Assembly (NCBI RefSeq): GCF_028583425.1
Contig: NC_072791.1
Coordinates: forward strand, 17,131,868-17,195,867
DNA: 64,000 nucleotides
Origin: Eublepharis macularius
Lineage: Eukaryota; Chordata; Lepidosauria; Squamata; Eublepharidae
Direction of reading: 5' to 3'
Under the pieces are notes generated by a model, which had not been told where the DNA came from, did no database searches, and saw only the letters and a list, made by a program, of their open reading frames with translations. Of this stretch, positions 1 to 64,000 are shown one piece after another. Each line of letters starts with the position of its first letter. The first letter of the stretch is position 1. A program made the translations under genes and the position numbers.

Positions 1-475
1 CCTTCATCTGAAAATCTTGTTGGTCTAGGAATCCCATTCACCTGGTGGGAGCAGTGGGATCCCCTGCTTTCACCCTCTGCTGCTTGCCTCCACTTAACTG
101 GCCCGGTGGGGGAGGAAGGCAAAGAATGGGCCTTCCAGGTGTGCTCCTAAGGCGGCGGCGCACCAGTGTGGGAGCACTCCTACGCTTTGCCACAGGCCAA
201 TGAAGCCCAATGATGCCTGCTGTGAAGCAGGCATGCACCCTGAGGCTGCATGATAATGTCACCGGAAGTGATGTCACCGGAAGTGCTGTCACCGGAAGTG
301 ACGTCACTGTGTGGCTGTGGGAATCATAACTAAACAACACAAGAAGAAGGTAAGAGCCAGGTCTCCCCCCTCCCACCAGAAGGGTAAGGGGACCGGGCAA
401 CCTGATGTTGGTCCCTAAGGTGCCCCTGGACTCAAATCCTGATGTTCTACTGCAGGCCAACATGGCTGTCTACCT
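1..475. repeat. Palindromic-family remnant interrupted by an unclassified insertion
   Basis: The left edge (CTGAAAATCTTGTTGGTCT) and 410-475 (CCCTAAGGTGCCCCTGGACT, then CTGCAGGCCAACATGGCTGT) belong to one diverged family copy. A segment of about 390 bp (about 27-406) lies between near-identical GTTGGTC words. The insert includes a 15-bp tandem repeat (256-305) and is otherwise unrecognised. Confidence 0.5.
256..305 (+). repeat. 15-bp tandem repeat
   Basis: ATGTCACCGGAAGTG is repeated three times with single changes, and a fourth partial copy starts at 301. Similar GATGTCACTTCC words recur near 1070, 4430 and 32510-32640, which suggests a dispersed family. Confidence 0.75.
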
Positions 476-2130
476 AAATCTATTCTTAAATGAAGTGATT
501 TAAATGATGTGATGGGAATATATCACTGAGAATAGCATTATATATTACATCATATACATTAGCCGCAACAGGATGGGATAGTCCGAGGATGCTAATTTGT
601 ACAGTTGTGTGTGATACTTTCAACTCATACAGTCTGAGGATGTGGACCAGATTCTTGGAAGTCTGTGACCTCCCATCATTTTGACCAATGCTTACCCATC
701 CTGGCTGCTTAAATCTGTTGTAGGGCAGGGGGGGGAGTGCTGGTGGACTGGGTCCAAGAGATAGTAAATGCCTCCCTGAAAGAGTAGGTGGTCACCCCTG
801 CCTTGAAGCAGGCATTGATGCAGCCTCTCCTAAAGAAACCTACTCTGGACCCAGGAGACTTGAATAACTACCATCCAGTCTCAAATGTTTGATTCTTGAC
901 CAAGGTGAAAGAAGAAGTGTTGGCTGGCCAGCTCCAGGGAATCCCAAATGAAATAGATGGTTGGATCCATTCTGATCTAGTTTCAGTCTTGGTCCTGGAC
1001 TTCCGCACTCTGCAGTGTCCCCAGTTCAGATCCCTGCAGCGCGTGGGTGCACTCCCAGGGGGCCGCGTGATGACATCACTTCCCATGATGACATCACTCC
1101 TCACCCCCATAGGTAAGTGCCCGGCCCCAATCCCCCACTGGGAGGTTGAGGGGGCCTGGAGGCAGCCTAGATCATCACCCAGAAGTGACATCCCCTCCAC
1201 CCCAAACTCTGCCCTCCACAGACACCAGCCTCCAAATCTCCCAACATTTGCTGAGGCAGTTTTGAAAACCCTAGCCAACTATGACTCTCCATGGCCCTGC
1301 CAGAATCTAGTACCAGCGTACTGAGAATAACCTTACTGTTTTCCGCATATACATGAAAACAGCAGGAAAGAGTATAGAAAGCCCTTTAAGTGCCAAATGC
1401 AAATCCAGCTTTAGTGCATTTCCCCCAGGAGAATTCCTCTCTGCCTTTGACGGTTGTCTAACAAGCAGCTTGGAGGCACTGAAGGACGATGAAAGTTTCA
1501 TCTTGCAAATACTTCATGGCACAAAAGCCTTGCCCCCCCTCCCAAAAAAGCTGGCAACCTGACTTCAGCCTCGCATTTTTCTACTTCCAGTGTCGTGAAT
1601 CTAGTTTATTTTCCCATGGCCTGTTGCAATGTAAAGCAAGCACAATACGAGCTTCATTGTTCTACAGAACTATAGTAAGAGCTTTGAGTGTATGTGTGTG
1701 GTTCTTATGAAATGCCACTTGAGCCAAAATGTTTAGTTTAGACAAGCTCCCCCCTCCCTCCAATAACCATATACACCATCTATCAACTTCTCTGCACCTG
1801 CTGGACTGAGAAACCCATGTTTGTTTTAAACCAAGGTCATGAAAAGAACTACCTCCTCGTTGCTGGGTTTCTCAGAAAGCTCTCTGGGAAGGAAGGGAAG
1901 TGGCAAAACGTTCTCTTCAGTGCACCCAAAGAGAAGCGAAGCGCCAGGCGAGATTCTTGTGAGGGGGAAAAATCTGTCAAATGGCTCTGAGAAATCAAAA
2001 CGAAATAAAGGGCACTGAGGACTTGGCAGCAAACACACCCCCTGTTGACCACCATGCATTACAAAACAGTGGAGCCACAGCTTGCCCCATCCTTACGCTT
2101 TGCTGCCCGACTTGCACACTGGCCCAGACA

Positions 2131-2325
2131 TAGGGTTGCCAACCTCCAGATGAGGCCTGGATGTCCCCCATAATTACAACTGATCTCCAGTTTTCTCAGT
2201 TCCCCTGGAGAAAAATGGCTGCCTTTACCCCACTGAGGCCCTTCCCTTCCCCCAAACCCTATCCTTCCTAGGGTCCACTCCCAAATCTCCAGGAATTTCC
2301 CAACCCCAACCCAGAGTTGGCAGCC
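2131..2325 (-). repeat. GTTGCCAAC-family repeat
   Basis: It starts TAGGGTTGCCAACCTCCAGA and ends CCCAGAGTTGGCAGCC. The inner words are ATAATTACAACTGATCTCCA and CCCAAATCTCCAGGAATTTC. The matching ends suggest a short terminal inverted repeat, but the family is not classified here. Confidence 0.7.
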
Positions 2326-2394
2326 AAGTCTGGATATCTTTGGTAGATAACTTTGGTTCTGCTGCTTCTGTGACTGCAGAATTCTTTGGTATGT

Positions 2395-2620
2395 TCTTGG
2401 CCTCGCGCATTAGATGTATACTGTAAGACAATAATGCTAGGGAAAGCAGAAGGCAGGAGGAAAAGAGGAAGACCCAAAACGAGATGGCTGGACTTCATAA
2501 AAGAAGCCACGTCCTCCAGTTTGCAGGATCTGAGCAAGTCTGTGAATGATAGAAGGTTCTGGAGGTCTTTCCTTCATAAGGGTCACCATAGGTAGGAGGC
2601 GACTTGATGGCACACATAAT
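2395..2620 (+). pseudogene. RTE/BovB-like LINE 3' end fragment
   Basis: An open frame gives LGKAEGRRKRGRPKTRWLDF followed by the typical SSSLQDLSKSVNDRRFWRSF end. The family 3' end, CCATAGGTAGGAGGCGACTT, follows at about 2600. Confidence 0.75.
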
Positions 2621-2683
2621 GCACCCACATACTGAATATGCGCTGGGAACCAAGAGGGAATGTACTGACCATGCTGACACATT

Positions 2684-3243
2684 AGATTTACCAACTCCAG
2701 CTTGGGAAATTCCTGGAGATTTGGGGGCAGTGCCTGGGGAGGGGAGAGTTTGGGGAGGGGAGAGAGATCAGCCGGGAAGTGCAGCCATAGATTTCACCCT
2801 CTGAAGCTGCCCTTTCTTCCAGGAGAATTGACTGCTGTAGTCTAGAGGTCAGTTGGAATCAGGGCTTTTTTTCTGGGAAAAGAGGTGGTGGAACTCAGGA
2901 CCACACAATGACGTCACTTTGGGTCAGCCGGAACAAGGGGGGAGTTTTGTAAAGTTTAATTCGCCCTCGGTGAAAATGGTCACATGGCTGGTGTTCCCGC
3001 CCCTGATCTCCAGACAGAGGGGAATTTAGATTGCCCTCCACACAGTGGCAAGAAGCCACGTCCTCCAGTTTGCAAGATCTAAGCGATCGGGGGTGGGGCA
3101 ACCAGCGATCAGGGGGCGGAGCCACCGGCCATGTGACCATTTTCAAGAGGTGCCGGAACTCCGTTCCACCGCATTCCCGCTGAAAAAAAGCACTGGTTGG
3201 AATTCTGGGAGGACACCAGGCCTCACCAAGAAGTTGGCAGCCT
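2684..3243 (+). repeat. GTTGCCAAC-family repeat carrying a nested hAT
   Basis: The left part (CCAACTCCAGCTTGGGAAAT, then TTCTTCCAGGAGAATTGACT) breaks at 2859. The right part (TCTGGGAGGACACCAGGCCT, AGTTGGCAGCC) resumes at about 3204. The hAT MITE with its duplication lies between. Confidence 0.7.
2860..3195. mobile_element. hAT MITE, CAGGGCTTTTTTTC family, copy 1
   Basis: The element starts CAGGGCTTTTTTTC and ends GAAAAAAAGCACTG, flanked by the 8-bp duplication GTTGGAAT (2852-2859 and 3196-3203). The interior is palindromic, with GATCTCCAGACAGAGGGG and its complement facing each other. It is inserted in a GTTGCCAAC-family repeat, whose sequence resumes at 3196. It also carries an internal word (CACGTCCTCCAGTTTGCA) shared with the BovB-like LINE. 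Confidence 0.88.
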
Positions 3244-4823
3244 TACGCCATACAAAAGTGCTTATGCTGGATCCAACCATGGGTCCATCTAACTCAGTGT
3301 TGCCCCTTTGGTTGGCGGCACTCTTCCAAATCTCACCAGAACAAGAAAACACTGTGACCAACTGACTGTCACAATCCTTTAGGACACAGTAAAGCCAGAA
3401 TCCGCTATCAAACAACTTCTTTATACAGAATCAGTAAATAACAGAAGGCAAAAACGTCTACATCCGCCAGTTGATAGCATCATACATTTCATAGTTTTTT
3501 AAAGTGCAATAGTTCTTGTAAACTTCCAAATCTCGAGAAGAATCTTTCCCGGCTCTCTGTTAAGTCTTTATCTAGAGTTGCTGGGCTCTTGCGCATGCCA
3601 GGCCCGTGCTGTAGAACAGAGCCACTGTCCCTGTTTACAAAGGACCCCCGAACTGCTGCAGAAGCTGGATCCAGCCATGAGAAGCTGGGCACATTTCTCA
3701 GAGAGAGCGAGAGCCCTCGGAGTGACATTGCAATGCCGTGAGAAATCGTGTGTCACACAGCCTGGAGCGAGAATGCTTAGCCGTACTATTTTGGTTTCCT
3801 CATCTGTTGCATCACACCTGACCACGTATTTTATTTCATAGCTGTCATTGTTCATCAGCCGGTGAAACTCACACTGCAGTAATGCGTTCAAAAACGTTCC
3901 TTCTTGTCGGGCGCTCTGGGATATTGAAGCCAAAGGCACATTTTGGGATCATTCACTTCAAATTTATTGCTTAAAAAATTTGCTCAATTTTTTATTTTTT
4001 TTTGCTTTTGCCAAGTTGGGATATAGAGGCGAACAAAGCAAACCAGAATACAGGGATAACTACTTCTTGAAGTGTGTCGTGGTCAGTTCTTTCCACAACA
4101 GACCCAAACGACCTCCTTGAGCTTTGCTTTGCAAACTGTGCTGAGACAAATGATGAAAGCTGGATTTTTTCTGCAAATCTGACGGCTTCCTCATAGAATT
4201 GCCACTTAAGTGGTAGGAGTGGGGAACACTCACCTAGCCCCCAGTTGCCTACCCTTGCTCAGGAAAACAGTGGAGGGAAAATGCGGGGTCCAGAATGGCA
4301 TCTTCAGAGGTCTCGTCATTTTTGGCTGCATAGCTGGAAGTGACATAACTGCACCACAGAAGACTCTAGGATTTACCCTATGGTTTTACCATAGAGTTTC
4401 AAGTGAACCCTAGAGCATCCCGCAATGTAGTGATGTCATTTCTGGTAACACAGCCAGAAATAATGTCATGATGTCATGGGACACCATTCTGGCAAGGGTC
4501 CACGCCCCCTCCCCTCCAATCTCCCAGTTTATTCCCTCATGGTTGACCCTGGTGCATAGGATTTGCTGTTTATACAGCACATCAGAATCAGATGTAATGG
4601 TATGACGCTGCCTTATGGCAAAACTGTATTTTTTTATCCCCCCTTTGTGTGTATGTGAACAGGCCTAGCTGCAGACACACGACATAAAGCAGAGCATGAA
4701 TAGAAGCTGAGCCCATATGAAAATTCATGCACTACAATGATCATGCACAGCACACTCTCAAAATGCATGACTCACAGGCTCCTGTTCCATATGACTGGCA
4801 TACCAATGTAACATTTGCAGAGG
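3244..4823. other. Intergenic DNA, nothing firmly recognised
   Basis: It contains a minus-strand frame at 3568-3939 without family likeness and GATGTCATTTC-type words near 4430. I see no exon or element that can be supported. Confidence 0.5.
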
Positions 4824-5184
4824 GACTTGGAGAATGTGTAGAACATCTGCTCAACACGCAGAAGGTCCCAGGTTCAAGCCCCAGCGTCTCCAGCTAAAAG
4901 GATCGTGGAGGAGATGATGTGAAAGACCGCAAGCTGAGAGCCATTGTCAGTCTGAGTAGACAAGTCTTGCTTTGAAGGAGCAATGGTCTGATTCCGTATA
5001 AGGCACATAATATAAGCCAGCCAAGGAAGCTGCGTCTGCCCCCCTTGCTTGGAAGCGAGCTGCCAGTGGGCTGCACGATGCCGCCAGCCTTTTCCTGCAC
5101 TCCTCCCCCGCCCTCCCGTGGGCTGCAAACCAGGCTGCAAGTGAGTCTGCAGCCATGGCATAAGGCAGCTTCATGTGTCCTCTC
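4824..5184 (+). mobile_element. tRNA-derived SINE (squamate type), interrupted
   Basis: A B-box-like GGTTCAAGCCCC lies at 4871, in CAGAAGGTCCCAGGTTCAAG, followed by GATGATGTGAAAGACCGC and GTCAGTCTGAGTAGACAAG. The usual end, TAAGGCAGCTTCATGTGT, appears only at 5161-5178, so about 160 bp is inserted before it. Confidence 0.72.
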
Positions 5185-5245
5185 CATCCCCACCCCATGC
5201 ACCGACATAAGCTCATTCTATTCCTGACACTACTTGTGTGATTTG

Positions 5246-5480
5246 GATGCCATTAGGGCTGCCAGCCTCCAGGTGGTAGCTGGGGATCTCCCAGAATTAC
5301 AACTGATTTCCAGGCAACAGAGACCAGTTCCACTGGGGAAGTTGGCCTCTCTGAAGGGTGAACTCTATGGCATCCAACCATTTGGAGGCCCCTCCCCTCC
5401 CCAAACCGCACCCTCTCCAGGCTCCACCCCCAAATCTCCAAGAATTTTTCAACCAGGACCTGATAGTCCTAGATGCTATG
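5246..5480 (-). repeat. GTTGCCAAC-family repeat
   Basis: A long copy: AGGGCTGCCAGCCTCCAGGT, GGATCTCCCAGAATTACAAC, CTCTATGGCATCCAACCATT and CCAGGCTCCACCCCCAAATC. Confidence 0.7.
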
Positions 5481-5959
5481 GGTCCGAAAGCCTAATTTGA
5501 AACATAAATAAATCAAGCAAAACCCAGTAACCGGATTCTTTTCAAAAAATCACAGTACAGGGTTCTTTTAAAAGTATTTAAAAGCAAGCATGAAGGGGAC
5601 GCCAGCTGAAGAAAGCAGCAGTGCGGCCCAAGTTCCCAACTGGCCCCAGCGAGCTGCGGCCAATAATGGAGTCTTCATTGATTTCCTCTGCTGCCACCCT
5701 TCCATTTACCGTAAGGCAACTTGGAGCAAGGCTGTAACAGGAAACTTACAAATGCTCTTCGCGGGAGCTATATTTAGGCAGACGCTCTGACATGATACTG
5801 CAGAATAAAATAAACATGCAGGAGCCGGCCGTTCCTTGGGGACTTGCAGCTCCATCCTCCTGACATAGGAGGACCGAGCAAATCGTTCTGCAGCCACCGA
5901 TGTGACCTTTGCTAGGGAAAACATATCGAAACAAAGGCCAAGAATGAAATTCACGGAAG

Positions 5960-6045
5960 GCCTTTTTGTTAGGACCAACCCAACAAATGCGAAACTTCAT
6001 GCAACTTTTCGAGCCCACTGGGATTCTTCATCAAGCTGGATGCGA
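5960..6045 (-). mobile_element. Possible further hammerhead-like repeat family
   Basis: On the minus strand the order CTTGATGAAGAATCCCAGTG, GGGCTCGAAAAGTTGCATGAA and TTGTTGGGTTGGTCCTAAC parallels the right arm of the palindromic family. The core has an extra U (CUUGAUGA). The relationship is inferred from layout only. Confidence 0.4.
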
Positions 6046-6498
6046 TAAGATTTTAAAAAGGTAGAAGGGTGGAAAGCACATCTCCCAGGCCGTGGTGTAA
6101 AGGTTTGAACTCACTGGCTTCCTCGGTGAGATGCCAGCAGGCTATAAGCTTAACTTTTATTTCTGCAGTGTAGAGTTACACGGCATGTTCTCCGGGAAGC
6201 AGTGTCCAGTCCATCTCTATTCTTTGTTCTTTCACTGAAACACAGAAACCATCCAAAGTTCATCCAAAATTGTCCCAAATGCAAAGGCACACAGGCACCC
6301 GTCCCATCCTCCCAAATCCCTGAAAGCGGCACTAGAACGTAAGTCTATGTACCGTGACTTCATCTGTAGAAGCTCCAGAACGTCAGATCACGTACAGTTG
6401 CACTCTATGGAGCACTGTTTTCTGTCTGCGCTGTCTGTTTTCTGTCTGCGCTGATTGTATTTGTTTATTTTATTATTTACTTACAGTAAATAATTATA

Positions 6499-6648
6499 GA
6501 TCCAGAGGAGTTAGCTGTGTTAGTCTGTAGTAGCAAAATAGTAAAGAGTCCAGTAGGACCTTTAAGACTAACCAACTTTTAGCTTTGGCTCTCGAAAGCT
6601 TATGCTACAATAAAGTTGGTTAGCCTTAAAGGTGCTACCGGACTCTTT
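6499..6648. mobile_element. Palindromic PLE-related element, 14-bp target duplication
   Basis: AGTAAATAATTATA occurs on both sides (6485-6498 and 6649-6662). The element has arms GAGTCCAGTAGGACCTTTAAG and CTTAAAGGTGCTACCGGACTC. The ribozyme centre is reduced to CTCTCGAAAGCTTATGC (GAAA and AGCU kept, CUGAUGA lost). Confidence 0.85.
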
Positions 6649-6769
6649 AGTAAATAATTATAAACTATGTATTTATAGTCCGCCTTTCTCACTGAAACTC
6701 AAGGGGCAACCACACAGTGTAACACAATGGTTTAACTGTTGACCAGTTGCTTCGGGTCTGCGCCACTAC

Positions 6770-6828
6770 TCTTCCTTCCTTCCTTCCTTCCTTCCTTCCT
6801 TTCTTCCTTCCTTCCTTCCTTCCTTCCA
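6770..6828. repeat. (CTTC)n / (GAAG)n microsatellite
   Basis: A near-perfect CTTC tetranucleotide run with one TTTC interruption, giving a meaningless lysine/glutamate/glycine/arginine repeat on the other strand. Confidence 0.95.
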
Positions 6829-7197
6829 ACTGCTTCCATCAGAATTTGCTTGTGTTTTTCTCTTGGTGAGCAGCAAAGCTGGTGAAGGGAGAGGTGCAGC
6901 CAGCATATCAATCAAACTTCTGGCCTCTCGTTGGCTAAAACAATGGAGGGTGGGAAGAGGCTTCTTTGACCACAATTGAGCCGAATACTTCCTGCATATT
7001 TCACCTCTTTTTTTAAAAAAAAGACAGGTGGGTCCCATGGCAATCTTACGTCCTTGCTGTTTTGTAAGAAATAAGCACATGCCTAGAACACACCTAACAC
7101 TCCCTTGAGCGTGCACCTTGGAGAAGAGGATCAGGCATGGAAGCAAGCTGCTTTCTGAGAAACTGTTATTTCATTGGTCATCTTCTCATAATGATAG

Positions 7198-7430
7198 TTT
7201 CAGGTGGGTAGCCGTGTTGGTCTGCAGGAGAAGATTCGGGCCCAGTAGCACCTCAGAGATCAACTAGGTGCCATTAAAGTTGCCAGCCTCTAGGACAGCA
7301 AGATTCAGGTCCAGCAGAACCTTAAAGACCAACTAGATTTCCAGGGTGTGAGCGAGAGTCAAAGCTCCCTTTACCCTGGAAATCTAGTTGTTCTCTAAAG
7401 TGCTACTGGGCCCAAATCTTGCTCTTCTCA
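7198..7430. mobile_element. Palindromic-family element, diverged
   Basis: Family words GTAGCCGTGTTGGTCTGCAG, CCCAGTAGCACCTCAGAGA and TAAAGTGCTACTGGGCCC are present in inverted arrangement. The centre (GTGTGAGCGAGAGTCAAAGC) no longer has an intact hammerhead core. Confidence 0.65.
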
Positions 7431-7752
7431 TCACAGAATCTCAGGGACCCTCAGAACACTCTTCTGGAATATATAATGGTGGCCTCTGTTGTTGTTAACA
7501 CCACTTACAGGGTTCAAGGTCATGGCTAGACGACACGCTCACCAAGTTCCTGGCTGATGATGTCATGTCTGGCAAGAGCGCTCACCATGAGTGTAGATCA
7601 TCGCAAATGGTAAATTGCATTGTGTGGTATACAGTACTTAAAAAAACCTTTTCCCCGGAGCTCTGAAGAACCTATCCCATCAGTCATTGAAAGCTCCCCA
7701 AAGGAAGTTGCAGAAGCCAGTCCTTTGAAGGGAGAACCATAGGCACAGATGG

Positions 7753-7810
7753 AAAGATGACTTATAGTATAAGTCATACTATAAGTCATCTTTCAGATGA
7801 CTTATAGTAT
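7753..7810. repeat. AT-rich hairpin with a third direct copy
   Basis: AAAGATGACTTATAGTAT (7753-7770) and its complement (7776-7793) flank AAGTC, a perfect 18-bp stem with a 5-nt loop. GATGACTTATAGTAT recurs at 7796-7810. Confidence 0.85.
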
Positions 7811-7984
7811 GATCCTAAGCCGAGATGCACCTTTCTAAGCCTGTTGACCCACAGACTTAGAAAGCCGTAAGGTTGCTTAGAACTGAGTAGATGAAAGAAT
7901 CGGAACTTTACAGCCAACTGATTTTGAAAGCCTCCGTCCCAATGCAAACACTCTTAATTGCTAGGGGCTTAAAAGATCACAGGG

Positions 7985-8660
7985 CAACCCTCACAGACTT
8001 GTTGAGGTGGACCCTGAGGTGGAAAACGCACATGATAAAGGTCTCTGTGATGCCTGCACCATCAAGAGTAAGCCTGGGCTGGTTTCGTCACCTTACTTGA
8101 ATTTTTGCTGCTTTCAAAGCATATGTTGGCTTAATTATGGTCATGTGTTTTATGCTGCTTTTATCGGTACTGTTTTATATAGCTATGCTTTTTTATTGCT
8201 TAGTGTGGTTTTACTTGGACAACTTCTTGACAGAGAGATAAAAAGTATTAAATCCATAAGTGGGTTAGATATTGCAGGACAGTCTAAAGAGTTAGCAAAC
8301 CGGCTTACAATGTTCTCTTAGGCGGGGAGTAAGCCACACTGAATAAAACTTCTGAGTAGACCTGTTTAGGATTGCTCCCTTAGTGTTGTACTAGATGCAA
8401 GGCCAAAACATTTCTTTTTACACATTGGTTTTTTATTGTTTTAATAGTTTGCTTCTGGTGGTATTAAGGGATTTGGAGATTTTTAAAAGGTACATGGACA
8501 TGTTATGCTGTTTTAATGGCTGCTTCATAATGGCTTGATTGGTTTTCATACTGATAATTTATGATGTTTTCTATGATTTTACGGTATTATTTTTATCTGC
8601 CCAGCTGTCAGGACTTCGGAGAAGTGGCATAGAAATCCCACAAATAAATAAATAAAAGCC
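7985..8660 (+). mobile_element. Probable L2-like LINE 3' end
   Basis: An AT-rich segment with TTATTTTTATCTGCCCAGCTG and GGCATAGAAATCCCACAAATAAATAAATAAA (read in parts) resembles a LINE 3' end. The body (8100-8600) has no frame I can assign. Confidence 0.45.
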
Positions 8661-9257
8661 ATCTTCTGAGCAGCTCAAACGGTAAACCAACATCCAGATA
8701 CTTGTTATCAAAATGGAGGGGGAAAGTGAGTCACCTGCAGACAATTCGTTGTGTTTTCTGTTGCGACTCTGCTCTTGTTATCTTTAGCCATCTGAGCTCC
8801 AGGTAGGCCACCAAGGACTAACCCATTAAAAATAATGGAACGAGTGACCTCACACCACTCTGTTCAGAAGCCCTCTTTCTCTCCGGCGACCTCTCCGGAG
8901 GCTCTTGTGAGCTGCTGCCAGAACCAGCGACCTCCAGATGGCTGCTGCGTTCTGTACTGATTCCAGGAAGACCGATTCCAGGAAGATGGTGATCCATCAG
9001 AGGAAAGACAGTTTTCTACAGCTTTCCTCCCCCCATGGCCCGTTCAAGTCAACGGGAATAAAAGAGGCAAAAACGACCAGGCATTTGCCTGCACCGTAGA
9101 ACTGAGACATGAAGGACAGAAAGAGGGAAGTAATTGAGAGCCACTGTGGGTGACTGCCTGTGGGGTGTAGTGGCTAAAACATGAGCCTTGGATCTGGAAG
9201 AACCAAGTTCTAACCTCCACACTCCTCTATTCTGGGCCAGTATTTCTTGCTCAGCCT

Positions 9258-9720
9258 AATAATAATAACGGCACTTATATACCGCTCTTCTAGATGGATT
9301 AGTGGCCCATTCAAAGCAGTGAACAAAGTCAGTATTATTATTATTATCATCCCCATAATACAGCTGGGGAGCTGGGGCTGACAGGAGTGGCTTACCCAAG
9401 GCTACTATTGAGATCATAGCAGTCATGGGAGTCGAACCAGCAGAGCACTGATTTGCAACCCAACCACTTAACATCTATGCTACAGCTGCTCATAATAATA
9501 ACTGTGCTTATATACCGCTCTTCAGACAGATTGGTGCCCCACTCAGAGTAGTGAACAAAGTCAGTGTTATCATTATCCCCACAATACAGCTGGGGAGCTG
9601 GGGCTGAGAGCTGGGGCTAACCCAAGGCCACCTTCTGAGCTCAGGGCAGTAGCGGGATTCGAACCAGCAGAGCGTTGATTTGTAGCCCAACTACTTAACT
9701 ACTATGCTACAGCAGCCTGC
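9258..9720 (-). mobile_element. Two tandem tRNA-derived SINE copies
   Basis: Two head-to-tail reversed copies (9258-9490 and 9491-9720). Each runs from CTTATATACCGCTCTTC to a tRNA-like end with GTCGAACCAGCAGAGCACTG or a close match. They are about 85-90 percent alike by eye. Confidence 0.72.
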
Positions 9721-10344
9721 CTTCCAGGGTTGTTCTGAAGATAAACTGGGGGAAGGGAGAGCTTTGTTTGCCACTCTGAACATCTTAGAGAAAGGGTGGG
9801 ATGACATAAAAAGATAGATGGGTAGAGTTTCCACAGCTGAGTGCCAAAGTGAAAGCCATGAGCTGTCCTATCAGAAATAGCATCCATAAGACAATAAAAT
9901 CCAAACATCAGTCTCACATAGAATAATCTACCCCACAAAAACACAAGGCAGGGGGAGGAACACCCTGGTGCTGCATTTAGAAACTACCACTGAAAAGCTC
10001 AGGAAAATAAAACACTTCTGTACCTCTTATAAAGGCCCAACAATGAGGGATCCCTTCCTCCCAGCTGCTACAAGCTGTTTTGTAATGCTGGCACCCACTG
10101 AGCAAGTCTGCTTCTAGCAGACGAAGGCCTAACAATCCTAGAAGGAGGGATAGCAAGCAGAGCTGCTGTATGAGGTCTTGAGAACGGTGTAGTCTTACCA
10201 GTGGACTGACTAGTTCCTTGAAGTGGTAGCTGTAGGAGTGAGGAGTGCCCCACATTATCTTCCTCTTGTGCTTGATCCTGCCTCAAAGGATCACGTCCAA
10301 AATGCAGAACTCCTCTGCCCCGGGTAGAAACTCTGTGTTGTGCG

Positions 10345-10938
10345 TGCTTGCGTGTGTGTTATATGCTGTCAAGTTGCCTCCGACCTATGGCAACCCTATG
10401 AATGAAAGACCTCCAAAACACCCTGTCATTAACAGACTTGCTCAGATCCTGCAAACTGGAGGACGTGGCTTCTTTGATTGATTCAAGCCATCTCTTTTTA
10501 GGTCTTCCTCTTTTCCTACTGCCTTCCACTTTCCCTAGCATTATTGACTTTTCCAGAGAATCTTGTCTTCTCCTGATGTGACCAAAGTACGATAGCCTCA
10601 GTTTTGTCATTTTAGCTTCTAGGCAAAATTCACGCTTGATTTGATCTAATACCCACTTATTTGTCTTTTTGGCTGTCCACGGTATCCGCAAAACTCTCCT
10701 CCAGCACCACATTTCAAATGAATCCATTTTCTTCCTGTCAGCTTTCTTCACTGCCCAACTTTCACATCCAGACATCGTAATGGGGAATACCGTCGTTTGG
10801 ATTATCTTGATCTTGGTCTCCAGAGAGACATCTTTATCTTTAAGGATCTTCTCTAGCTCCCTCACAGCTGCTCTTCCAAGGCTCAATCTTCTTCTGATTT
10901 CTTCATTGCAGTCTCCCTTTTGGATGATGATTGAGCCA
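10345..10938 (-). pseudogene. RTE/BovB-like LINE ORF2 C-terminus, left arm
   Basis: An open frame of about 175 codons (10359-10886) shows the C-terminal signature of RTE-clade ORF2: ESWAVKKADRKKMDSFE, MWCWRRVLRIPWTAKKTN, LSYFGHIRRRQDSLEKSIML, GKVEGSRKRGRPKKRWLES and the end WRSFIHRVAIGRRQLDSI. The catalytic reverse-transcriptase core lies upstream and is absent. BovB-like RTE LINEs are abundant in squamates, which fits the other repeats. Confidence 0.82.
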
Positions 10939-10983
10939 TAGTTTTGGGGTAGAAACTATGTCATTGTAATCCACAGAACTCAC

Positions 10984-11150
10984 TTTGGCAGCACTCAGGT
11001 CATCATCAGGGAAGGAAAGTGAGCTGTACAGCCGCCCAGTGTTCACTGAGGCTTCTCCACAAGCGCCCAGCCTGTCCACTATACTGACGCCAAGTGAGAG
11101 GTCCTCACCAGGCACTAGCAGCTCTTCTTCAAAAACCCGACTCATCTTTT
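10984..11150 (-). CDS. Candidate orphan 5' coding exon of unknown gene
   Basis: On the minus strand a pyrimidine-rich tract ending GGCTACAG is followed by AAAAG, then ATG (11145) and 54 codons, then a consensus donor GTGAGT at 10983. The encoded piece, MSRVFEEELLVPGEDLSLG to SFPDDDLSAAK, is acidic and lacks stops. I do not recognise the protein. It sits in the spacer of the inverted duplication, with LINE sequence just downstream, so it may be an exon of an unfinished gene on the minus strand, a pseudogene piece, or chance. No second convincing exon was found nearby. Confidence 0.35.
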
Positions 11151-11231
11151 CTGTAGCCAAAACAAAAAACCCTTGCCAAAAAGCCTGAAAAAGCCTTATC
11201 ACAGAGTACTGCCAAATTTGCACCAATCCCT

Positions 11232-11335
11232 ACAGAATCCTCAAGCTGCCACCATGTCAATGATAGGATGTTTTGGAGGTCTTTCATTCATAGGGTCGCC
11301 ATAGGTTGGAGGCGACTTGACGGCACATAACCACA
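11232..11335 (+). pseudogene. RTE/BovB-like LINE 3' end fragment
   Basis: A short piece with GTTTTGGAGGTCTTTCATTC and CCATAGGTTGGAGGCGACTT, the terminal sequence of the family. It lies in the spacer of the inverted duplication. Confidence 0.7.
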
Positions 11336-11824
11336 TACACAATGCCACAATGCCAATTTAAAGTTTTTTTTTTCTTACATTACAGCTGCTTTTTATTGCA
11401 CTGTATTATTTATAGCCTGCTTTTTGTTGCGTATTTTTTCATTGATTGTTGATACAATTCCTTTCTTCTGCATACTGTCCTATCAGCCCATGGATCCAAG
11501 TTGGTGTGGAAATAATTTAAATAAATAGATGCATAAACAGTGGCTGGCTGCAGCCGGACAGACTAAGAAACTCCAGGACCTAGGAGAGCTCCCAGTGAAA
11601 GCTATGCCAGGAAGTCCATGGCACAGCTGAGTCTTCCCCAAGCAGGCCTGAATGCCTGACAAAGCCCCACCTCTCACAGGAAGTAGCAAGAGATTGAAAG
11701 GGGTGGGGCTGCAACTTAGAGAGGAGCCCCTTGGCTCCATGAAATGATCTTCAGTTGTTCCTTTGGCCTTCCTCAGCTGGGACCTCTCGGAGAACACACT
11801 TCCTCAGACCAATTCTCTATTCCT

Positions 11825-12400
11825 TGGCTCAATCATCAACCAAAAGGGAGACTACAATGAAGAAAAAGATGGAGTCTTAGAAGAACAGCTGTGAGGCAGC
11901 TAGAGAAGATCCTAAAGATAAAGATGTCTCTCTGGGAACCAAGATCAAGATAATCCAAACTATGGTATTCCCCATTACTATGTGTGGCTGTGAAAGTTGG
12001 ACGGTGAAGAAAGCTGACAGGAAGAAAATGGATTCATTTGAAATGTGGTGCACTGGAGGAGAGTTTTGCGGATACCATGGACAGCCAAAAAGACAAATAA
12101 GTGGGTATTAGATCAAATCAAGCGTGAATTTTCCCTAGAAGCTAAAATGACAAAACTGAGGCTATCGTACTTTGGTCACATCAGGAGAAGACAAGATTCT
12201 CTGGAAAAGTCAATAATGCTAGGGAAAGTAGAAGGCAGTAGGAAAAGAGGAAGACCTAAAACGAGATGGCTTGAATCAATCAAAGAAGCCACGTCCTCCA
12301 GTTTGCAGGGTCTGAGCAAGTCTGTTAATGAGAGGATGTTTTGGAGGTCTTTCATTCATAGGGTTGCCATAGGTCGGAGGCGACTTGACAGCATATAACA
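11825..12400 (+). pseudogene. RTE/BovB-like LINE ORF2 C-terminus, right arm
   Basis: This is the inverted partner of the minus-strand copy at 10.35-10.94 kb. It opens with stops and a deletion near 11870-12040, then reads in frame from about 12045 through RIPWTAKKTNKWVLDQIKRE and GKVEGSRKRGRPKTRWLES to the same RRLDSI end. The frame loss is local, so it is a decayed duplicate. Confidence 0.82.
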
Positions 12401-12606
12401 CACACGCAAGCACGCACAACACAGAGTTTCCACCCGGAGCAGAGGAGTTCTGCATTTTGGACGTGATCCTTTGAGGCAGGATCAAGCACAAGAGGAAGCT
12501 AATGTGGGGCACTCCTCACTCCTACAGCTACCACTTCAAGGAACTAGTCAGTCCCCTGGTAAGACTACACCGTTCTCAAGACCTCATACAGCAGCTCTGC
12601 TTGCTA

Positions 12607-12790
12607 GGAAAAGTGGAAGGCAGTAGGAAAAGAGGAAAACCTAAAACAAGATGGCTTGACTCAATAAAAGAAGCCACGGCCTCCAGTTTGCACGATCTGA
12701 GCAAGTCTGTTACTGATAGGATTTTTGGAGGTCTTTCCTTCATAGTGTCACCATAGGCCAGAGGCAACTAGACGACACATAACAAACACA
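12607..12790 (+). pseudogene. RTE/BovB-like LINE 3' end fragment
   Basis: It begins GGAAAAGTGGAAGGCAGTAG and continues to the family's 3' end (CACCATAGGCCAGAGGCAAC). The encoded piece includes KRGKPKTRWLDSIKEAT. It directly follows the right arm of the inverted duplication. Confidence 0.72.
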
Positions 12791-13268
12791 CTTCAGACCA
12801 CTAGTACTGAACTGGCCAACTAGCCCAAAAGGTCTGCATTTCTGGAGTCAGAATCTAGCCATTTCTCTTCCTTCCGTGGGGAGCTCTTCTGATTCTAGGA
12901 CTGCTGGATTTGGCCATGGGAGATGCCTGGACAAATCAGCCTGGTTCCTGGTTATTTTTGGTCACTTTTGAAGTAGGATGGGCTGCAATTTCTTACCCTT
13001 GGAGAGAAAAGCTCACATAAAGCTGATGTATACTAAAACAAGCCATCATTCCATCAAGGTCAGTACTGTCTATTCAGACTGGCAATGGCTCTCTACACAC
13101 CGACAAAGCCACACACAAAATACACGATTCAACAATTATTTAAGAAGCATTAAAACAGAATTTTAAACAACAATATTTAAGTTAAAAAACGGACTTCTGT
13201 ATATAAATAGGGTTGACGGTCTGGAGGAAAATATCTTGTTTCAGACCCTTTAATAAAAGATTGGTGTT

Positions 13269-13350
13269 GGAATGTGCCATCACGTAATGGCTGATTTATG
13301 GTGACCCCTGCTAGCGTTTTCAAGGCAAGAGACTAACAAAGGTTGTTCAC
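13269..13350 (-). mobile_element. 5S-type SINE body fragment
   Basis: GGCTGATTTATGGTGACCCC and GCAAGAGACTAACAAAGGTT match the SINE body. The 5S-like head is missing; a truncated hAT MITE lies there instead. Confidence 0.65.
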
Positions 13351-13502
13351 CAGGGCTTTTTTTCAGCTGGAATGTGGTGGAACGGAGTTCCAGCACCTCT
13401 TGAAAATGGTCACGTGGCCGGTGGCCTCGCCCTCTGATCTCCAGACAGAGGGGATTTTAGATTGCCCTCCGTGCTGCTGGTGCGGAGGGCAATCTAAACT
13501 TT
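13351..13502. mobile_element. hAT MITE, CAGGGCTTTTTTTC family, truncated copy
   Basis: The left end and the palindromic centre (GGAGGGCAATCTAAACT) are present, but the right end is missing. It interrupts a 5S-type SINE remnant at 13269-13350. Confidence 0.75.
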
Positions 13503-14399
13503 GCCACCGTCTGGCAAAGATATTTTTTAAAAAAGAAACTACAACTTAGGCCAGCATCTGATCAATTAAGCCCCAAACACTCGAGAAAGAGTTAATTTCC
13601 CATTTTCTTCCTCGTGAAATGAACAAGCTGGTATAAAGGGAAAAGCAGGAACCTTCTGTTTAAAATTATAGCTGTAAGCAAAAGGTCCATTGAGCAGACC
13701 ATATTAGGCAAAGTGCAATCTTTTCTTGTAAAAAGTCTGCTGAAAAGTAGCTCTGCTGTCCCCCCTGTTGTAATCTGTCCACTTGTTTCCATTAGCCAAA
13801 GATATACAAGAGGCAATGTCTGAGATGCGGAGCTTCTCGTTTGGAAGAGAGGCCCACGGGCTGTTAATCTGTAAGGTGGCACCAGAGAGTGCCCCGAGCA
13901 GTGAAACACCCAATGGCGGGGAATATGTTTATTTCATTCCTATCACAAGTAAAACTTGCATGCAATTTTTCAGCTGTAGCTCCTGATTTCTCAGAGCAGC
14001 GGTTTAAAAACCACGTATAAAACCTTTGGAGTTTTTAAAAAAAAGATCAGACAAAGCCAGCTGAGAGAATCATCCTCTGTGTTGACGGTAAAAGACAATT
14101 CAGTGATAATCTCCTTGGCGATGCCTTCCAAAATAAAACACTGTCAATGAGAAGTATGGAGAGAAGGAGGGATGCAGGGAGGGTGCATGCCGCAGTGGCG
14201 GAGCACCTGCTTTGCCTGCAGAAGTTACCAAGTGACGTCCTTGGAATATTCCTGTACCAGGAGGGCAGGTAGCAGGCTCAGGGGACGACCCTGGAGACAC
14301 CCCTCCATCAATCAGAGGAGATGGTACGGGGCGAGAGGAACCAGCTTGAGCAGTCAGCATCCTTTGCTCTTTGGACCAGCTGGAGTTCCTATGGTAGGA

Positions 14400-14613
14400 G
14401 TTAGCCCACCATGTTAGTCTGTAGTCGCAAAATAGTAAAGAGTCCAGTAGCACCTTTCAGACTAACCAACTTTTTTGTAGCATAAGCTTTTGAGAACCAC
14501 AGCTCTCTTCGTCAGATGCATCTGATGAAAAGAGCTGTGGTTCTCGAAAGCTTATGCTACAAAAAAGTTGGTTAGTCTGAAAGGTGCTACTGGACTCTTT
14601 ACTATTCTTTTTG
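14400..14613. mobile_element. Near-perfect palindromic element with hammerhead centre
   Basis: The two arms (AGTCCAGTAGCACCTTTCAG on the left, its complement on the right) meet at GATGCATC near 14516-14523. The palindrome is about 180 bp long. Each arm carries a hammerhead-like motif, so a transcript from either strand would contain one. The right motif is intact (14518-14557). I see no clear target duplication. Confidence 0.8.
14518..14557 (+). ncRNA. Short hammerhead ribozyme motif in a palindromic element
   Basis: Stem I is GCAU (14518-14521) pairing with AUGC (14554-14557). The core is CUGAUGA (14522-14528) and GAAA (14546-14549). Stem III is the self-complementary AGCU (14549-14552), and the predicted cut follows U14553. 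Stem II is weak in this copy: GAG (14532-14534) can pair with CTC (14543-14545). The opposite-strand arm (14478-14520) has the same layout but AAAA in place of GAAA, so that one is probably dead. Confidence 0.7.
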
Positions 14614-14746
14614 TTGTAAATGATAGGATGCAGCTTATCCTCAATGGAGGGGCAATACAGGAGAGAGAAGACTCTTCCAAAGCTCTGAGAGACATAGACC
14701 GTTTAGGCCTTTTCAAGTCAGAAATCAGTAGCTTGAATTGGAGTGG

Positions 14747-14967
14747 AAAAGAGCAAGAGTCCAGTAGCACCTATAAGACTTAACAAAATTTGTGGGCCTT
14801 CATGAGTCACAGCTCACTTCTTCAGCAAGAGTATAATACTGGGATCTGAAGAAGTGAGCTGTGAGTCATGAAAGCTCATAGCTCACTACAGATGTTGTTA
14901 GTCTTGTAGGTGTTACTGGACTCTTGTTCTTTTCCTCGGCTACAGACAGACTAACACGGCTGCCCGT
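14747..14967. mobile_element. Palindromic PLE-related element with 15-bp target duplication
   Basis: CTTGAATTGGAGTGG (14732-14746) and CTTGAATTGGTGTGG (14968-14982) flank it. Inside are AGTCCAGTAGCACCTATAAG and, inverted, GTAGGTGTTACTGGACTC, then CTAACACGGCTGCCCGT. The plus-strand hammerhead motif is mostly intact (14846-14877). Confidence 0.82.
14846..14877 (+). ncRNA. Partly decayed hammerhead motif
   Basis: CUGAAGA (14846-14852), a stem II built on GTGA and TCAT, GAAA (14870-14873) and AGCU (14873-14876) followed by C14877 are all present. Stem I is reduced to about two pairs. The minus-strand arm of the same element keeps CUGAAGA but has GAAG in place of GAAA. Confidence 0.5.
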
Positions 14968-15197
14968 CTTGAATTGGTGTGGGTTTTGATCGGGATATTG
15001 CTGAAGTGGCTGCATGAGGTTTGGGAGGAAAGGAGCATTCATGATCGCATCTCAAGCCCTGTTTGGTCAATATGAGTTTGGTGCTCCAACCTTCCATAAC
15101 AGAAGAGAGCATTCCTCGTAATCGTCTCACTATGTGGAGTTGCCATTTTGCATGAATAGGACAATGACTTATTATCCAGCTTGGGTATGTGCAAATG

Positions 15198-15415
15198 TGT
15201 GTGGTGGAGAACAACCTCAAGTCATAGCTGACTTATGGCAACCCCTGGTAGGGTTTTCATGGCAAGAGACTAACAGAGGTGGTGTGCCATTGCCTGCCTC
15301 TGCAACCCTGGTCCTTGCTGGAGGTCTCCCATCCAAGTACTAACCAAGGCTGACCTTGTTTAGCTTCTGAGATCTGACGAGATCAAGCTCACCTGGGCTA
15401 TCCAAGTTAGGGTAT
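15198..15415 (-). mobile_element. 5S rRNA-derived SINE
   Basis: The right part (GGTCTCCCATCCAAGTACTA, then TTTAGCTTCTGAGATCTGAC) is the complement of 5S rRNA around its internal promoter. The left part (GCTGACTTATGGCAACCCCT, GTTTTCATGGCAAGAGACTA) is the SINE body. It is therefore a minus-strand SINE with a 5S-like head. Confidence 0.85.
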
Positions 15416-16061
15416 ACGTAAATGTGTACCCTCCAGATTTTCAATCATGCATGCCAAAGCTACGCACGTTGCCCTATTCTCTTAAAATGAGGACTGTGCA
15501 TTTTGAGTGGATCAAGCATGATGCAATTGTGACGACCGAAAAGAAGTCCAGTTCCAGGCGCTTGACGGTTCTGAGGCAGAGGGGAGGCCTTTTACCAATA
15601 AAAAGAGACAAGAGTCTGCGTCATAGACTTAGCTAGCGTTTCCCATGCCCTCTCAACAAGGACCCTGCCATGCATCATCCCGAGAAGGTATCTCACTCAT
15701 GCCTTCAGGCTGAAGAATTGGTGCCAAACCACGTCTGCCTTCTTTTCGGGAACATCTGTGCCAGGTGGGAGAAACACGGTCTGTAATGAGAAAGTCACCG
15801 TGTGGTCGGAAGACACGTCAAGCAGCAACTTTCAGGAAGATCAACAGCAATGGCTTTTAAAGGCCGTTTCGACAAATGCATGAAGGGTATGTTCAGCCAT
15901 GGGAAAATGGAGCCTCTGTGGTCAGAGGCGGCAAACTTGCAAATCCCCCTAGGGGGAAGGGGGAATGGGTATTTCCAAGTACACTGCTCTCTAGTCCCTT
16001 TCTGGAAGCCTTTCAGAGGTAGCTGTGGTTACATCATGGAAAACAGGATCCTGGACTGCAC

Positions 16062-16300
16062 TGGTGTGATGTAGTTGTTAGAATGTCAGTCTAGGATCTG
16101 GGGGACCCAGGATTCATTCCCTTCTCTGGCATGGAATCTTGCTGGGTGATCTTGGGCCAGTCACACCCTCTCAGCCTAACCAACCTCACAGGGTTGTTGT
16201 GAGGATAAAATAGAGGAGAATAAGGTAAGCTGTTTGGTTCCCTTTGGGGGCGACAGTTAATAAAGTTAATGAAGTTAATAAATTAATAAATAAGACTAGA
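16062..16300 (+). mobile_element. tRNA-derived SINE, second family
   Basis: The head (GTAGTTGTTAGAATGTCAGT, GACCCAGGATTCATTCCC) is tRNA-like. The body is GATCTTGGGCCAGTCACA and CCTCACAGGGTTGTTGTGAG, and the tail is AATAAATTAATAAATAAGA. Confidence 0.75.
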
Positions 16301-16476
16301 TGGATTGGGGCCTCATCCATTAGGATTCCTCTTATATTCTTAAGCAGGTGTGGTCTGTGTCTGGATGGGAGATCTCATGGGAAGCCTGCATTGCTACTTT
16401 TAATCCCATGACAAATAATTAAATCAATAATGTACTATTTTGGAGGAACCTGCAATACTTCACCAGGGGCAAGTCA

Positions 16477-17228
16477 TAGAATCATAGAATCATAGAGATG
16501 GAAGGGGCCATACAGACCATCTAGTCCAACCCCGTGCCCAGTGCAGGATCAGCCTAAAGCATTCCTGACAAATATTCATCCAGTCTCTTCTTGAAAACTG
16601 CCAGTGAGGGGGAGCTCACCACTGCCCTAGGCAGCTGATTCCACTTTTGAACTACTATGACCATGAAAAAGTTCTTCCTAATATCCAGCCGGTACCTTTG
16701 TGCATGTAATTTAAGTCCATTGCTTCAGGTCCTACCCTCTGCTGCCAACTGGAACAGCTCCCTGCCCTCCAAATGACAGCCTTTCAAATACTTAAAGAGA
16801 GCAATCATGTCCCCCCTCATTCTCCTCTTCTCCAAACTAAACATTCCCAAGGCCCTCAGCCTTTCCTCGTAGGGCTCAGTCTCCAGACCCCTGATCATCC
16901 TCGTCGCTCTCCTCTGCACCCTCTCGATTTTGTCCACATCCTTTTTGAAGTGAGGCCTCCAGAACTGCACACAGTACTCCAGGTGCAGCCTGACCAAGGC
17001 AGTATAGAGAGGGGCTATGACCTGCGATTTCGACGCTATGGCCCCTTTGATACAACCCAGGATTGAATTGGCCTTTTTTGCCACCACATCACACTGACTG
17101 CTCATATTTAGTTTACAGTCCACTCTTACCCCAAGATCTCTTTCACATATACTACTCCCCAGAAGTGTATCAATGTTAAATGGACTTTCTCCTAAGAAAC
17201 TATGTAAGGGACTATCATAGCTCTCCAC
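16477..17228 (-). mobile_element. CR1 LINE 3' end with ORF2 remnant
   Basis: On the plus strand the copy starts with the CR1 3' terminus ATAGAATCATAGAATCATAG and then TCTAGTCCAACCCC. The minus-strand frame 16725-17228 gives a CR1 ORF2 C-terminus with LGVRVDCKLNMSSQCDVVAK, HLEYCVQFWRPHFKKDVDKI and ERVQRRATRMIRGLE. The rest of ORF2 is missing through 5' truncation. Confidence 0.88.
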
Positions 17229-18479
17229 AGCTTCAGAAAAAAACCAGTGCCTTTGTGAGGTCGGCAGCCATTAGACCAATCTCCATCTTCCCCTCTGACC
17301 TATCTGCAAGCCTAGCAACCTTCTAGTTAACCTCTCAGGGAGCAAAAGGTCAACAGTGAAGGTGCCCCCATGTGTTGGCCTCAACAAATAAATGCACCTT
17401 GATTGTGTGAGAAAACCACTCTTTATGTAGAAATGCTCTACTACCCTTGAATTTTCCTTTTTCCTTTCTGCCCACCTGCTGACAACCGTCTGTGTCAAGC
17501 CTTGCACATAATGCATTACAGATGTGAATTTTTTTTTGGTATAATCGGAATAAACAATCATCTGCTGCCTATTCTTCATCCACCCAGTTTTTCTCTCAGG
17601 CACTTCACTACCAAGCCAGCCTGGAAACCACGGTAACACGTTAAAAAGTTACTGCATAAACAAACAAGAAGCAAGCAACCTTCTCCAGCAAGATGGTGAA
17701 AAAAAAACATAAATTATCGAGCCTTTAAACAAATGGTAGAGGCTTTCCTTATTAGGCTTTAAGGCCTCCTGTGTGTATGTACACACCCCTTGTAGAGCCC
17801 TTTCCCTTTCAGGGTCTGCAGATCTGTGTGTATATGCGCGCGCGCACACACACACACACGTATTGTCATTTCTTTGCATAGATTCAGGAGCCTGCAGCTA
17901 TCATTCCATAGAATAATCTGGATTTAAGGGTCACTTCGAGATAGTCTGGTGGTCTGGCAGAGTAACGCTCTGCATTGATTCATGGGAAGAAATGTTTTGG
18001 GTCTGCAACTTATGTCAAATTCTTCTTGTGGAAAAAACACACGCCTGCATGGGATTCCAGGAACGTGCTGTCCATCGACTCCAGTAAATTGTTTCCTTGA
18101 CACGTACCAAGTCAAGTCAAGAGCCGGTGATCTTTGTCAGGCCTCTATAAGACGAGGGGACAGAGGCCATACCTTTGGTAACTGTTGACAGTTAAGCACC
18201 GGTTAACTTCTGTCCATTGGGCGATCCTTCTCACAGCCAACAGATACGACGTATTTTGTCACAAGTTGACTCGCTTTCCCTGTAGCGAGTCAGCTTTTCC
18301 CCTCAGCAGCTGTGGGGAACTTTGTTTTTAAAACCCGCAGGCGCCCAATTTGGCTTAGGACTGCAGTGTGGAAGGGAAGCCGCCAAACTGGGCCCCCCAA
18401 TGCTTTAAACACAACATTCTGCACAGTTACGGGGTGGCTGTGGGGAAAGCAAGCGGACTCGTGAAAAACGTATCATGTA
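17229..18479. other. Unrecognised intergenic DNA
   Basis: Only a short microsatellite (17835-17862) stands out. The open frames are short and unrelated. Confidence 0.5.
17835..17862. repeat. (GC)n(AC)n microsatellite
   Basis: Alternating GCGCGCGC followed by ACACACACACACAC. Confidence 0.9.
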
Positions 18480-18830
18480 GAGCCGAGCGACAAGTGACGC
18501 CTGACACAGGTTGGACGCTTGTCAGCTTCCCTCAAGTTTTGATGGGAAATGTAGGCGTCCTGGTCTTACAGCTTGGCTCTCCATTTAATTGAAGTTTACG
18601 AACCTCCCCCCCCACACACACACACACAGCGGAGGGGAAGGGGGGCACCCAGCAAGAGCCCGATGCCTGCACTCCCCTCCCGACCACATGTTCTCCCTCC
18701 CGTAGACTGCTGCTCTTTAAACTTCAATTAAATGGAGAGCCAAGCTGCAAGACCAGGATGCCTACATTTCCCATCAAAACTTGAGGGAAGCTGAGAAGAG
18801 TCCAACCTGTGTCAGGTGTAGCTTGGCTCA
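18480..18830. mobile_element. Inverted-repeat (MITE-like) element
   Basis: Arms of about 115 bp (18480-18598 and 18718-18830) pair: CCTGACACAGGTTGGACGCT against GAGTCCAACCTGTGTCAGGT, and GAGAGCCAAGCTGCAAGACC against its complement. The spacer holds a short CA run. No target duplication is clear. Confidence 0.72.
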
Positions 18831-20085
18831 TAGTTTGGCTCTCAGAGTTGCCCTAGATGTGACCCAGGAGACCTGTGATTAAGATCTCCTGTGATATTTT
18901 AATTTTCTTTTTAAATGAATGAGCAGCTGCACACAGCTTAGGGTGCCCAGGTATCCCACTGCCAGGTTATTGCTGCTCCAAACTCCTGCAAAAATAAAGA
19001 AAAAAAGTTTTATTCTATTCCTAGAAGTAAGGGCAGACAGTATTCAGTAACAGAGGAAACGATGAAAAAAAAGAAGAAGAAAGTCTTGAATAGTGTGTAA
19101 ATAAATATTATTAATCAGTGGGAGTGACTCAGAAAATAAATGAAATGACCTGTTAGAACATTAATCTTCTAACTGATAACTGGGGTGCATCCACAACCCA
19201 GCCCGTTTATCTTCCCTCGTTTGAGGAAATAGTAATCAAGAGCTCATGTTACGATTATAAAGACTGTTGGGGCTTTAACAGGTGAATGACAGGCAGAAAT
19301 ACAGCAGGGAAAGCTTTTGCCAACTCGTGCCGTAACCTCACAGGGAAATGCTGCCTCTGTGGAATTTATGCCAGACGGGTGACTGTTGAAGGTGCAGAAG
19401 TCGTGAGGGGAAAACCTGTGGCAGCCCTCATCTGGCTCCATCCTTCCATCCTTGATATGGGAAATGGGTCACAGGCTCACAGTCTGCTTTGCACCCATCA
19501 AGAACGGGAGTCTCTCACAGGTTTGTGGTATTTTGTATGGAGGGAGAAGCAGTGAAGGCCTTTTGGCAAGGAGCAGAGGGCAAGGGCAATCTACCATTTT
19601 ATTCTGAGAGAAAAACCTAACGGATGTGGAATACAACTCTTTCATTCTTCTGTTAGCTTTTATCTGTTGACACTACTAGGACTTGACAGTGCATGGAAGA
19701 GTCTTCTGTTCTCCAGAGGACAATATATTCACACGTGTGTGAGGGGCAGTGTGCTGGGGAGGCTACTGGAGGGCATCTTGCTCATATCCATCTGATAAGC
19801 CTCCCTACCAGGCTCCTGTTAGGGGAGGGCAGTATAGTAATCTTGCCCCCCATATGAATTCAATTCAATATATTCAATTCAATTTATTACGGTCATAGGA
19901 CCAGCAATTACAAATTGATCACCGAAGGTTGAAATTTAAAATACATTTTAAAAAAACAGTTACAAATTATAAAATCAAACTATACATCTAAAATCTTTGA
20001 AAGGGCACATTAATTCAAAATTCTGTCAATCAAGGATTTTCGTTTCCAAATTGCTAGTGAACAGAACTTAGCTACCACATATGAG

Positions 20086-20315
20086 CAGGGCTTTTTTTGT
20101 GGAAAAAGAGGTGGTGGAACTCAGTGGGTTGCCCTCGGCAAAAGTGGTCACGTGGCTGGTGGCCCTGCCCCCTGATCTCCAGACAGAGGGGAGTTTAGAT
20201 CGCACTCTGCGCTGCTTGGATCTGGAGATCAGGGGGCGGGGCCACCAGCCATGTGACCATTTTCAAGAGGTTCCGGAACTCCGTTCCCCCGCATTCCAGC
20301 TGAAAAAAAGCCCTG
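20086..20315. mobile_element. hAT MITE, CAGGGCTTTTTTTC family, copy 2
   Basis: A complete 230-bp copy with ends CAGGGCTTTTTTTG and AAAAAAAGCCCTG and an exact 8-bp duplication CATATGAG (20078-20085 and 20316-20323). The interior is a stem-loop-like inverted repeat with no coding capacity. Confidence 0.92.
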
Positions 20316-20769
20316 CATATGAGACAGATTTCTGAGTGTCTTCTAAGAGATATTCCCACAGAGTTTCGGTCTTAAATTTTATAAAATATTGCAAAGGCCT
20401 AAACTTAGTGAGAAGTGAAATAATCGAGTTCTTTCTTCTTGGTAAAACTCACAATGCAGCGAGATATGTACAACTAACTCAACGACGTTTTCAGAGCAGG
20501 GACAGCAACGCTGCTGTAATGGTAGGTGACGGAACCTGCCATATAAAACTGCAGAGGGAAGTGCGTCAAAACGCGCTCTTGAAAAGGCTCATCTGCACCC
20601 CTCATACGTGATATCCAACAGGTATGATGACACTGAGTAATATGGCTGCCTTTTTAGGATACTGTACTTTATAGGAAGCATTGCTTCATTCTTTTGGAAT
20701 TCAATATCAGTCACATACATCCCCCATATGAGAAAGCTACAGTGTGACCGGAACAGCTGAAACCCTCGT

Positions 20770-20960
20770 CCCTGCGTTTTTAGCAGGGGTGGATGAAATG
20801 GACAGCAGTCTTGGAACTGGATTTTACCGTGTATGATGATGCGATTTTTATTCTTGTTTTTAAATGTATTTATATTTGTTGAATTATACCTTTTGTAATT
20901 TACCTTGAGCCCGCTTATGGAGAGGGCGGGCTAGAAATCAAATAAATCAATCATTATAAT
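20770..20960 (+). mobile_element. L2-like LINE 3' tail
   Basis: TATTCTTGTTTTTAAATG, then TACCTTGAGCCCGCTTATGG, then GGGCTAGAAATCAAATAAATC are typical of L2-type reptile LINE 3' ends. There is no coding sequence. Confidence 0.6.
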
Positions 20961-21284
20961 CATTAATATGTATTGAGACTGGAAGGCAATTGCAGTGCTT
21001 CAAGTAATCAACATTTATTGAACAAATAACCAATAACAGGGAACAACAACTGCAGCCTCTCTAACTGGCTGTAATTGTCACGTCACAGGCGCTCTCAGCT
21101 CTGAGAACGAGTGCCTCCACCCCCAAAACTACAGTGGCCCCAACAGTCCAAATACATAACAATCATAACCTTAACTCTAACCTTCCCCCAAGAAAACTAG
21201 AGCCAGCCCTTCCCTTGTTCACATGCATGGAAACACCGCTCCATTGGCCTGGTCCCAGCTTTTAAAGGCATAAGAGACTCTGTG

Positions 21285-21485
21285 GTTATGGATGGTGCCC
21301 ATAAGTCATAGCTGACTTACGGGTTTCATGGCAAGAGACTACCAGAGGTGGTTTGCCGTTGCCTGCCTCTGCAACTCTGGTCTTCGTTGGAGGTCTCCCA
21401 TCCAATTACTAACCAAGGCCAACCCTGCATAGCTTCTGAGATCAGACGAGATCAGGCTCTCCTGGGCTATCCAGGTCAGGGCAAG
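21285..21485 (-). mobile_element. 5S rRNA-derived SINE
   Basis: Same arrangement as the copy at 15.2 kb: GTCATAGCTGACTTACGG, GGTCTCCCATCCAATTACTA and GAGATCAGACGAGATCAGGC. A short deletion removes part of the body after GACTTAC. Confidence 0.83.
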
Positions 21486-21758
21486 GAATTCTGTAGGGAG
21501 GGGGGAAACCCACAAGCCCTTGCTCTGTTCATTTCTCCCATACTCCCTAAAGGAAACAGCTTAAGCACTGCAAATACAAAGGTTATCTAGCCTCAGATAA
21601 TTATTTGGCAGCAAGGCATTCGAGGCTCCCATTATTGACAGATTAAACACTGTCTCCCTTTATAGCTGATAGATCCAGAGGAGTTAGCCGTGTTAGCCTG
21701 CAGTTGCAAAATAATAAAGAGTCCAGTAGCACCTTTAAGACTAACCAACTTTATGGTA

Positions 21759-21798
21759 GCATAAGCTTTCGAGAACCACAGCTCTTTTCATCAGATGC
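21759..21798 (-). ncRNA. Short hammerhead ribozyme motif, minus-strand arm
   Basis: Read on the minus strand, this 40-nt motif has GCAU, CUGAUGA (21794-21788), a stem II region, GAAA (21770-21767), AGCU (21767-21764), U at 21763 and the closing AUGC (21762-21759). All core bases are intact. It faces a second motif on the plus strand about 30 bp away, within one palindromic element. Confidence 0.68.
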
Positions 21799-21826
21799 AT
21801 CTGATGAAGAGAGCTGTAGCTCAGAT

Positions 21827-21866
21827 GCATCTGACGAAAAAAGCTGTGGCTCTCGAAAGCTTATGC
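21827..21866 (+). ncRNA. Short hammerhead ribozyme motif, plus-strand arm
   Basis: This has GCAU (21827-21830), CUGACGA (21831-21837), GAAA (21855-21858), AGCU (21858-21861), U21862 and AUGC (21863-21866). Stem II has lost some pairs through G-to-A changes; only the inner AGC/GCU pairs and one outer A-U remain. The core is intact but folding may be weak. Confidence 0.6.
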
Positions 21867-22139
21867 AATAATAAAGTTGGTTAGTCTTAAAGGTGCTACT
21901 GGACTCTTTATAGCTGAGCTACTTATGATGTTATTGGATCCCCTGGATTTTTTAAAAACATTAACAAAATAGCTTGTGGGTGCGGATCCGGGCTGTAGTG
22001 TGACGGCATGGCCCTTAACCATTTTCACTCTCATGCAGAGGCACACAGTTTTCCCACCAGAATTTGGTTCCCTGAATTGTTCTTAGCCCAAGAAGCAAAA
22101 ATAAAATGGAGACATGCAATACAGGCCTCTTCACTAGCT

Positions 22140-22420
22140 GAGATGCATGTTATCTGCGCTGTCAAGTTGCGTCTGACTTATGACAACTTTATGAATTAAT
22201 AACCTCCAAAGCATCCTATTACTCACAGCCTTGCTCAGATCTTGCGAACTGAAAGCTCTGGCTTCCTTTATTATGTCAAGCCATCTCATTTTGAGTCTTC
22301 CTCTTCCTGCTGCCTTCCACCCTTCCTAGCATTATTGTCTTTTGCAGGGAGTCTTGTCTTCTCATGACGTGTCCAAAGTACGATAGCTCCATTTTAGCTT
22401 CTAGGGAGAATTCAGGCTCA
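22140..22420 (-). pseudogene. RTE/BovB-like LINE 3' end fragment, diverged
   Basis: On the plus strand the reversed family words CTGTCAAGTTGCGTCTGACT, GCCTTGCTCAGATCTTGCGA and GAGTCTTGTCTTCTCATGAC appear in the right order. The frame is lost. Confidence 0.7.
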
Positions 22421-22529
22421 ATACTGGAATATTAGCAAGGAAGATGAAAAGAGGGGAAATGTTTTGCCCTCCTTTCCCCATGTCAAAATTGCTCCTCCAC
22501 ACTTGCTTTTTAATTTAAAACAGGCCAGG

Positions 22530-22703
22530 ATGTGAAGCCAGGTAGGTGACCTTGGGCTAGTCACAGTTCTCTGGAGTTCTCTCAGCCCCACGCACCTCAC
22601 AGGGTGTTTGTTGCAGGATAATAATAACAGACTTTGTAAACTGATCTGAGTGGGCATTAAGTTGTCCTGAAGGGCGGTATATAAATCAAATGTTGTTGCT
22701 GTT
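22530..22703 (+). mobile_element. SINE 3' half
   Basis: GACCTTGGGCTAGTCACAG and CCTGAAGGGCGGTATATAAA form the body and tail of the same SINE group. The tRNA-like head is missing. The 847-bp hAT inserted into its tail. Confidence 0.65.
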
Positions 22704-22711
22704 GTTATGAT

Positions 22712-23558
22712 TAGACATGGGTACGAATGAAAAACCCCACGAACAGCCCAATCTGCTGTTCGTGAACAAGCTGTTCATGAGGCCCCATTCTAAATGAACA
22801 GGCGGTTGTTGCAAGCCTCGTTTGTTGCTGTTCGTCAGGCTGGACAGTCTGGCACCTGCAATCAATTCTCTTGGCAACTCAGGCAGGGATTGTCTGAACT
22901 CTCTCTGAACTCCTGCTGTTGCCCTGGAAACCCCAATCGAAGCCCAATTTAGCTTGATAGGCAGGTCTTCCTTCCAAGTGTGGACTGGAGCTCCAAATTT
23001 GTTACAAGAGGAAAAGACCAGGGGGAGGGGGGCTCCCAGCTCTGGCTTTCAGGGAGAGGCAGCTGCTGTTAGAGAGACAGGGAGAGTGCATTGGAGCTTG
23101 AATTTTCTTTGTGTGTGGTGGGATAGGGATCTACCCCTTCAAGTTCCAGGGCTGCTGCCAGGCTCTGGGGCCAAGCTATTATTTATTATTGGTACCTTTC
23201 CTGCTGCCTGCTCAGGTAGGGTTTCTGGGAGTGGTGCGGTAGGGATCTACCCCTTCAGCTTCCAGGGCTGGAAGTGGTGGGTTTCTGGGAGTGGTGCAAT
23301 AGGGATATACCCCTCGAAGTTCCAGGGCTGCTGCCAGGCTCTGGGCTAAGCTATTATTTATTATGGGCACATTTCATGCTGCCTGCTCAGGTAGGGTTTC
23401 TGGGAGTGGTGCAGTAGGGATCTTGATGGCTGGAGGAGAGCCTGCTGGCCCCCATGAACAATGAACATGTTCATCAGTATTCATTGTTCGTTGGTTGTGG
23501 ATGGCAACGAACAATGAACACCATGTTCGGGTTTTTTTTCTGTTCGTTCCCCTGTCTA
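22712..23558. mobile_element. Non-autonomous hAT transposon, 847 bp
   Basis: An identical 8-bp duplication GTTATGAT flanks the element (22704-22711 and 23559-23566). The termini TAGACATGGGTACGAA and (complement) TAGACAGGGGAACGAA form an imperfect inverted repeat. Eight-bp duplications and this type of end are hAT features. There is no transposase. The interior holds direct sub-repeats (about 23110-23430) built on TTTCTGGGAGTGGTGC, GTAGGGATCTACCCCTTC and TTCCAGGGCTGCTGCCAGG. Confidence 0.85.
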
Positions 23559-23951
23559 GTTATGATATCTCCCATGCAATGTTTTATCCTTAACATCACC
23601 ACTCAGCAGGACAAAGTGGCAGAATGATTTACCACAAACACTGGAGAAAGTTGCCTCTTTATCAGTTGGAGCCATGGGGAGGAAGAATTGATGGGGTTTT
23701 TGAATCATCTCAACAACATCCACCTGAACATACAATTCACCATGGAGAAAGAAATCGAGGGAAAACTCCCATTCCTGGATACCTTGGTCATCCGCAAAGC
23801 AAACTTTCAGTTAGGTCACAAGGTCTACAGGAAACCAACTCACACTGATCGGTACTTACACAAAAACTCCAATCACCACCCCTGACAGAAAAGAGGCATA
23901 ATGAAAACATTAGTGGATCATGCAAGACGGATATGTGAGCCGCACTTTCTC

Positions 23952-25240
23952 TTTTTTTTTTTTGAAAAAATTTTTATTGGGTTAGGATCAATTATTTTCA
24001 CATTACAATCAATTCTCCCATTTTCCAATTTCTAACCCCCTCCCTTTCCCCCCCTTTTTGTTGACTTCCAACAGTTTTCCAACCCTTTGTCCCTTTTCCC
24101 TTACTCCTTTTAAATTCCTCTATCTAACAAATGTATATTCTCCCTCTATTCTAAGCAATACTTCTTTAACTATTTTTAAAACTCTGTACCCTAACTATGA
24201 GTCCTTATTTCCATATTGGACAAACAATTTATCCCATTTTTCATAGTTCAGATTTCAAATATTTCTATAGATCATAAACCATATAAATCATACATTCATA
24301 TAAATCAAACAATTTGACTTATACTCTATGTGTTACATTCTATCTTCTTCTTTCTGTTTTAGTTATATTTAATTACATTAGTATTTCTATTCCCCTTCAA
24401 TAGTAGATCTATATTACTGTCATTATATAATCAATCAACTTAACTCATATATATCTTCAGGTAAACATATTCAATTTGGTACATTATACAAATCTTACCA
24501 GAAAGAAAATATTATTAGTTAATCAATCCTTATAGTTAACCCTTATGGTTAATTATTTTCTATCGATATTCTATTTATTAATCTATATATATCAATCTAT
24601 TAACCTAACTGCTTAGAGATTCACGTTTATCTCTTCTCCCCCCCGGTAAAGTCACCCCCCTCTACATTTTATTATACTTCAGTAGTTCTCAAACTGCCAC
24701 AGTTCTCCTCCCACCTCCCATTTCTTCTCCAAATATTGTTTCAGCTTCTCCCAGTCTGTGTTAAACTGTCCTGTGTCCAGATTTCTCAATTTTCTTGTCA
24801 TTTTGTCCATTTCTGCCATGTACAGCAATTTGTGTATCCAATCTTCAATAGTTGGCACTTCTTGTACTTTCCATTTTTGCGCATACAAAAGTCTGGCTGC
24901 TGCCGTCATGTAAAATATCAACGTCCTATGATGAACTGGAATTCCCTCCATTCCCAAGTTTAGTAGCAGGAGTTCTGGGTTCTTATTTACTTGAAATTGC
25001 AAAATTTCACTCATTTCTCTTATTATTTCCCCCCAGTACTGCCTAGCTACCTCACACGACCACCACATATGGTAGAGGGAGCCCTCATGCTTCCTGCATT
25101 TCCAGCATTTATTAGAAGTGTTCAAATTCCCTAGCGCAATCTTCTTTGGTGTCATGTACCAACGATAAATCATTTTGTAAATGTTCTCTTTAATGCTCGT
25201 ACATGTCGTTATCTTCATTGTAGTCTTCCACAAGTATTCC
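23952..25240 (-). mobile_element. 5'-truncated L1-type LINE with 18-bp target duplication
   Basis: An identical 18-bp sequence, TGTGAGCCGCACTTTCTC, lies at 23934-23951 and 25241-25258. Between them, on the minus strand, is an L1 ORF2 C-terminus followed by a 0.7-kb AT-rich 3' UTR and a poly-A tail, seen as poly-T at 23952. An AATAAA signal is near the tail. The insertion splits the PLE, so it is younger than the PLE. Confidence 0.92.
24679..25240 (-). pseudogene. L1 ORF2 C-terminal fragment
   Basis: The open frame extends to the insertion edge and shows the C-terminal region of reptile-type L1 ORF2: WYMTPKKI, CWKCRKHEGSLYHMWWSC (a Cys/His-rich knuckle) and CEVARQYW. About 185 residues are kept in frame with no internal stop. 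The endonuclease and reverse-transcriptase domains are missing through 5' truncation, the usual outcome of L1 integration. Confidence 0.85.
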
Positions 25241-25316
25241 TGTGAGCCGCACTTTCTCAATGAGGAAATTAATCATCTAAAAAGCAAAAGACAGTAGAGA
25301 CCCCCTCACCTCTGCA

Positions 25317-25640
25317 GGAGTATACCGTATACCCTGCAGCTGTGGACAAGTTTACATCGGGACCACAAAGCGTAGCATCCAGACAAGAATAAAAGAACAT
25401 GAAAGACACTGCAGACTTGGACAACCTGAAAAATCAGCAGTGGCTGAACATATCCTAACTCAAACAGGGCACAGTATCTTATTCCAGTATCTTATTCCAG
25501 GACACCAAAATACTGGACAACACTTCCAACTACTTTGTCAGACTGCACAGGGAAGCCATTGAAATTCACAAGCATAAGCAAAACTTCAACAGGAAAGAAG
25601 AAACCTTAAGAATGAACAGAGCATGGTTTCCAGTTCTGAA
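25317..25640 (+). pseudogene. PLE GIY-YIG endonuclease remnant
   Basis: In PLEs this domain nicks target DNA so the reverse transcriptase can prime. The reading frame from 25317 shows GVYRIPCSC, GQVYIGTT and KEHERHCRLGQPEKSAVAEH, including the paired cysteines seen in PLE endonucleases. A 13-bp direct duplication (CAGTATCTTATTC twice, 25472-25497) shifts the frame. The protein then resumes in another frame, with recognisable tail sequence up to MNRAWFPVLK (about 25640). Confidence 0.8.
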
Positions 25641-25889
25641 AAACACCAGGCTAACAAAACATTCTATCCCCGACAATAGCCCTGCAGAGAAGATTAGCAC
25701 ATCAAGTACCAATCCATATGCAAAAGAACCTCCTCAGGATACAGTGAAGCCTCCCGCCATTAGCATTCCACACCCTGGGAAACTCGTACAGGATGACTCA
25801 GCTCAACCCCACCCCTCCTGAGCAGATACAAATGACCTACATCTTTTCCACACTGTGACACTGAGAGATCTCTGTCTTTTGGTGCTACA

Positions 25890-25930
25890 CCTCTGAAGAT
25901 GCCAGCCACAGCTGCTGGCGAAACGTCAGG
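25890..25930 (+). ncRNA. Short hammerhead ribozyme motif in PLE terminal repeat
   Basis: The core reads CUGAAGA (25893-25899, fits CUGANGA) and GAAA (25920-25923). Stem II is GCCAGC (25901-25906) with GCTGGC (25914-25919), a perfect 6-bp helix with a 7-nt loop. One extra base (25900) lies between A9 and stem II. Stem I pairs CCU (25890-25892) with AGG (25928-25930). Stem III is reduced to ACGU (25923-25926), which is self-complementary; the predicted cut is after C25927. Short-stem-III hammerheads that act as dimers are known from PLEs, and this copy sits directly after a PLE endonuclease region. Confidence 0.8.
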
Positions 25931-26215
25931 AACTACAATGCCAAGACCACGGCAATACATCCCGGAAAACCCACAACAGCCATCGTTCTCCGGCCGTGAA
26001 AGCCTTCGACAATACATTGCCTCTTCCCCCTCGGCAAAGGGATATAAACCCCAAACGAGGTGTGCAGCCAAATCTCCCCCCCCCCCACTTAACAGATGCC
26101 AATCTCCCCCCCCCCGGGCAATTCTGCCTCAAAACCTCTTCCTGATACTGATACCTCCAGCTAATTGTGAACATCTCATTTCCTGCAGTTTCAATTGGAT
26201 TGCCATAACGACAAT

Positions 26216-26475
26216 GACAATAACAACAATAACAACAGTCAATTTATATACCGCCCTTCAGGACAACTTAATGCCCACTCAGAGCGGTTTACAAAGTATG
26301 TTATTATTATCCCCACAACAACAATCACCCTGTGAGGTGGGTGGGGCTGAGAGAGCTCTGAGAGAGCTGTGACTGACCCAAGGTCACCCAGCTGGCTTCA
26401 AGTGGAGGAGTGGGGAATCAAACCCGGCTCTCCAGATTAGAGTCCCACGCTCTTAACCACTACACCAAACTTGCT
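26216..26475 (-). mobile_element. tRNA-derived SINE, second family, reversed
   Basis: Reversed family words: CACCCTGTGAGGTGGGTGG, CCAAGGTCACCCAGCTGGC and a tRNA-like end GCTCTTAACCACTACACCAA. It follows an ATACCGCCCTTCAGGACAAC segment typical of the 3' side. Confidence 0.72.
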
Positions 26476-26489
26476 CTCATGTTGGTATG

Positions 26490-26640
26490 TAGTAGAAGAG
26501 CAAGATTTGAGTCCAGTAGCACCTTACAGACCAATAAGATTATACAGGGCAGAAGGAGTCTTAATTTTCTAAAGCTTTTATAGCCCTGGAAATCTTGTTG
26601 GTCTTTAAGATGCTGCTGGACTCAGTTCTTGCTGTTTCAC
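26490..26640. mobile_element. Diverged palindromic-family element
   Basis: GAGTCCAGTAGCACCTTACAG and GATGCTGCTGGACTC face each other. The centre is decayed (TCTAAAGCTTTTATAGCCC) with no ribozyme core. Confidence 0.6.
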
Positions 26641-27699
26641 TTCCTGCAACGTACCCTTGGCAAGTCAAGAGAGAAAAAGATTTCATCATCAAAAGTCCAC
26701 TTCCTGATGTCTGCCCGCACTGTCTCCCCACTGCGAGGAACACTGGCAGTGCTGCAGGCCAGCGAGACACTTCAAGCAGCCAGCCAAGAGGCTGCTTCAG
26801 CAGCAGATTTCGACGAACCCGCCGTGTCTGTTTGTGCATGTCAGAATAGCAGATAATGGGAGGAAGGGCTTTTCGGGCTCAGCTCCTCCTGTCTCCTTTA
26901 AACAAAACAGCAGCTGGCTACTCCCGGAAAAGCAGTGAGTTGCTGGAATGTTTCCATAAAGCATGCCGCTAGAAAAATGCAACAAGACACAGTGCCCTGA
27001 CTAGGTAAATGGCTGTGTATATTTACCTCTAGCGCACCAAAGTTAAGAAAAGCTGAAATTCTACTGGTGAACAACTGTTAAAGATACAGGAAGCCTGGGC
27101 TATGTTGCATTCAGTCACCTTAGCGCTGACGAGCGAGCTTTACCCCTCAGACTACTTTCCAATTATTCTAGAAACTAGGCCACCTCCATGGGACAGCTGA
27201 TCGTGGAGGGGGAAAGAGGAGGTGTTCCAAGCAAAGAGACCCAGTTTAGAAGAAGCTCTCCCTCCCCACTCCCCATCAACTAAGACTCAGCCAGATGGCA
27301 GGGCTGGGTGTTCATTAAAGGCAGCCCCTGGGTTTACATAAAGAGATTGTTCTCAATTAAATGAGTATTCCGCCCCCCGCCTCGGAATACTGATTGGTAG
27401 TTTAAAGGGAATTTTGTTTGAATGGCCTTGGATTGCCTGCATATTTTGAGTGTCTTAAACCAAAGGGAGGCCACCGTTTTTGGCCCAAGTCCCAAGAAAA
27501 ATGCAACGTCAACCTGCGAAGATGCTGGAGTGCTCTGAAATAAATGTGTGTGTGTGTGTACTTAGCTAGAGACATTTGGAGCAAGACACGCACTCACAGC
27601 ACTGCCAGCATGTCAGAGATTTGTCTTGGACTCGGCTGGTGGCTGCAGGTCTGGGAGGAGATGATAGGCATAAGCTATACCTACTGCCTTCTGCCACTC

Positions 27700-28250
27700 C
27701 ACTGCCGGTGGTGCCCAGGCCTTGGATGGTTGGAGAGAAATCTAACAGTACTGCCTCTCACCATATGTTCCTCGGAGGGTGCTTCGTTCAACTGAAAAAC
27801 AGCTGCCGGTGGTCCAAAGCATGCCTGCCTGGCCTTGACCAGAGCCAGGGCCTTTTGGTCCTGGTACCAACCTGGTGGAACTCTCTGTCTGTTGAAGTTA
27901 GGGCCCAGAAGGATTGGCTCTCCTTCCACAGGGCCTGTAAGACAGAGATGTTCCGCCAGGCATATGGTTGAGGTCGGGGCCTGGACAGGCTCCCTTGCTG
28001 GTCTCCTGCTATTGAGTGGGGACTGAATCCCCCTTCACCCCAGTTTCCACTGACATACTTCATATTGGCTACCAGTTTCCACCCCATGGGATATTTTGGC
28101 TGGGTTAAGCTATAAGGGCTGCCACCTTGAGTTCTATGTTCTACTGCATTTTATGTCTTTTAATGTCATTTTATTGTGATTATATTACATGATGTTAGCC
28201 GCTCTGAGCCTGTTTGCGGGGAAAGCGGGATACAAATTTAATAAATAATA
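27700..28250 (+). mobile_element. L2-like LINE 3' end
   Basis: It encodes WWNSLSVEVRAQKDWLSFHR and CKTEMFRQAYG, then a stop, and a 3' UTR ending GCCGCTCTGAGCCTGTTTGC and AATAAATAATAA. A hAT MITE sits directly at its tail. Confidence 0.7.
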
Positions 28251-28258
28251 AATGGAAC

Positions 28259-28467
28259 CAGGGCTTTTTTTCTGGGGAAAGAGGTGGTGGAACTCAGTGG
28301 GTTGCCCTCGGAGAAAATGGTCACATGGCTGGTGGCCCCACCCCCGATCTCCAGACAGAGAGGAGTTTAGATTGCGGAGATCAGGGGGCGGGGCCACTGG
28401 CCATGTGTCCATTTTCAAGAGGTTCCGGAACTCTGTTCCACCGTGTTCCAGCTGAAAAAAAGCCCTG
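28259..28467. mobile_element. hAT MITE, CAGGGCTTTTTTTC family, copy 3
   Basis: A complete copy flanked by AATGGAAC (28251-28258) and AATAGAAC (28468-28475), an 8-bp duplication with one change. It is inserted directly after the AATAAATAATAA tail of an L2-like LINE. Confidence 0.88.
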
Positions 28468-28475
28468 AATAGAAC

Positions 28476-30332
28476 TAGCCCTGGGGACCAAGCAAAACAG
28501 TCTGGTGTGCTGCTGTTGGCAGACACATGCCAAGGATTGCCAACCTGTCTTAAACATTTCTGTGTGTTTCCAACAGAATGTAAACATCCCCAGCTAAATG
28601 ATGTTGAATCAGTGCAAGGATCATCGTGTAAGCAGTTGCATTAGATATGGTACAATTCTTGTGCTTACGGGCTTGGATCCACCAGAGGATCTCTGTGGAT
28701 GTAAAGGCAGGTGATTTTTGCCAGTTTCCCTCAAACCTTCAACTCCACTCATGTTCTCCCTTGGTGTCCCCCGTCCCGCATTCTTTAATGGCACTCTCCT
28801 GGTGTTTGGATGTGCATAATTACGTTTTGGATGAATGGGCTACTGCTAGCACTGTGTCTTGCCCAGCGATAGATACAATGGGGTTTTCCTTGTGCAACAG
28901 CTTACCACGATTTTAAGAAGTAAGATAATGGCTTTTATGTTAGCAGGAGTGGACTGCAGGATACATGCCACTTGTTAGCTAAGGGTATCCATAGCTGCTA
29001 AATTGCCTGGGTGGAACCTGACCTAGCCAACTCTAGCATGTAGGTAGCCTACATGTTGGGAAACCTTTGTGAACTGCCCAGAAGCACTCAATTTGGCTTC
29101 AGCACTGGCTTGCTTCAAGCACGCAAATGGTGGCTTTAGAAAACTATTGTTCCTGCCATATTTCTGGTGTGTGTGTGGGGGTAACTATATGCTAAGTTTT
29201 TCCTCAGGTCCTCCCCATGTGTGTGAGATCAATGTGAACTTCCAGGTTCCCTGCTGAAAACTCAGTTCCCAGAAACACAGGGCCCAATTCAGAACAGGAC
29301 CACCGCCTGTGAGGAGAAAGAGCTCCAGCATTTCCACCTGTGCCAATTTCCTGACCTGAAATGGCCCCAGGGGTGTTATTTGTCCCATTGGGGGCGCCAC
29401 ATATACTGATACACAAAGCTTTCCTAGGGTCGCCACCCCTTGGCTGGCAACTGGCAGGAGGCTTCTCGGGGCGGCAGAGATGCAGACATCATGTGTTGCC
29501 GCCAAATGACATTGCGGTGATAGTTCTTTCCCCTTTCCCTGCTGAATTTATTGGCCGTGGGCAACGGCCTGTCGCCAGTAGGTAAGTGACAACCGTAAGG
29601 TTTCCCCTAGAGGCCAAATAGAGTTCCTGCCACACTTTTTCAGGTTGTGCAAATGGTCTGTCAGGGAAGAGTGAATTCCCTTCACCTCACTCGCCACAGT
29701 CTCAATCTGAACTGGGCCCCGTGCGCCTTGGCAAATGAGCTCCCAGCAAGGAACTTGCAAGCATGCCTCTGAGGGACGGTCCTTGTGGTGGGACCAGGCC
29801 CAACCTGAGGAGCAGATACTGGGTATTCAAGCCCTTCGTCTCAGCAACTGCCGTGCATGGACGCTGCATCCAGCCCCTTGGCTTCTGACCCATGCAACTA
29901 GCTTCTGGCTTTCCCACCCGGATGAGGACCTGGCAGTCAACCCCCCCCTCTCATTTTTGTGTGGGGTAAAGGCTGAAGCAAGTGCAGCCAAGACGGCAAG
30001 GTTCAGTGCACCTGCTTATCACAGAAGCAGCCATCATTTTGCAAGCGCATCTTTGCCATGACAGATTTGCCTCTCCAAAAGTAGCGCTGACAAATGCAAA
30101 TGAGGGCTAATTAATGCTTTCCTGAAGTCGTGTTGGCAACGATAGCCTGGTATTCATGTCACTTCATTGCTGGTGACAGGGCTGCTAATGGAACTGGGTA
30201 CAGATGGGTGGAATGTTTAGCAGGCCCACCGGATTATTGCAGAGAAATCATTCATCTCATGGAGAGTTGGACTGGATGGAGTTTGGCTTGGACCAAATTG
30301 GGCCTGGTGTTCTCTAGATAAGAGAATCACTG
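28476..30332. other. Unrecognised, apparently repeat-poor intergenic DNA
   Basis: About 1.9 kb with no repeat family I recognise and no coding signature. It could be checked for conserved non-coding elements. Confidence 0.5.
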
Positions 30333-30440
30333 ATAAAGCACAATGCAGCTTTGTGGCACCCTCTTACCGATTCAACAGAATTTTCCGTATGGAAAAACCT
30401 CGACCGAACACGTCGCCTGCTTCATCAGATAAGAACACGC
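30333..30440 (-). mobile_element. Old palindromic-family fragment (possible)
   Basis: On the minus strand the order CTGATGAAGCAGG, an A/T-rich stretch and GGGTGCCACAAAGCTGCATT resembles the right arm of the family. The GAAA segment has changed. Recognition is weak. Confidence 0.4.
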
Positions 30441-30959
30441 GATTGGATTTTCTTGTATCCCCTTCAGAGTTGAGGATTTGTGTGTGTGTCCTCAGATGCC
30501 CGACTAAATTTCGATCGAAAGTTTAGCGCAAGTGGGTTCATTCAAATACATGGCGCTTTTTAAAAATAAAAATCATAGTCACTGGAGGGAAGTCACTAGT
30601 TGGCAATAGATTTAAGACAGGCATAAGGTAGTATGACTTCACGGAACATGCACTTGGCTTGTAGAATTCACTGCCACGATCCGGCAATGCTGAACTCGAT
30701 GGCCCATTAGTCTGATCCAGCACAGCTTCTTTTTTTAAGTTCATGGGTTAGATCCAGACTAAATTTTCCATCCTGCCTCCCTCCTCCCACTGTGACCCAC
30801 TGATCTCCATGAACTGCTGCTCTTGGGGGATTGGGACCCTGAGGACAATATGAAGGGTGTCTGGAATAGGAACGGGGGGATCAATGGAAACTGATAATTT
30901 AGTCGGGATCTAACCCCATGGTTTGATGTCGATACAACAATCATTTCATTTATTCATGT

Positions 30960-31395
30960 TGGAAGAAGGGGATCCAGCGCTGTCCGTCTTCTTGGGTTTC
31001 AGAGGGGGACAAACCAAAGAGTTAGAAAGATAGAGAGGTCAGGGCACTCTGTTTACCACTCTGACTGCCCTTTAATATGCAGATTGCCATTCTCAGGATT
31101 TCCTCCTCCTGACTTCTTCCCTCTCCCTCCCTCTCTTTCTGGCTTTGTTCCAGGCAACACCTCTCTCCTCCTCCCTCCATCTTGGCAGCATGGATGCAGG
31201 CCTTGCCCTGCCATCCATGCCCATCCTTAGACTAGATAGGTAGTTAGGATCTATCTATCCTCCTTTCCTACCAGAGTGTGGAGTTCCTGCAATAAAGAAC
31301 TCTTATTTCCTTTCTAAATATAAACTAAGTGTATGATTTATTATTTTTCTCTCCTGCACACACACCGGCCAGCAGAACCAGCTCACAACCACCTA
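30960..31395 (+). other. Possible LTR-like segment
   Basis: The stretch contains a pyrimidine-rich tract, GCAATAAAGAACTCTTATTTCC (read in parts), AAATATAAACTAAGTGTATG and a C/A-rich end. This resembles the R/U5 part of an LTR. No matching TG...CA ends or target duplication could be set. Confidence 0.3.
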
Positions 31396-31499
31396 TAAGC
31401 ATGCTTCCTATGCCACACGATAGACTCTGCTAATTGCCCAAACATGGAATCCTTTAATTAGGTTTCTGGAGCCTGCATAACAATTTATTTATCAGTTTA

Positions 31500-31637
31500 T
31501 TCATTCATTCATTCCATTTATAGTCTGCCTTTTTCACTGAGACTCAAAGCAGATTATATAATGTGAGATTAGTACAGTCTATATCAAGGACATTTCCATA
31601 AACAATGCCATAGGGTAAATAAATGCAAGTTTAAAAA
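31500..31637 (+). repeat. Unclassified interspersed repeat (AGTCTGCCTTTTTCACTGAG type)
   Basis: It contains TAGTCTGCCTTTTTCACTGA, GTGAGATTAGTACAGTCTAT and AAGGACATTTCCATAAACAA. A longer copy lies at 40975-41235. It is probably a LINE or SINE tail, but its source is not clear. Confidence 0.55.
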
Positions 31638-31645
31638 GACGTAGC

Positions 31646-32069
31646 CAGGGCTCATTTTGAGGGGGAACGCGCCGGAACACAGTTCCAGCAGTTCCCCAAA
31701 GAGGTCACGTCAGGTGGCCCCGCCCACCTGACTCTCGGCCATTTTGGGCCCGTTTCGGCCTGGGTTGGGGCCAAAATGGCCTGGATTGGGCCTCTGATGG
31801 GTGGTGGATCACTCTTCCGCTCAGCAGCGACCCGATCCTGACCATTTTGGGGCCCTTTTCAGCCCCTTTTTGCCATTTTGGGCCCAATTTTGGCCCTGAA
31901 TGGCCAGGATTGGGTCCAAAACAGCCAGGATAGGTGATGTCAGGGGTGTGTGACATACGCAAATCAGTTATGCTAATGACACTTTTCTGGTGATGGCAAG
32001 GGGTGTGGCATATGCTAATGAGTTATGCTAATGAGTTCCTCCCACTCTTTTCCTACGAAATGACCCCTG
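31646..32069. mobile_element. hAT-type MITE, CAGGGCTCATTTTGAG family
   Basis: The ends are CAGGGCTCATTT and AAATGACCCCTG, flanked by GACGTAGC (31638-31645) and GATGTAGC (32070-32077), an 8-bp duplication with one mismatch. The interior repeats words such as GGCCATTTTGGGCCC and ATGCTAATGAGTTATGCTAA. It lies inside the unclassified repeat of 31.5-31.64 kb. Confidence 0.85.
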
Positions 32070-32100
32070 GATGTAGCATTATCAAGAATCCAATACGGAG

Positions 32101-32400
32101 TTGAAGAAATGTCGAAATTCGATCACTCTGGTCTTGTTCCATCTACACTGGCTCCAAATTTGTTTCCAGGCTCAATTCAAGATGCTGGTATTGACCTTTA
32201 AAGCCATACAGGACTCAGGGCCAGCAGACCTTAAGGACCACCTGCTCCCATATGAACTTACTCAACCACTCTTTGAGTCCCTGCTTTGAGTACCCCTCCC
32301 ATCTGAGGCTAGACAGGGGGAAACCCGAGAAAGGGCCTTCTCAGTCATGGCTCTGAAATTTGGGAACTCATCCCCAGCGAGATTTGCCTGTCTCCCTTAG
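32101..32400 (+). mobile_element. L2-like LINE ORF2 fragment
   Basis: The frame from 32101 reads LVLFHLHWLQICFQAQFKML and LTFKAIQDSGPADLKDHLLP, then stops at 32287. It is the same type of ORF2 end as the copy at 42.3 kb, here in sense orientation. Confidence 0.7.
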
Positions 32401-33405
32401 GGCTACCAAGCCCTTGGTCAGGGCGGGGCATCCCTAGCCCTGAGTTCCCATTGCTCGCTGCAGCTGCAAGTGGTGGCAGGGGTGACATTTTTTAAATGCT
32501 CATTGGTGTCTGTGCATGATGTCACTTCCAGGGAACAGCTGGAAGTGACAGCTGTAGCGCCAGGAACTGCCAGAAAAATCTATCCAGTGATTCCTAGAGC
32601 TTCCACTGTCACTTCCGGGTTTTTCCCAGAAGTGATGTCATCACGCTCACATGATGTCCCTTCCACCAACTCTTTCTGTGCTTGCCTACTCTCCCTCTAT
32701 CATTGTCTTCCACCCGTAAGTGATGACTTTTGTTTTGTTTTGTTTGGCATTCCCTAATTCTTATTACTAACAAGACAGACAGACAGACGTCTGAAATGTT
32801 TGCATGTTTGCCATCTCGTGGCCCTGAATTGGGTGGAAACGTAACCTAGAAATGCTTTGAATAAATAAATAACCACTGTCAAAATAGAAGCAGGTGGGCC
32901 AGATCTCGCCGAAACAATTCATCTTCCTCCAAATGCCCTTTGAAAGAAAACAGAGTCACATGCAAGCTTCAGGACAGGAAGTGACGACGCCCTTCTCACC
33001 AACTCTGGCCATTCCAAAGGACCATCCCCTACCGCAGAAAAAGCCCACAGTCTAACTGTTGCTGGATGGATGGTCCTGGGAGGCCACCCTAAGAGGAAGA
33101 CCGTCTGAAGAGTGCAGCTGGTTCATGGGGAGGTTTTGCCCCTATTCAGCACGGCTACTTGTCATCGAGGGAAGTGGTTTTTAAAACCTGGAGTTCCCCA
33201 GAATCTTATTAGGACTTCCTCAATGAGATCAGTGGCGGTGGAAGGCAATTGCAGAAGAGTGTTTATTGTGTAGCAATGGTCTTTGGTGTGCCAAGCCACC
33301 CTCCCACATACCAGTGGAACTCCCAGTGGATTTACGGCCGTTGCACAATGGCATCTTTCAGATGAATAGTCAATGCAAAAAAAATGCATTTGGGTGGGAC
33401 ACTAA

Positions 33406-33494
33406 CAGTGAAATCCTAAGCAGAGTTACTCCATTCTAAGCCCGTTGAAATAAATGGATTTAGACTGGAGTAACTTTGCTTAGGATTTCACTGC
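33406..33494. repeat. Short palindromic repeat (CCTAAGCAGAGTTACTCC type)
   Basis: CAGTGAAATCCTAAGCAGAG and CTTTGCTTAGGATTTCACTG form near-perfect arms around TCTAAGCCCGTTGAAATAAA. Related copies occur at 55.68-55.82 and 61.01-61.08 kb. Confidence 0.7.
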
Positions 33495-34340
33495 AAATGA
33501 CAGGGGGTTTTTTCTGCAGAGGGGGAAAAGAAACCTCTGTCTCCTTTCCTGGACTAATGTGAATGGAACATTAGTCATGGCATATGAATTATCAGCCCAT
33601 CACCAAAACAAGGTTATGAAGAGAGGAGAGTGCATTTACAAGAGGAGGATGCAGCCGCTATAATTCTGTTACGGAGCACAGTTACACTTAAAAACCTTTT
33701 TGAAAAGTAGGACTTTGAAGCTACTTCCTCTTGATGGGAACTCTCTTGGGCATGAAATCAAACGTGGGAATTACCTATCTGACCTAACCGTAGCGCCAAC
33801 AAACAGGATTCAAAATTGCAAAGAATTTTGCATGTTAATATTGGTTGTTGGCCATAACCACAGGCAGTTCCATGAGAATAAGAAAAAGGAAATTCATGAT
33901 AGGCAGGATCGTTGCCGTCTATATCAATTCTGTGCTTTAAAAAATAAATAAAATCAAGGGGTTGGATCCACTACAGAGTAAGACTTCCTTCTGTGGAGCA
34001 CAACCTTTGCAGCTCACTCCTCCTGTACCAGCCTGAAAACCCTCCCAAACTCCTGTTCCTGACTGTCCCTGTTCCCACGGGAACAGGACTTCGGAGGGCA
34101 TTTGGGGCTGCAAAAAGCACACCATGCAGGCAGAAGTCCAGAGGTTCACCGAAACGGTGTTCTGCATCCAGCCTGAGATTTTGTACCAGCATCCTGAACA
34201 TCTGATCTTAGAAGGGATAGCGTAGAGCTCTTTTGTTTGTTCTTTTTCTCTGCACATGGTTAGCCACTTTGGGACTCAGTTGGGGAGAAAAGTGGAATAT
34301 AAATATGCAAAATAAATAAAATGCAAGTAAGTAATGTATC

Positions 34341-34935
34341 CATAGCATAGAGGTTAAGTGGTTGGACTGCAAATCAGCACTCTGCTGGTTCGACTCCCAC
34401 AACTACCATGAGCTCAGCAAGTGGCCTTGGGTAAGCCGCTCCTCTCAGCTCAGCTCCCCAGCTGTATTGTGGGGATAATGATAACACTGACTTTATTCAC
34501 TGCTCTGCGTGGGGCACTAATTTGTCTAGAAGAGCAATATGGTGGTGAAATGGTTGGGTTGCATATGAGCACTCTGCTGGTTCGACTCCCATTACTGCCA
34601 TGAGCTCTGCAGGTGGTCTTGGGTAAACCACTCCTCTTGGCTGCAGCTCCTCAGCTGTATTGGGGGGATAATGATAACACTGACTTTATTCACTGCTCTG
34701 CGTGGGGCACTAATTTGTCTAGAAGAGCAATATGGTGGTGAAATGGTTGGGTTGCATATGAGCACTCTGCTGGTTCGACTCCCATTACTGCCATGAGCTC
34801 TGCAAGTGGTCTTGGGTAAACCGCTGCAGCTCCCCAGCTGTATTGGGGGGATAATAACAACACTGACTTTATTCACCTCTCTGAGTAGGGCACTGATCTG
34901 TCTAAAACAGCAGTATACGAGCACAGATATTATTA
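34341..34935 (+). mobile_element. Three tandem tRNA-derived SINE units
   Basis: Units begin at about 34341, 34541 and 34734. Each has GGTTGG(A/G)(C/T)TGCA, the B box GGTTCGACTCCC, then CTGTATTG(T/G)GGGGATAAT and TTTATTCAC(T/C)(G/T)CTCTG. Units 2 and 3 are nearly identical with a 193-bp period, which points to tandem amplification rather than separate insertions. Confidence 0.78.
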
Positions 34936-35593
34936 TTTCTAATCTTCAGCCCCACTCGGAGCTCCAAGACTACTCAGGGACTTGAAACCCAATGCTCTGT
35001 GCTTGACACTGGCCTCATTGGAGGTGCATTGCCCAAAGCAAGGAGGTGCATTAAAATCTGGCAAAAACCTGTCACTAAATCATCTCCACCCACCCACCCC
35101 CCGAAACAAACCCTCGAATGCCAGTGGAATTCCAACCGCGCCAACTATAACGGGGGTCCCTGCTGAGCCATGCTAGCCCAGCTGCTCCTTCAGATCACTG
35201 GCAGTTTTGGAAAGACAGAGATCCTGTTCTGCATCTCAGAGGGACTCCTCTGCATGCCAAATGCATATATTGTACGTGCTCTGGGAAAAGAAAGAAATAA
35301 AGATGATAGATGAAGGCCTCCGGGCGTAACGACAGGCCTTGAGAAAGGCAGAGTCTCCCTGCAGCGTGCTGTCTGAGGGAGATGCAGGGTGATATTCCGA
35401 GATCGGAAATGAGACCGGAAGGACTTCGCCCCACCAACAACTGCAGCAGTACAGGTAACCGACATACTGTGTGCAATGAAAGTGACTGATTGTAGGAACC
35501 GAAGTGTCCTTTGAGTGACAGACCAGGAACAATTCCAGGGAACATCAAAGCAAGGCATGGAAACCTAAGAGAGGATACTATAGAATCCTAGTT

Positions 35594-35770
35594 CCAGAGG
35601 AGTCAGCTTTGTTAGTCTATAGTTGCAAAATAGTAAAGAGTCCAGTAGCACCTTTAAGACTAACCAACTTTATTGTAGCATAAGCTTCTGAGAATCACAG
35701 CTCTGAGCTGTGGTTCTTGGAAACATGCTACAATAAAGTTGGTTAGTCTTAAAGGTGTTACTGGACTCTT
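35594..35770. mobile_element. Palindromic-family element with collapsed centre
   Basis: Arms AGTCCAGTAGCACCTTTAAG and CTTAAAGGTGTTACTGGACT are well kept. The centre has lost CUGAUGA and one stem II strand, leaving CACAGCTCTGAGCTGTGGTT as a plain hairpin. Confidence 0.75.
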
Positions 35771-35773
35771 CAA

Positions 35774-35848
35774 TATAGAATTGGGTTGGAAGGGACCTCT
35801 AGGGTCAGCTAGTCCAATCCCCTGTACAATGAAGGAAATTCACAAATA
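35774..35848 (-). mobile_element. CR1 LINE 3' terminus, short
   Basis: ATAGAATTGGGTTGGAAGGG and CAGCTAGTCCAATCCCCTGT match the reversed CR1 3' end. It leads into a C-rich and CA microsatellite. Confidence 0.75.
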
Positions 35849-35879
35849 CCACCCCCCCCCCCCCCCACACACACACACA
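35849..35879. repeat. C-rich and (AC)n microsatellite
   Basis: A run of C followed by ACACACACACACA at the edge of a CR1 terminus. Confidence 0.9.
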
Positions 35880-36514
35880 GTGACCCATACTTCTATCTAG
35901 CAGGAGGGAGCGTACGACTGATTTTTGCAGTGCGCTGAGAATAGCACTTGAAATTTGTTTTCTGGTAATTTGGTTTGGATGTGTGTAATTTGGACTGGAT
36001 GTGTGGCCCCTGATGAAGTTATTCTTATTAAACAAGCATGATAATTTGCCGGCCCCTTGTTGGGCAGGGGGGGGGGGGTCTTCTGTCCTTCCTCCATCTT
36101 CACGGCTCCACCTGATAAAGAGAAGAAAAGTGGGTTATAAATTTGAACACACTTACCTTGAAGAGTTGCCTGTATTTGTTCTCGTAACAGCACCCATCTT
36201 ATTAGCACCTATTTGGAAAAAAAAGAGAAACATTATTTCTGTGGGACTGAGTTCTTATAGCACTTTTGAACTGACTTATAAGTGGCCATTACTTATTTGT
36301 ATGAGTGACTGTATATACTTGTTGACAGAGATATGTCTTTCAATTTTGGAATGAGGATTGAATTTTGTAATGAGTTTTAAATATTTATTAATATTTATTA
36401 GAGCACTTAGTCACTTTGACACTTTCAAATGATATATACATAAACAGAGATATATAGATTGCAAACGCTTTACGTAGTTGTCTGATTCCTGCAGTGTGGC
36501 TAGTCCACCTAGAG

Positions 36515-37430
36515 TTCTAGGTTCATAGAATCAGCATTGCTGTCAGATGGCCATCTAGCCTCTGCTTAAAAACCTCCAAAGGAGAGCCCACCACCTCTCA
36601 AGGAAGCCTGTTCCACTGAAGGACTGCTCAGTCAGGAAGTTCTTCCTAATGTTTAGCTGAACACTCTTTTGATTTAATTTCAACCTGTTGGTTCCCGTCC
36701 GATCTTCTGGGGCAATGGAAAACAAGTATGCACCATCGTCTATGTGGTATAATGGGGCCTTTCCTCCCACTGGTAGACCCCGCTCTGCCTATCCCTCCCT
36801 TTCTGCCTCTGGCCAGGCACCTGAAGGGGCTGTCTCCCTTCTCTGTCTCCGGGTATTTGCTGCCACCACTGTCCCTGTATGGGGTCCTGGTTAGGCGGGA
36901 CAGCCTCCTAACCCCCCTCCTCTGCTAGTGGGCCCAAGTGGTTGGGGGGCTATGTGGAACAGAAGAGCTTTCCTCCGTCATCAATTCCAAAACTCATTTA
37001 TTGAACTGCTAACTATACACAGGTAAATAAACAGTGAACGGAAGGACTAATAAAACCTACACAGAAACCCCTACTCTATCTCCCTCATGCCCTAATTAGA
37101 TGTTGTGTAGGGCAAGCCCAGTCCTTTGGTACCTGGGGTTACACTAGATCTACCTCTCCCCTCAGAGCCATCTCTCCCTCCGCTCTCCAGCCACCAACTG
37201 CCAACTTCCAACTCCCCTCCACCAACTGACTCGCTCTCCCTCCAATCACATTTCACTCCAGAACTCGTCCCTCCCCTCTGCAGCCCATAGAAAGGTAACT
37301 CCAGAAACCACAAGGGCGTTTCTCCACAGTCTATATGACAGCCCTTCATGTACTTGAAGATGGTTATCATATCACCTCTCAGTCATCTCCTCTCCAGGCT
37401 AAGCATATTTTATGGATGCTCTTTCCAGAA
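36515..37430 (-). mobile_element. CR1 LINE 3' fragment interrupted by a solo LTR
   Basis: CR1-type words TTCATAGAATCAGCATTG, CATCTAGCCTCTGCTTAAAA and AAGTTCTTCCTAATGTTTAG occur on the left. CATGTACTTGAAGATGGTTA and CACCTCTCAGTCATCTCCTC continue the same element on the right. The LTR at 36743-37328 separates the two halves. Confidence 0.82.
36743..37328 (-). mobile_element. Solo LTR, 586 bp, with 5-bp target duplication
   Basis: The insert starts TGTGGTATAATG and ends TTTCTCCACA, giving TG...CA ends and a TGTGG/CCACA inverted repeat. It is flanked by GTCTA on both sides (36738-36742 and 37329-37333). On the minus strand an AATAAA signal lies at 37002-36997, which suggests that orientation. 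There is no internal coding region, so it is probably a recombined remnant of an LTR retroelement of unknown family. Confidence 0.78.
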
Positions 37431-39151
37431 CACACGCACAGCTCTTATTTGTACAGAACAAATGCCTGGCTATAAAAGAGACTGAACCTTGAATAGGCAC
37501 CTGGCCTTATTTGTTTGGGGCCTATAAGCAATCGAGGTTTTCCGGGCTGCAATCCCACTGTAATCTCTGAAAGGGAACTGCGGGGTAGCCTCCATGTAGG
37601 TGGATTGCTGCCTTTTATCCTTGAGGAGACTCTTGTGTTTTCCACAGCACGGGAACAGGTAGGAATTCAGTAGGTGTACTGCTGCCTGTTGCCAGGTATT
37701 CGGATGAAATAAAGAAGTCTACCAGCCAATCAGATTTTAATTAAGCTTTGCTGGGATCAATGCCAGCACACATCACATAAACCTCTATATGGTGTACACA
37801 GTTATGTAGATGGTATAGATTGTGCTGTAGATATCAGGGCACCAATTTGGACTAGATGACCCGTAAGTTCCACCAAACCCAGGCACTGGTTGGTTTACAA
37901 AATTAATGTGTATTTGGCTCGATATTAAGTGCCCAGCGAAAACTTCGTCATATATTCAAATGCAGGTAGTAGAATGGTTTGGGAAGAGGCGGTATGTGAG
38001 TGTGTAGTGGCTTTTCCCTGCGTTCATAGTACGGCATAGAAAATCCTCACCATAGCAACAACCTATATTGTTAAGATTTTGCAATTTATTAAAAACAAAA
38101 ACAAAAAAAAATCACATACACACACACACACAACTCCAGACTGCTTGTTTACCTCTTGCGGAGGAAATAACAAGCCAAAACTGTGAGTGGATTACTGTGA
38201 AATGAAGATTGACAGGTTGAGTCTGATACCTCTGAACATAAGGCACCCAATTACTGTCGTTTATGAAAGGCAAATGCCAAAAACCAAGATCGGCCAGCTT
38301 CTCTAGTCTCATGGGATAGCATATTTTGGAAGCAACACTCTTAAGTGACAGCGGTTACTTCTAGGGGCCAGAAATAGTCAAAATCCATAATCAAGCAGGT
38401 GCATTCAATGCTAATTAATGCAAAGACGTATGCAAATACAAAGGCTTGGATCCTTTGAACAAGTTCTGTGCCTGCTAGTCTCTGCTGCGGAGCCGGAGCG
38501 TGCTTCCTCTCGCACTAGCACTTCCATTTGCACAAGACTAATGGTTTTCCGTGGGTCCTGGTGCAAACACAAATGCTAGAGCCAGAGGAAGCACACTCCG
38601 CAGCAGAGACTATCTAGCACACCTGGAATTTGTTCACAGGATCTGAACCAAAATGCAAAAGAGTGATGTAACATTGATATGTGACATGCCTCCATTCCTT
38701 ACCACTTCCACGTGGTTTGTGTTTACCTTCTGGGTGGCACTTTTTGTAGCACCTTGATTTAAAAAGGGGTGAGAACACCAGGATATATGAAGCCACCGGA
38801 AGGTGGGAAAGGGGAACCTTTTAAAAGCAAGTCCCTATGAGGCTGAGAAGGAAGGCAAGGGGGTGTTGTGTTGTTCCCAGGGCAGGCGAAGGAACAAGGT
38901 GGTGCCACCCCCTTCCCTGCCCGTCTGGGGTCTGAGCAAACCTGTTTTTGGCAGAAGGCTAGATGACCCGATGGGGGACGTCGATGGAAGTCTGCCTTTC
39001 TCACTTGGACTCCAAGCGGTTTACAAGTATCATAGAACTTTTCAATCGATGAATAAAGCCAGCTGGGGAGCATTTGAAGAAGAGAACTCTCCAGCAGAGG
39101 GAGGGTTAAATGCCCTCTTCCCTGCATTACTATAATAATATTAGTATTATA
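37431..39151. other. Mostly unrecognised intergenic DNA
   Basis: A CA microsatellite (38111) and a short LINE-tail-like word near 38995 are visible. No gene is seen. Confidence 0.45.
38111..38132. repeat. (AC)n microsatellite
   Basis: A short CACACACACACACA run next to an A-rich tract. Confidence 0.9.
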
Positions 39152-39368
39152 TTGTGGTGGAGAGTGCCGTCAAGTTATAGCTGACTTATGGCGACCCCTG
39201 GTGGGGTTTTCATGGCAAGAGACTAACAGAGGTGGTTTGCCATTGCCTTCTTCTGCAGCCCTGATCTTTGTTGGAGCTCTCCCATCCAATTACTAACCAA
39301 GGCCGACCCTGCTTAGCTTCTGAGGTATGATGAGATCAGGCTCACCTGGGCTAGCCAGGTCCAGGCGA
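39152..39368 (-). mobile_element. 5S rRNA-derived SINE
   Basis: A complete copy: GTGGTGGAGAGTGCCGTCAA at the body end and CCCTGCTTAGCTTCTGAGGT in the 5S-like head. Confidence 0.85.
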
Positions 39369-39500
39369 ATATTATATTAATATGCATTAATTGGATCCTC
39401 CTGTTTGCGTGGTGCTGTATGGCTCTGCCCTGAGGAAAAGATGTTGTCTTTAGTTAAGGGGTATTCACCCATTTTTGCCCAGTAGGGGCACTCTCCACTG

Positions 39501-39660
39501 GTTGCCAACTCCAGGTTTGGAAATTCCTGGAGATTTAGAGGTGGAGTATGGGGAGGGCAGGACTTGAGGAGGAGGAGAACCTTAGCAAGGTTCTGATCTC
39601 TGGAGATCAGCTGTAATTCTGGGAGATCTCCAGGCTCCACACAAGGAGCCTAGCAACCTT
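39501..39660 (+). repeat. GTTGCCAAC-family repeat, shortened
   Basis: GTTGCCAACTCCAGGTTTGG and CAGCTGTAATTCTGGGAGAT are in family order, with the middle part deleted. Confidence 0.65.
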
Positions 39661-40203
39661 AGTAAAAACACCATTACACTGCACACTCCTGTTTGCCAGC
39701 CGTGATTTATCACCAAACCAACCCTTTTCAGTACAATTGTTACAGAAGTAGGCTGACTATTTCTCCCAGGCCCGTGTTTTCTCCATATGCAGGGAGGATT
39801 CTAACATGGGGAAGCTCTAGAATAATTGTTCCCCCTCCACCCCCCCACCCCCCCCACACACCTGCAGCTTAGATCTCTAGTGTTTTATACCTTGATTCTG
39901 GCAGATCATGTCAGCTGCGATTCCATCCTTTTCACCTGCAATTCTTCACACTTGTTCGCTTCCTTAATTAAAGCGGGGATGTTATCCTTGCATGCCTCCA
40001 AACACTTTGCCCAGATCTTGGCCTTGCTGGCTTTATCTAATACCCCGTTTGCATGTTAGAAGAAATCAGGACGCATCTGAACTCCTGGAAGGGTGCTGGG
40101 CAAAAAAGTTTCAGCAGGTCCACCCTGCGGGATGAGAGCAAACACTTCCAACAGAGCCAGCCAGAAATCAGAGCATAAAGGCAGCAGGCCTCTCCAGTTT
40201 TTA

Positions 40204-40458
40204 CAGGGCTTTTTTTCAGCAGGAACGCGGAGGAATGGAGTTCCGGGACCTCTTGAAAATGGTCACATGGCTGGTGGCCCCGCCCCCTGATCTCCAGACA
40301 GAGGGGAGTTTAGATCGCCCTCCATGCCATGGCGCAGAGGGCAATCTAAACTCCCCTCTGTCTGGAGATCAGGGGGCAGGGCCACCAGCCATGTGACTAT
40401 TTTCTCCTAGGGCAACCCACTGAGTTCCACCACCTCTTTTCCCAGAAAAAAAGCCCCG
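40204..40458. mobile_element. hAT MITE, CAGGGCTTTTTTTC family, copy 4
   Basis: A complete copy with an exact 8-bp duplication AGTTTTTA (40196-40203 and 40459-40466). Its inner arms (TCTCCAGACAGAGGGGAG and complement) are almost perfect, so the copy is probably relatively recent. Confidence 0.92.
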
Positions 40459-40611
40459 AGTTTTTATCTCCAGCATCTTGCGTGTCAAGGTGAACTGCCT
40501 CAGAATATGGAGGCTCCACCAAGCTACTGACAGGCCTATCCTCCACAAATTTCTCTCCTACATTTTTCGAAGTCTCTGAAACTGATGGGCATTGTCACAT
40601 TTTGTACCAGT

Positions 40612-40927
40612 AGAAAAGAGCAAGAGTCCAGTAGCACCTATAAGACTAACAAAATTTGTGGTCGGGTATGAGCTTTTCTGAGTCACAGCTCACTTATTGA
40701 GATGCAGCTAGAATGTGAGTCCGTCTGTCCTTCTATCTTAAGACACCTTAAGTACCAATCTTAACTACCAATCTTAAGATAGAAGGACAGATGGACTCAC
40801 ATTCTAGCTGCATCTCAAGGAGTGAGCTGTGACTCACGAAAGCTCATACCTTACCGCAAAGGTGCTACTGGACTCTTGCTCTTTTCTACTGCTACAGACA
40901 TACTAACATGGCTGCCCATCTTGAACG
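40612..40927. mobile_element. Long palindromic element with disabled hammerhead centres
   Basis: TTTTGTACCAGT (40600-40611) and TTTTGTTCCAGT (40928-40939) flank this 316-bp palindrome. The inner arms extend well beyond the usual centre (GATAGAAGGACAGATGGACT and complement). Both arms read CUCAA where the catalytic CUGAA should be, so the G5 position is lost in both, while GAAA and AGCU remain on the plus strand. Confidence 0.82.
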
Positions 40928-40974
40928 TTTTGTTCCAGTTCACTGCTTGTGAACTATGAGCTCTCTGAAGTCAT

Positions 40975-41235
40975 CTTGATTTTATTTATTTATGTCATTT
41001 ATAGTCTGCCTTTCTCACTGAGACTCAAGGCGGATTACATAGTGTGAGATTAGTACAATCAGTATTAAGGACATTTCCATACAGTGTCAAGGACATTTCC
41101 ATAAATAATGCCATGGGATGTTGCAAAGAAATAGCATTAGCAAGGATCCAATACAGAGTTGAAGAATTGCTGAAACAGAACATACTCAGTTCTAGGACTG
41201 ATACTGGATAACATGAAGCACAGGTAGTATATAGG
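40975..41235 (+). repeat. Unclassified interspersed repeat, longer copy
   Basis: It has TAGTCTGCCTTTCTCACTGA, GTGTGAGATTAGTACAATCA and AAGGACATTTCCATAAATAA, with an internal short duplication of the last word. An L1 is inserted at its right side and similar sequence resumes after it. Confidence 0.55.
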
Positions 41236-41247
41236 AGTACATATTCA

Positions 41248-41771
41248 GACGCATACAGTACTCCATACAATATTGCAGATACCAATACTGTTTAAGCCGG
41301 AATTGTTTCTATTAAACTGCATCCCGGACGAATTTAATAAAGATCAGAAACATTTTATAATACGTGCAGTGACAGCAGCTAGAATTTTATTAGCATCTTA
41401 TTGGAAACAACAAATAATACCACCTCAAGAAGAACTACTGGAAAAGATTATGGAAACAGCGGAAATGGATAAATTGACGATATTAAAAGGGAAAATGGAA
41501 GAAGAATTCGCTGGACCCTGGACACCGTTTTATAACTGGATTACCAATAAATATAAAGACTTGATGTAAAAGGACTCAAATGTTTCATCATTAATAGTAT
41601 ATTTTATTATTAAGGATGTTTAATGATATACTGAGCATTGCTGTAAGCAGGATATTATGGATATATTTACCTTTCTTTCTCTCAGTTTTCTAGCTATACT
41701 CTCTTTCTGTTCTTATTTCCTCTCTTTTTTCTACTTGTTTTGCTATCTGAAAACCAATATTTTTTTTTTAA
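41248..41771 (+). mobile_element. 5'-truncated L1-type LINE with 15-bp target duplication
   Basis: AGGAGTACATATTCA is found at 41233-41247 and again at 41772-41786. The insert encodes the last ~98 residues of an L1-like ORF2 (41273-41569: FIIRAVTAARILLASYWK and FYNWITNKYKDLM). A pyrimidine-rich 3' UTR follows, ending in a run of T rather than poly-A. It lies inside a diverged interspersed repeat. Confidence 0.85.
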
Positions 41772-41929
41772 AGGAGTACATATTCAAAGCAACAGATAAT
41801 ATTCAAGGCAACATCGTAGTGAAGTCTATGGTCCCTAACTCCCTTTTATTTGTCAAGAACCTACTGCTAAACAATTAAGTGAGCCAGAAACTCTAGGATG
41901 ATAAGGGGAAATTCCCACAAGGTGGACTT

Positions 41930-42165
41930 CCTTATTTATTTATTTGCTCCATTTAACCTCTGCCTTTCTTCCCAATGGGGACCCAAAATGGCGTACGTCA
42001 CTCTGCTTTCCCGTTTTATCCTCACAACAATCCTGTGAGGTAGACGAGGCTGAGAGTGTATGATTGGTGCAAAATCAACCAAAAAGTGTCCACGGAAGAG
42101 GGGGGATTCGCACCTGGGTCTCCCAGATCCTAGTGCAATGCTCTAACCACTACACAGTCCTGAAT
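41930..42165 (-). mobile_element. tRNA-derived SINE, second family, reversed
   Basis: CTGCCTTTCTTCCCAATGGG, CAATCCTGTGAGGTAGACGA and GCAATGCTCTAACCACTACA give a complete copy in reverse, with the tail at the left. Confidence 0.75.
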
Positions 42166-42169
42166 TTAT

Positions 42170-42790
42170 TAATTTATTTAAAATATTTATATTGCTGCTT
42201 TTCTACCCAAAAAAGGGTCTCCAAGGCAGAGAGCGACAGATAATTGAAACAATAAAAAAAACATCTTAAATGCTTATATAAATACAATAAAAACATACAG
42301 ATATATAACACCCACAACCAGGGAGAAAGGCCAGTATGAGTTTACCAGGGGTACACCAACCAAAATAAATAAGTCTTCACTAGCTGGTGGGAGACAATAA
42401 CAGAGGGAGACAGGCAAATCTCCCTAGGGAGGGAGTCCCACAGTTTCAACACGATGACTAAGGTGGCCATTTTTTGGGTTGTCACCTGTCTAAATTCAGA
42501 TAGTGGCGGCACCCAAAGCAAGGATTCTGAAGTTGACAGCCGCTGAGAGGCAGGTTTATATGGGGGAAGGCGGCCCTTAAGGTATGCTGGCCACAAATCA
42601 TATAAGGCTTTAGAGGTCAGTACCAATACCTTGAATTGGGCCTGGAAGAAAAGTGGAAGCCAGGAAAGATGGAACAAGACTGGAGTCATATGGTCCCTAT
42701 GACCCACTCCAGACAATACACTGGCCACAGCATTCTGTACAAATGTGTCAGTCCTTGGCAAGTAGAATCCCCAAGTTCTCCACAGCAAAC
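42170..42790 (-). mobile_element. L2-like LINE ORF2 C-terminus and 3' end
   Basis: The minus-strand frame 42342-42788 contains HMTPVLFHLSWLPLFFQAQF, KVLVLTSKALYDLWPAYLKG and LKLWDSLPREICL. This is the pattern of the L2-clade ORF2 end (HWLP, QFK, KAL, LW.SLP). The AT-rich tail with AATAAA-like words lies on the left. Confidence 0.75.
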
Positions 42791-44236
42791 ATGCAGGTGT
42801 ATTGGTTGATGTAACCTGATTAGAGATCCATCAAGTTCAAGGTGCTCAGACAACTGAATTGGCAGAAGTGACGTAAATGGGGTTGGTGATGTTAGTTATA
42901 GGGAAAGTTCCCGCCATCGGGATAAGGACCATTAAGGTTTTGGGTGCGAAAGAGCCGGGGGGGGGGGGGTGAAAGGGAGAAGCTAGGTTTAGGCTAGACA
43001 GACCAAAGAATGAAATCATCTCAGTTCCCAAGAAGGATACATTTCGAGCTGGCCGCAGCCAGTCTTCAAAGACACTTGCTGGAGGCAGCAGGGGAAAGAG
43101 AAAGTAAATACTTGTGAGATAACCTACTGCTTTAACATCAGTAAGAAACTTCTCATGCCCTCAGAGGACCAGTACATAACACAGAATACATTCATGGCAG
43201 ATATGCAGACAGGCATATATGACAGAGTGCTGCTTTCAGACAGTCTTCAAGGGCAGCCCCACGTAGATTTGAAATGGTGGGTGTCCTGGGCCCAACTTGA
43301 GAACTCCATCACATTCACAACTTGCTTTCGTGTTTATGGCCATGTAGTCCTCTGCAACAGGCCAAATCCTTCCGTCCTGAAACTATTTCGGTTTGGGGCA
43401 TTGGCTAAAAGCTTCTTCTACATGCTGCCGCATGGTCCAGGAAAAGCGAGCACAAGATACAGAGGAGAATGTGCCATGAACATACGACAATAACAGACTT
43501 TACAACTTCCCTTGTTGAGCTCCATCTCATAGAAATCAACTCCGAGAAGAGAGAGGGAGAAATTTCCTTCTGCCCTGCTGCAACAGAATCTTCATTGCTA
43601 TCACTATAAGACAACTCTTCTCCGCCTGTAAAGTAAATGCAGCAAGAGAAGCAATTATAATTTTTTTTTCTGTTAAGAGCCTTACATTGCATTCAACTCT
43701 TTGGAAACATCCACGCACAGAGACCGACAGATGCTTGCCATTGAGAGCAAAGCGCTTCCACATATGGGCTGAGAGCTGGGATCCAGGCGCAGTCTGCTAT
43801 CAGCAAATGACAGAACTCCTCATGCATTGGGGAAAGGAACCTGGGATGAATCACTGAATGGTTCCCTCTGCTGCAAGTTCTATCTTGGGCCTTAGCCAGA
43901 GATTTATGAAGCCTCTACCCCCCCCCCCTTCACATATTTGGTGCTTGGCAGGTGGAGCGATCTGTTTCTTTCTGAGCCACCGCCTGCTTTTTTTCACAGC
44001 GCTGCACTGCTAATGTTTCTTTAACCACATGCTGACATTTTCCCAGCAATCTGGTCTTGTGTAAACACCTTCATGAGATTGTTATCGATCTTTAAGGAGA
44101 AATGGTTGGAATCAATCAGGCCGAGGTCTTGGGGATGTAGTCCCGAGTATCTCAATTCCCAAGTTCAATCTAGGGAGTTCGATGGAGCTTATTCCCAAGG
44201 AAGTGTACATAGGATTGAAGCTTGCTTTGTCTTTCT
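42791..44236. other. Unrecognised intergenic DNA
   Basis: A poly-G tract near 42957 and scattered short frames only. Confidence 0.45.
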
Positions 44237-44343
44237 GAGTGGATAGCTATGTTAATCTATAGTAGAAAGACAAAATTTGAATCCAGTAGCACTTTAAAGA
44301 CTAACACAATATTTTACAGGGTATAAGCTTTCATGAGTCAAAG
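44237..44343. mobile_element. Palindromic-family left arm
   Basis: It carries AATCCAGTAGCACTTTAAAG and GTATAAGCTTTCATGAGTCA, the complement of a degenerate hammerhead centre. The 122-bp PLE end is inserted into its edge, so this copy is older than that insertion. Confidence 0.65.
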
Positions 44344-44355
44344 CTCATTTTGCAG

Positions 44356-44477
44356 ATGTATTGTCGAAGGCTTTCACGGCCGGAGAACGATGGTTGTTGT
44401 GGGTTTTCCGGGCTGTATTGCCGTGGTCTTGCTGTGCCAAGACCACGGCAATACAGCCCGGAAAACCCACAACAACC
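44356..44477. mobile_element. 122-bp palindromic PLE end with 12-bp target duplication
   Basis: CTCATTTTGCAG is repeated exactly at 44344-44355 and 44478-44489. The insert starts ATGTATTGTCGAAGGC, the complement of the PLE terminus at 26014. It then folds back: GTTGTTGTGGGTTTTCCGGG and onward is matched in inverted order up to 44477. It has no coding sequence and no hammerhead core. Confidence 0.88.
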
Positions 44478-45336
44478 CTCATTTTGCAGCTTTGGGGGTC
44501 ACAAAAAGTTGATTGAGAAGAATGAAGTAGAGATCTGTAATCTTGTCGCCAGGAATTGATGGATCCAACCCACGAGGAAGAAAGTTTTTAGCCTCGTTCT
44601 AGGATCTTTGATGCACTAGTCTTCTTAATGCGAATAATTACATTTTGTGTATTATAGGGAAATGTTCAATCACTTGCTACAGACTGAACTGAGGCCTGCC
44701 AATTGTGTCCACCAAGATTCTATATTCTGTATATATGAGCAGTTATTGTTATTGTGATCTGCACAGATTCTGCACACTTACACCATATTCAGAGTACCAA
44801 AATATTTGAAATAAGTTTGCAAGCTTGTGTGCGCTGCTTGCAAACCTGCTTGCTAACAAGGATGTATGGACATTCCCTATTTCATACCACAAGTTGCTGT
44901 AGACAGCCTTTTTGTTTTCTCCGTTGTCGATCCAGGTATTCCTGATTTGTTTCTTCCATGACATTTTCATGCCCGATTTACACCATTTGTACTCAACAGA
45001 TGCAAAAACAGGTGGCATTTCTAACGGCAGCAATTCTACACAGTTTTGTTAGTATGGCTGGTACAGTTTTGTCCCAAGTGGAACCAACCCATTTCAAAAA
45101 TTGTGGCCACAAGATTCGGTTGCTTCCTGCTTGCCAAAGACGGACATGGATGGCTACCCTCCTACCTTTTTACATCCTTTCTGAATTTCTAATCCAAATC
45201 AAGGACAAACAGCACTTTGTCAGAGAACATGATTTTGATACGAGGAGGAGACAAAGAGAGGAAATTGGAAAGTTAGTTAGGGAGCGAAGAAGCTTTGTCG
45301 TACTGTAGTCCAATGTACCCATTTCTCTGAAAGGCT

Positions 45337-45712
45337 GAGAGCTAAACTACAAGAGATGAATTACCCGAGGACAAGTGCGTGAAGGGAGTTGCAATCTTAG
45401 CTGGGAAGCTGAGTTTTAAAAGAGATCGGAAGGCTTTGTCAATTTCCCTCTCTACAGAACCAGGGAGATTGCTGCTCAGAGGATTTGTTAATTTCCTCTT
45501 CACCTCCAGAGGGTTCTGTCAGTTTCACCTCCCCTTCTAGGAGGCAAAGAGGAAATAAACAAACCCTCTGAGCAGGGATGTCCCTGGCTCTGTAGAGAGG
45601 GGAAATTGACAAAGCCTTCTGGTCTCTTTTAAAACTCAGCTTCCTGGCTAACATTTCGACTCCCTTCACATGCTCCTCCTCGTGTAACTCGTCTCTTGTA
45701 GCTGAGCTTTGA
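45337..45712. mobile_element. Inverted-repeat (MITE-like) element
   Basis: Long arms face each other: CTAAACTACAAGAGATGAA with GTAACTCGTCTCTTGTAGC outside, and GCTGAGTTTTAAAAGAGATC with CTCTTTTAAAACTCAGC inside. The centre is CACCTCCAGAGGGTTCTGTC. There is no coding capacity or clear target duplication. Confidence 0.72.
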
Positions 45713-45984
45713 GTTGAGACAGTAATTGCACTGCAAGTTTAATGAGGAAGACATGGTGCTGATTGGCTGCTCCCTTGTGATGTCACCAAGGAACCACCCA
45801 CTCTCCTCACTCTCTGGGGCAGATCTCCATTTTAAAAAAAGTTTCCTTTAAAAAATGAAGGCGGCAACTAGCCAAAGACATTAAAGTCTCAATGTTCACG
45901 TAGAGCACTTTTTAAAAAAATTAAGAAGCTGGCTACTTATGACTGCAAGAATGGAGGGGACAAGAGTTGTATTTTAGCTGGTGT

Positions 45985-46432
45985 GGTTTTCAGGTATACA
46001 AAGGAAGTACATCAGGAAGAAATTCCTGACAGTTAGAGCGGTTCCCTCAGTGGAGAAGGCCTCCTCGGGAGGGGGTGGGCTCTCCTTCTTTGGAGGTTTT
46101 TTAAGCAGAGGCTAAATGGCCACCTGACAGCAATGCTGATTCTGTGAACCTGGGCAGATCGTGAGAGGGAGGGCAGGAAGGGTTGCATCAGTGCTTAGTT
46201 CTCGTGGCCCCTTCTTACATGCCCAGGGTAAGGCCGATCGCCACCTTGGGGTCAGGTAGCAATTTCCCCAGGGATCCTGACAGTGTTTTGCCATCTTCTG
46301 GACATGGAGCAGGGGAGTCAGTGGAGGTGTGTGTGTGTGGGGGGGGGTAGTTGTGAATTTCCTGCATTGTGCAGGGGGTTCGACTAGATGACCCTGGAGG
46401 ACTCTTCCAACCCTATGATTCTATGGCCCTTT
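45985..46432 (+). mobile_element. CR1 LINE 3' end
   Basis: It reads AGGAAGAAATTCCTGACAG, TTTGGAGGTTTTTTAAGCAG and GTTCGACTAGATGACCCTGG, and ends CCTATGATTCTATGGCC, the CR1 3' terminus in sense orientation. No coding sequence remains. Confidence 0.82.
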
Positions 46433-46546
46433 GCAGTGTGAAGCCAAGAGGAAGCCATACAGTGAAAAAACAGTGAAAGTACCCTTTTCACAGAATGCCT
46501 GTCTTCAGCCATAGCTTATAATCAGCACCTTGAAACTGAGTGGAGC

Positions 46547-46761
46547 TAGGGTTGCCAGCTCTGGGTTGGGAACTTCTTGGATATTTGGGAGTGGAGCCTC
46601 AGGAGAGTGGGGGCTGGGGGGGACACCTCAGCAGGGTGTAATGCCATAGAGGCCACCCTCCCAAGCAGCTGCTATCTCTGGGCCACCTGATCTCTTTCAT
46701 CTGGAGATCAGTAGGAATTCCATAAAAGCTCCAGAGCCCACCTGGAGGTTGGCAACCCTAG
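46547..46761 (+). repeat. GTTGCCAAC-family repeat, complete
   Basis: It runs from TAGGGTTGCCAGCTCTGGG to CCTGGAGGTTGGCAACCCTA, with matching inverted ends. Confidence 0.72.
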
Positions 46762-47934
46762 TGGAATGCAGGCATGATGATGTAAAGCCAGCAAGTAAGT
46801 GTGTGTGCGCGCACGTGCACATGCGCTCTGTATTTCTGTTCCTCTTATGATTCCCAAAGGAGCAGCTTGTAAAAACTGCCGCTGTTGGGAATCCATCCTT
46901 TAATGTCTCTCTCCTTGGCTGGAACTCCTACACCATTAAGCACTGCATCAAAGGGAACCGCTTGCCATTAGAAACAAATGGTGCTCGGCACATGCTCAGA
47001 AGGCGGCCTTGGGGTAGCAGAGGAAAACCCTTCCATTCTTGTAGGAACAAAGCACTCTGCTTAAACTTAATTCGATCTGGACATTTTTAAAAATAAAACT
47101 TGAGGACCCCCCCCCTAATAGGATGAGAAAGCTCTGTGAATCTCCCCTCCCCATTTTTACAATGGGAGGGTGGATTTCTCCCCCCACTCCCCCTGCAACA
47201 CTGTAAAGGACACAAGAAGAGCCAGCTGTTCAGGTGAGTGAAGAACATCTGGAGCCTAAGGGACAGGAGTCATGCGCATGGGAAAGGTGGGTAAATGCCC
47301 CAAACACCCCCAAAAAACAATACCAGCAGAGTCGGGCGCGTAAGGTGGCCAGGAAGGAGAGACGCTGAGCGGCCAGCGGGGCTTTGGTGAGCAGCTTGGC
47401 CACCTGGCCTCCATTTAGCAGCTGCTGTGTGTCAGCTGACAAGGGGGGGGGGCTGCAGCTGCATTCTGGCCCCTGAATAGCAAAGGAGTGGTGTGCCGGC
47501 TGGCGGCTGAGGAGTTAGGCAGGGTTTCTGAAAGGGAGAGGGGGGGGCGTGCTTTGTGAAAGGGTTCTCGGCCCAGCAGGAAGGCTGCAGCCCATTGAGT
47601 TCTTGGTTATTTGTTCCCCAGGAGCCTCTTGAATGGAACAACGAATGAAAGGGTTAAGGGGAGGGGGGGAAGGGGACAGGGGTAGGTTTTCAGGGATGAA
47701 AAGAGCAGGAAGAGAAAGGGAGGGAGGGAGAGAATGCTTTGCATGGACAGTTGAGCATGACTGCATAGATGTTCAGGTAGTTGCTGTGGACCACATTTTA
47801 ACTCTGATCTCCCCCGCTTGCAAGAGGTGGCTATGCTGCATTATTGCTGGAGGGACGTGGACACAGCTTTTCAATGGGACGTTGATAATGCTCTACCACG
47901 TTGATTTAGCAATAAGTCACAGTCGTCATTGTCA

Positions 47935-48090
47935 TCTCTGAGTCTAGGGGCACCTTAGAGACCAACAAGACTTTCCCAGTGCAGGCTTCCCAGAGTCAGG
48001 GGTCCCTCCTTTAGACACCACACCCTGAAAATCTTGTTGGTCTCTAAGGTGCCACTGGACTGAAATCCTGCTGTTCTACTGCAGACCAAC
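47935..48090. mobile_element. Diverged palindromic-family element
   Basis: GAGTCTAGGGGCACCTTAGAG and CTAAGGTGCCACTGGACTG face each other, followed by GTTCTACTGCAGACCAACTA. No ribozyme core remains. Confidence 0.6.
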
Positions 48091-48304
48091 TAGGGTTGCA
48101 AGGTCCAGGTTGGGAAATAAGTGGAGATTTGCGGGGTAGAGACTAGAGAGGGCGGGGTTTGGGGAGGGGCCTCAGAACGGTATAATGCCATACAGTCCAC
48201 CCTCCAAAGCAGCCGTTTTCTCCAGGGGAACTGATCTCTATGGCCTGGAGATCAGTTGTAATTCTGGGTGATCTCCAGCCACCACCTGGAGGCTGGCAAC
48301 CCTA
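48091..48304 (+). repeat. GTTGCCAAC-family repeat, complete
   Basis: It runs from TAGGGTTGCAAGGTCCAGGT to CTGGAGGCTGGCAACCCTA. The inner part reads GGTATAATGCCATACAGTCC and TCCAGGGGAACTGATCTCTA. Confidence 0.72.
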
Positions 48305-48408
48305 AGACAAACTCACCTAAAATAATGATCTCCATATCTAATAGAAAACCTGGTAACATGCCAATTGTGAAAGCGTTCAATCCTGAGAATTTAGAGAGTC
48401 CTGGATAT

Positions 48409-48440
<32 letters not shown>
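48409..48440. repeat. (TG)n(AG)n microsatellite
   Basis: TGTGTGTGTGTGTGTG joined to AGAGAGAGAG. Confidence 0.92.
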
Positions 48441-48984
48441 TGAATTTCCAGTTTATTCCTCAACCTCTAATTCCTCATGGGTTCCCAGCTTGTAATAATC
48501 ATAACCTCGATTGTGCCTCCTGTTCGTGCAGCAGTTTGACTTATTGCTGCTGATAATTTCTATAGCACCTTCAGTAAGCAGTACAATATGCAACTCTTAT
48601 TTTATCATCCCCTGGCAACGTGAGAAGCGGTCCATTTATTACTCCGTTAACAATCAGAAAGCTGCTGCCTGGGGGAGAATCTGGGATTTAAATCCTAGTT
48701 GGTACAGCCTGGGTAAACAGTCAACCCCCCCCTTCTCTCAAATCTAGGATTAATAAAGTTTTTTTCCATAGAAGATAACTTTTATAGATAGGCTTGAGGT
48801 GCTAACAATTTTTAAAAACACACACAAAACTAGGCTCTGAAAACTGAACGAGTTTCATGCACGAGGCTTAAAGCGGTTCGTGCTTCAGCGGGTTTGTTTT
48901 CTGAGCATAAAATGGTCCTTGGCAAGAATGCTCATTTGCACCACAAATGGCCTCAAATTGCACAGCAAACGGCTTCAAGATAGT

Positions 48985-49175
48985 TTCAGGTGTGTAGCTG
49001 TGTTGCAACAGAAGAGGAAGAGCTGAGGCCAGTAGCTCCTTAAAGACCAATGAGATTTCCCAGGGTATGAGCTTTCAAGAGTCAAACTACCTTTGTCAGA
49101 CACAATCCCATTTCTATTTGTAGCTAACCAAAGGAGCTTGGCTCTCAAATGCTTATACCCTGGAAAATCTCATTT
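48985..49175. mobile_element. Diverged palindromic-family element
   Basis: The left arm contains GGTATGAGCTTTCAAGAGTC. Its complement keeps GAAA and AGCU, but the catalytic segment reads CUGACAA in place of CUGANGA. The right arm is weakly recognisable. Confidence 0.6.
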
Positions 49176-49310
49176 TGGGCTTCTGGGCTCAAAGGTTGCC
49201 TAAAGAGACTCAGACTGCTAAGAGGTAAAAAGCGACCCACAGTCTGGATTTTGAGAAACGGGATCCTAAGTGAAATACAGCAGCATGTCCCCAAGGTTGC
49301 ATTTACATGA

Positions 49311-49520
49311 CAGTGTGGTCTAGTGGTTAGTGCCAGACTAGGATCTGAGTAAGCCACTCAACCAGGGAAGCTTGGACCAGTTGCACAGGCTCAGGCTAAC
49401 CTACTAACAGGGTTGTTGTGAGCACAAGACGAAGGAGGGAGGAGAGGTGAAAGATGTAAACTGCCTTGAGTCCCCCATTGTGTAGAAAGGCGAGGTATAA
49501 ATGAAGGAAATAAATAAATC
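49311..49520 (+). mobile_element. tRNA-derived SINE, second family
   Basis: The head GTGGTCTAGTGGTTAGTGCC, body AACAGGGTTGTTGTGAGC and tail GGCGAGGTATAAATGAAGG appear in order. The middle is shortened. Confidence 0.72.
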
Positions 49521-49964
49521 CAGAGGGCTGCTGTTGATGTTTTAATCGTCGCCAAGAACAGCGCCTGGCTGTACTGGTTTCTGGTCATATAACGAGGAAT
49601 CACATGCATTTCTCAGTGAAATAAGTCTGGTAGTCAAATTTACCTTGTTCAACACAAGCGGACTGTGAGCTCACGAGGGACGTGTTTGGATTTCACTGAG
49701 CAACTCGCAGGGCAGCCAAACAAGTTTGCAGCTGCTTATAGTGGACTCAGCAGCTGATCAGTGGATGAGCTGGGAGACAGGTTCTCCCCCCCCCCCCCCC
49801 CGCAAAAAAACCTACATGGTGAAGTTGCAAAGGAAGAGGAAAAAGAACTGGGGGGAAGAAAGAGCACTACCCAGCTGGGCCATGACGTACACAATGCATT
49901 TAAGCGCACACTTCTTTCCCCCGCTCTCAATTGTGCAACGATTTTAATGTCTCCATTGCAAAAG

Positions 49965-50155
49965 ATCAAGATGGGTATCCGTGTTAGTCTGTCTGCAGCA
50001 GTAGAAAGGAGCAAGAGTCCAGTAGCACCTATGAGATGAACAAAATTTGTGGTAGAGTATGAGCTTTTGTGAGACACGGCTCACTTCTTCAGAAAGCTCA
50101 TACCCTACCACAATTTTTGTTCCTGTTATCGGCGCTACTGGACTCTTGCTCTTTC
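49965..50155. mobile_element. Palindromic PLE-related element with 12-bp target duplication
   Basis: CCATTGCAAAAG (49953-49964) and CCACTGCAAAAG (50156-50167) flank it. The minus-strand arm has CUGAAGA and AGCU but AAAA in place of GAAA. The right arm is shortened. Confidence 0.75.
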
Positions 50156-50769
50156 CCACTGCAAAAGGGAGACAAGAAAGATCTCCTTTCTCTCTTTTTT
50201 CTCTGCAGCTCAAATCAACAATTTTAGGTGGTGAAAAGGGAAATCAGGTGGGCTTTTGCTCGTCACACTAAATCTGCAGCATCTCTAGTTTCAAGGCTGA
50301 TTAAAAGAACCCAACCAGTTTGCTGGTATAGGCCACAATTTCCCCACCAGGAGATCAGAAGTTCACTCTCAGCTGATCTCTCATCAGATGAGAATCGCTT
50401 CAGATGGCTGCAAGTTGCCTGTCTCTCTGAATATGCACACAGGTTTCAAACAGCCCATCCATTAACAGGCTGCCTGATCACCACCAATGAATGGCAGGTG
50501 AGCCCAACTGGCAGATGTTCAAGCATCCCCTAGGCTCCCAGGGGCTCCTCCTATGTCCTCAGGCTGAGGTGTCCCACATTACTTACTACCTGATCCTTCT
50601 AACGAGAGATGCTGAGAACTGAACTTGGTACCTTCTGCATGCAAAGCAGATGCTTTGCTGCTGAGCCACAGCCCTACCCATTACTGGAATAGCACTGAAT
50701 GAAGGTTTTTTCCTCTCTCCTGCCTCTAAAGGATGGGCTGGGCTGTGTGCAGTGTGGAAAAAGGAGTTG

Positions 50770-50905
50770 CTAGTTTCAGGTCGGTATCACTGTTGAACTG
50801 TAGTAGAAGAGCAAGATTTGGGTCCAGTGGCATCTTACACACCATCTAGATTTCCAGGGGATGAGCTTCCGAGAGTCAGAGCGCCCTTTGTCAGTATCTT
50901 GCTCA
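50770..50905. mobile_element. Diverged palindromic-family fragment
   Basis: It carries GGTCCAGTGGCATCTTACAC and GGGGATGAGCTTCCGAGAGTC, matching the left arm of the family only. Confidence 0.55.
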
Positions 50906-52344
50906 ACAGCTGCTAGTTTTACACCCCTACATATCTCCGCTACATCTTTGGCTGCTCACGAAAAGCAAGTCCCACTGGACTAAATGAAACGTCTTCTGCG
51001 TACGCCTGCCTGTTTTTAATCTCGGATGTTCCAACACTGGAGTATTTTGTTGGCCTAATAATAGCAACCGGCGGCACAATGTGAATCAAGCATCCTACGA
51101 CTTGTCCAAAATGGAGCATAGTCCGCAGGCCCACACCAGGCTGCAAAACCATCCCAGCTCTGAGAGCATCTCTGACTGCAGTCTTGACTCGCTAGATGTT
51201 TGCTGGGAGTCTGCCAATAGATTGCTTCCTATACAGTGCGTTATTTCACATGGCAAGGTTTGGCTCCCCAGAAAACCACAGCGTAGGTGTTTCCCCCAAA
51301 GTGACAACTGCATTAACTCTTATAGCCCTGTGCAATTTTTCCCCAATAAAAGATACAGAGATTTTTGTGGGTTCCACTGTTTCTCTTAGGATAATGGGCC
51401 AATGCAGAGAAAAATACATCTCTGGTCAGTTTCACTATCATTTAGAATGGTAGACTTCCACCATTGGCAGGCTTTTGGAACACAAACATTATTTCTCACT
51501 TATCAGTTCTTGAGTTGGAGGGGGACTGTATCACTGCAGTACTTTCCTCCTTGGGACTGCAGAGGTTGCAATACTTTGCATGCTTACTTAGAAGTAAGCC
51601 TGAACGGAACTTAATCTGAGTAAATACACGTAAGTTTTGGACGCATAAACAAAAAGCAAAGATGTGCGAACCAGAATATCTAAAACAGAGTCTGGGACCA
51701 AATTGTTTTGTTATTCATTTGAAATATTGTTGTTAATGTCTTTAAACCACTCCTCAGACCTTGATCCAACTGGATAGTAAGTGCAAAATGAAACCTCTTT
51801 ATTTCCACCTGGATTAAGTTCCGATTAATTAGGCTGCAACATTTCAACTGGAGGAGAATTTGCAAACAGGGCTTGAAGGTTTTCTGCTGACCTGCTTTCC
51901 TTCTAGGATTCTAGCTTTTAAAGACACTTCTTTGGGAGTAAGCCTTCTCAAATACAGTGCGGCTCTCCCCTACCCAAGAAATTATATTTTATTCAAACAG
52001 GTTAGCTGTTAGGAAAAAAAAATATTGCTTTTGTTTGATAGAATGCTGAATGCCATGAAAAGTTTCACCTGCCCATTTCCACGTATTAGACCTCTATTAA
52101 AGGGACAGAACGTTTTTCTTCCAGGCCAACACTAGCTGCATGTGGTCATTTTGCTGCTTTGAAGCATAAACCGTCGTTTCAAGAGCAGAACCGTTGCTTT
52201 GAGGTTTGGATAGGGCTGCAGACTGGACCTGAGAATAAGCTCTCCTGAAATCAGCATACATTCATAGGAGCACATTACAAGTCAGTAGGATTTTTATTGA
52301 CCATGCCACAGTGGAGTGGCATGGACTCCATCACATTACATCCA
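50906..52344. other. Unrecognised, repeat-poor DNA upstream of JAG2
   Basis: About 1.4 kb without recognised repeats, ending 1.6 kb before the JAG2 start codon. It is a candidate place for promoter-proximal regulatory elements, on position only. Confidence 0.45.
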
Positions 52345-52595
52345 TGCGGAGCGCCCTCCCCAAATTCCACCTGACTCCGGCTCCATTTCCAAATCTTCAG
52401 GAGTTTCCCAAGAATACCCAAACCTGGAGTCAGCAACCTGGTGCCTGGAGAGGGTGTGCTTTGGGGAGGGTATAATGCCACACAGCCCACCCCCCAAAGC
52501 AGATTTTTTCCCCATGAGAACTGATCTCCGTGGCCTACGGACAACTTGTAATTCTAGGAGATCTCCAGTCACCTTCTGGATCTGGCAACTCTTAA
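52345..52595 (+). repeat. GTTGCCAAC-family repeats leading into the minisatellite
   Basis: A reversed piece (52345-52420) is followed by a forward piece (GGTGCCTGGAGAGGGTGTGC, GGGTATAATGCCACACAGCC). It ends TCTGGCAACT right before the first minisatellite unit. Confidence 0.65.
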
Positions 52596-52597
52596 CT

Positions 52598-53366
52598 CTT
52601 TGGTAGTTTTATTTTTAAGACTGATGGCAGATCAATCACTCCGCCCCTCCCCCCAAATCTCCAGGAATTTCTCAACCTGGAGCTGCAAATTGACCCCAAG
52701 TCTTTGATCGTTTTGCTTTTGAGACTGACGAAGAACCCCTCTGCGCTCCTAACTCCAAATCCCCAGGCATTTCCCAGCCTGCAGTTGGCAACCTGAATCC
52801 ATGTCTTTACTAGCTTTGCTTTTAAAGTTGATGAAGGTTTTAGGGGGGAGGCCATGTTGGTCTGCAGTAGAACAGCAGGATTTGAGTCCAGGGGCACCAC
52901 AGAGACCATCAAGACTTCCAAGGTGTAAGGTTTCCAGAGGTCAGAGTCCCTTTCTTCAGACATCCATGTCTTGGGTAGTTTTGCTTTTAAAACTGATGAA
53001 AGATCACTCCACCCAAACCCCCATCTCCAGGAATTTCCCAACCTGGAGCTGGCACCCTGAACCCATCTTTGGTAGTTTTGCTTTTAAGGTTGATTAAGGA
53101 TCACTCCATCTCCACCCCAAACTCCAGAAATTTCCCACCCTGGCGCTGGCAATCTGAACCCACATCTCTGGTTATTTTCCTTTTTAACACTGAAGAAGAA
53201 TCATCCCTCCTTCCCCTCCACTCCGAATCTCCAGGAATTTCCCACCCCGGAGCTGGCAACCAAACACCACGCCTCTAGCCATTTTGCTTTTGACATCGAA
53301 GAATCCCTCCTCCCCCCTCCCCTCCAAACCTCCAGGAATCCCCCACCCTGGAGTTGGCATCTCGGG
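52598..53366 (+). repeat. Minisatellite of ~100-bp units abutting the JAG2 promoter
   Basis: Seven related units start at about 52598, 52702, 52805, 52970, 53067, 53166 and 53273, a spacing of 97-107 bp apart from one interrupted unit. Each begins CTTTGGTAGTTTTGCTTTTAA or a variant, then a GATCACTCC-like stretch, then CCAAATCTCCAGGAATTTCC and a CTGGAGCTGGCAACC tail. The tail resembles the nearby GTTGCCAAC repeat family, so the array probably grew from one copy. The third unit is broken by a short insertion at about 52835-52965. Confidence 0.85.
52835..52965 (+). mobile_element. Decayed palindromic-family fragment inserted in the minisatellite
   Basis: This segment carries the family words GGCCATGTTGGTCTGCAGTA, GATTTGAGTCCAGGGGCACC and GAGACCATCAAGACTTCC. 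They match the left arm of the hammerhead-bearing palindromic elements elsewhere in the window. It interrupts the third minisatellite unit. No intact ribozyme core is present. Confidence 0.65.
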
Positions 53367-54250
53367 AGGGACGCGCCTTACGGGGCAGCCGTGCCCAGGC
53401 GCCACAGGTGGCTCGCGCGCGCAGGCAGGCAGGCGTCCGGGCGTGCGCAAAGGCGGCGCCCGCTCCCGCTGCGCATTGGCCCTGGCTGGCTGGCAGCCGG
53501 GCCAGCCCTTTAAGGAGCCGCGCGTGGCCACACCCGCCCTGGGCCGCCGCGCCGGGCCCTTCCCCTTCATTAATATGAAGGCAGCGGCGCTGCTGACTAA
53601 TGGGTAATGAAGCTGTCACTCCGGCACCTACTTGTTGGGTGTTCGCGCAGCCGAGCGGCGAGCGGAGTTGCAACGGGGCGCTGGTGCTGCTGCTGCTGCT
53701 GCGGTGGCGGCTGCTGCTACGACTGAGCCCTCGGCGGCGGGCGGATCGAGGCTGACGGCGCTGCCCGCTCCGGCCCGCGGCTGCTGCGGAGCGCAAGGGC
53801 TGGCCCGCGGTGCAAGGCAAGGGCGGCCAGCCGGTGCCCGCCGCACCGCCGCCGATGCGAGTCCCCCTCCTGGCCGCGGCCGGTCGATGGCTCGTCGAGT
53901 GCTCGCCTGTCTTCTCTGAGCCGGCGGCGGCGGCGTTCAGCGGGGAGCAGCAGGCATGCCGGATCGTGGCGGGCGGCCCCGGGCTCTCCTCGCCGCGGCG
54001 CTTCGGCTGGGGCTGCTCCTAACTTCGTGGGCGCAGGTAAGAAAGCGGAGCGAAGAAGGGAGAAAAATTACCACCTTTTTTGTTTTGTTTTGCAGCCTTT
54101 GCCATCGTTTGCAAAAGGCCGAGCGGGAAGGGGCAAGCGGGCTTCTTGCAAACGCGTGCCGAGCCTTGCGCCCAGCCGGGTGGGGGCTGGGAGGACCTTG
54201 CATTGCTCGTAACCCCCCCCCCCCGAAGAAGTTAAAAGGCTCGGCTTTCC
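53350..54250 (+). promoter_or_regulatory. JAG2: CpG-rich promoter and 5' UTR region of JAG2
   Basis: The sequence changes abruptly from AT-rich repeat DNA to very GC- and CpG-rich DNA about 600 bp before the start codon and stays so into intron 1. Visible promoter-like words are an inverted CCAAT box (ATTGGC near 53476), a CACCC box (CCACACCC near 53528) and an A/T-rich island (TTCATTAATATGAAGG near 53566). The transcription start cannot be set from sequence alone. If it lies upstream of 53854, the 5' UTR carries two upstream ATGs: 53887 opens a 10-codon frame closed at 53919, and 53854 opens a frame that runs past the JAG2 start and stops at 54022. Confidence 0.7.
53956..54036 (+). CDS. JAG2: JAG2 exon 1 (start codon and signal peptide)
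   Basis: This is the first coding exon of a Jagged-type Notch ligand, a single-pass membrane protein that activates Notch receptors on neighbouring cells. It encodes 27 residues: an arginine-rich start (MPDRGGRPR), a hydrophobic core (ALLAAALRLGLLL) and a polar end (TSWAQ), which is a classic secretion signal. The exon ends on a codon boundary at GCGCAG, followed by the consensus donor GTAAGA at 54037. I recall Jagged exon 1 as also 27 codons in phase 0, which supports the start. The start ATG has a purine (G) at -3. Upstream ATGs at 53854 and 53887 lie out of frame. The first exon alone would be unassignable; the identity comes from exon 2. Confidence 0.88.
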
Positions 54251-54771
54251 TGGAGGGGGGAACAGCAAAGCAGCTGGCTAAGGCGCTTCTAATTGTGTAG
54301 CTCCAGCCTCCCCCCCCCTCAGCTTTTGCTTCCAAACGTTGGAAGGACAAGGGCAAACTTGCATTGCACGTTGTGTACCGCTTGCTCCCCCCGTCAACAT
54401 ATTATATTGCTTTAGAACCGTTTGCATCGCTATTGCAATTTCCCCCGCTCTTTGCTCTTCCCTCCCGGGGGAGTTTTAAGTGCTTTTATATTTTATTTCA
54501 TAGCTGCAAATGGAGTTCTCATCTGCCCCCCCCTTTTTGCACCACTTTAAAGCCTTTCCTGTTGCCACTCTCTGTAATTGCAGCACTTTCTTTTTGCTAC
54601 GGCACGATCCTTAATAGCACGTCTGGAACGGTTGTGCCGGAGGAAACTCGACAGTCAGCTTGGCTTGGGTTGCTTGTAAATTTCCCCCCGGCCGCTCCGG
54701 CCACCCTTCCTGGCGTGTAGCGAGGCTGCCTCTCCCTTCTGATTTTTTTTTTTTTGCAATTTTATTTTTAG
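54037..54771 (+). other. JAG2: JAG2 intron 1
   Basis: A 735-bp GT-AG intron starting GTAAGA and ending in a T-rich tract plus TTTTTAG. It separates the signal-peptide exon from the MNNL exon. The first part is still CpG-rich. I see no inserted transposable element in it, in contrast to intron 2. Confidence 0.85.
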
Positions 54772-55092
54772 GTCTCGGAGGCTTCGGGCTATTTCGAGGT
54801 GCAGATTAACTCGGTGAAGAATGTCAACGGCGAATTGTTGAATGGGGAATGTTGCGACGGGGTGAAAAACCCGCGGAACTTGGACTGTACCCGGGACGAG
54901 TGCGATACTTACGTGAAAGTCTGCTTAAAGGAATACCAGTCCAAAATCACGCCTACGGGCGCCTGCAACTACGGCTCCGGATCTACTCCCGTGCTCGGTG
55001 GAAATACTTTTTATCTGACCAATCGCAATTTGCATCAGGGCAAAAACCACGACGGGGGCAGGATTGTCATCAATTTCCAGTTTGCCTGGCCG
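54772..55092 (+). CDS. JAG2: JAG2 exon 2 (MNNL domain)
   Basis: This exon encodes residues 28-134, the N-terminal Notch-ligand (MNNL, C2-like) domain, which together with the DSL domain contacts Notch. The acceptor is a T-rich tract ending in TTTTTAG and the donor is CCG|GTAGGT; both junctions are phase 0. Visible landmarks are GYFEVQI (33-39), [14 protein letters not shown] with a Cys54-Cys55 pair, [18 protein letters not shown] (66-83), Cys92, the [10 protein letters not shown] stretch (100-109) and FQFAWP (129-134). JAG2 is preferred over JAG1 because of GYFE, CCDG, DTYVKV, TPTG, VLGGN.FYL and FQFAWP, where JAG1 has GQFE, CCGG, DTYFKV, a different loop and FSFAWP. An insertion around residues 110-122 (relative to JAG1) is also JAG2-like. 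The next exon should continue with RS(F/Y)TL.VEAWD; I did not find it before the window end, so the gene is incomplete here. Confidence 0.92.
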
Positions 55093-55685
55093 GTAGGTCC
55101 CGCTTCGGTTCCATTTCTCTTGGCTCCCCCGGGAAACAGCTTAATATAAGCCAACATGTTCGGAGTTGGTTTGGTTTGCATTCGTTCATTCTTCTACACC
55201 CACCCGGGAATATTGTTGAGCGCAGAGAGGCTCTTTCTTTATTGGTACTTGGAAGCTTTGCATCTCGAAAGGGCTTTGCCTCCGCCCTTCTTGGGTTTAA
55301 GAGCCCAGGGGGTCCGCTTATTGCTCCCCTTTTGCGGAAGCGGAGAGAGGGAAGGTCGAGATCATTTGGGGTCGAGGAAAGATTTGCAGATTTGGGCAAA
55401 GCTCTAGCGCGATTTGTAGATCTGTGCCTGATTCTGCAGGCATGAGAACTCGGTTGCAAAGCTGGAGAGGGGCGGTTCATCACTTGCTGAGCGATCGTGT
55501 TAAAAATGTTCAAGCGTACAGTGGTGAGGGGGAAAGAATCTGCCCCACAAAGGGAAAAGGGCACATCCGGAGGCATCTCCTCCCCGGGGCGTGCCTGCGA
55601 TCAAAGCACATTTGCAACCGGGGATTCGGAGGCCCCTTAGCGACTGCGAGATAAATGCAGCCTTGATGGCGCTTTAAATTTTACT

Positions 55686-55820
55686 AAGAGCTGCAGTGCA
55701 ATCCTAAACAGAGATACTCCAGTCTCTGGAGTAACTCTGTTTAGGATCGCACTGTTCTAAACCCATCAAAATCAATGGGCTCAGAGTGGAGGAACTCTGT
55801 TTAGCATTGCAGTGTTAGCG
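55686..55820. repeat. Short palindromic repeats in intron 2
   Basis: Two or three overlapping copies of TGCAATCCTAAACAGAGATACTCC and its inverse (read in parts), including TGGAGTAACTCTGTTTAGGA. They lie within 700 bp of exon 2. Confidence 0.65.
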
Positions 55821-56023
55821 CGCTGGCTACTCTGGGATTATCAAAGCGGGGGGAGAGACAGGCTGTTGCACCTGGCCGCTTCTCCAGCACTTTGCAAAAT
55901 CCAGGTGTGAGCAGCCCTGCCGCCTGCTCGCTTCTGCCTGAGGAAGAGGGGGTTTTGCTTTAGGGAAAGGTTGCAGCCGCCTCCTTTTTATTTTGCTCCA
56001 GCGGGGCGCGAAGGGTTGTTTCT

Positions 56024-56037
56024 CCAGCAGAGGGCGC
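56024..56037 (+). promoter_or_regulatory. CTCF-like binding motif
   Basis: The 14-mer CCAGCAGAGGGCGC fits the known CTCF core consensus closely. It lies in intron 2 just before the second CpG-rich block. This is a motif match only. Confidence 0.5.
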
Positions 56038-56099
56038 GTGCTCTTTAAAGGGGTGGGGGGAGGGGGAGAGAATTAAAAGATCGCCTTTTATTTTATTTT

Positions 56100-56450
56100 G
56101 CACGCGGGTATTACCTTATATAATGGAAGGTGTAACTGGGAGATCTCGGAGAGGAGGGGGGGGGGGAACCAGCTTAAGCGTGCCGGCGGGGCGTGGAAAG
56201 AGGCGTCGGCCGGCCGCGGTGAAAAAAGCCGAATGCCAGCAGCTGCTCCTGCTGCTGCCGCTTTCGCCCCGAGCGACGGGGAAGTGGTTGGGCGCGTGCT
56301 GCCGCTCGCGAAGGGCGCGAGCGGCTCTTGGCTCCTGGGACCAGACCGGGAGGGGAGGGGGAGGAGGAGGGAGGGAGGCGTGGCGGGAATGGCTCCGCCG
56401 CCTGGCGCGCGCCTCGGCGGCGACCGTTGAAGGAAAAGAATCCGTTTGCC
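56100..56450. promoter_or_regulatory. Second CpG-rich block inside JAG2 intron 2
   Basis: About 350 bp of GC- and CpG-dense sequence (many CGG, GCGCG and GGCGTGG words) in otherwise AT-leaning intron DNA, 1 kb past exon 2. It holds open frames on both strands, but these look like the usual by-product of high GC content. A role as an intragenic CpG island, alternative promoter or enhancer is possible but not shown. Confidence 0.5.
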
Positions 56451-56569
56451 TGCCCGGGTGATTCAGTGGGGCAGAACTCAGGGAGGAGCTTTCTCCTTCT
56501 CTGAGGGGAAATCTCCAGTGTGAAACAAACACTCTCCTAAAACCCACCCTCAAATCCTGTAATGAATAA

Positions 56570-56735
56570 AATAATAATAATATAGCCTGCCTTTCTCACT
56601 GAGGCTCAAGGAGGATTGCCCTAACTCTTGTGGGGATAATAACACTGCTTTTGTACACCGCTCTGAGTGGGTCACTCATCTGTCTAGAAGGGCGGTATGT
56701 AAGTGCAGTTGTTATTATTGTTATTATTTATTGCT
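56570..56735 (+). repeat. LINE/SINE tail fragments in intron 2
   Basis: GCCTGCCTTTCTCACTGAGG is followed by CCGCTCTGAGTGGGTCACTC and AGAAGGGCGGTATGTAAGTG and a TTATTATTGTTATTA run. It is the tail of the SINE group plus the unclassified repeat. Confidence 0.55.
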
Positions 56736-56999
56736 TCTGCTATTACATAGGGATTCAAAAACAAGCACAAGTCCCATACAGCAGTGAAACAGCGGAAAGA
56801 AAACATGAGCAAATAGGCATATGCACTCTTAACACCTTGAAGGGGCTGTTGAGTCCGGACTGGCTCTCTTAAGAAGGGAGCTTTGACTCTCAAAAGGTTT
56901 TTTCGTTCTTCAGGACAGGTGATATGCTTTATTATTGTACTGACAGTTATGCATATATATCTAGAAACATCAGGTCAGTCGGGAAGTCTGTAGCATTGT

Positions 57000-57090
57000 T
57001 ATCTGAAGAAAGGAGCTTTGAGTCTTAAAAGCTTATATCCTGGAAATTTTGTGGGTCTCTAAGGGGCCACTGGGCTCAAATCCAGCTGAC
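57000..57090 (+). mobile_element. Diverged palindromic-family right arm in JAG2 intron 2
   Basis: It reads CTGAAGAAAGGAGCTTTGAG then AAAAGCTTATATCCTGG and GGGCCACTGGGCTCAAATCC. The CUGAAGA segment survives but GAAA has become AAAA. Confidence 0.6.
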
Positions 57091-57285
57091 CTCCATTCAT
57101 GAGTTGCAGCCAACTCATGGCTACCCCAGCTATGGGGTATTCAAGGCAAGGTGGTTTGGCATTGCCTGCCTCTACATGGAGAACCCTGATCTTCCTTGGT
57201 GATCTCTCCTCCAAGCGCCAACTAGTTAACTAGCCAGCCCTACTTAGCTTCAGAGCACTGATGAAGCTGGACTATTTGGGCTGCT
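57085..57285 (-). mobile_element. 5S rRNA-derived SINE, diverged
   Basis: TTGCAGCCAACTCATGGCTA, GTGGTTTGGCATTGCCTGCC and CCCTACTTAGCTTCAGAGCA show the same order with many changes. Confidence 0.65.
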
Positions 57286-57289
57286 CTTA

Positions 57290-60200
57290 TGCCCAAATAT
57301 TTAAATTTTTAACCTCGGCCATCTTCGGAAAATAGCTGCTGTGCCCCAAATTTTATGGCACGATTAGCTTGCCCTTTCCTCAGAATAATATACATTGTTG
57401 CAATCATTACAATGACCCTATGGGTAATTTTTAAATTGAAAGGGTATGACTGGTTCAAGATCACCTGTTGAGCCTCAATAGTTGATCATTTATTTATTAT
57501 TTATTTATTTTATTCAATTTATACTTTGCCCTTCCTGCTAGCGGGCTCATAGGGGCTGAGCGCCGTCCGGTTACCGTAACTTGCATGCTGGCATCTTAAT
57601 TTTTGTCTCCAGTTTCATAATGAGGTGGCATTTGTACCTCTGGCCCAGGGATAAGAGTAACTTAAATTTCTTATTAGTGCTGTCTCTTTTGGGTAGTTTG
57701 AAGCAGAAGATGGGAGGCACCATTTTTCTTACCAGTTGCTTAGAACCAGTGTACTTTCACTCCTGCTCTAAACTTGCGCAGAGTGAATTTCTTTTAAGGT
57801 TGAAGTGACCACTGCAAAGTCCCCTCACACGGTGGCTGGAAGAACTTTGGGGGTTGAGACCTCTTGCTACCTCCCTGTGGAAATGAAGTTGAAATCCATT
57901 CTTTGTATTCAAATCCCCCCCTTTTTTATGGGTTTGAGATAGGGAGGAAATGCTTCTGCTTTCCCCTCAGTGAAGGCCTGCAGCGGGCAGAAGCTATTTT
58001 ACCGACTTCAATGGCTGCCTTATTTTTCAAGGCTTGAGGGAACAGTCATTGAGGTCATTAAATCAAATTCTCTTTTTCAGTGGGGTGCAGAATGAGTTGC
58101 CAAAGGCATTTTTTAAAATAACACTGTTTGTTTAATCTTAATCTGGCATAAGCATGTAGATTAGAGAATGTGCCAATTTTAAACCATGAGGTCACTGACA
58201 GTCAGGATTTTTACTGTGGTTCTTAAATCTGGAGGGTAATGATCAATTATGGTCAGGTATATGCTCTTCTGCACCCTGCGTTGACCTGTTTGAAAGGTGG
58301 ATTTGGGTCCCTGGAGACCCAACAGTCCCTTTATTCCATTTTAGCAGTTTGGGAAAAATACGGCTTCATGTAACATAACGTTGTGCTCTTGGGAAGGGAC
58401 TAGCAGCAGACAAGGTATGCTGTGAGTTTTCTCTAAATTGAGAAAATAAATGAGCTAAAATAAAACTGGATAATGAAAATGGGGGAGGCTGTGAAACGAA
58501 TTCCGTAGGGAACTGTGGAGGGTACAAGATGGTGGAGTAAGCCAGTAGTTTTATGGTAACATGGGTGTGAAAGTAGCAGCATCTGGCTTCTCCATCCGGA
58601 AAGAGTTGTCGATAGGATTTCTGGTGAGACTACGGGGTGGTGGTTGATGTAGCATGGCTGAAGGGATTCTGATGGCAGGAGCCAGGTGCGGGGTTCGGCA
58701 TGGATACTTCACCGTCCTTGTTCCTCACCAAACTATACTCCACACAAACTACACTAGTGTCTACTATAAATGGCATGCGGGCTCCTGATTGAATCAAAGC
58801 ATTTTTATTATTGGAGAAAGACAATATTCAGAGCGCTTGTGTGCTATATAAAGCAAAGTTGTATGAACATGGGTTGAACAACTGCTAGGTGTCACGTTAG
58901 TAGAGATGAGCTGCTTAAAATTCACCGGTAAAATTCCTTGTACTTCAAAAAGTAGTTGTAATTTTCATGTCTTGCTCCAAGGACTTGGACCAGGGAGGGA
59001 GCACTCAAGGGCTTAAAGTGAGGAGCTGGTACTCCTTGTTCTACTTTTTTTTTGGCAGTTTTTTGTTGTTGAGATCTGAAATATTCTGTCCTAGAGCTCG
59101 GTATATCCAAGTGGACAACTGTTCAACTGCCTTTCACTTTCATCCCCTTTGTTTCTGATTTCTGTAAATCCAGTCTTATCACATTGCTGATGTCTCATTC
59201 TGTCAATTGTGTCAGTTTACACTGTCTAATCTGCCTTGAGTTTCGGTGAGAAGGATGGAGTCTAAATAAATAATAAATACTTTGAAGGAATTTTTCCTAC
59301 CTCCCCTTTTCTATTAAGGGACGACTAGAATGTGTATGTTGTAGAAAGTTCTGGGGTATTCTGGAGCATGTATTCAGTTCATATTTATATACTTCATTTA
59401 TACCCAGTGCTCTTTTTGGTTTTTAAAAAGATATCGGTAGTCATCTATATGGTTGGACTGATTTCCGTCAGTTCCCCCTTGCATATCACCACGAAAAAAG
59501 CCCTGTTTACACCCTGACTTTTTCCCCAATGGGGATCCAAGGCAGCTTACATAATTTTTGTCTCTCCCATTTCTCCTCACAATGGCTGATTCCGCACACA
59601 TTGGATAATGCACTTTCAATGCACTTTATCAATCGTTTGAGGTGGATTTTTTGTTCCGCACCCAAAAAAATCCGTTCCAAATGATCTATAAAGAGGATTG
59701 GAAGTGCATTATCCAACATGTGCGGAATCACTCACTGTTGACCTAGCAGTCTTGCGTGGCAGAGTGGCGGTTTCTACTTAGGTCTGAGTCACTATGCTAC
59801 ATTGGCTCTCACTTTAGATATGTATTTGGTTTTTTTGGCCCCCTAAGTGGCTTACATCATTTCCCCTCCTCCATTTTATCCTTATACAGTGCTGAGGTAG
59901 GGTGCGCCCTGAAATGTGCCCTGTGCTCTTCTGTACTTCCTCACTGAAAGTGGAGTTCAGTGTATCACCCACTTACCTTTTCATTCCTCCACCATTTTAA
60001 AGAACCATAGGGTTTTCTATAATTTTGTTTTAGAGAGGCTATTTATAACTTAGGTTTTCATTCTGTTCTATTCGCTCCTCCCTGCCACTGACAAATCCCA
60101 TCATGTGGGTGCACAGGATAATAAGCGACCAGTACTGGCATGGGTATACAATTAAAAGTGTGGGGTTTTTATTGTCTGGAAATGCTTTTCTGTGTCATAA

Positions 60201-61009
60201 TCTATAATGTAGTTCTGTATAAGACCTGTATAAAACATAGGTTTTATTCTAGTTCCTAAATTTCATGTTCTGTGCAATATTCTAGAAGTGTCAGCTGTAG
60301 TAACTTATAATTGAGTGAATACTGACATTCTAAATGTAGGTGTCTTTGGACTTTTGTTCGATTTTGCTATACGATCAACTATTATGGCTGTCTTTCTGAA
60401 TTGACGCTAAGCCATTCAGCATGATGTTTACAGGTATGTTTGTTCTGGCTTTGGTCTCAGAGTGGTCTCTTCCTGAATTCATTTTAGTTTTTTACCCGGA
60501 AAAAAGTACGGCTTGGCTCTAGGGCAGTGGACTAACAATAATTTCCAATAATTCTGCCATTGAGGCTTGATCGGCTAGTAGTATTTTTAAATAGGACTGA
60601 ATCTGACCCTGCACAGTTTTCCTTGGAAGTATTATTGCAGTACACTAAAATGGTACCAACTTAGATATCTCTATAGAATGGAACCATATTAAGACCCCCC
60701 CCCAAAAAAAACCCTACATGTTTTGTCATGCTGATGACATCTGACCAGTGTTCTTCAGTTTGGATAAACTGCAAATTGTTCATTTGGGGATTGGACCACA
60801 CTGTGGTAGAAGATGCATGGGAAGGGGGAAGGCCATGAATTTTATGGTAGTTCGTTAGTGTGGTGGTGACTTGTGGTTGCCACGAGCTCTCTCTTCTCCT
60901 AAGCTCTCTATGTAGAGGCGAGGGTGAGTTTTGTTTAACTTCCAGGAGGGTTTTGAAGAAGTTTCTTTTCATGATACTTTGGCCAAGCCTCTTGTCATCT
61001 TTCAGAATT
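57290..61009. other. Intron 2 stretch with little recognised
   Basis: Apart from the inverted-repeat element at 59587-59730 and a (TTTA)n-like tract near 57490, I see no exon or repeat I can name. Confidence 0.45.
59587..59730. mobile_element. Small inverted-repeat (MITE-like) element in intron 2
   Basis: The ends TGATTCCGCACACATTGGAT and, inverted, ATCCAACATGTGCGGAATCA pair over roughly 30 bp. An inner TCCGTTCCAAATGATC and its partner TTGTTCCGCACCC are weaker. Confidence 0.65.
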
Positions 61010-61151
61010 GCTGTGTAATTCTAAACAGAAATCAGTGGTCTTAGACTTGAGTTACTCTGCTTAGGATTGCACTATTGGTAGATTTCTTTCTTACTGCTGC
61101 TGTGTATTGCCTTGAAAGACTTCCAAGTGCCTTCTTATTGTTTTACTGGTG

Positions 61152-61362
61152 GTGGAGAGTGCCCTCAAGCCATAGTTGACGTATGGTGACCTCTGGTGGG
61201 GTTTTCATGGCAAGAGACTATCAGAGGTGGTTTGCCATTGCCTGCCTCTGCAACCCTGGTCTTCATTGGAGGTCTCCCATCCAGTTACTAACCAGGGCTA
61301 GCCCTGCTTAGCTTCTGAGATCTGATGAGATCAGGCTCACCTGGGCTATCCAGGTCAGGGAT
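61152..61362 (-). mobile_element. 5S rRNA-derived SINE in JAG2 intron 2
   Basis: A well-kept copy: GGTGGAGAGTGCCCTCAAGC, GGTCTCCCATCCAGTTACTA and GAGATCTGATGAGATCAGGC. It is antisense to JAG2. Confidence 0.85.
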
Positions 61363-63205
61363 TAGTTTTGCTACTTAATGTGAAATGCAGCATGCATTAT
61401 ATCTACTTAGAAAGCTCCATTCTAAGTCAATAACGCTGCTTAGGAAATGTTAATTCCTAAACAGTTCGCATTAAATGTTTCTACACCTTGAATTAACAGT
61501 TACTTTCATGGAGTTTCTGTCAGGATTCCAACTCTAGTATATTGGAGGGAAACTTGCACACAGTGCATTCAAAAGTGCTATCAATCTTCGAATGTTAAAA
61601 CTAGCCCAGAATCTTCTAATGTTAAAACTAGCCCAGAAAGAGCGCTTGGACTTCTGTTTTGATGTAGGCTTGAAAATACCCACATGTCTAAATACCTGTG
61701 GCAAGTAAGAAGTGGCTCTAGATAACCAGGCAGGGAAAGGTAGGGGTGTGTGGGTTCATAAAAAGTGCTTGTGGGTAAATAACTTTTGTAAGACTTGCTA
61801 GTTTTCAGTCTAAGGCTATAACTCTATGCACACTTCCACATGAAGATAAGATCAGGGTGTAAGCTGTACTTGAGACTTTTGTAAGCGAGACGGAACATTT
61901 CTGTCCTCATAAGTGTTCTGTTGTGTTGTGTTAAGGTGGTGCTTGGCTGCTTGCCCATATGCTTAAGGTTAATTCTAATTCTAAAGACTAGGTAAACTAT
62001 TCTGAATGTTGTGAATAAACATAATGTATGCAGTTCTAAAGTTGCCATGAAAAAGCCTCAGGTTGGTATAGAACATCTTATTTGGTTAAACTTTTCGTAC
62101 TAGTGGTCTAGAATTATTGCCCATAGCTCTAGCAGAGTTGAGTGTGCTTAAAACCTATGGGGAAATTGGTGAGTGAATGAATTACTGTCTTGCGTCCAGG
62201 CTACACTTATCACAAAATAGTAGCTTTCAGTTGATGGGTTATCAAAAATAATATAAAGAGTGGCTACTAGTCATGATGACTAAAATGAACCTCCACATCC
62301 AGAGGCAGTAAACTTCTGAATACCAGTGCCAGGAGGGAAAGCCTTACTATGCCCTGCGGTTGGCCCACCAGAGCAACTAGTTGGCTGCTGTGTGAGACAG
62401 GATGCTGTGCTAGATTGACCGCTGGTCTGATCCAGCAAGGTTCTTCTTATGTTCTTGTTGTAGCCGAACTATATGAAAACAGCTGTAATTGGCTCTTAAA
62501 ACTATAGTATGGAGTGCGTTTGTTGTTGTTTTTAAATGTGATGTGCATTTGTGGTGCCATCCTAAGCAGGTCTCATACTCCTATTTGGATCTCTTCACTG
62601 GCTCCTGGGGCACTCAGAAGAAAGGCAGGCATATCAATATTTAAAATAAATGAATAGGACTTCCTTTCAGGAAACGATTGAGATTGCAGTGTTGGTCCTT
62701 GCTGCTCTAATACGCTTCAAGGCTTGGCTGGCTGGCTTTTTGTATAAGTTGGAAAGGACCTTCCTATCTTGTCCAACTTCACATGTTCCTTCAAGCCTAA
62801 CATTCTTCACAGGTAATCCACGTAATAGAACACATCCTCTGACTCAGGTTAACGTGACATGAGCAGAGTGCAGGAAGGATGAAGGTGCACGAAAGCCAGG
62901 GGTGCCTAAAGGGCAAGGGATAAGTTTTGACAAAGCCAGGTGATTCAAGTAGGCCATATGACACAGTGGGAGGGCGAAGAAGGAGGAAAAGTCTACAGAA
63001 TTTTCAGGCAATTTTACCCGAGGGGGTATGTGTGGAAAGAGGAATCTGCTCCTGCATGCAAGCGAAGGCTGGGGGGGGGGGGTGAAGCTTTGTATACTAC
63101 CATAAACAAAGCTTTGCTGTACAATGGTATTTCCAATAAAATCTTGAACTTTGTTCCCCCCCCCGGAGTCTTTTTAGCCTATGATAGGAAAGAATGCAAG
63201 GGCAG

Positions 63206-63355
63206 GGAAGGACTGTGGCTCAGTGGTATAACATCTGCTTGGCCTGCGGAAAATCCCAGGTTCAATCTCCTGCATCTCCAGTGCCAGCCAGATTAGACAA
63301 TACTGACTTCGATGGACCAGGGGCTTGATGCAGTATAAGGCAGCTTCATGTGTTT
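63206..63355 (+). mobile_element. tRNA-derived SINE (squamate type)
   Basis: It has a tRNA-like head (GACTGTGGCTCAGTGG, B box GGTTCAATCTCC at 63259), then CAGATTAGACAATACTGACT, and ends ATAAGGCAGCTTCATGTGTT. It shares its tail with the copy at 4.8 kb. An internal deletion after the head makes it shorter. Confidence 0.8.
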
Positions 63356-64000
63356 GTGTGATCTTCCGATTACTATGTGGAAGGAAATGGGGTCATTGTT
63401 ACTTGCAATAAAAATGGAGTCAGGCGTGATAGAATCATAGAATCTTAGTGTTTAAATTGTCGAGGTTAGGTTCTGTTGGGTAACACTGTAAGATTTCAGT
63501 TTTATAGATGCCGTTAATACTATCTGGCAAGCAGGCAGTAGTAACAGCTGCATTCTAAGAAAGGCAGGCGGGCTGGCCTTCAACACTGCCGAGGAAGATG
63601 AAGAGGGAGGCTTTGCCTTTCTGACCAAGGGCTTAACTTGCACTTTTTACCTAGGTGTGCACACCAGAGTATAAAAATACATACATGTCCTGGCAAGAAT
63701 GAAAGATTCGTGCATGTAGTATTGGCTGTCTCTCTTTGGAAGTGATGGGTCAACACTTTTCCACTTGCCAGTTCTGTATCTGCAAGAAAATGCTGTGCAC
63801 ATTTTGATGAATTATACACACACACAGTTGAATGTTTTTTGTTGGTTGATTGATCACTTTTTGTAATCCATCATGATGTGTGTCTGTCGTATGTTGGCTA
63901 AATATGGCCTGTCTGCCCCTCTCATAAAACCTCTCCTACGTTGCCAATTATATATAATACATAAGTTGGTATTCTATCCTGGTTAACTTTGAAAAGTCAA

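Follow-up and report, generated by a model that had tools for sequence, protein, structure and literature searches.

The window (the whole 64-kb stretch of DNA analyzed here) contains many copies of a short repeat, the AGTCC repeat, together with the remains of a Penelope-like element (PLE). The repeat had been described as common in the window, and so it is: AGTCCAGTAGCACC, with at most 2 mismatches allowed, matches 22 times against 0.4 expected. A search with three queries derived from copies in the window produced 30 matches after merging; 28 arms were kept, two weak matches (E values of 0.056 and 0.24) were dropped, and the arms fall into subfamilies A (8 arms), B (6 arms), and C (14 arms). 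They form 10 simple inverted loci, one complex locus, and five single-arm loci, and the inverted loci are arranged head to head, i.e., with the hammerhead ends facing inward and the AGTCC ends facing outward. These copies, the two hammerheads of the palindrome under study, and the two PLE features are as follows (inverted, complex, and palindromic features have no single strand).

403-474, plus strand: truncated arm, subfamily C, with tail
6499-6648: inverted copy, subfamily A, junction within the hammerhead; perfect 14-bp target duplication at 6485-6498 and 6649-6662
7203-7431: complex copy, two minus-strand arms (the outer one without a hammerhead) followed by one plus-strand arm
14398-14608: inverted copy, subfamily A, tailed on its minus arm but not on its plus arm; target duplication not found
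14480-14519, minus strand: hammerhead in the other arm of the palindrome at 14398-14608, with six pairs in stem II and an A in place of G12
14518-14557, plus strand: minimal type I hammerhead of subfamily A with an intact core and an A.C clash at 10.1-11.1
14747-14967: inverted copy, subfamily B, plus arm with tail; target duplication at 14732-14746 and 14968-14982 (1 mismatch)
21670-21905: inverted copy, subfamily A, hammerheads at 21759-21798 (minus) and 21827-21866 (plus) and a partial third core at 21801 (plus); target duplication at 21658-21669 and 21906-21917
25281-26017, plus strand: 3' part of a PLE, with the remnant of a GIY-YIG frame (25281-25562) followed by the hammerhead-bearing terminal repeat and a tail
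26478-26644: inverted copy, subfamily C, minus-arm tail (P = 0.025); target duplication not found
35588-35773: inverted copy, subfamily A, junction in stem II; 8-bp target duplication at 35579-35586 and 35774-35781
40612-40924: inverted copy, subfamily B, arms reaching ~50 nt upstream of the hammerhead, plus-arm tail; target duplication at 40597-40611 and 40925-40939 (2 mismatches)
44239-44351, minus strand: single arm, subfamily C, interrupted by the palindromic PLE copy at 44356
44356-44477: palindrome left by the GIY-YIG PLE family, arms head to head, flanked by a perfect 12-bp target duplication (44344-44355 and 44478-44489)
47935-48096: inverted copy, subfamily C, plus-arm tail; target duplication not found
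48989-49200: inverted copy, subfamily C, weak minus-arm tail (P = 0.076); target duplication not found
49965-50155: inverted copy, subfamily B, minus-arm tail; target duplication at 49953-49964 and 50156-50167 (1 mismatch)
50779-50907, minus strand: single arm, subfamily C, with tail, starting just upstream of the hammerhead; 12-bp flanking repeat (1 mismatch)
52844-52962, minus strand: single arm, subfamily C, with tail
57002-57126, plus strand: single arm, subfamily C, without a recognizable tail

Within the inverted copy at 21670-21905, two direct hammerhead cores lie 30 nt apart (21797-21866), the first of them truncated in stem II, which looks like the trace of a template switch during reverse transcription where the hammerhead begins.

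The window also holds features of other kinds. Four 5S rRNA-like stretches on the minus strand (15295-15423, 61247-61353, 21361-21480, and 39248-39368; two above the Rfam gathering score and two below it) may be the heads of a 5S-derived SINE family, and a tRNA-like match at 50604-50675 (minus strand, above the gathering score) is either a tRNA gene or a tRNA-derived SINE. An exon-like frame at 54772-55149 (plus strand) encodes a Notch-ligand N-terminal domain (Pfam MNNL; E = 1.5e-38) and resembles JAG1; a 97-bp tandem repeat in two copies (52969-53162) lies upstream of it. Long frames at 10359-10955 (minus strand; no Pfam match) and 12042-12398 (plus strand) resemble the C-terminal part of an RTE (BovB-like) retrotransposon.

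The hammerhead at 14518-14557 reads GCATCTGATGAAAAGAGCTGTGGTTCTCGAAAGCTTATGC, with the layout GCAT-CTGATGA-A-AAGAGCTGTGGTTCTC-GAA-AGCT-T-ATGC. C3 to A9 are CTGATGA, followed by one additional A and then by stem II; the 3' half consists of G12A13A14, A15.1-GC-U16.1 (AGCT), T as H17, and ATGC as the 3' strand of stem I. The invariant core of the minimal type I class (CUGANGA..GAA with A15.1-U16.1 and H17) is thus present, and stem III comprises four self-complementary bases without a loop. At pair 10.1-11.1, which closes stem II, an A stands opposite a C. The original prediction gave the motif as GCAU-CUGAUGA-stem II-GAAA-AGCU-U-AUGC; the motif exists, but one A had been counted twice, and the letters are GAA-AGCT.

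Could such a motif arise by accident? A full descriptor (4-bp stem I, CTGANGA, at least 4 of 6 stem II pairs, GAAA, U16.1, and H17), which was composed after the motif had been seen, matches three times in the 64-kb window (14522 plus, 21794 minus, and 21831 plus); all three sites lie in the AGTCC repeat and have a self-complementary stem III and, belonging to one repeat family, they are not independent. Across 300 dinucleotide shuffles the descriptor matched twice, never with a self-complementary stem III. This rarity, together with the covariation of stems I and II described below, upholds the proposal that an abundant palindromic repeat encodes a hammerhead. With a stem I of 3 bp, the PLE motif at 25893 escapes the full descriptor. 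The looser pattern CTGATGA..GAAA is not significant in the window (four matches versus 1.8 expected, a count that 14 of 100 shuffles reach), and an exact-core pattern (core, AGCT, and 3' strand of stem I fixed) matches 47 times in viral and microbial collections (3 in IMG/VR and 44 in GTDB). Under a contiguous stem II rule, which the 14518 copy itself would fail, none of the 47 has both stems; under the stem rule of the full descriptor, one passes (L039, a Fictibacillus contig). These matches look like chance. Tail and anchor patterns picked out 67 loci in IMG/VR, and a three-query scan of 114 loci found no significant relative (best E value of 0.23). That a loose core is expected about 1.8 times per window, and that one exact-core match elsewhere passes the stem rule, is what a chance origin of the hammerhead match would have in its favor; set against the scarcity of the full descriptor in shuffles and stems that covary across diverged subfamilies, we regard a chance match as extremely unlikely.

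Rfam covariance models, run over 14400-14640, returned no hammerhead family at an E value of ≤10, and they returned none at the ACGT motif of the PLE either, so the Rfam library does not recognize such minimal hammerheads here. The Rfam microRNA matches across the repeat all fall under their gathering scores and reflect the hairpin; they were rejected.

The original prediction proposed that the stems be examined for covariation in all genomic copies; here the examination covered the 15 complete arms of the 64-kb window (14 distinct; 13 of the 28 arms were dropped), from which all counts of copies in this work come. Per-column core conservation across all 28 arms was discarded because truncated arms add nonhomologous sequence. 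Among the complete arms, the hammerhead structure pairs in 75.8% of cells, compared with 69.5% when shuffled, and the covariation score is 0.297, compared with 0.178 when shuffled and with no more than 0.181 in controls with a shifted 3' side; none of 500 shuffles reaches either observed value, and kinship among arms inflates the covariation scores. The number of pairs changed on both sides (six, reached by 67 of 500 shuffles) and the number of pair types (reached by 455 of 500) are not exceptional. Stem I offers an example, as a C-G pair in subfamily A is U-A in most C arms and in one B arm (two B arms are mismatched at the same pair), and stem II shows several changes among subfamilies. Covariation was thus found in stems I and II, but stem III scarcely varies, with AGCT in 12 arms and GGCC, AGCC, and ACCT in one arm each.

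This distribution bears on the suggestion that compensatory change in stem III reveals selection on dimer pairing. The PLE at 25893 does have ACGT where the AGTCC repeat has AGCT, as had been noted. However, a single one of the three variant arms keeps self-complementarity (GGCC), and two lose it (AGCC and ACCT). Moreover, with A15.1 and U16.1 fixed, 4 of the 16 possible inner dinucleotides are self-complementary, so that AGCU versus ACGU amounts to a single comparison at odds of roughly 1 in 4. The stem III argument for selection is therefore weak. The two families do share the additional base after A9, as predicted; it is A in all 15 complete AGTCC arms (registered by hand) and T in the PLE.

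Core retention in the copies is not supported, since the core is not clearly slower to change than stem II: departures from the subfamily majority number 1 of 36 in the core versus 3 of 64 in stem II for subfamily A, 6 of 45 versus 6 of 80 for B, and 9 of 52 versus 19 of 96 for C, all of them small numbers. The nine invariant core bases (C3 to A9 with N7 free and G12 to A14) are intact in 6 of the 15 complete arms, and several of the losses, as we read them, affect CpG-type sites, as in the change of CTGACGA to CTGACAA or of CTCGAAA to CTCAAAA. Three of the 15 arms combine an intact core, a 4-bp stem I, and a self-complementary stem III; in all three of these otherwise best arms, pair 10.1-11.1 is broken by A.C.

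Folding bears on whether such copies act at all. The transcript of 14398-14608 is predicted to form a near-perfect hairpin (-152.3 kcal/mol; z = -24.8) in which the motif is buried, while the isolated hammerhead of the 14518 copy folds at -6.1 kcal/mol, and of six hammerhead sequences folded singly, two (14518 and a typed A consensus) gave a hammerhead-like fold. Based on the A-C clash and the near-perfect hairpin, the 14518 copy is probably inactive and unlikely to cleave. In the palindromic copies, every hammerhead pairs with its own antisense and its sequence is decaying; these hammerheads therefore probably do nothing. The three arms with all core bases, a 4-bp stem I, and a self-complementary stem III would speak for a functional or host-adopted hammerhead on either strand of the palindromic copies, but the A.C pair that all three carry, the burial of the motif in the hairpin, and core departures that are not clearly rarer than those in stem II (in B and C) make this very unlikely. 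Co-folding of two hammerheads with ViennaRNA gave extended antisense duplexes rather than a hammerhead dimer; such modeling neither supports nor refutes dimer cleavage.

The anatomy of the copies is that of PLE ends. PLE insertions have been described as inverted, head-to-head pseudo-LTRs with palindromes at the junction, 8- to 10-bp target-site duplications, and, optionally, a 31-bp tail carried by one pseudo-LTR of the inverted pair (PMC3846280). The AGTCC copies likewise have head-to-head inverted repeats with a variable junction. Two A loci have it at ATGCAT immediately beyond the core, locus 35639 (35588-35773) has it within stem II, and locus 40625 (40612-40924) has it ~50 nt upstream. 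The optional one-end tail of a PLE terminal repeat is clear in 9 of the 10 inverted loci, where a ~40-nt tail extends beyond exactly one GGACTC end (P ≤ 0.025 per end, uncorrected, versus 0.31 to 0.99 at the other end), and weak in the tenth (49026; P = 0.076 versus 0.25), although there the profile alignment nevertheless runs through the tail. Target-site duplications of variable length (8 to 15 bp) adjoin the ends in 6 of the 10 inverted loci, with none detectable in the other 4; a duplication score of at least 8 is reached by 6 of 10 true flank pairs and by 0 of 90 mismatched pairs, the element ends in this comparison having been set after the duplications were first seen. A 16-bp flank repeat at 52885 was rejected as a target duplication because its right copy is overlapped by the 97-bp tandem repeat. 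Long inverted repeats and target duplications would also be displayed by a palindromic DNA transposon (MITE) whose inverted repeats resemble a hammerhead by accident. Such an element, already disfavored, is highly improbable given that the duplications vary in length from 8 to 15 bp, that the tail is present at one end and absent at the other, that the junction shifts from ~50 nt upstream of the hammerhead to within it, that single-arm copies occur, and that hammerhead stems I and II covary.

The GIY-YIG PLE in the same window, which belongs to the ACGT family, provides a yardstick. Its reading frame matches Pfam at an E value of 8.4e-5, and 67 relatives were recovered at E ≤ 0.001, including proteins of the lizard Phrynocephalus forsythii, with identities reaching 85%; together with the Notch-ligand exon, the lizard relatives suggest that the host is a squamate. 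The hammerhead of this PLE, at 25893, reads CTGAAGA-T-..-GAA-ACGT-C. From C3 to the tailed end, this element measures 125 nt and, to the untailed end, 86 nt. These distances match those of the AGTCC arms, which are 118 to 128 nt to the tailed end (arms of 21720, 14758, 50016, and 50859; 111 nt in 40625, which has an internal deletion) and 75 to 90 nt to the untailed end (three arms, of 21720, 14758, and 40625). In the palindrome of the same PLE family at 44356-44477, the tail is on the left and matches at 38 of 38 letters. Comparison of the right end with the tail gives a score of 0.5 (P = 0.014), although inspection by eye places the target duplication immediately after that end. This palindrome sits inside an AGTCC arm of subfamily C (44239-44351), so the AGTCC copy is older.

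The motif, the covariation of stems I and II, the one-sided tail, the duplications, and the geometry were all observed directly, and on these grounds we consider it very probable that the AGTCC repeat (subfamilies A, B, and C) is a family of PLE ends. A copy is built from one or several terminal repeats truncated on their 5' side, usually a pair fused head to head. Within an arm, the hammerhead occupies the inner (5') end, and the alternative 3' ends are found ~75 to 90 and 118 to 128 nt downstream of the core. The original prediction spoke of two separate families; taken to mean a PLE and a non-PLE repeat, this is not supported, and with the repeat showing PLE pseudo-LTR anatomy, common descent within PLEs is the simpler reading. 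A different origin would be a non-autonomous SINE- or retrozyme-like element of ~120 nt, with the hammerhead at its 5' edge, which arose outside the PLEs and was mobilized by them in trans. The copies are indeed short, several begin near the hammerhead, and mobilization of hammerhead retrozymes by PLEs has been proposed in reviews (PMC7761336); in addition, no frame of the AGTCC family was recognized in the window, where no dedicated search was made. Nonetheless, the copy at 40625 reaches ~50 nt upstream of the hammerhead, the ends and geometry closely match PLE pseudo-LTRs, and the hammerhead, lacking a loop on stem III, is of the minimal PLE kind, and we judge such an element unlikely. We conclude that the AGTCC repeat represents either a family of PLEs or an element closely dependent on such a family, a conclusion that does not distinguish between descent from an autonomous PLE and parasitism.

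How might the copies have formed? In the PLE of Anolis, insertion involves cleavage of both strands and extension, and two reverse transcription start sites bound the tail (PMC11167929). By analogy, we propose that a PLE enzyme would cut both target strands and reverse transcribe from both, with one cDNA beginning at the distal site and thus containing the tail and the other beginning at the proximal site and lacking it. The cDNAs would tend to truncate near the structured hammerhead and would then be joined head to head; self-priming, as proposed for rotifer PLEs, is an alternative route of joining. Identity between the arms of one locus (0.89 to 1.0 in A and 0.76 to 0.83 in B) is not clearly above that between loci (means of 0.91 in A and 0.80 in B, with one B pair skipped as too short) and does not separate self-priming from the joining of two cDNAs. 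In an active tandem parent, the hammerhead could cleave as a dimer via its self-complementary AGCU stem III. We further speculate that stem III might be a device for both template pairing and cleavage, such that, within a dimer of the PLE enzyme, two PLE RNAs kiss via AGCU (or ACGU), each priming one cut strand (from the distal or the proximal start), and the cDNAs stop and are joined at the paired hammerheads. This would explain the single tail and the head-to-head palindrome with a hammerhead at or near its center, but we think it improbable. In Anolis, hammerhead mutants left insertion in vitro unchanged, the hammerhead cleaved only when protein was present, and no RNA-seq reads started or ended at the presumptive cut site (PMC11167929); cleavage therefore appears unneeded for insertion, which weighs against this proposal as regards cleavage.

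An abundant repeat that would normally be masked can now be read as a set of PLE insertion products, with the hammerhead, the choice of tail, and the position of the junction seen together. Provided that the window is typical of the host genome, AGTCC copies should be numerous there, and they would allow one to test directly if tail choice is obligately asymmetric, if junctions gather at the hammerhead, and if young source subfamilies keep a self-complementary stem III.

With regard to known systems, a literature search for the sequence of the AGTCC repeat returned nothing, and among the titles listed by further searches, the family lists of Cervera and De la Pena 2014 and Lunse et al. 2017 being set apart, none dealt with a palindromic hammerhead repeat in reptiles. 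Metazoan non-LTR retrozymes are short, non-autonomous, and equipped with type I hammerheads, and those of vertebrates act as dimers (PMC7229834). Retrozymes are nonetheless tandem direct repeats with canonical hammerheads, whereas AGTCC copies are mostly inverted and their hammerheads minimal; a single pair of direct arms occurs (7203-7374), one of them without a hammerhead. The small dimeric hammerheads of PLEs (Lunse, Weinberg, and Breaker 2017) are also comparable: as summarized in PMC6466107, they have a short palindromic stem III, cleave as dimers, and need both the palindromic stem and a tandem arrangement in the genome. Unlike them, AGTCC copies are mostly inverted, direct cores being limited to the pair at 21801 and 21831 (30 nt apart, the first truncated).

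Among the PLEs themselves, the Penelope elements of Adineta vaga resemble the AGTCC copies in having head-to-head inverted terminal repeats, junction palindromes, an optional one-sided tail of 31 bp, and 8- to 10-bp target-site duplications, and an arrangement of two direct repeats and one inverted repeat recalls the AGTCC locus at 7203-7431 (PMC3846280). In the rotifer, apart from some solo pseudo-LTRs, the repeats flank reading frames or captured sequence, whereas the AGTCC copies consist of repeats only; the word "hammerhead" is absent from the text of PMC3846280. PAc, a PLE of the Poseidon clade from Anolis carolinensis, has a hammerhead at the junction of terminal repeat and open reading frame and two 3' ends that bound the tail (PMC11167929). 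By eye, the window PLE at 25281-26017 fits the PAc layout, with a start codon at the beginning of stem II and the cut site 26 bp downstream. The AGTCC repeat differs from PAc in its AGCU in place of ACGU, its linker and tail, the lack of a recognized frame over the hammerhead, and its abundance as short palindromes; what it has in common with the window PLE is the one additional base behind A9, comparable distances, and a stem III that is self-complementary. More broadly, the pseudo-LTRs of PLEs carry minimal hammerheads, possibly acting as dimers, and thousands of dispersed minimal type I hammerheads occur across many animal genomes (PMC7761336). The AGTCC hammerhead is thus a further example within the PLEs, a group already known to carry such ribozymes.
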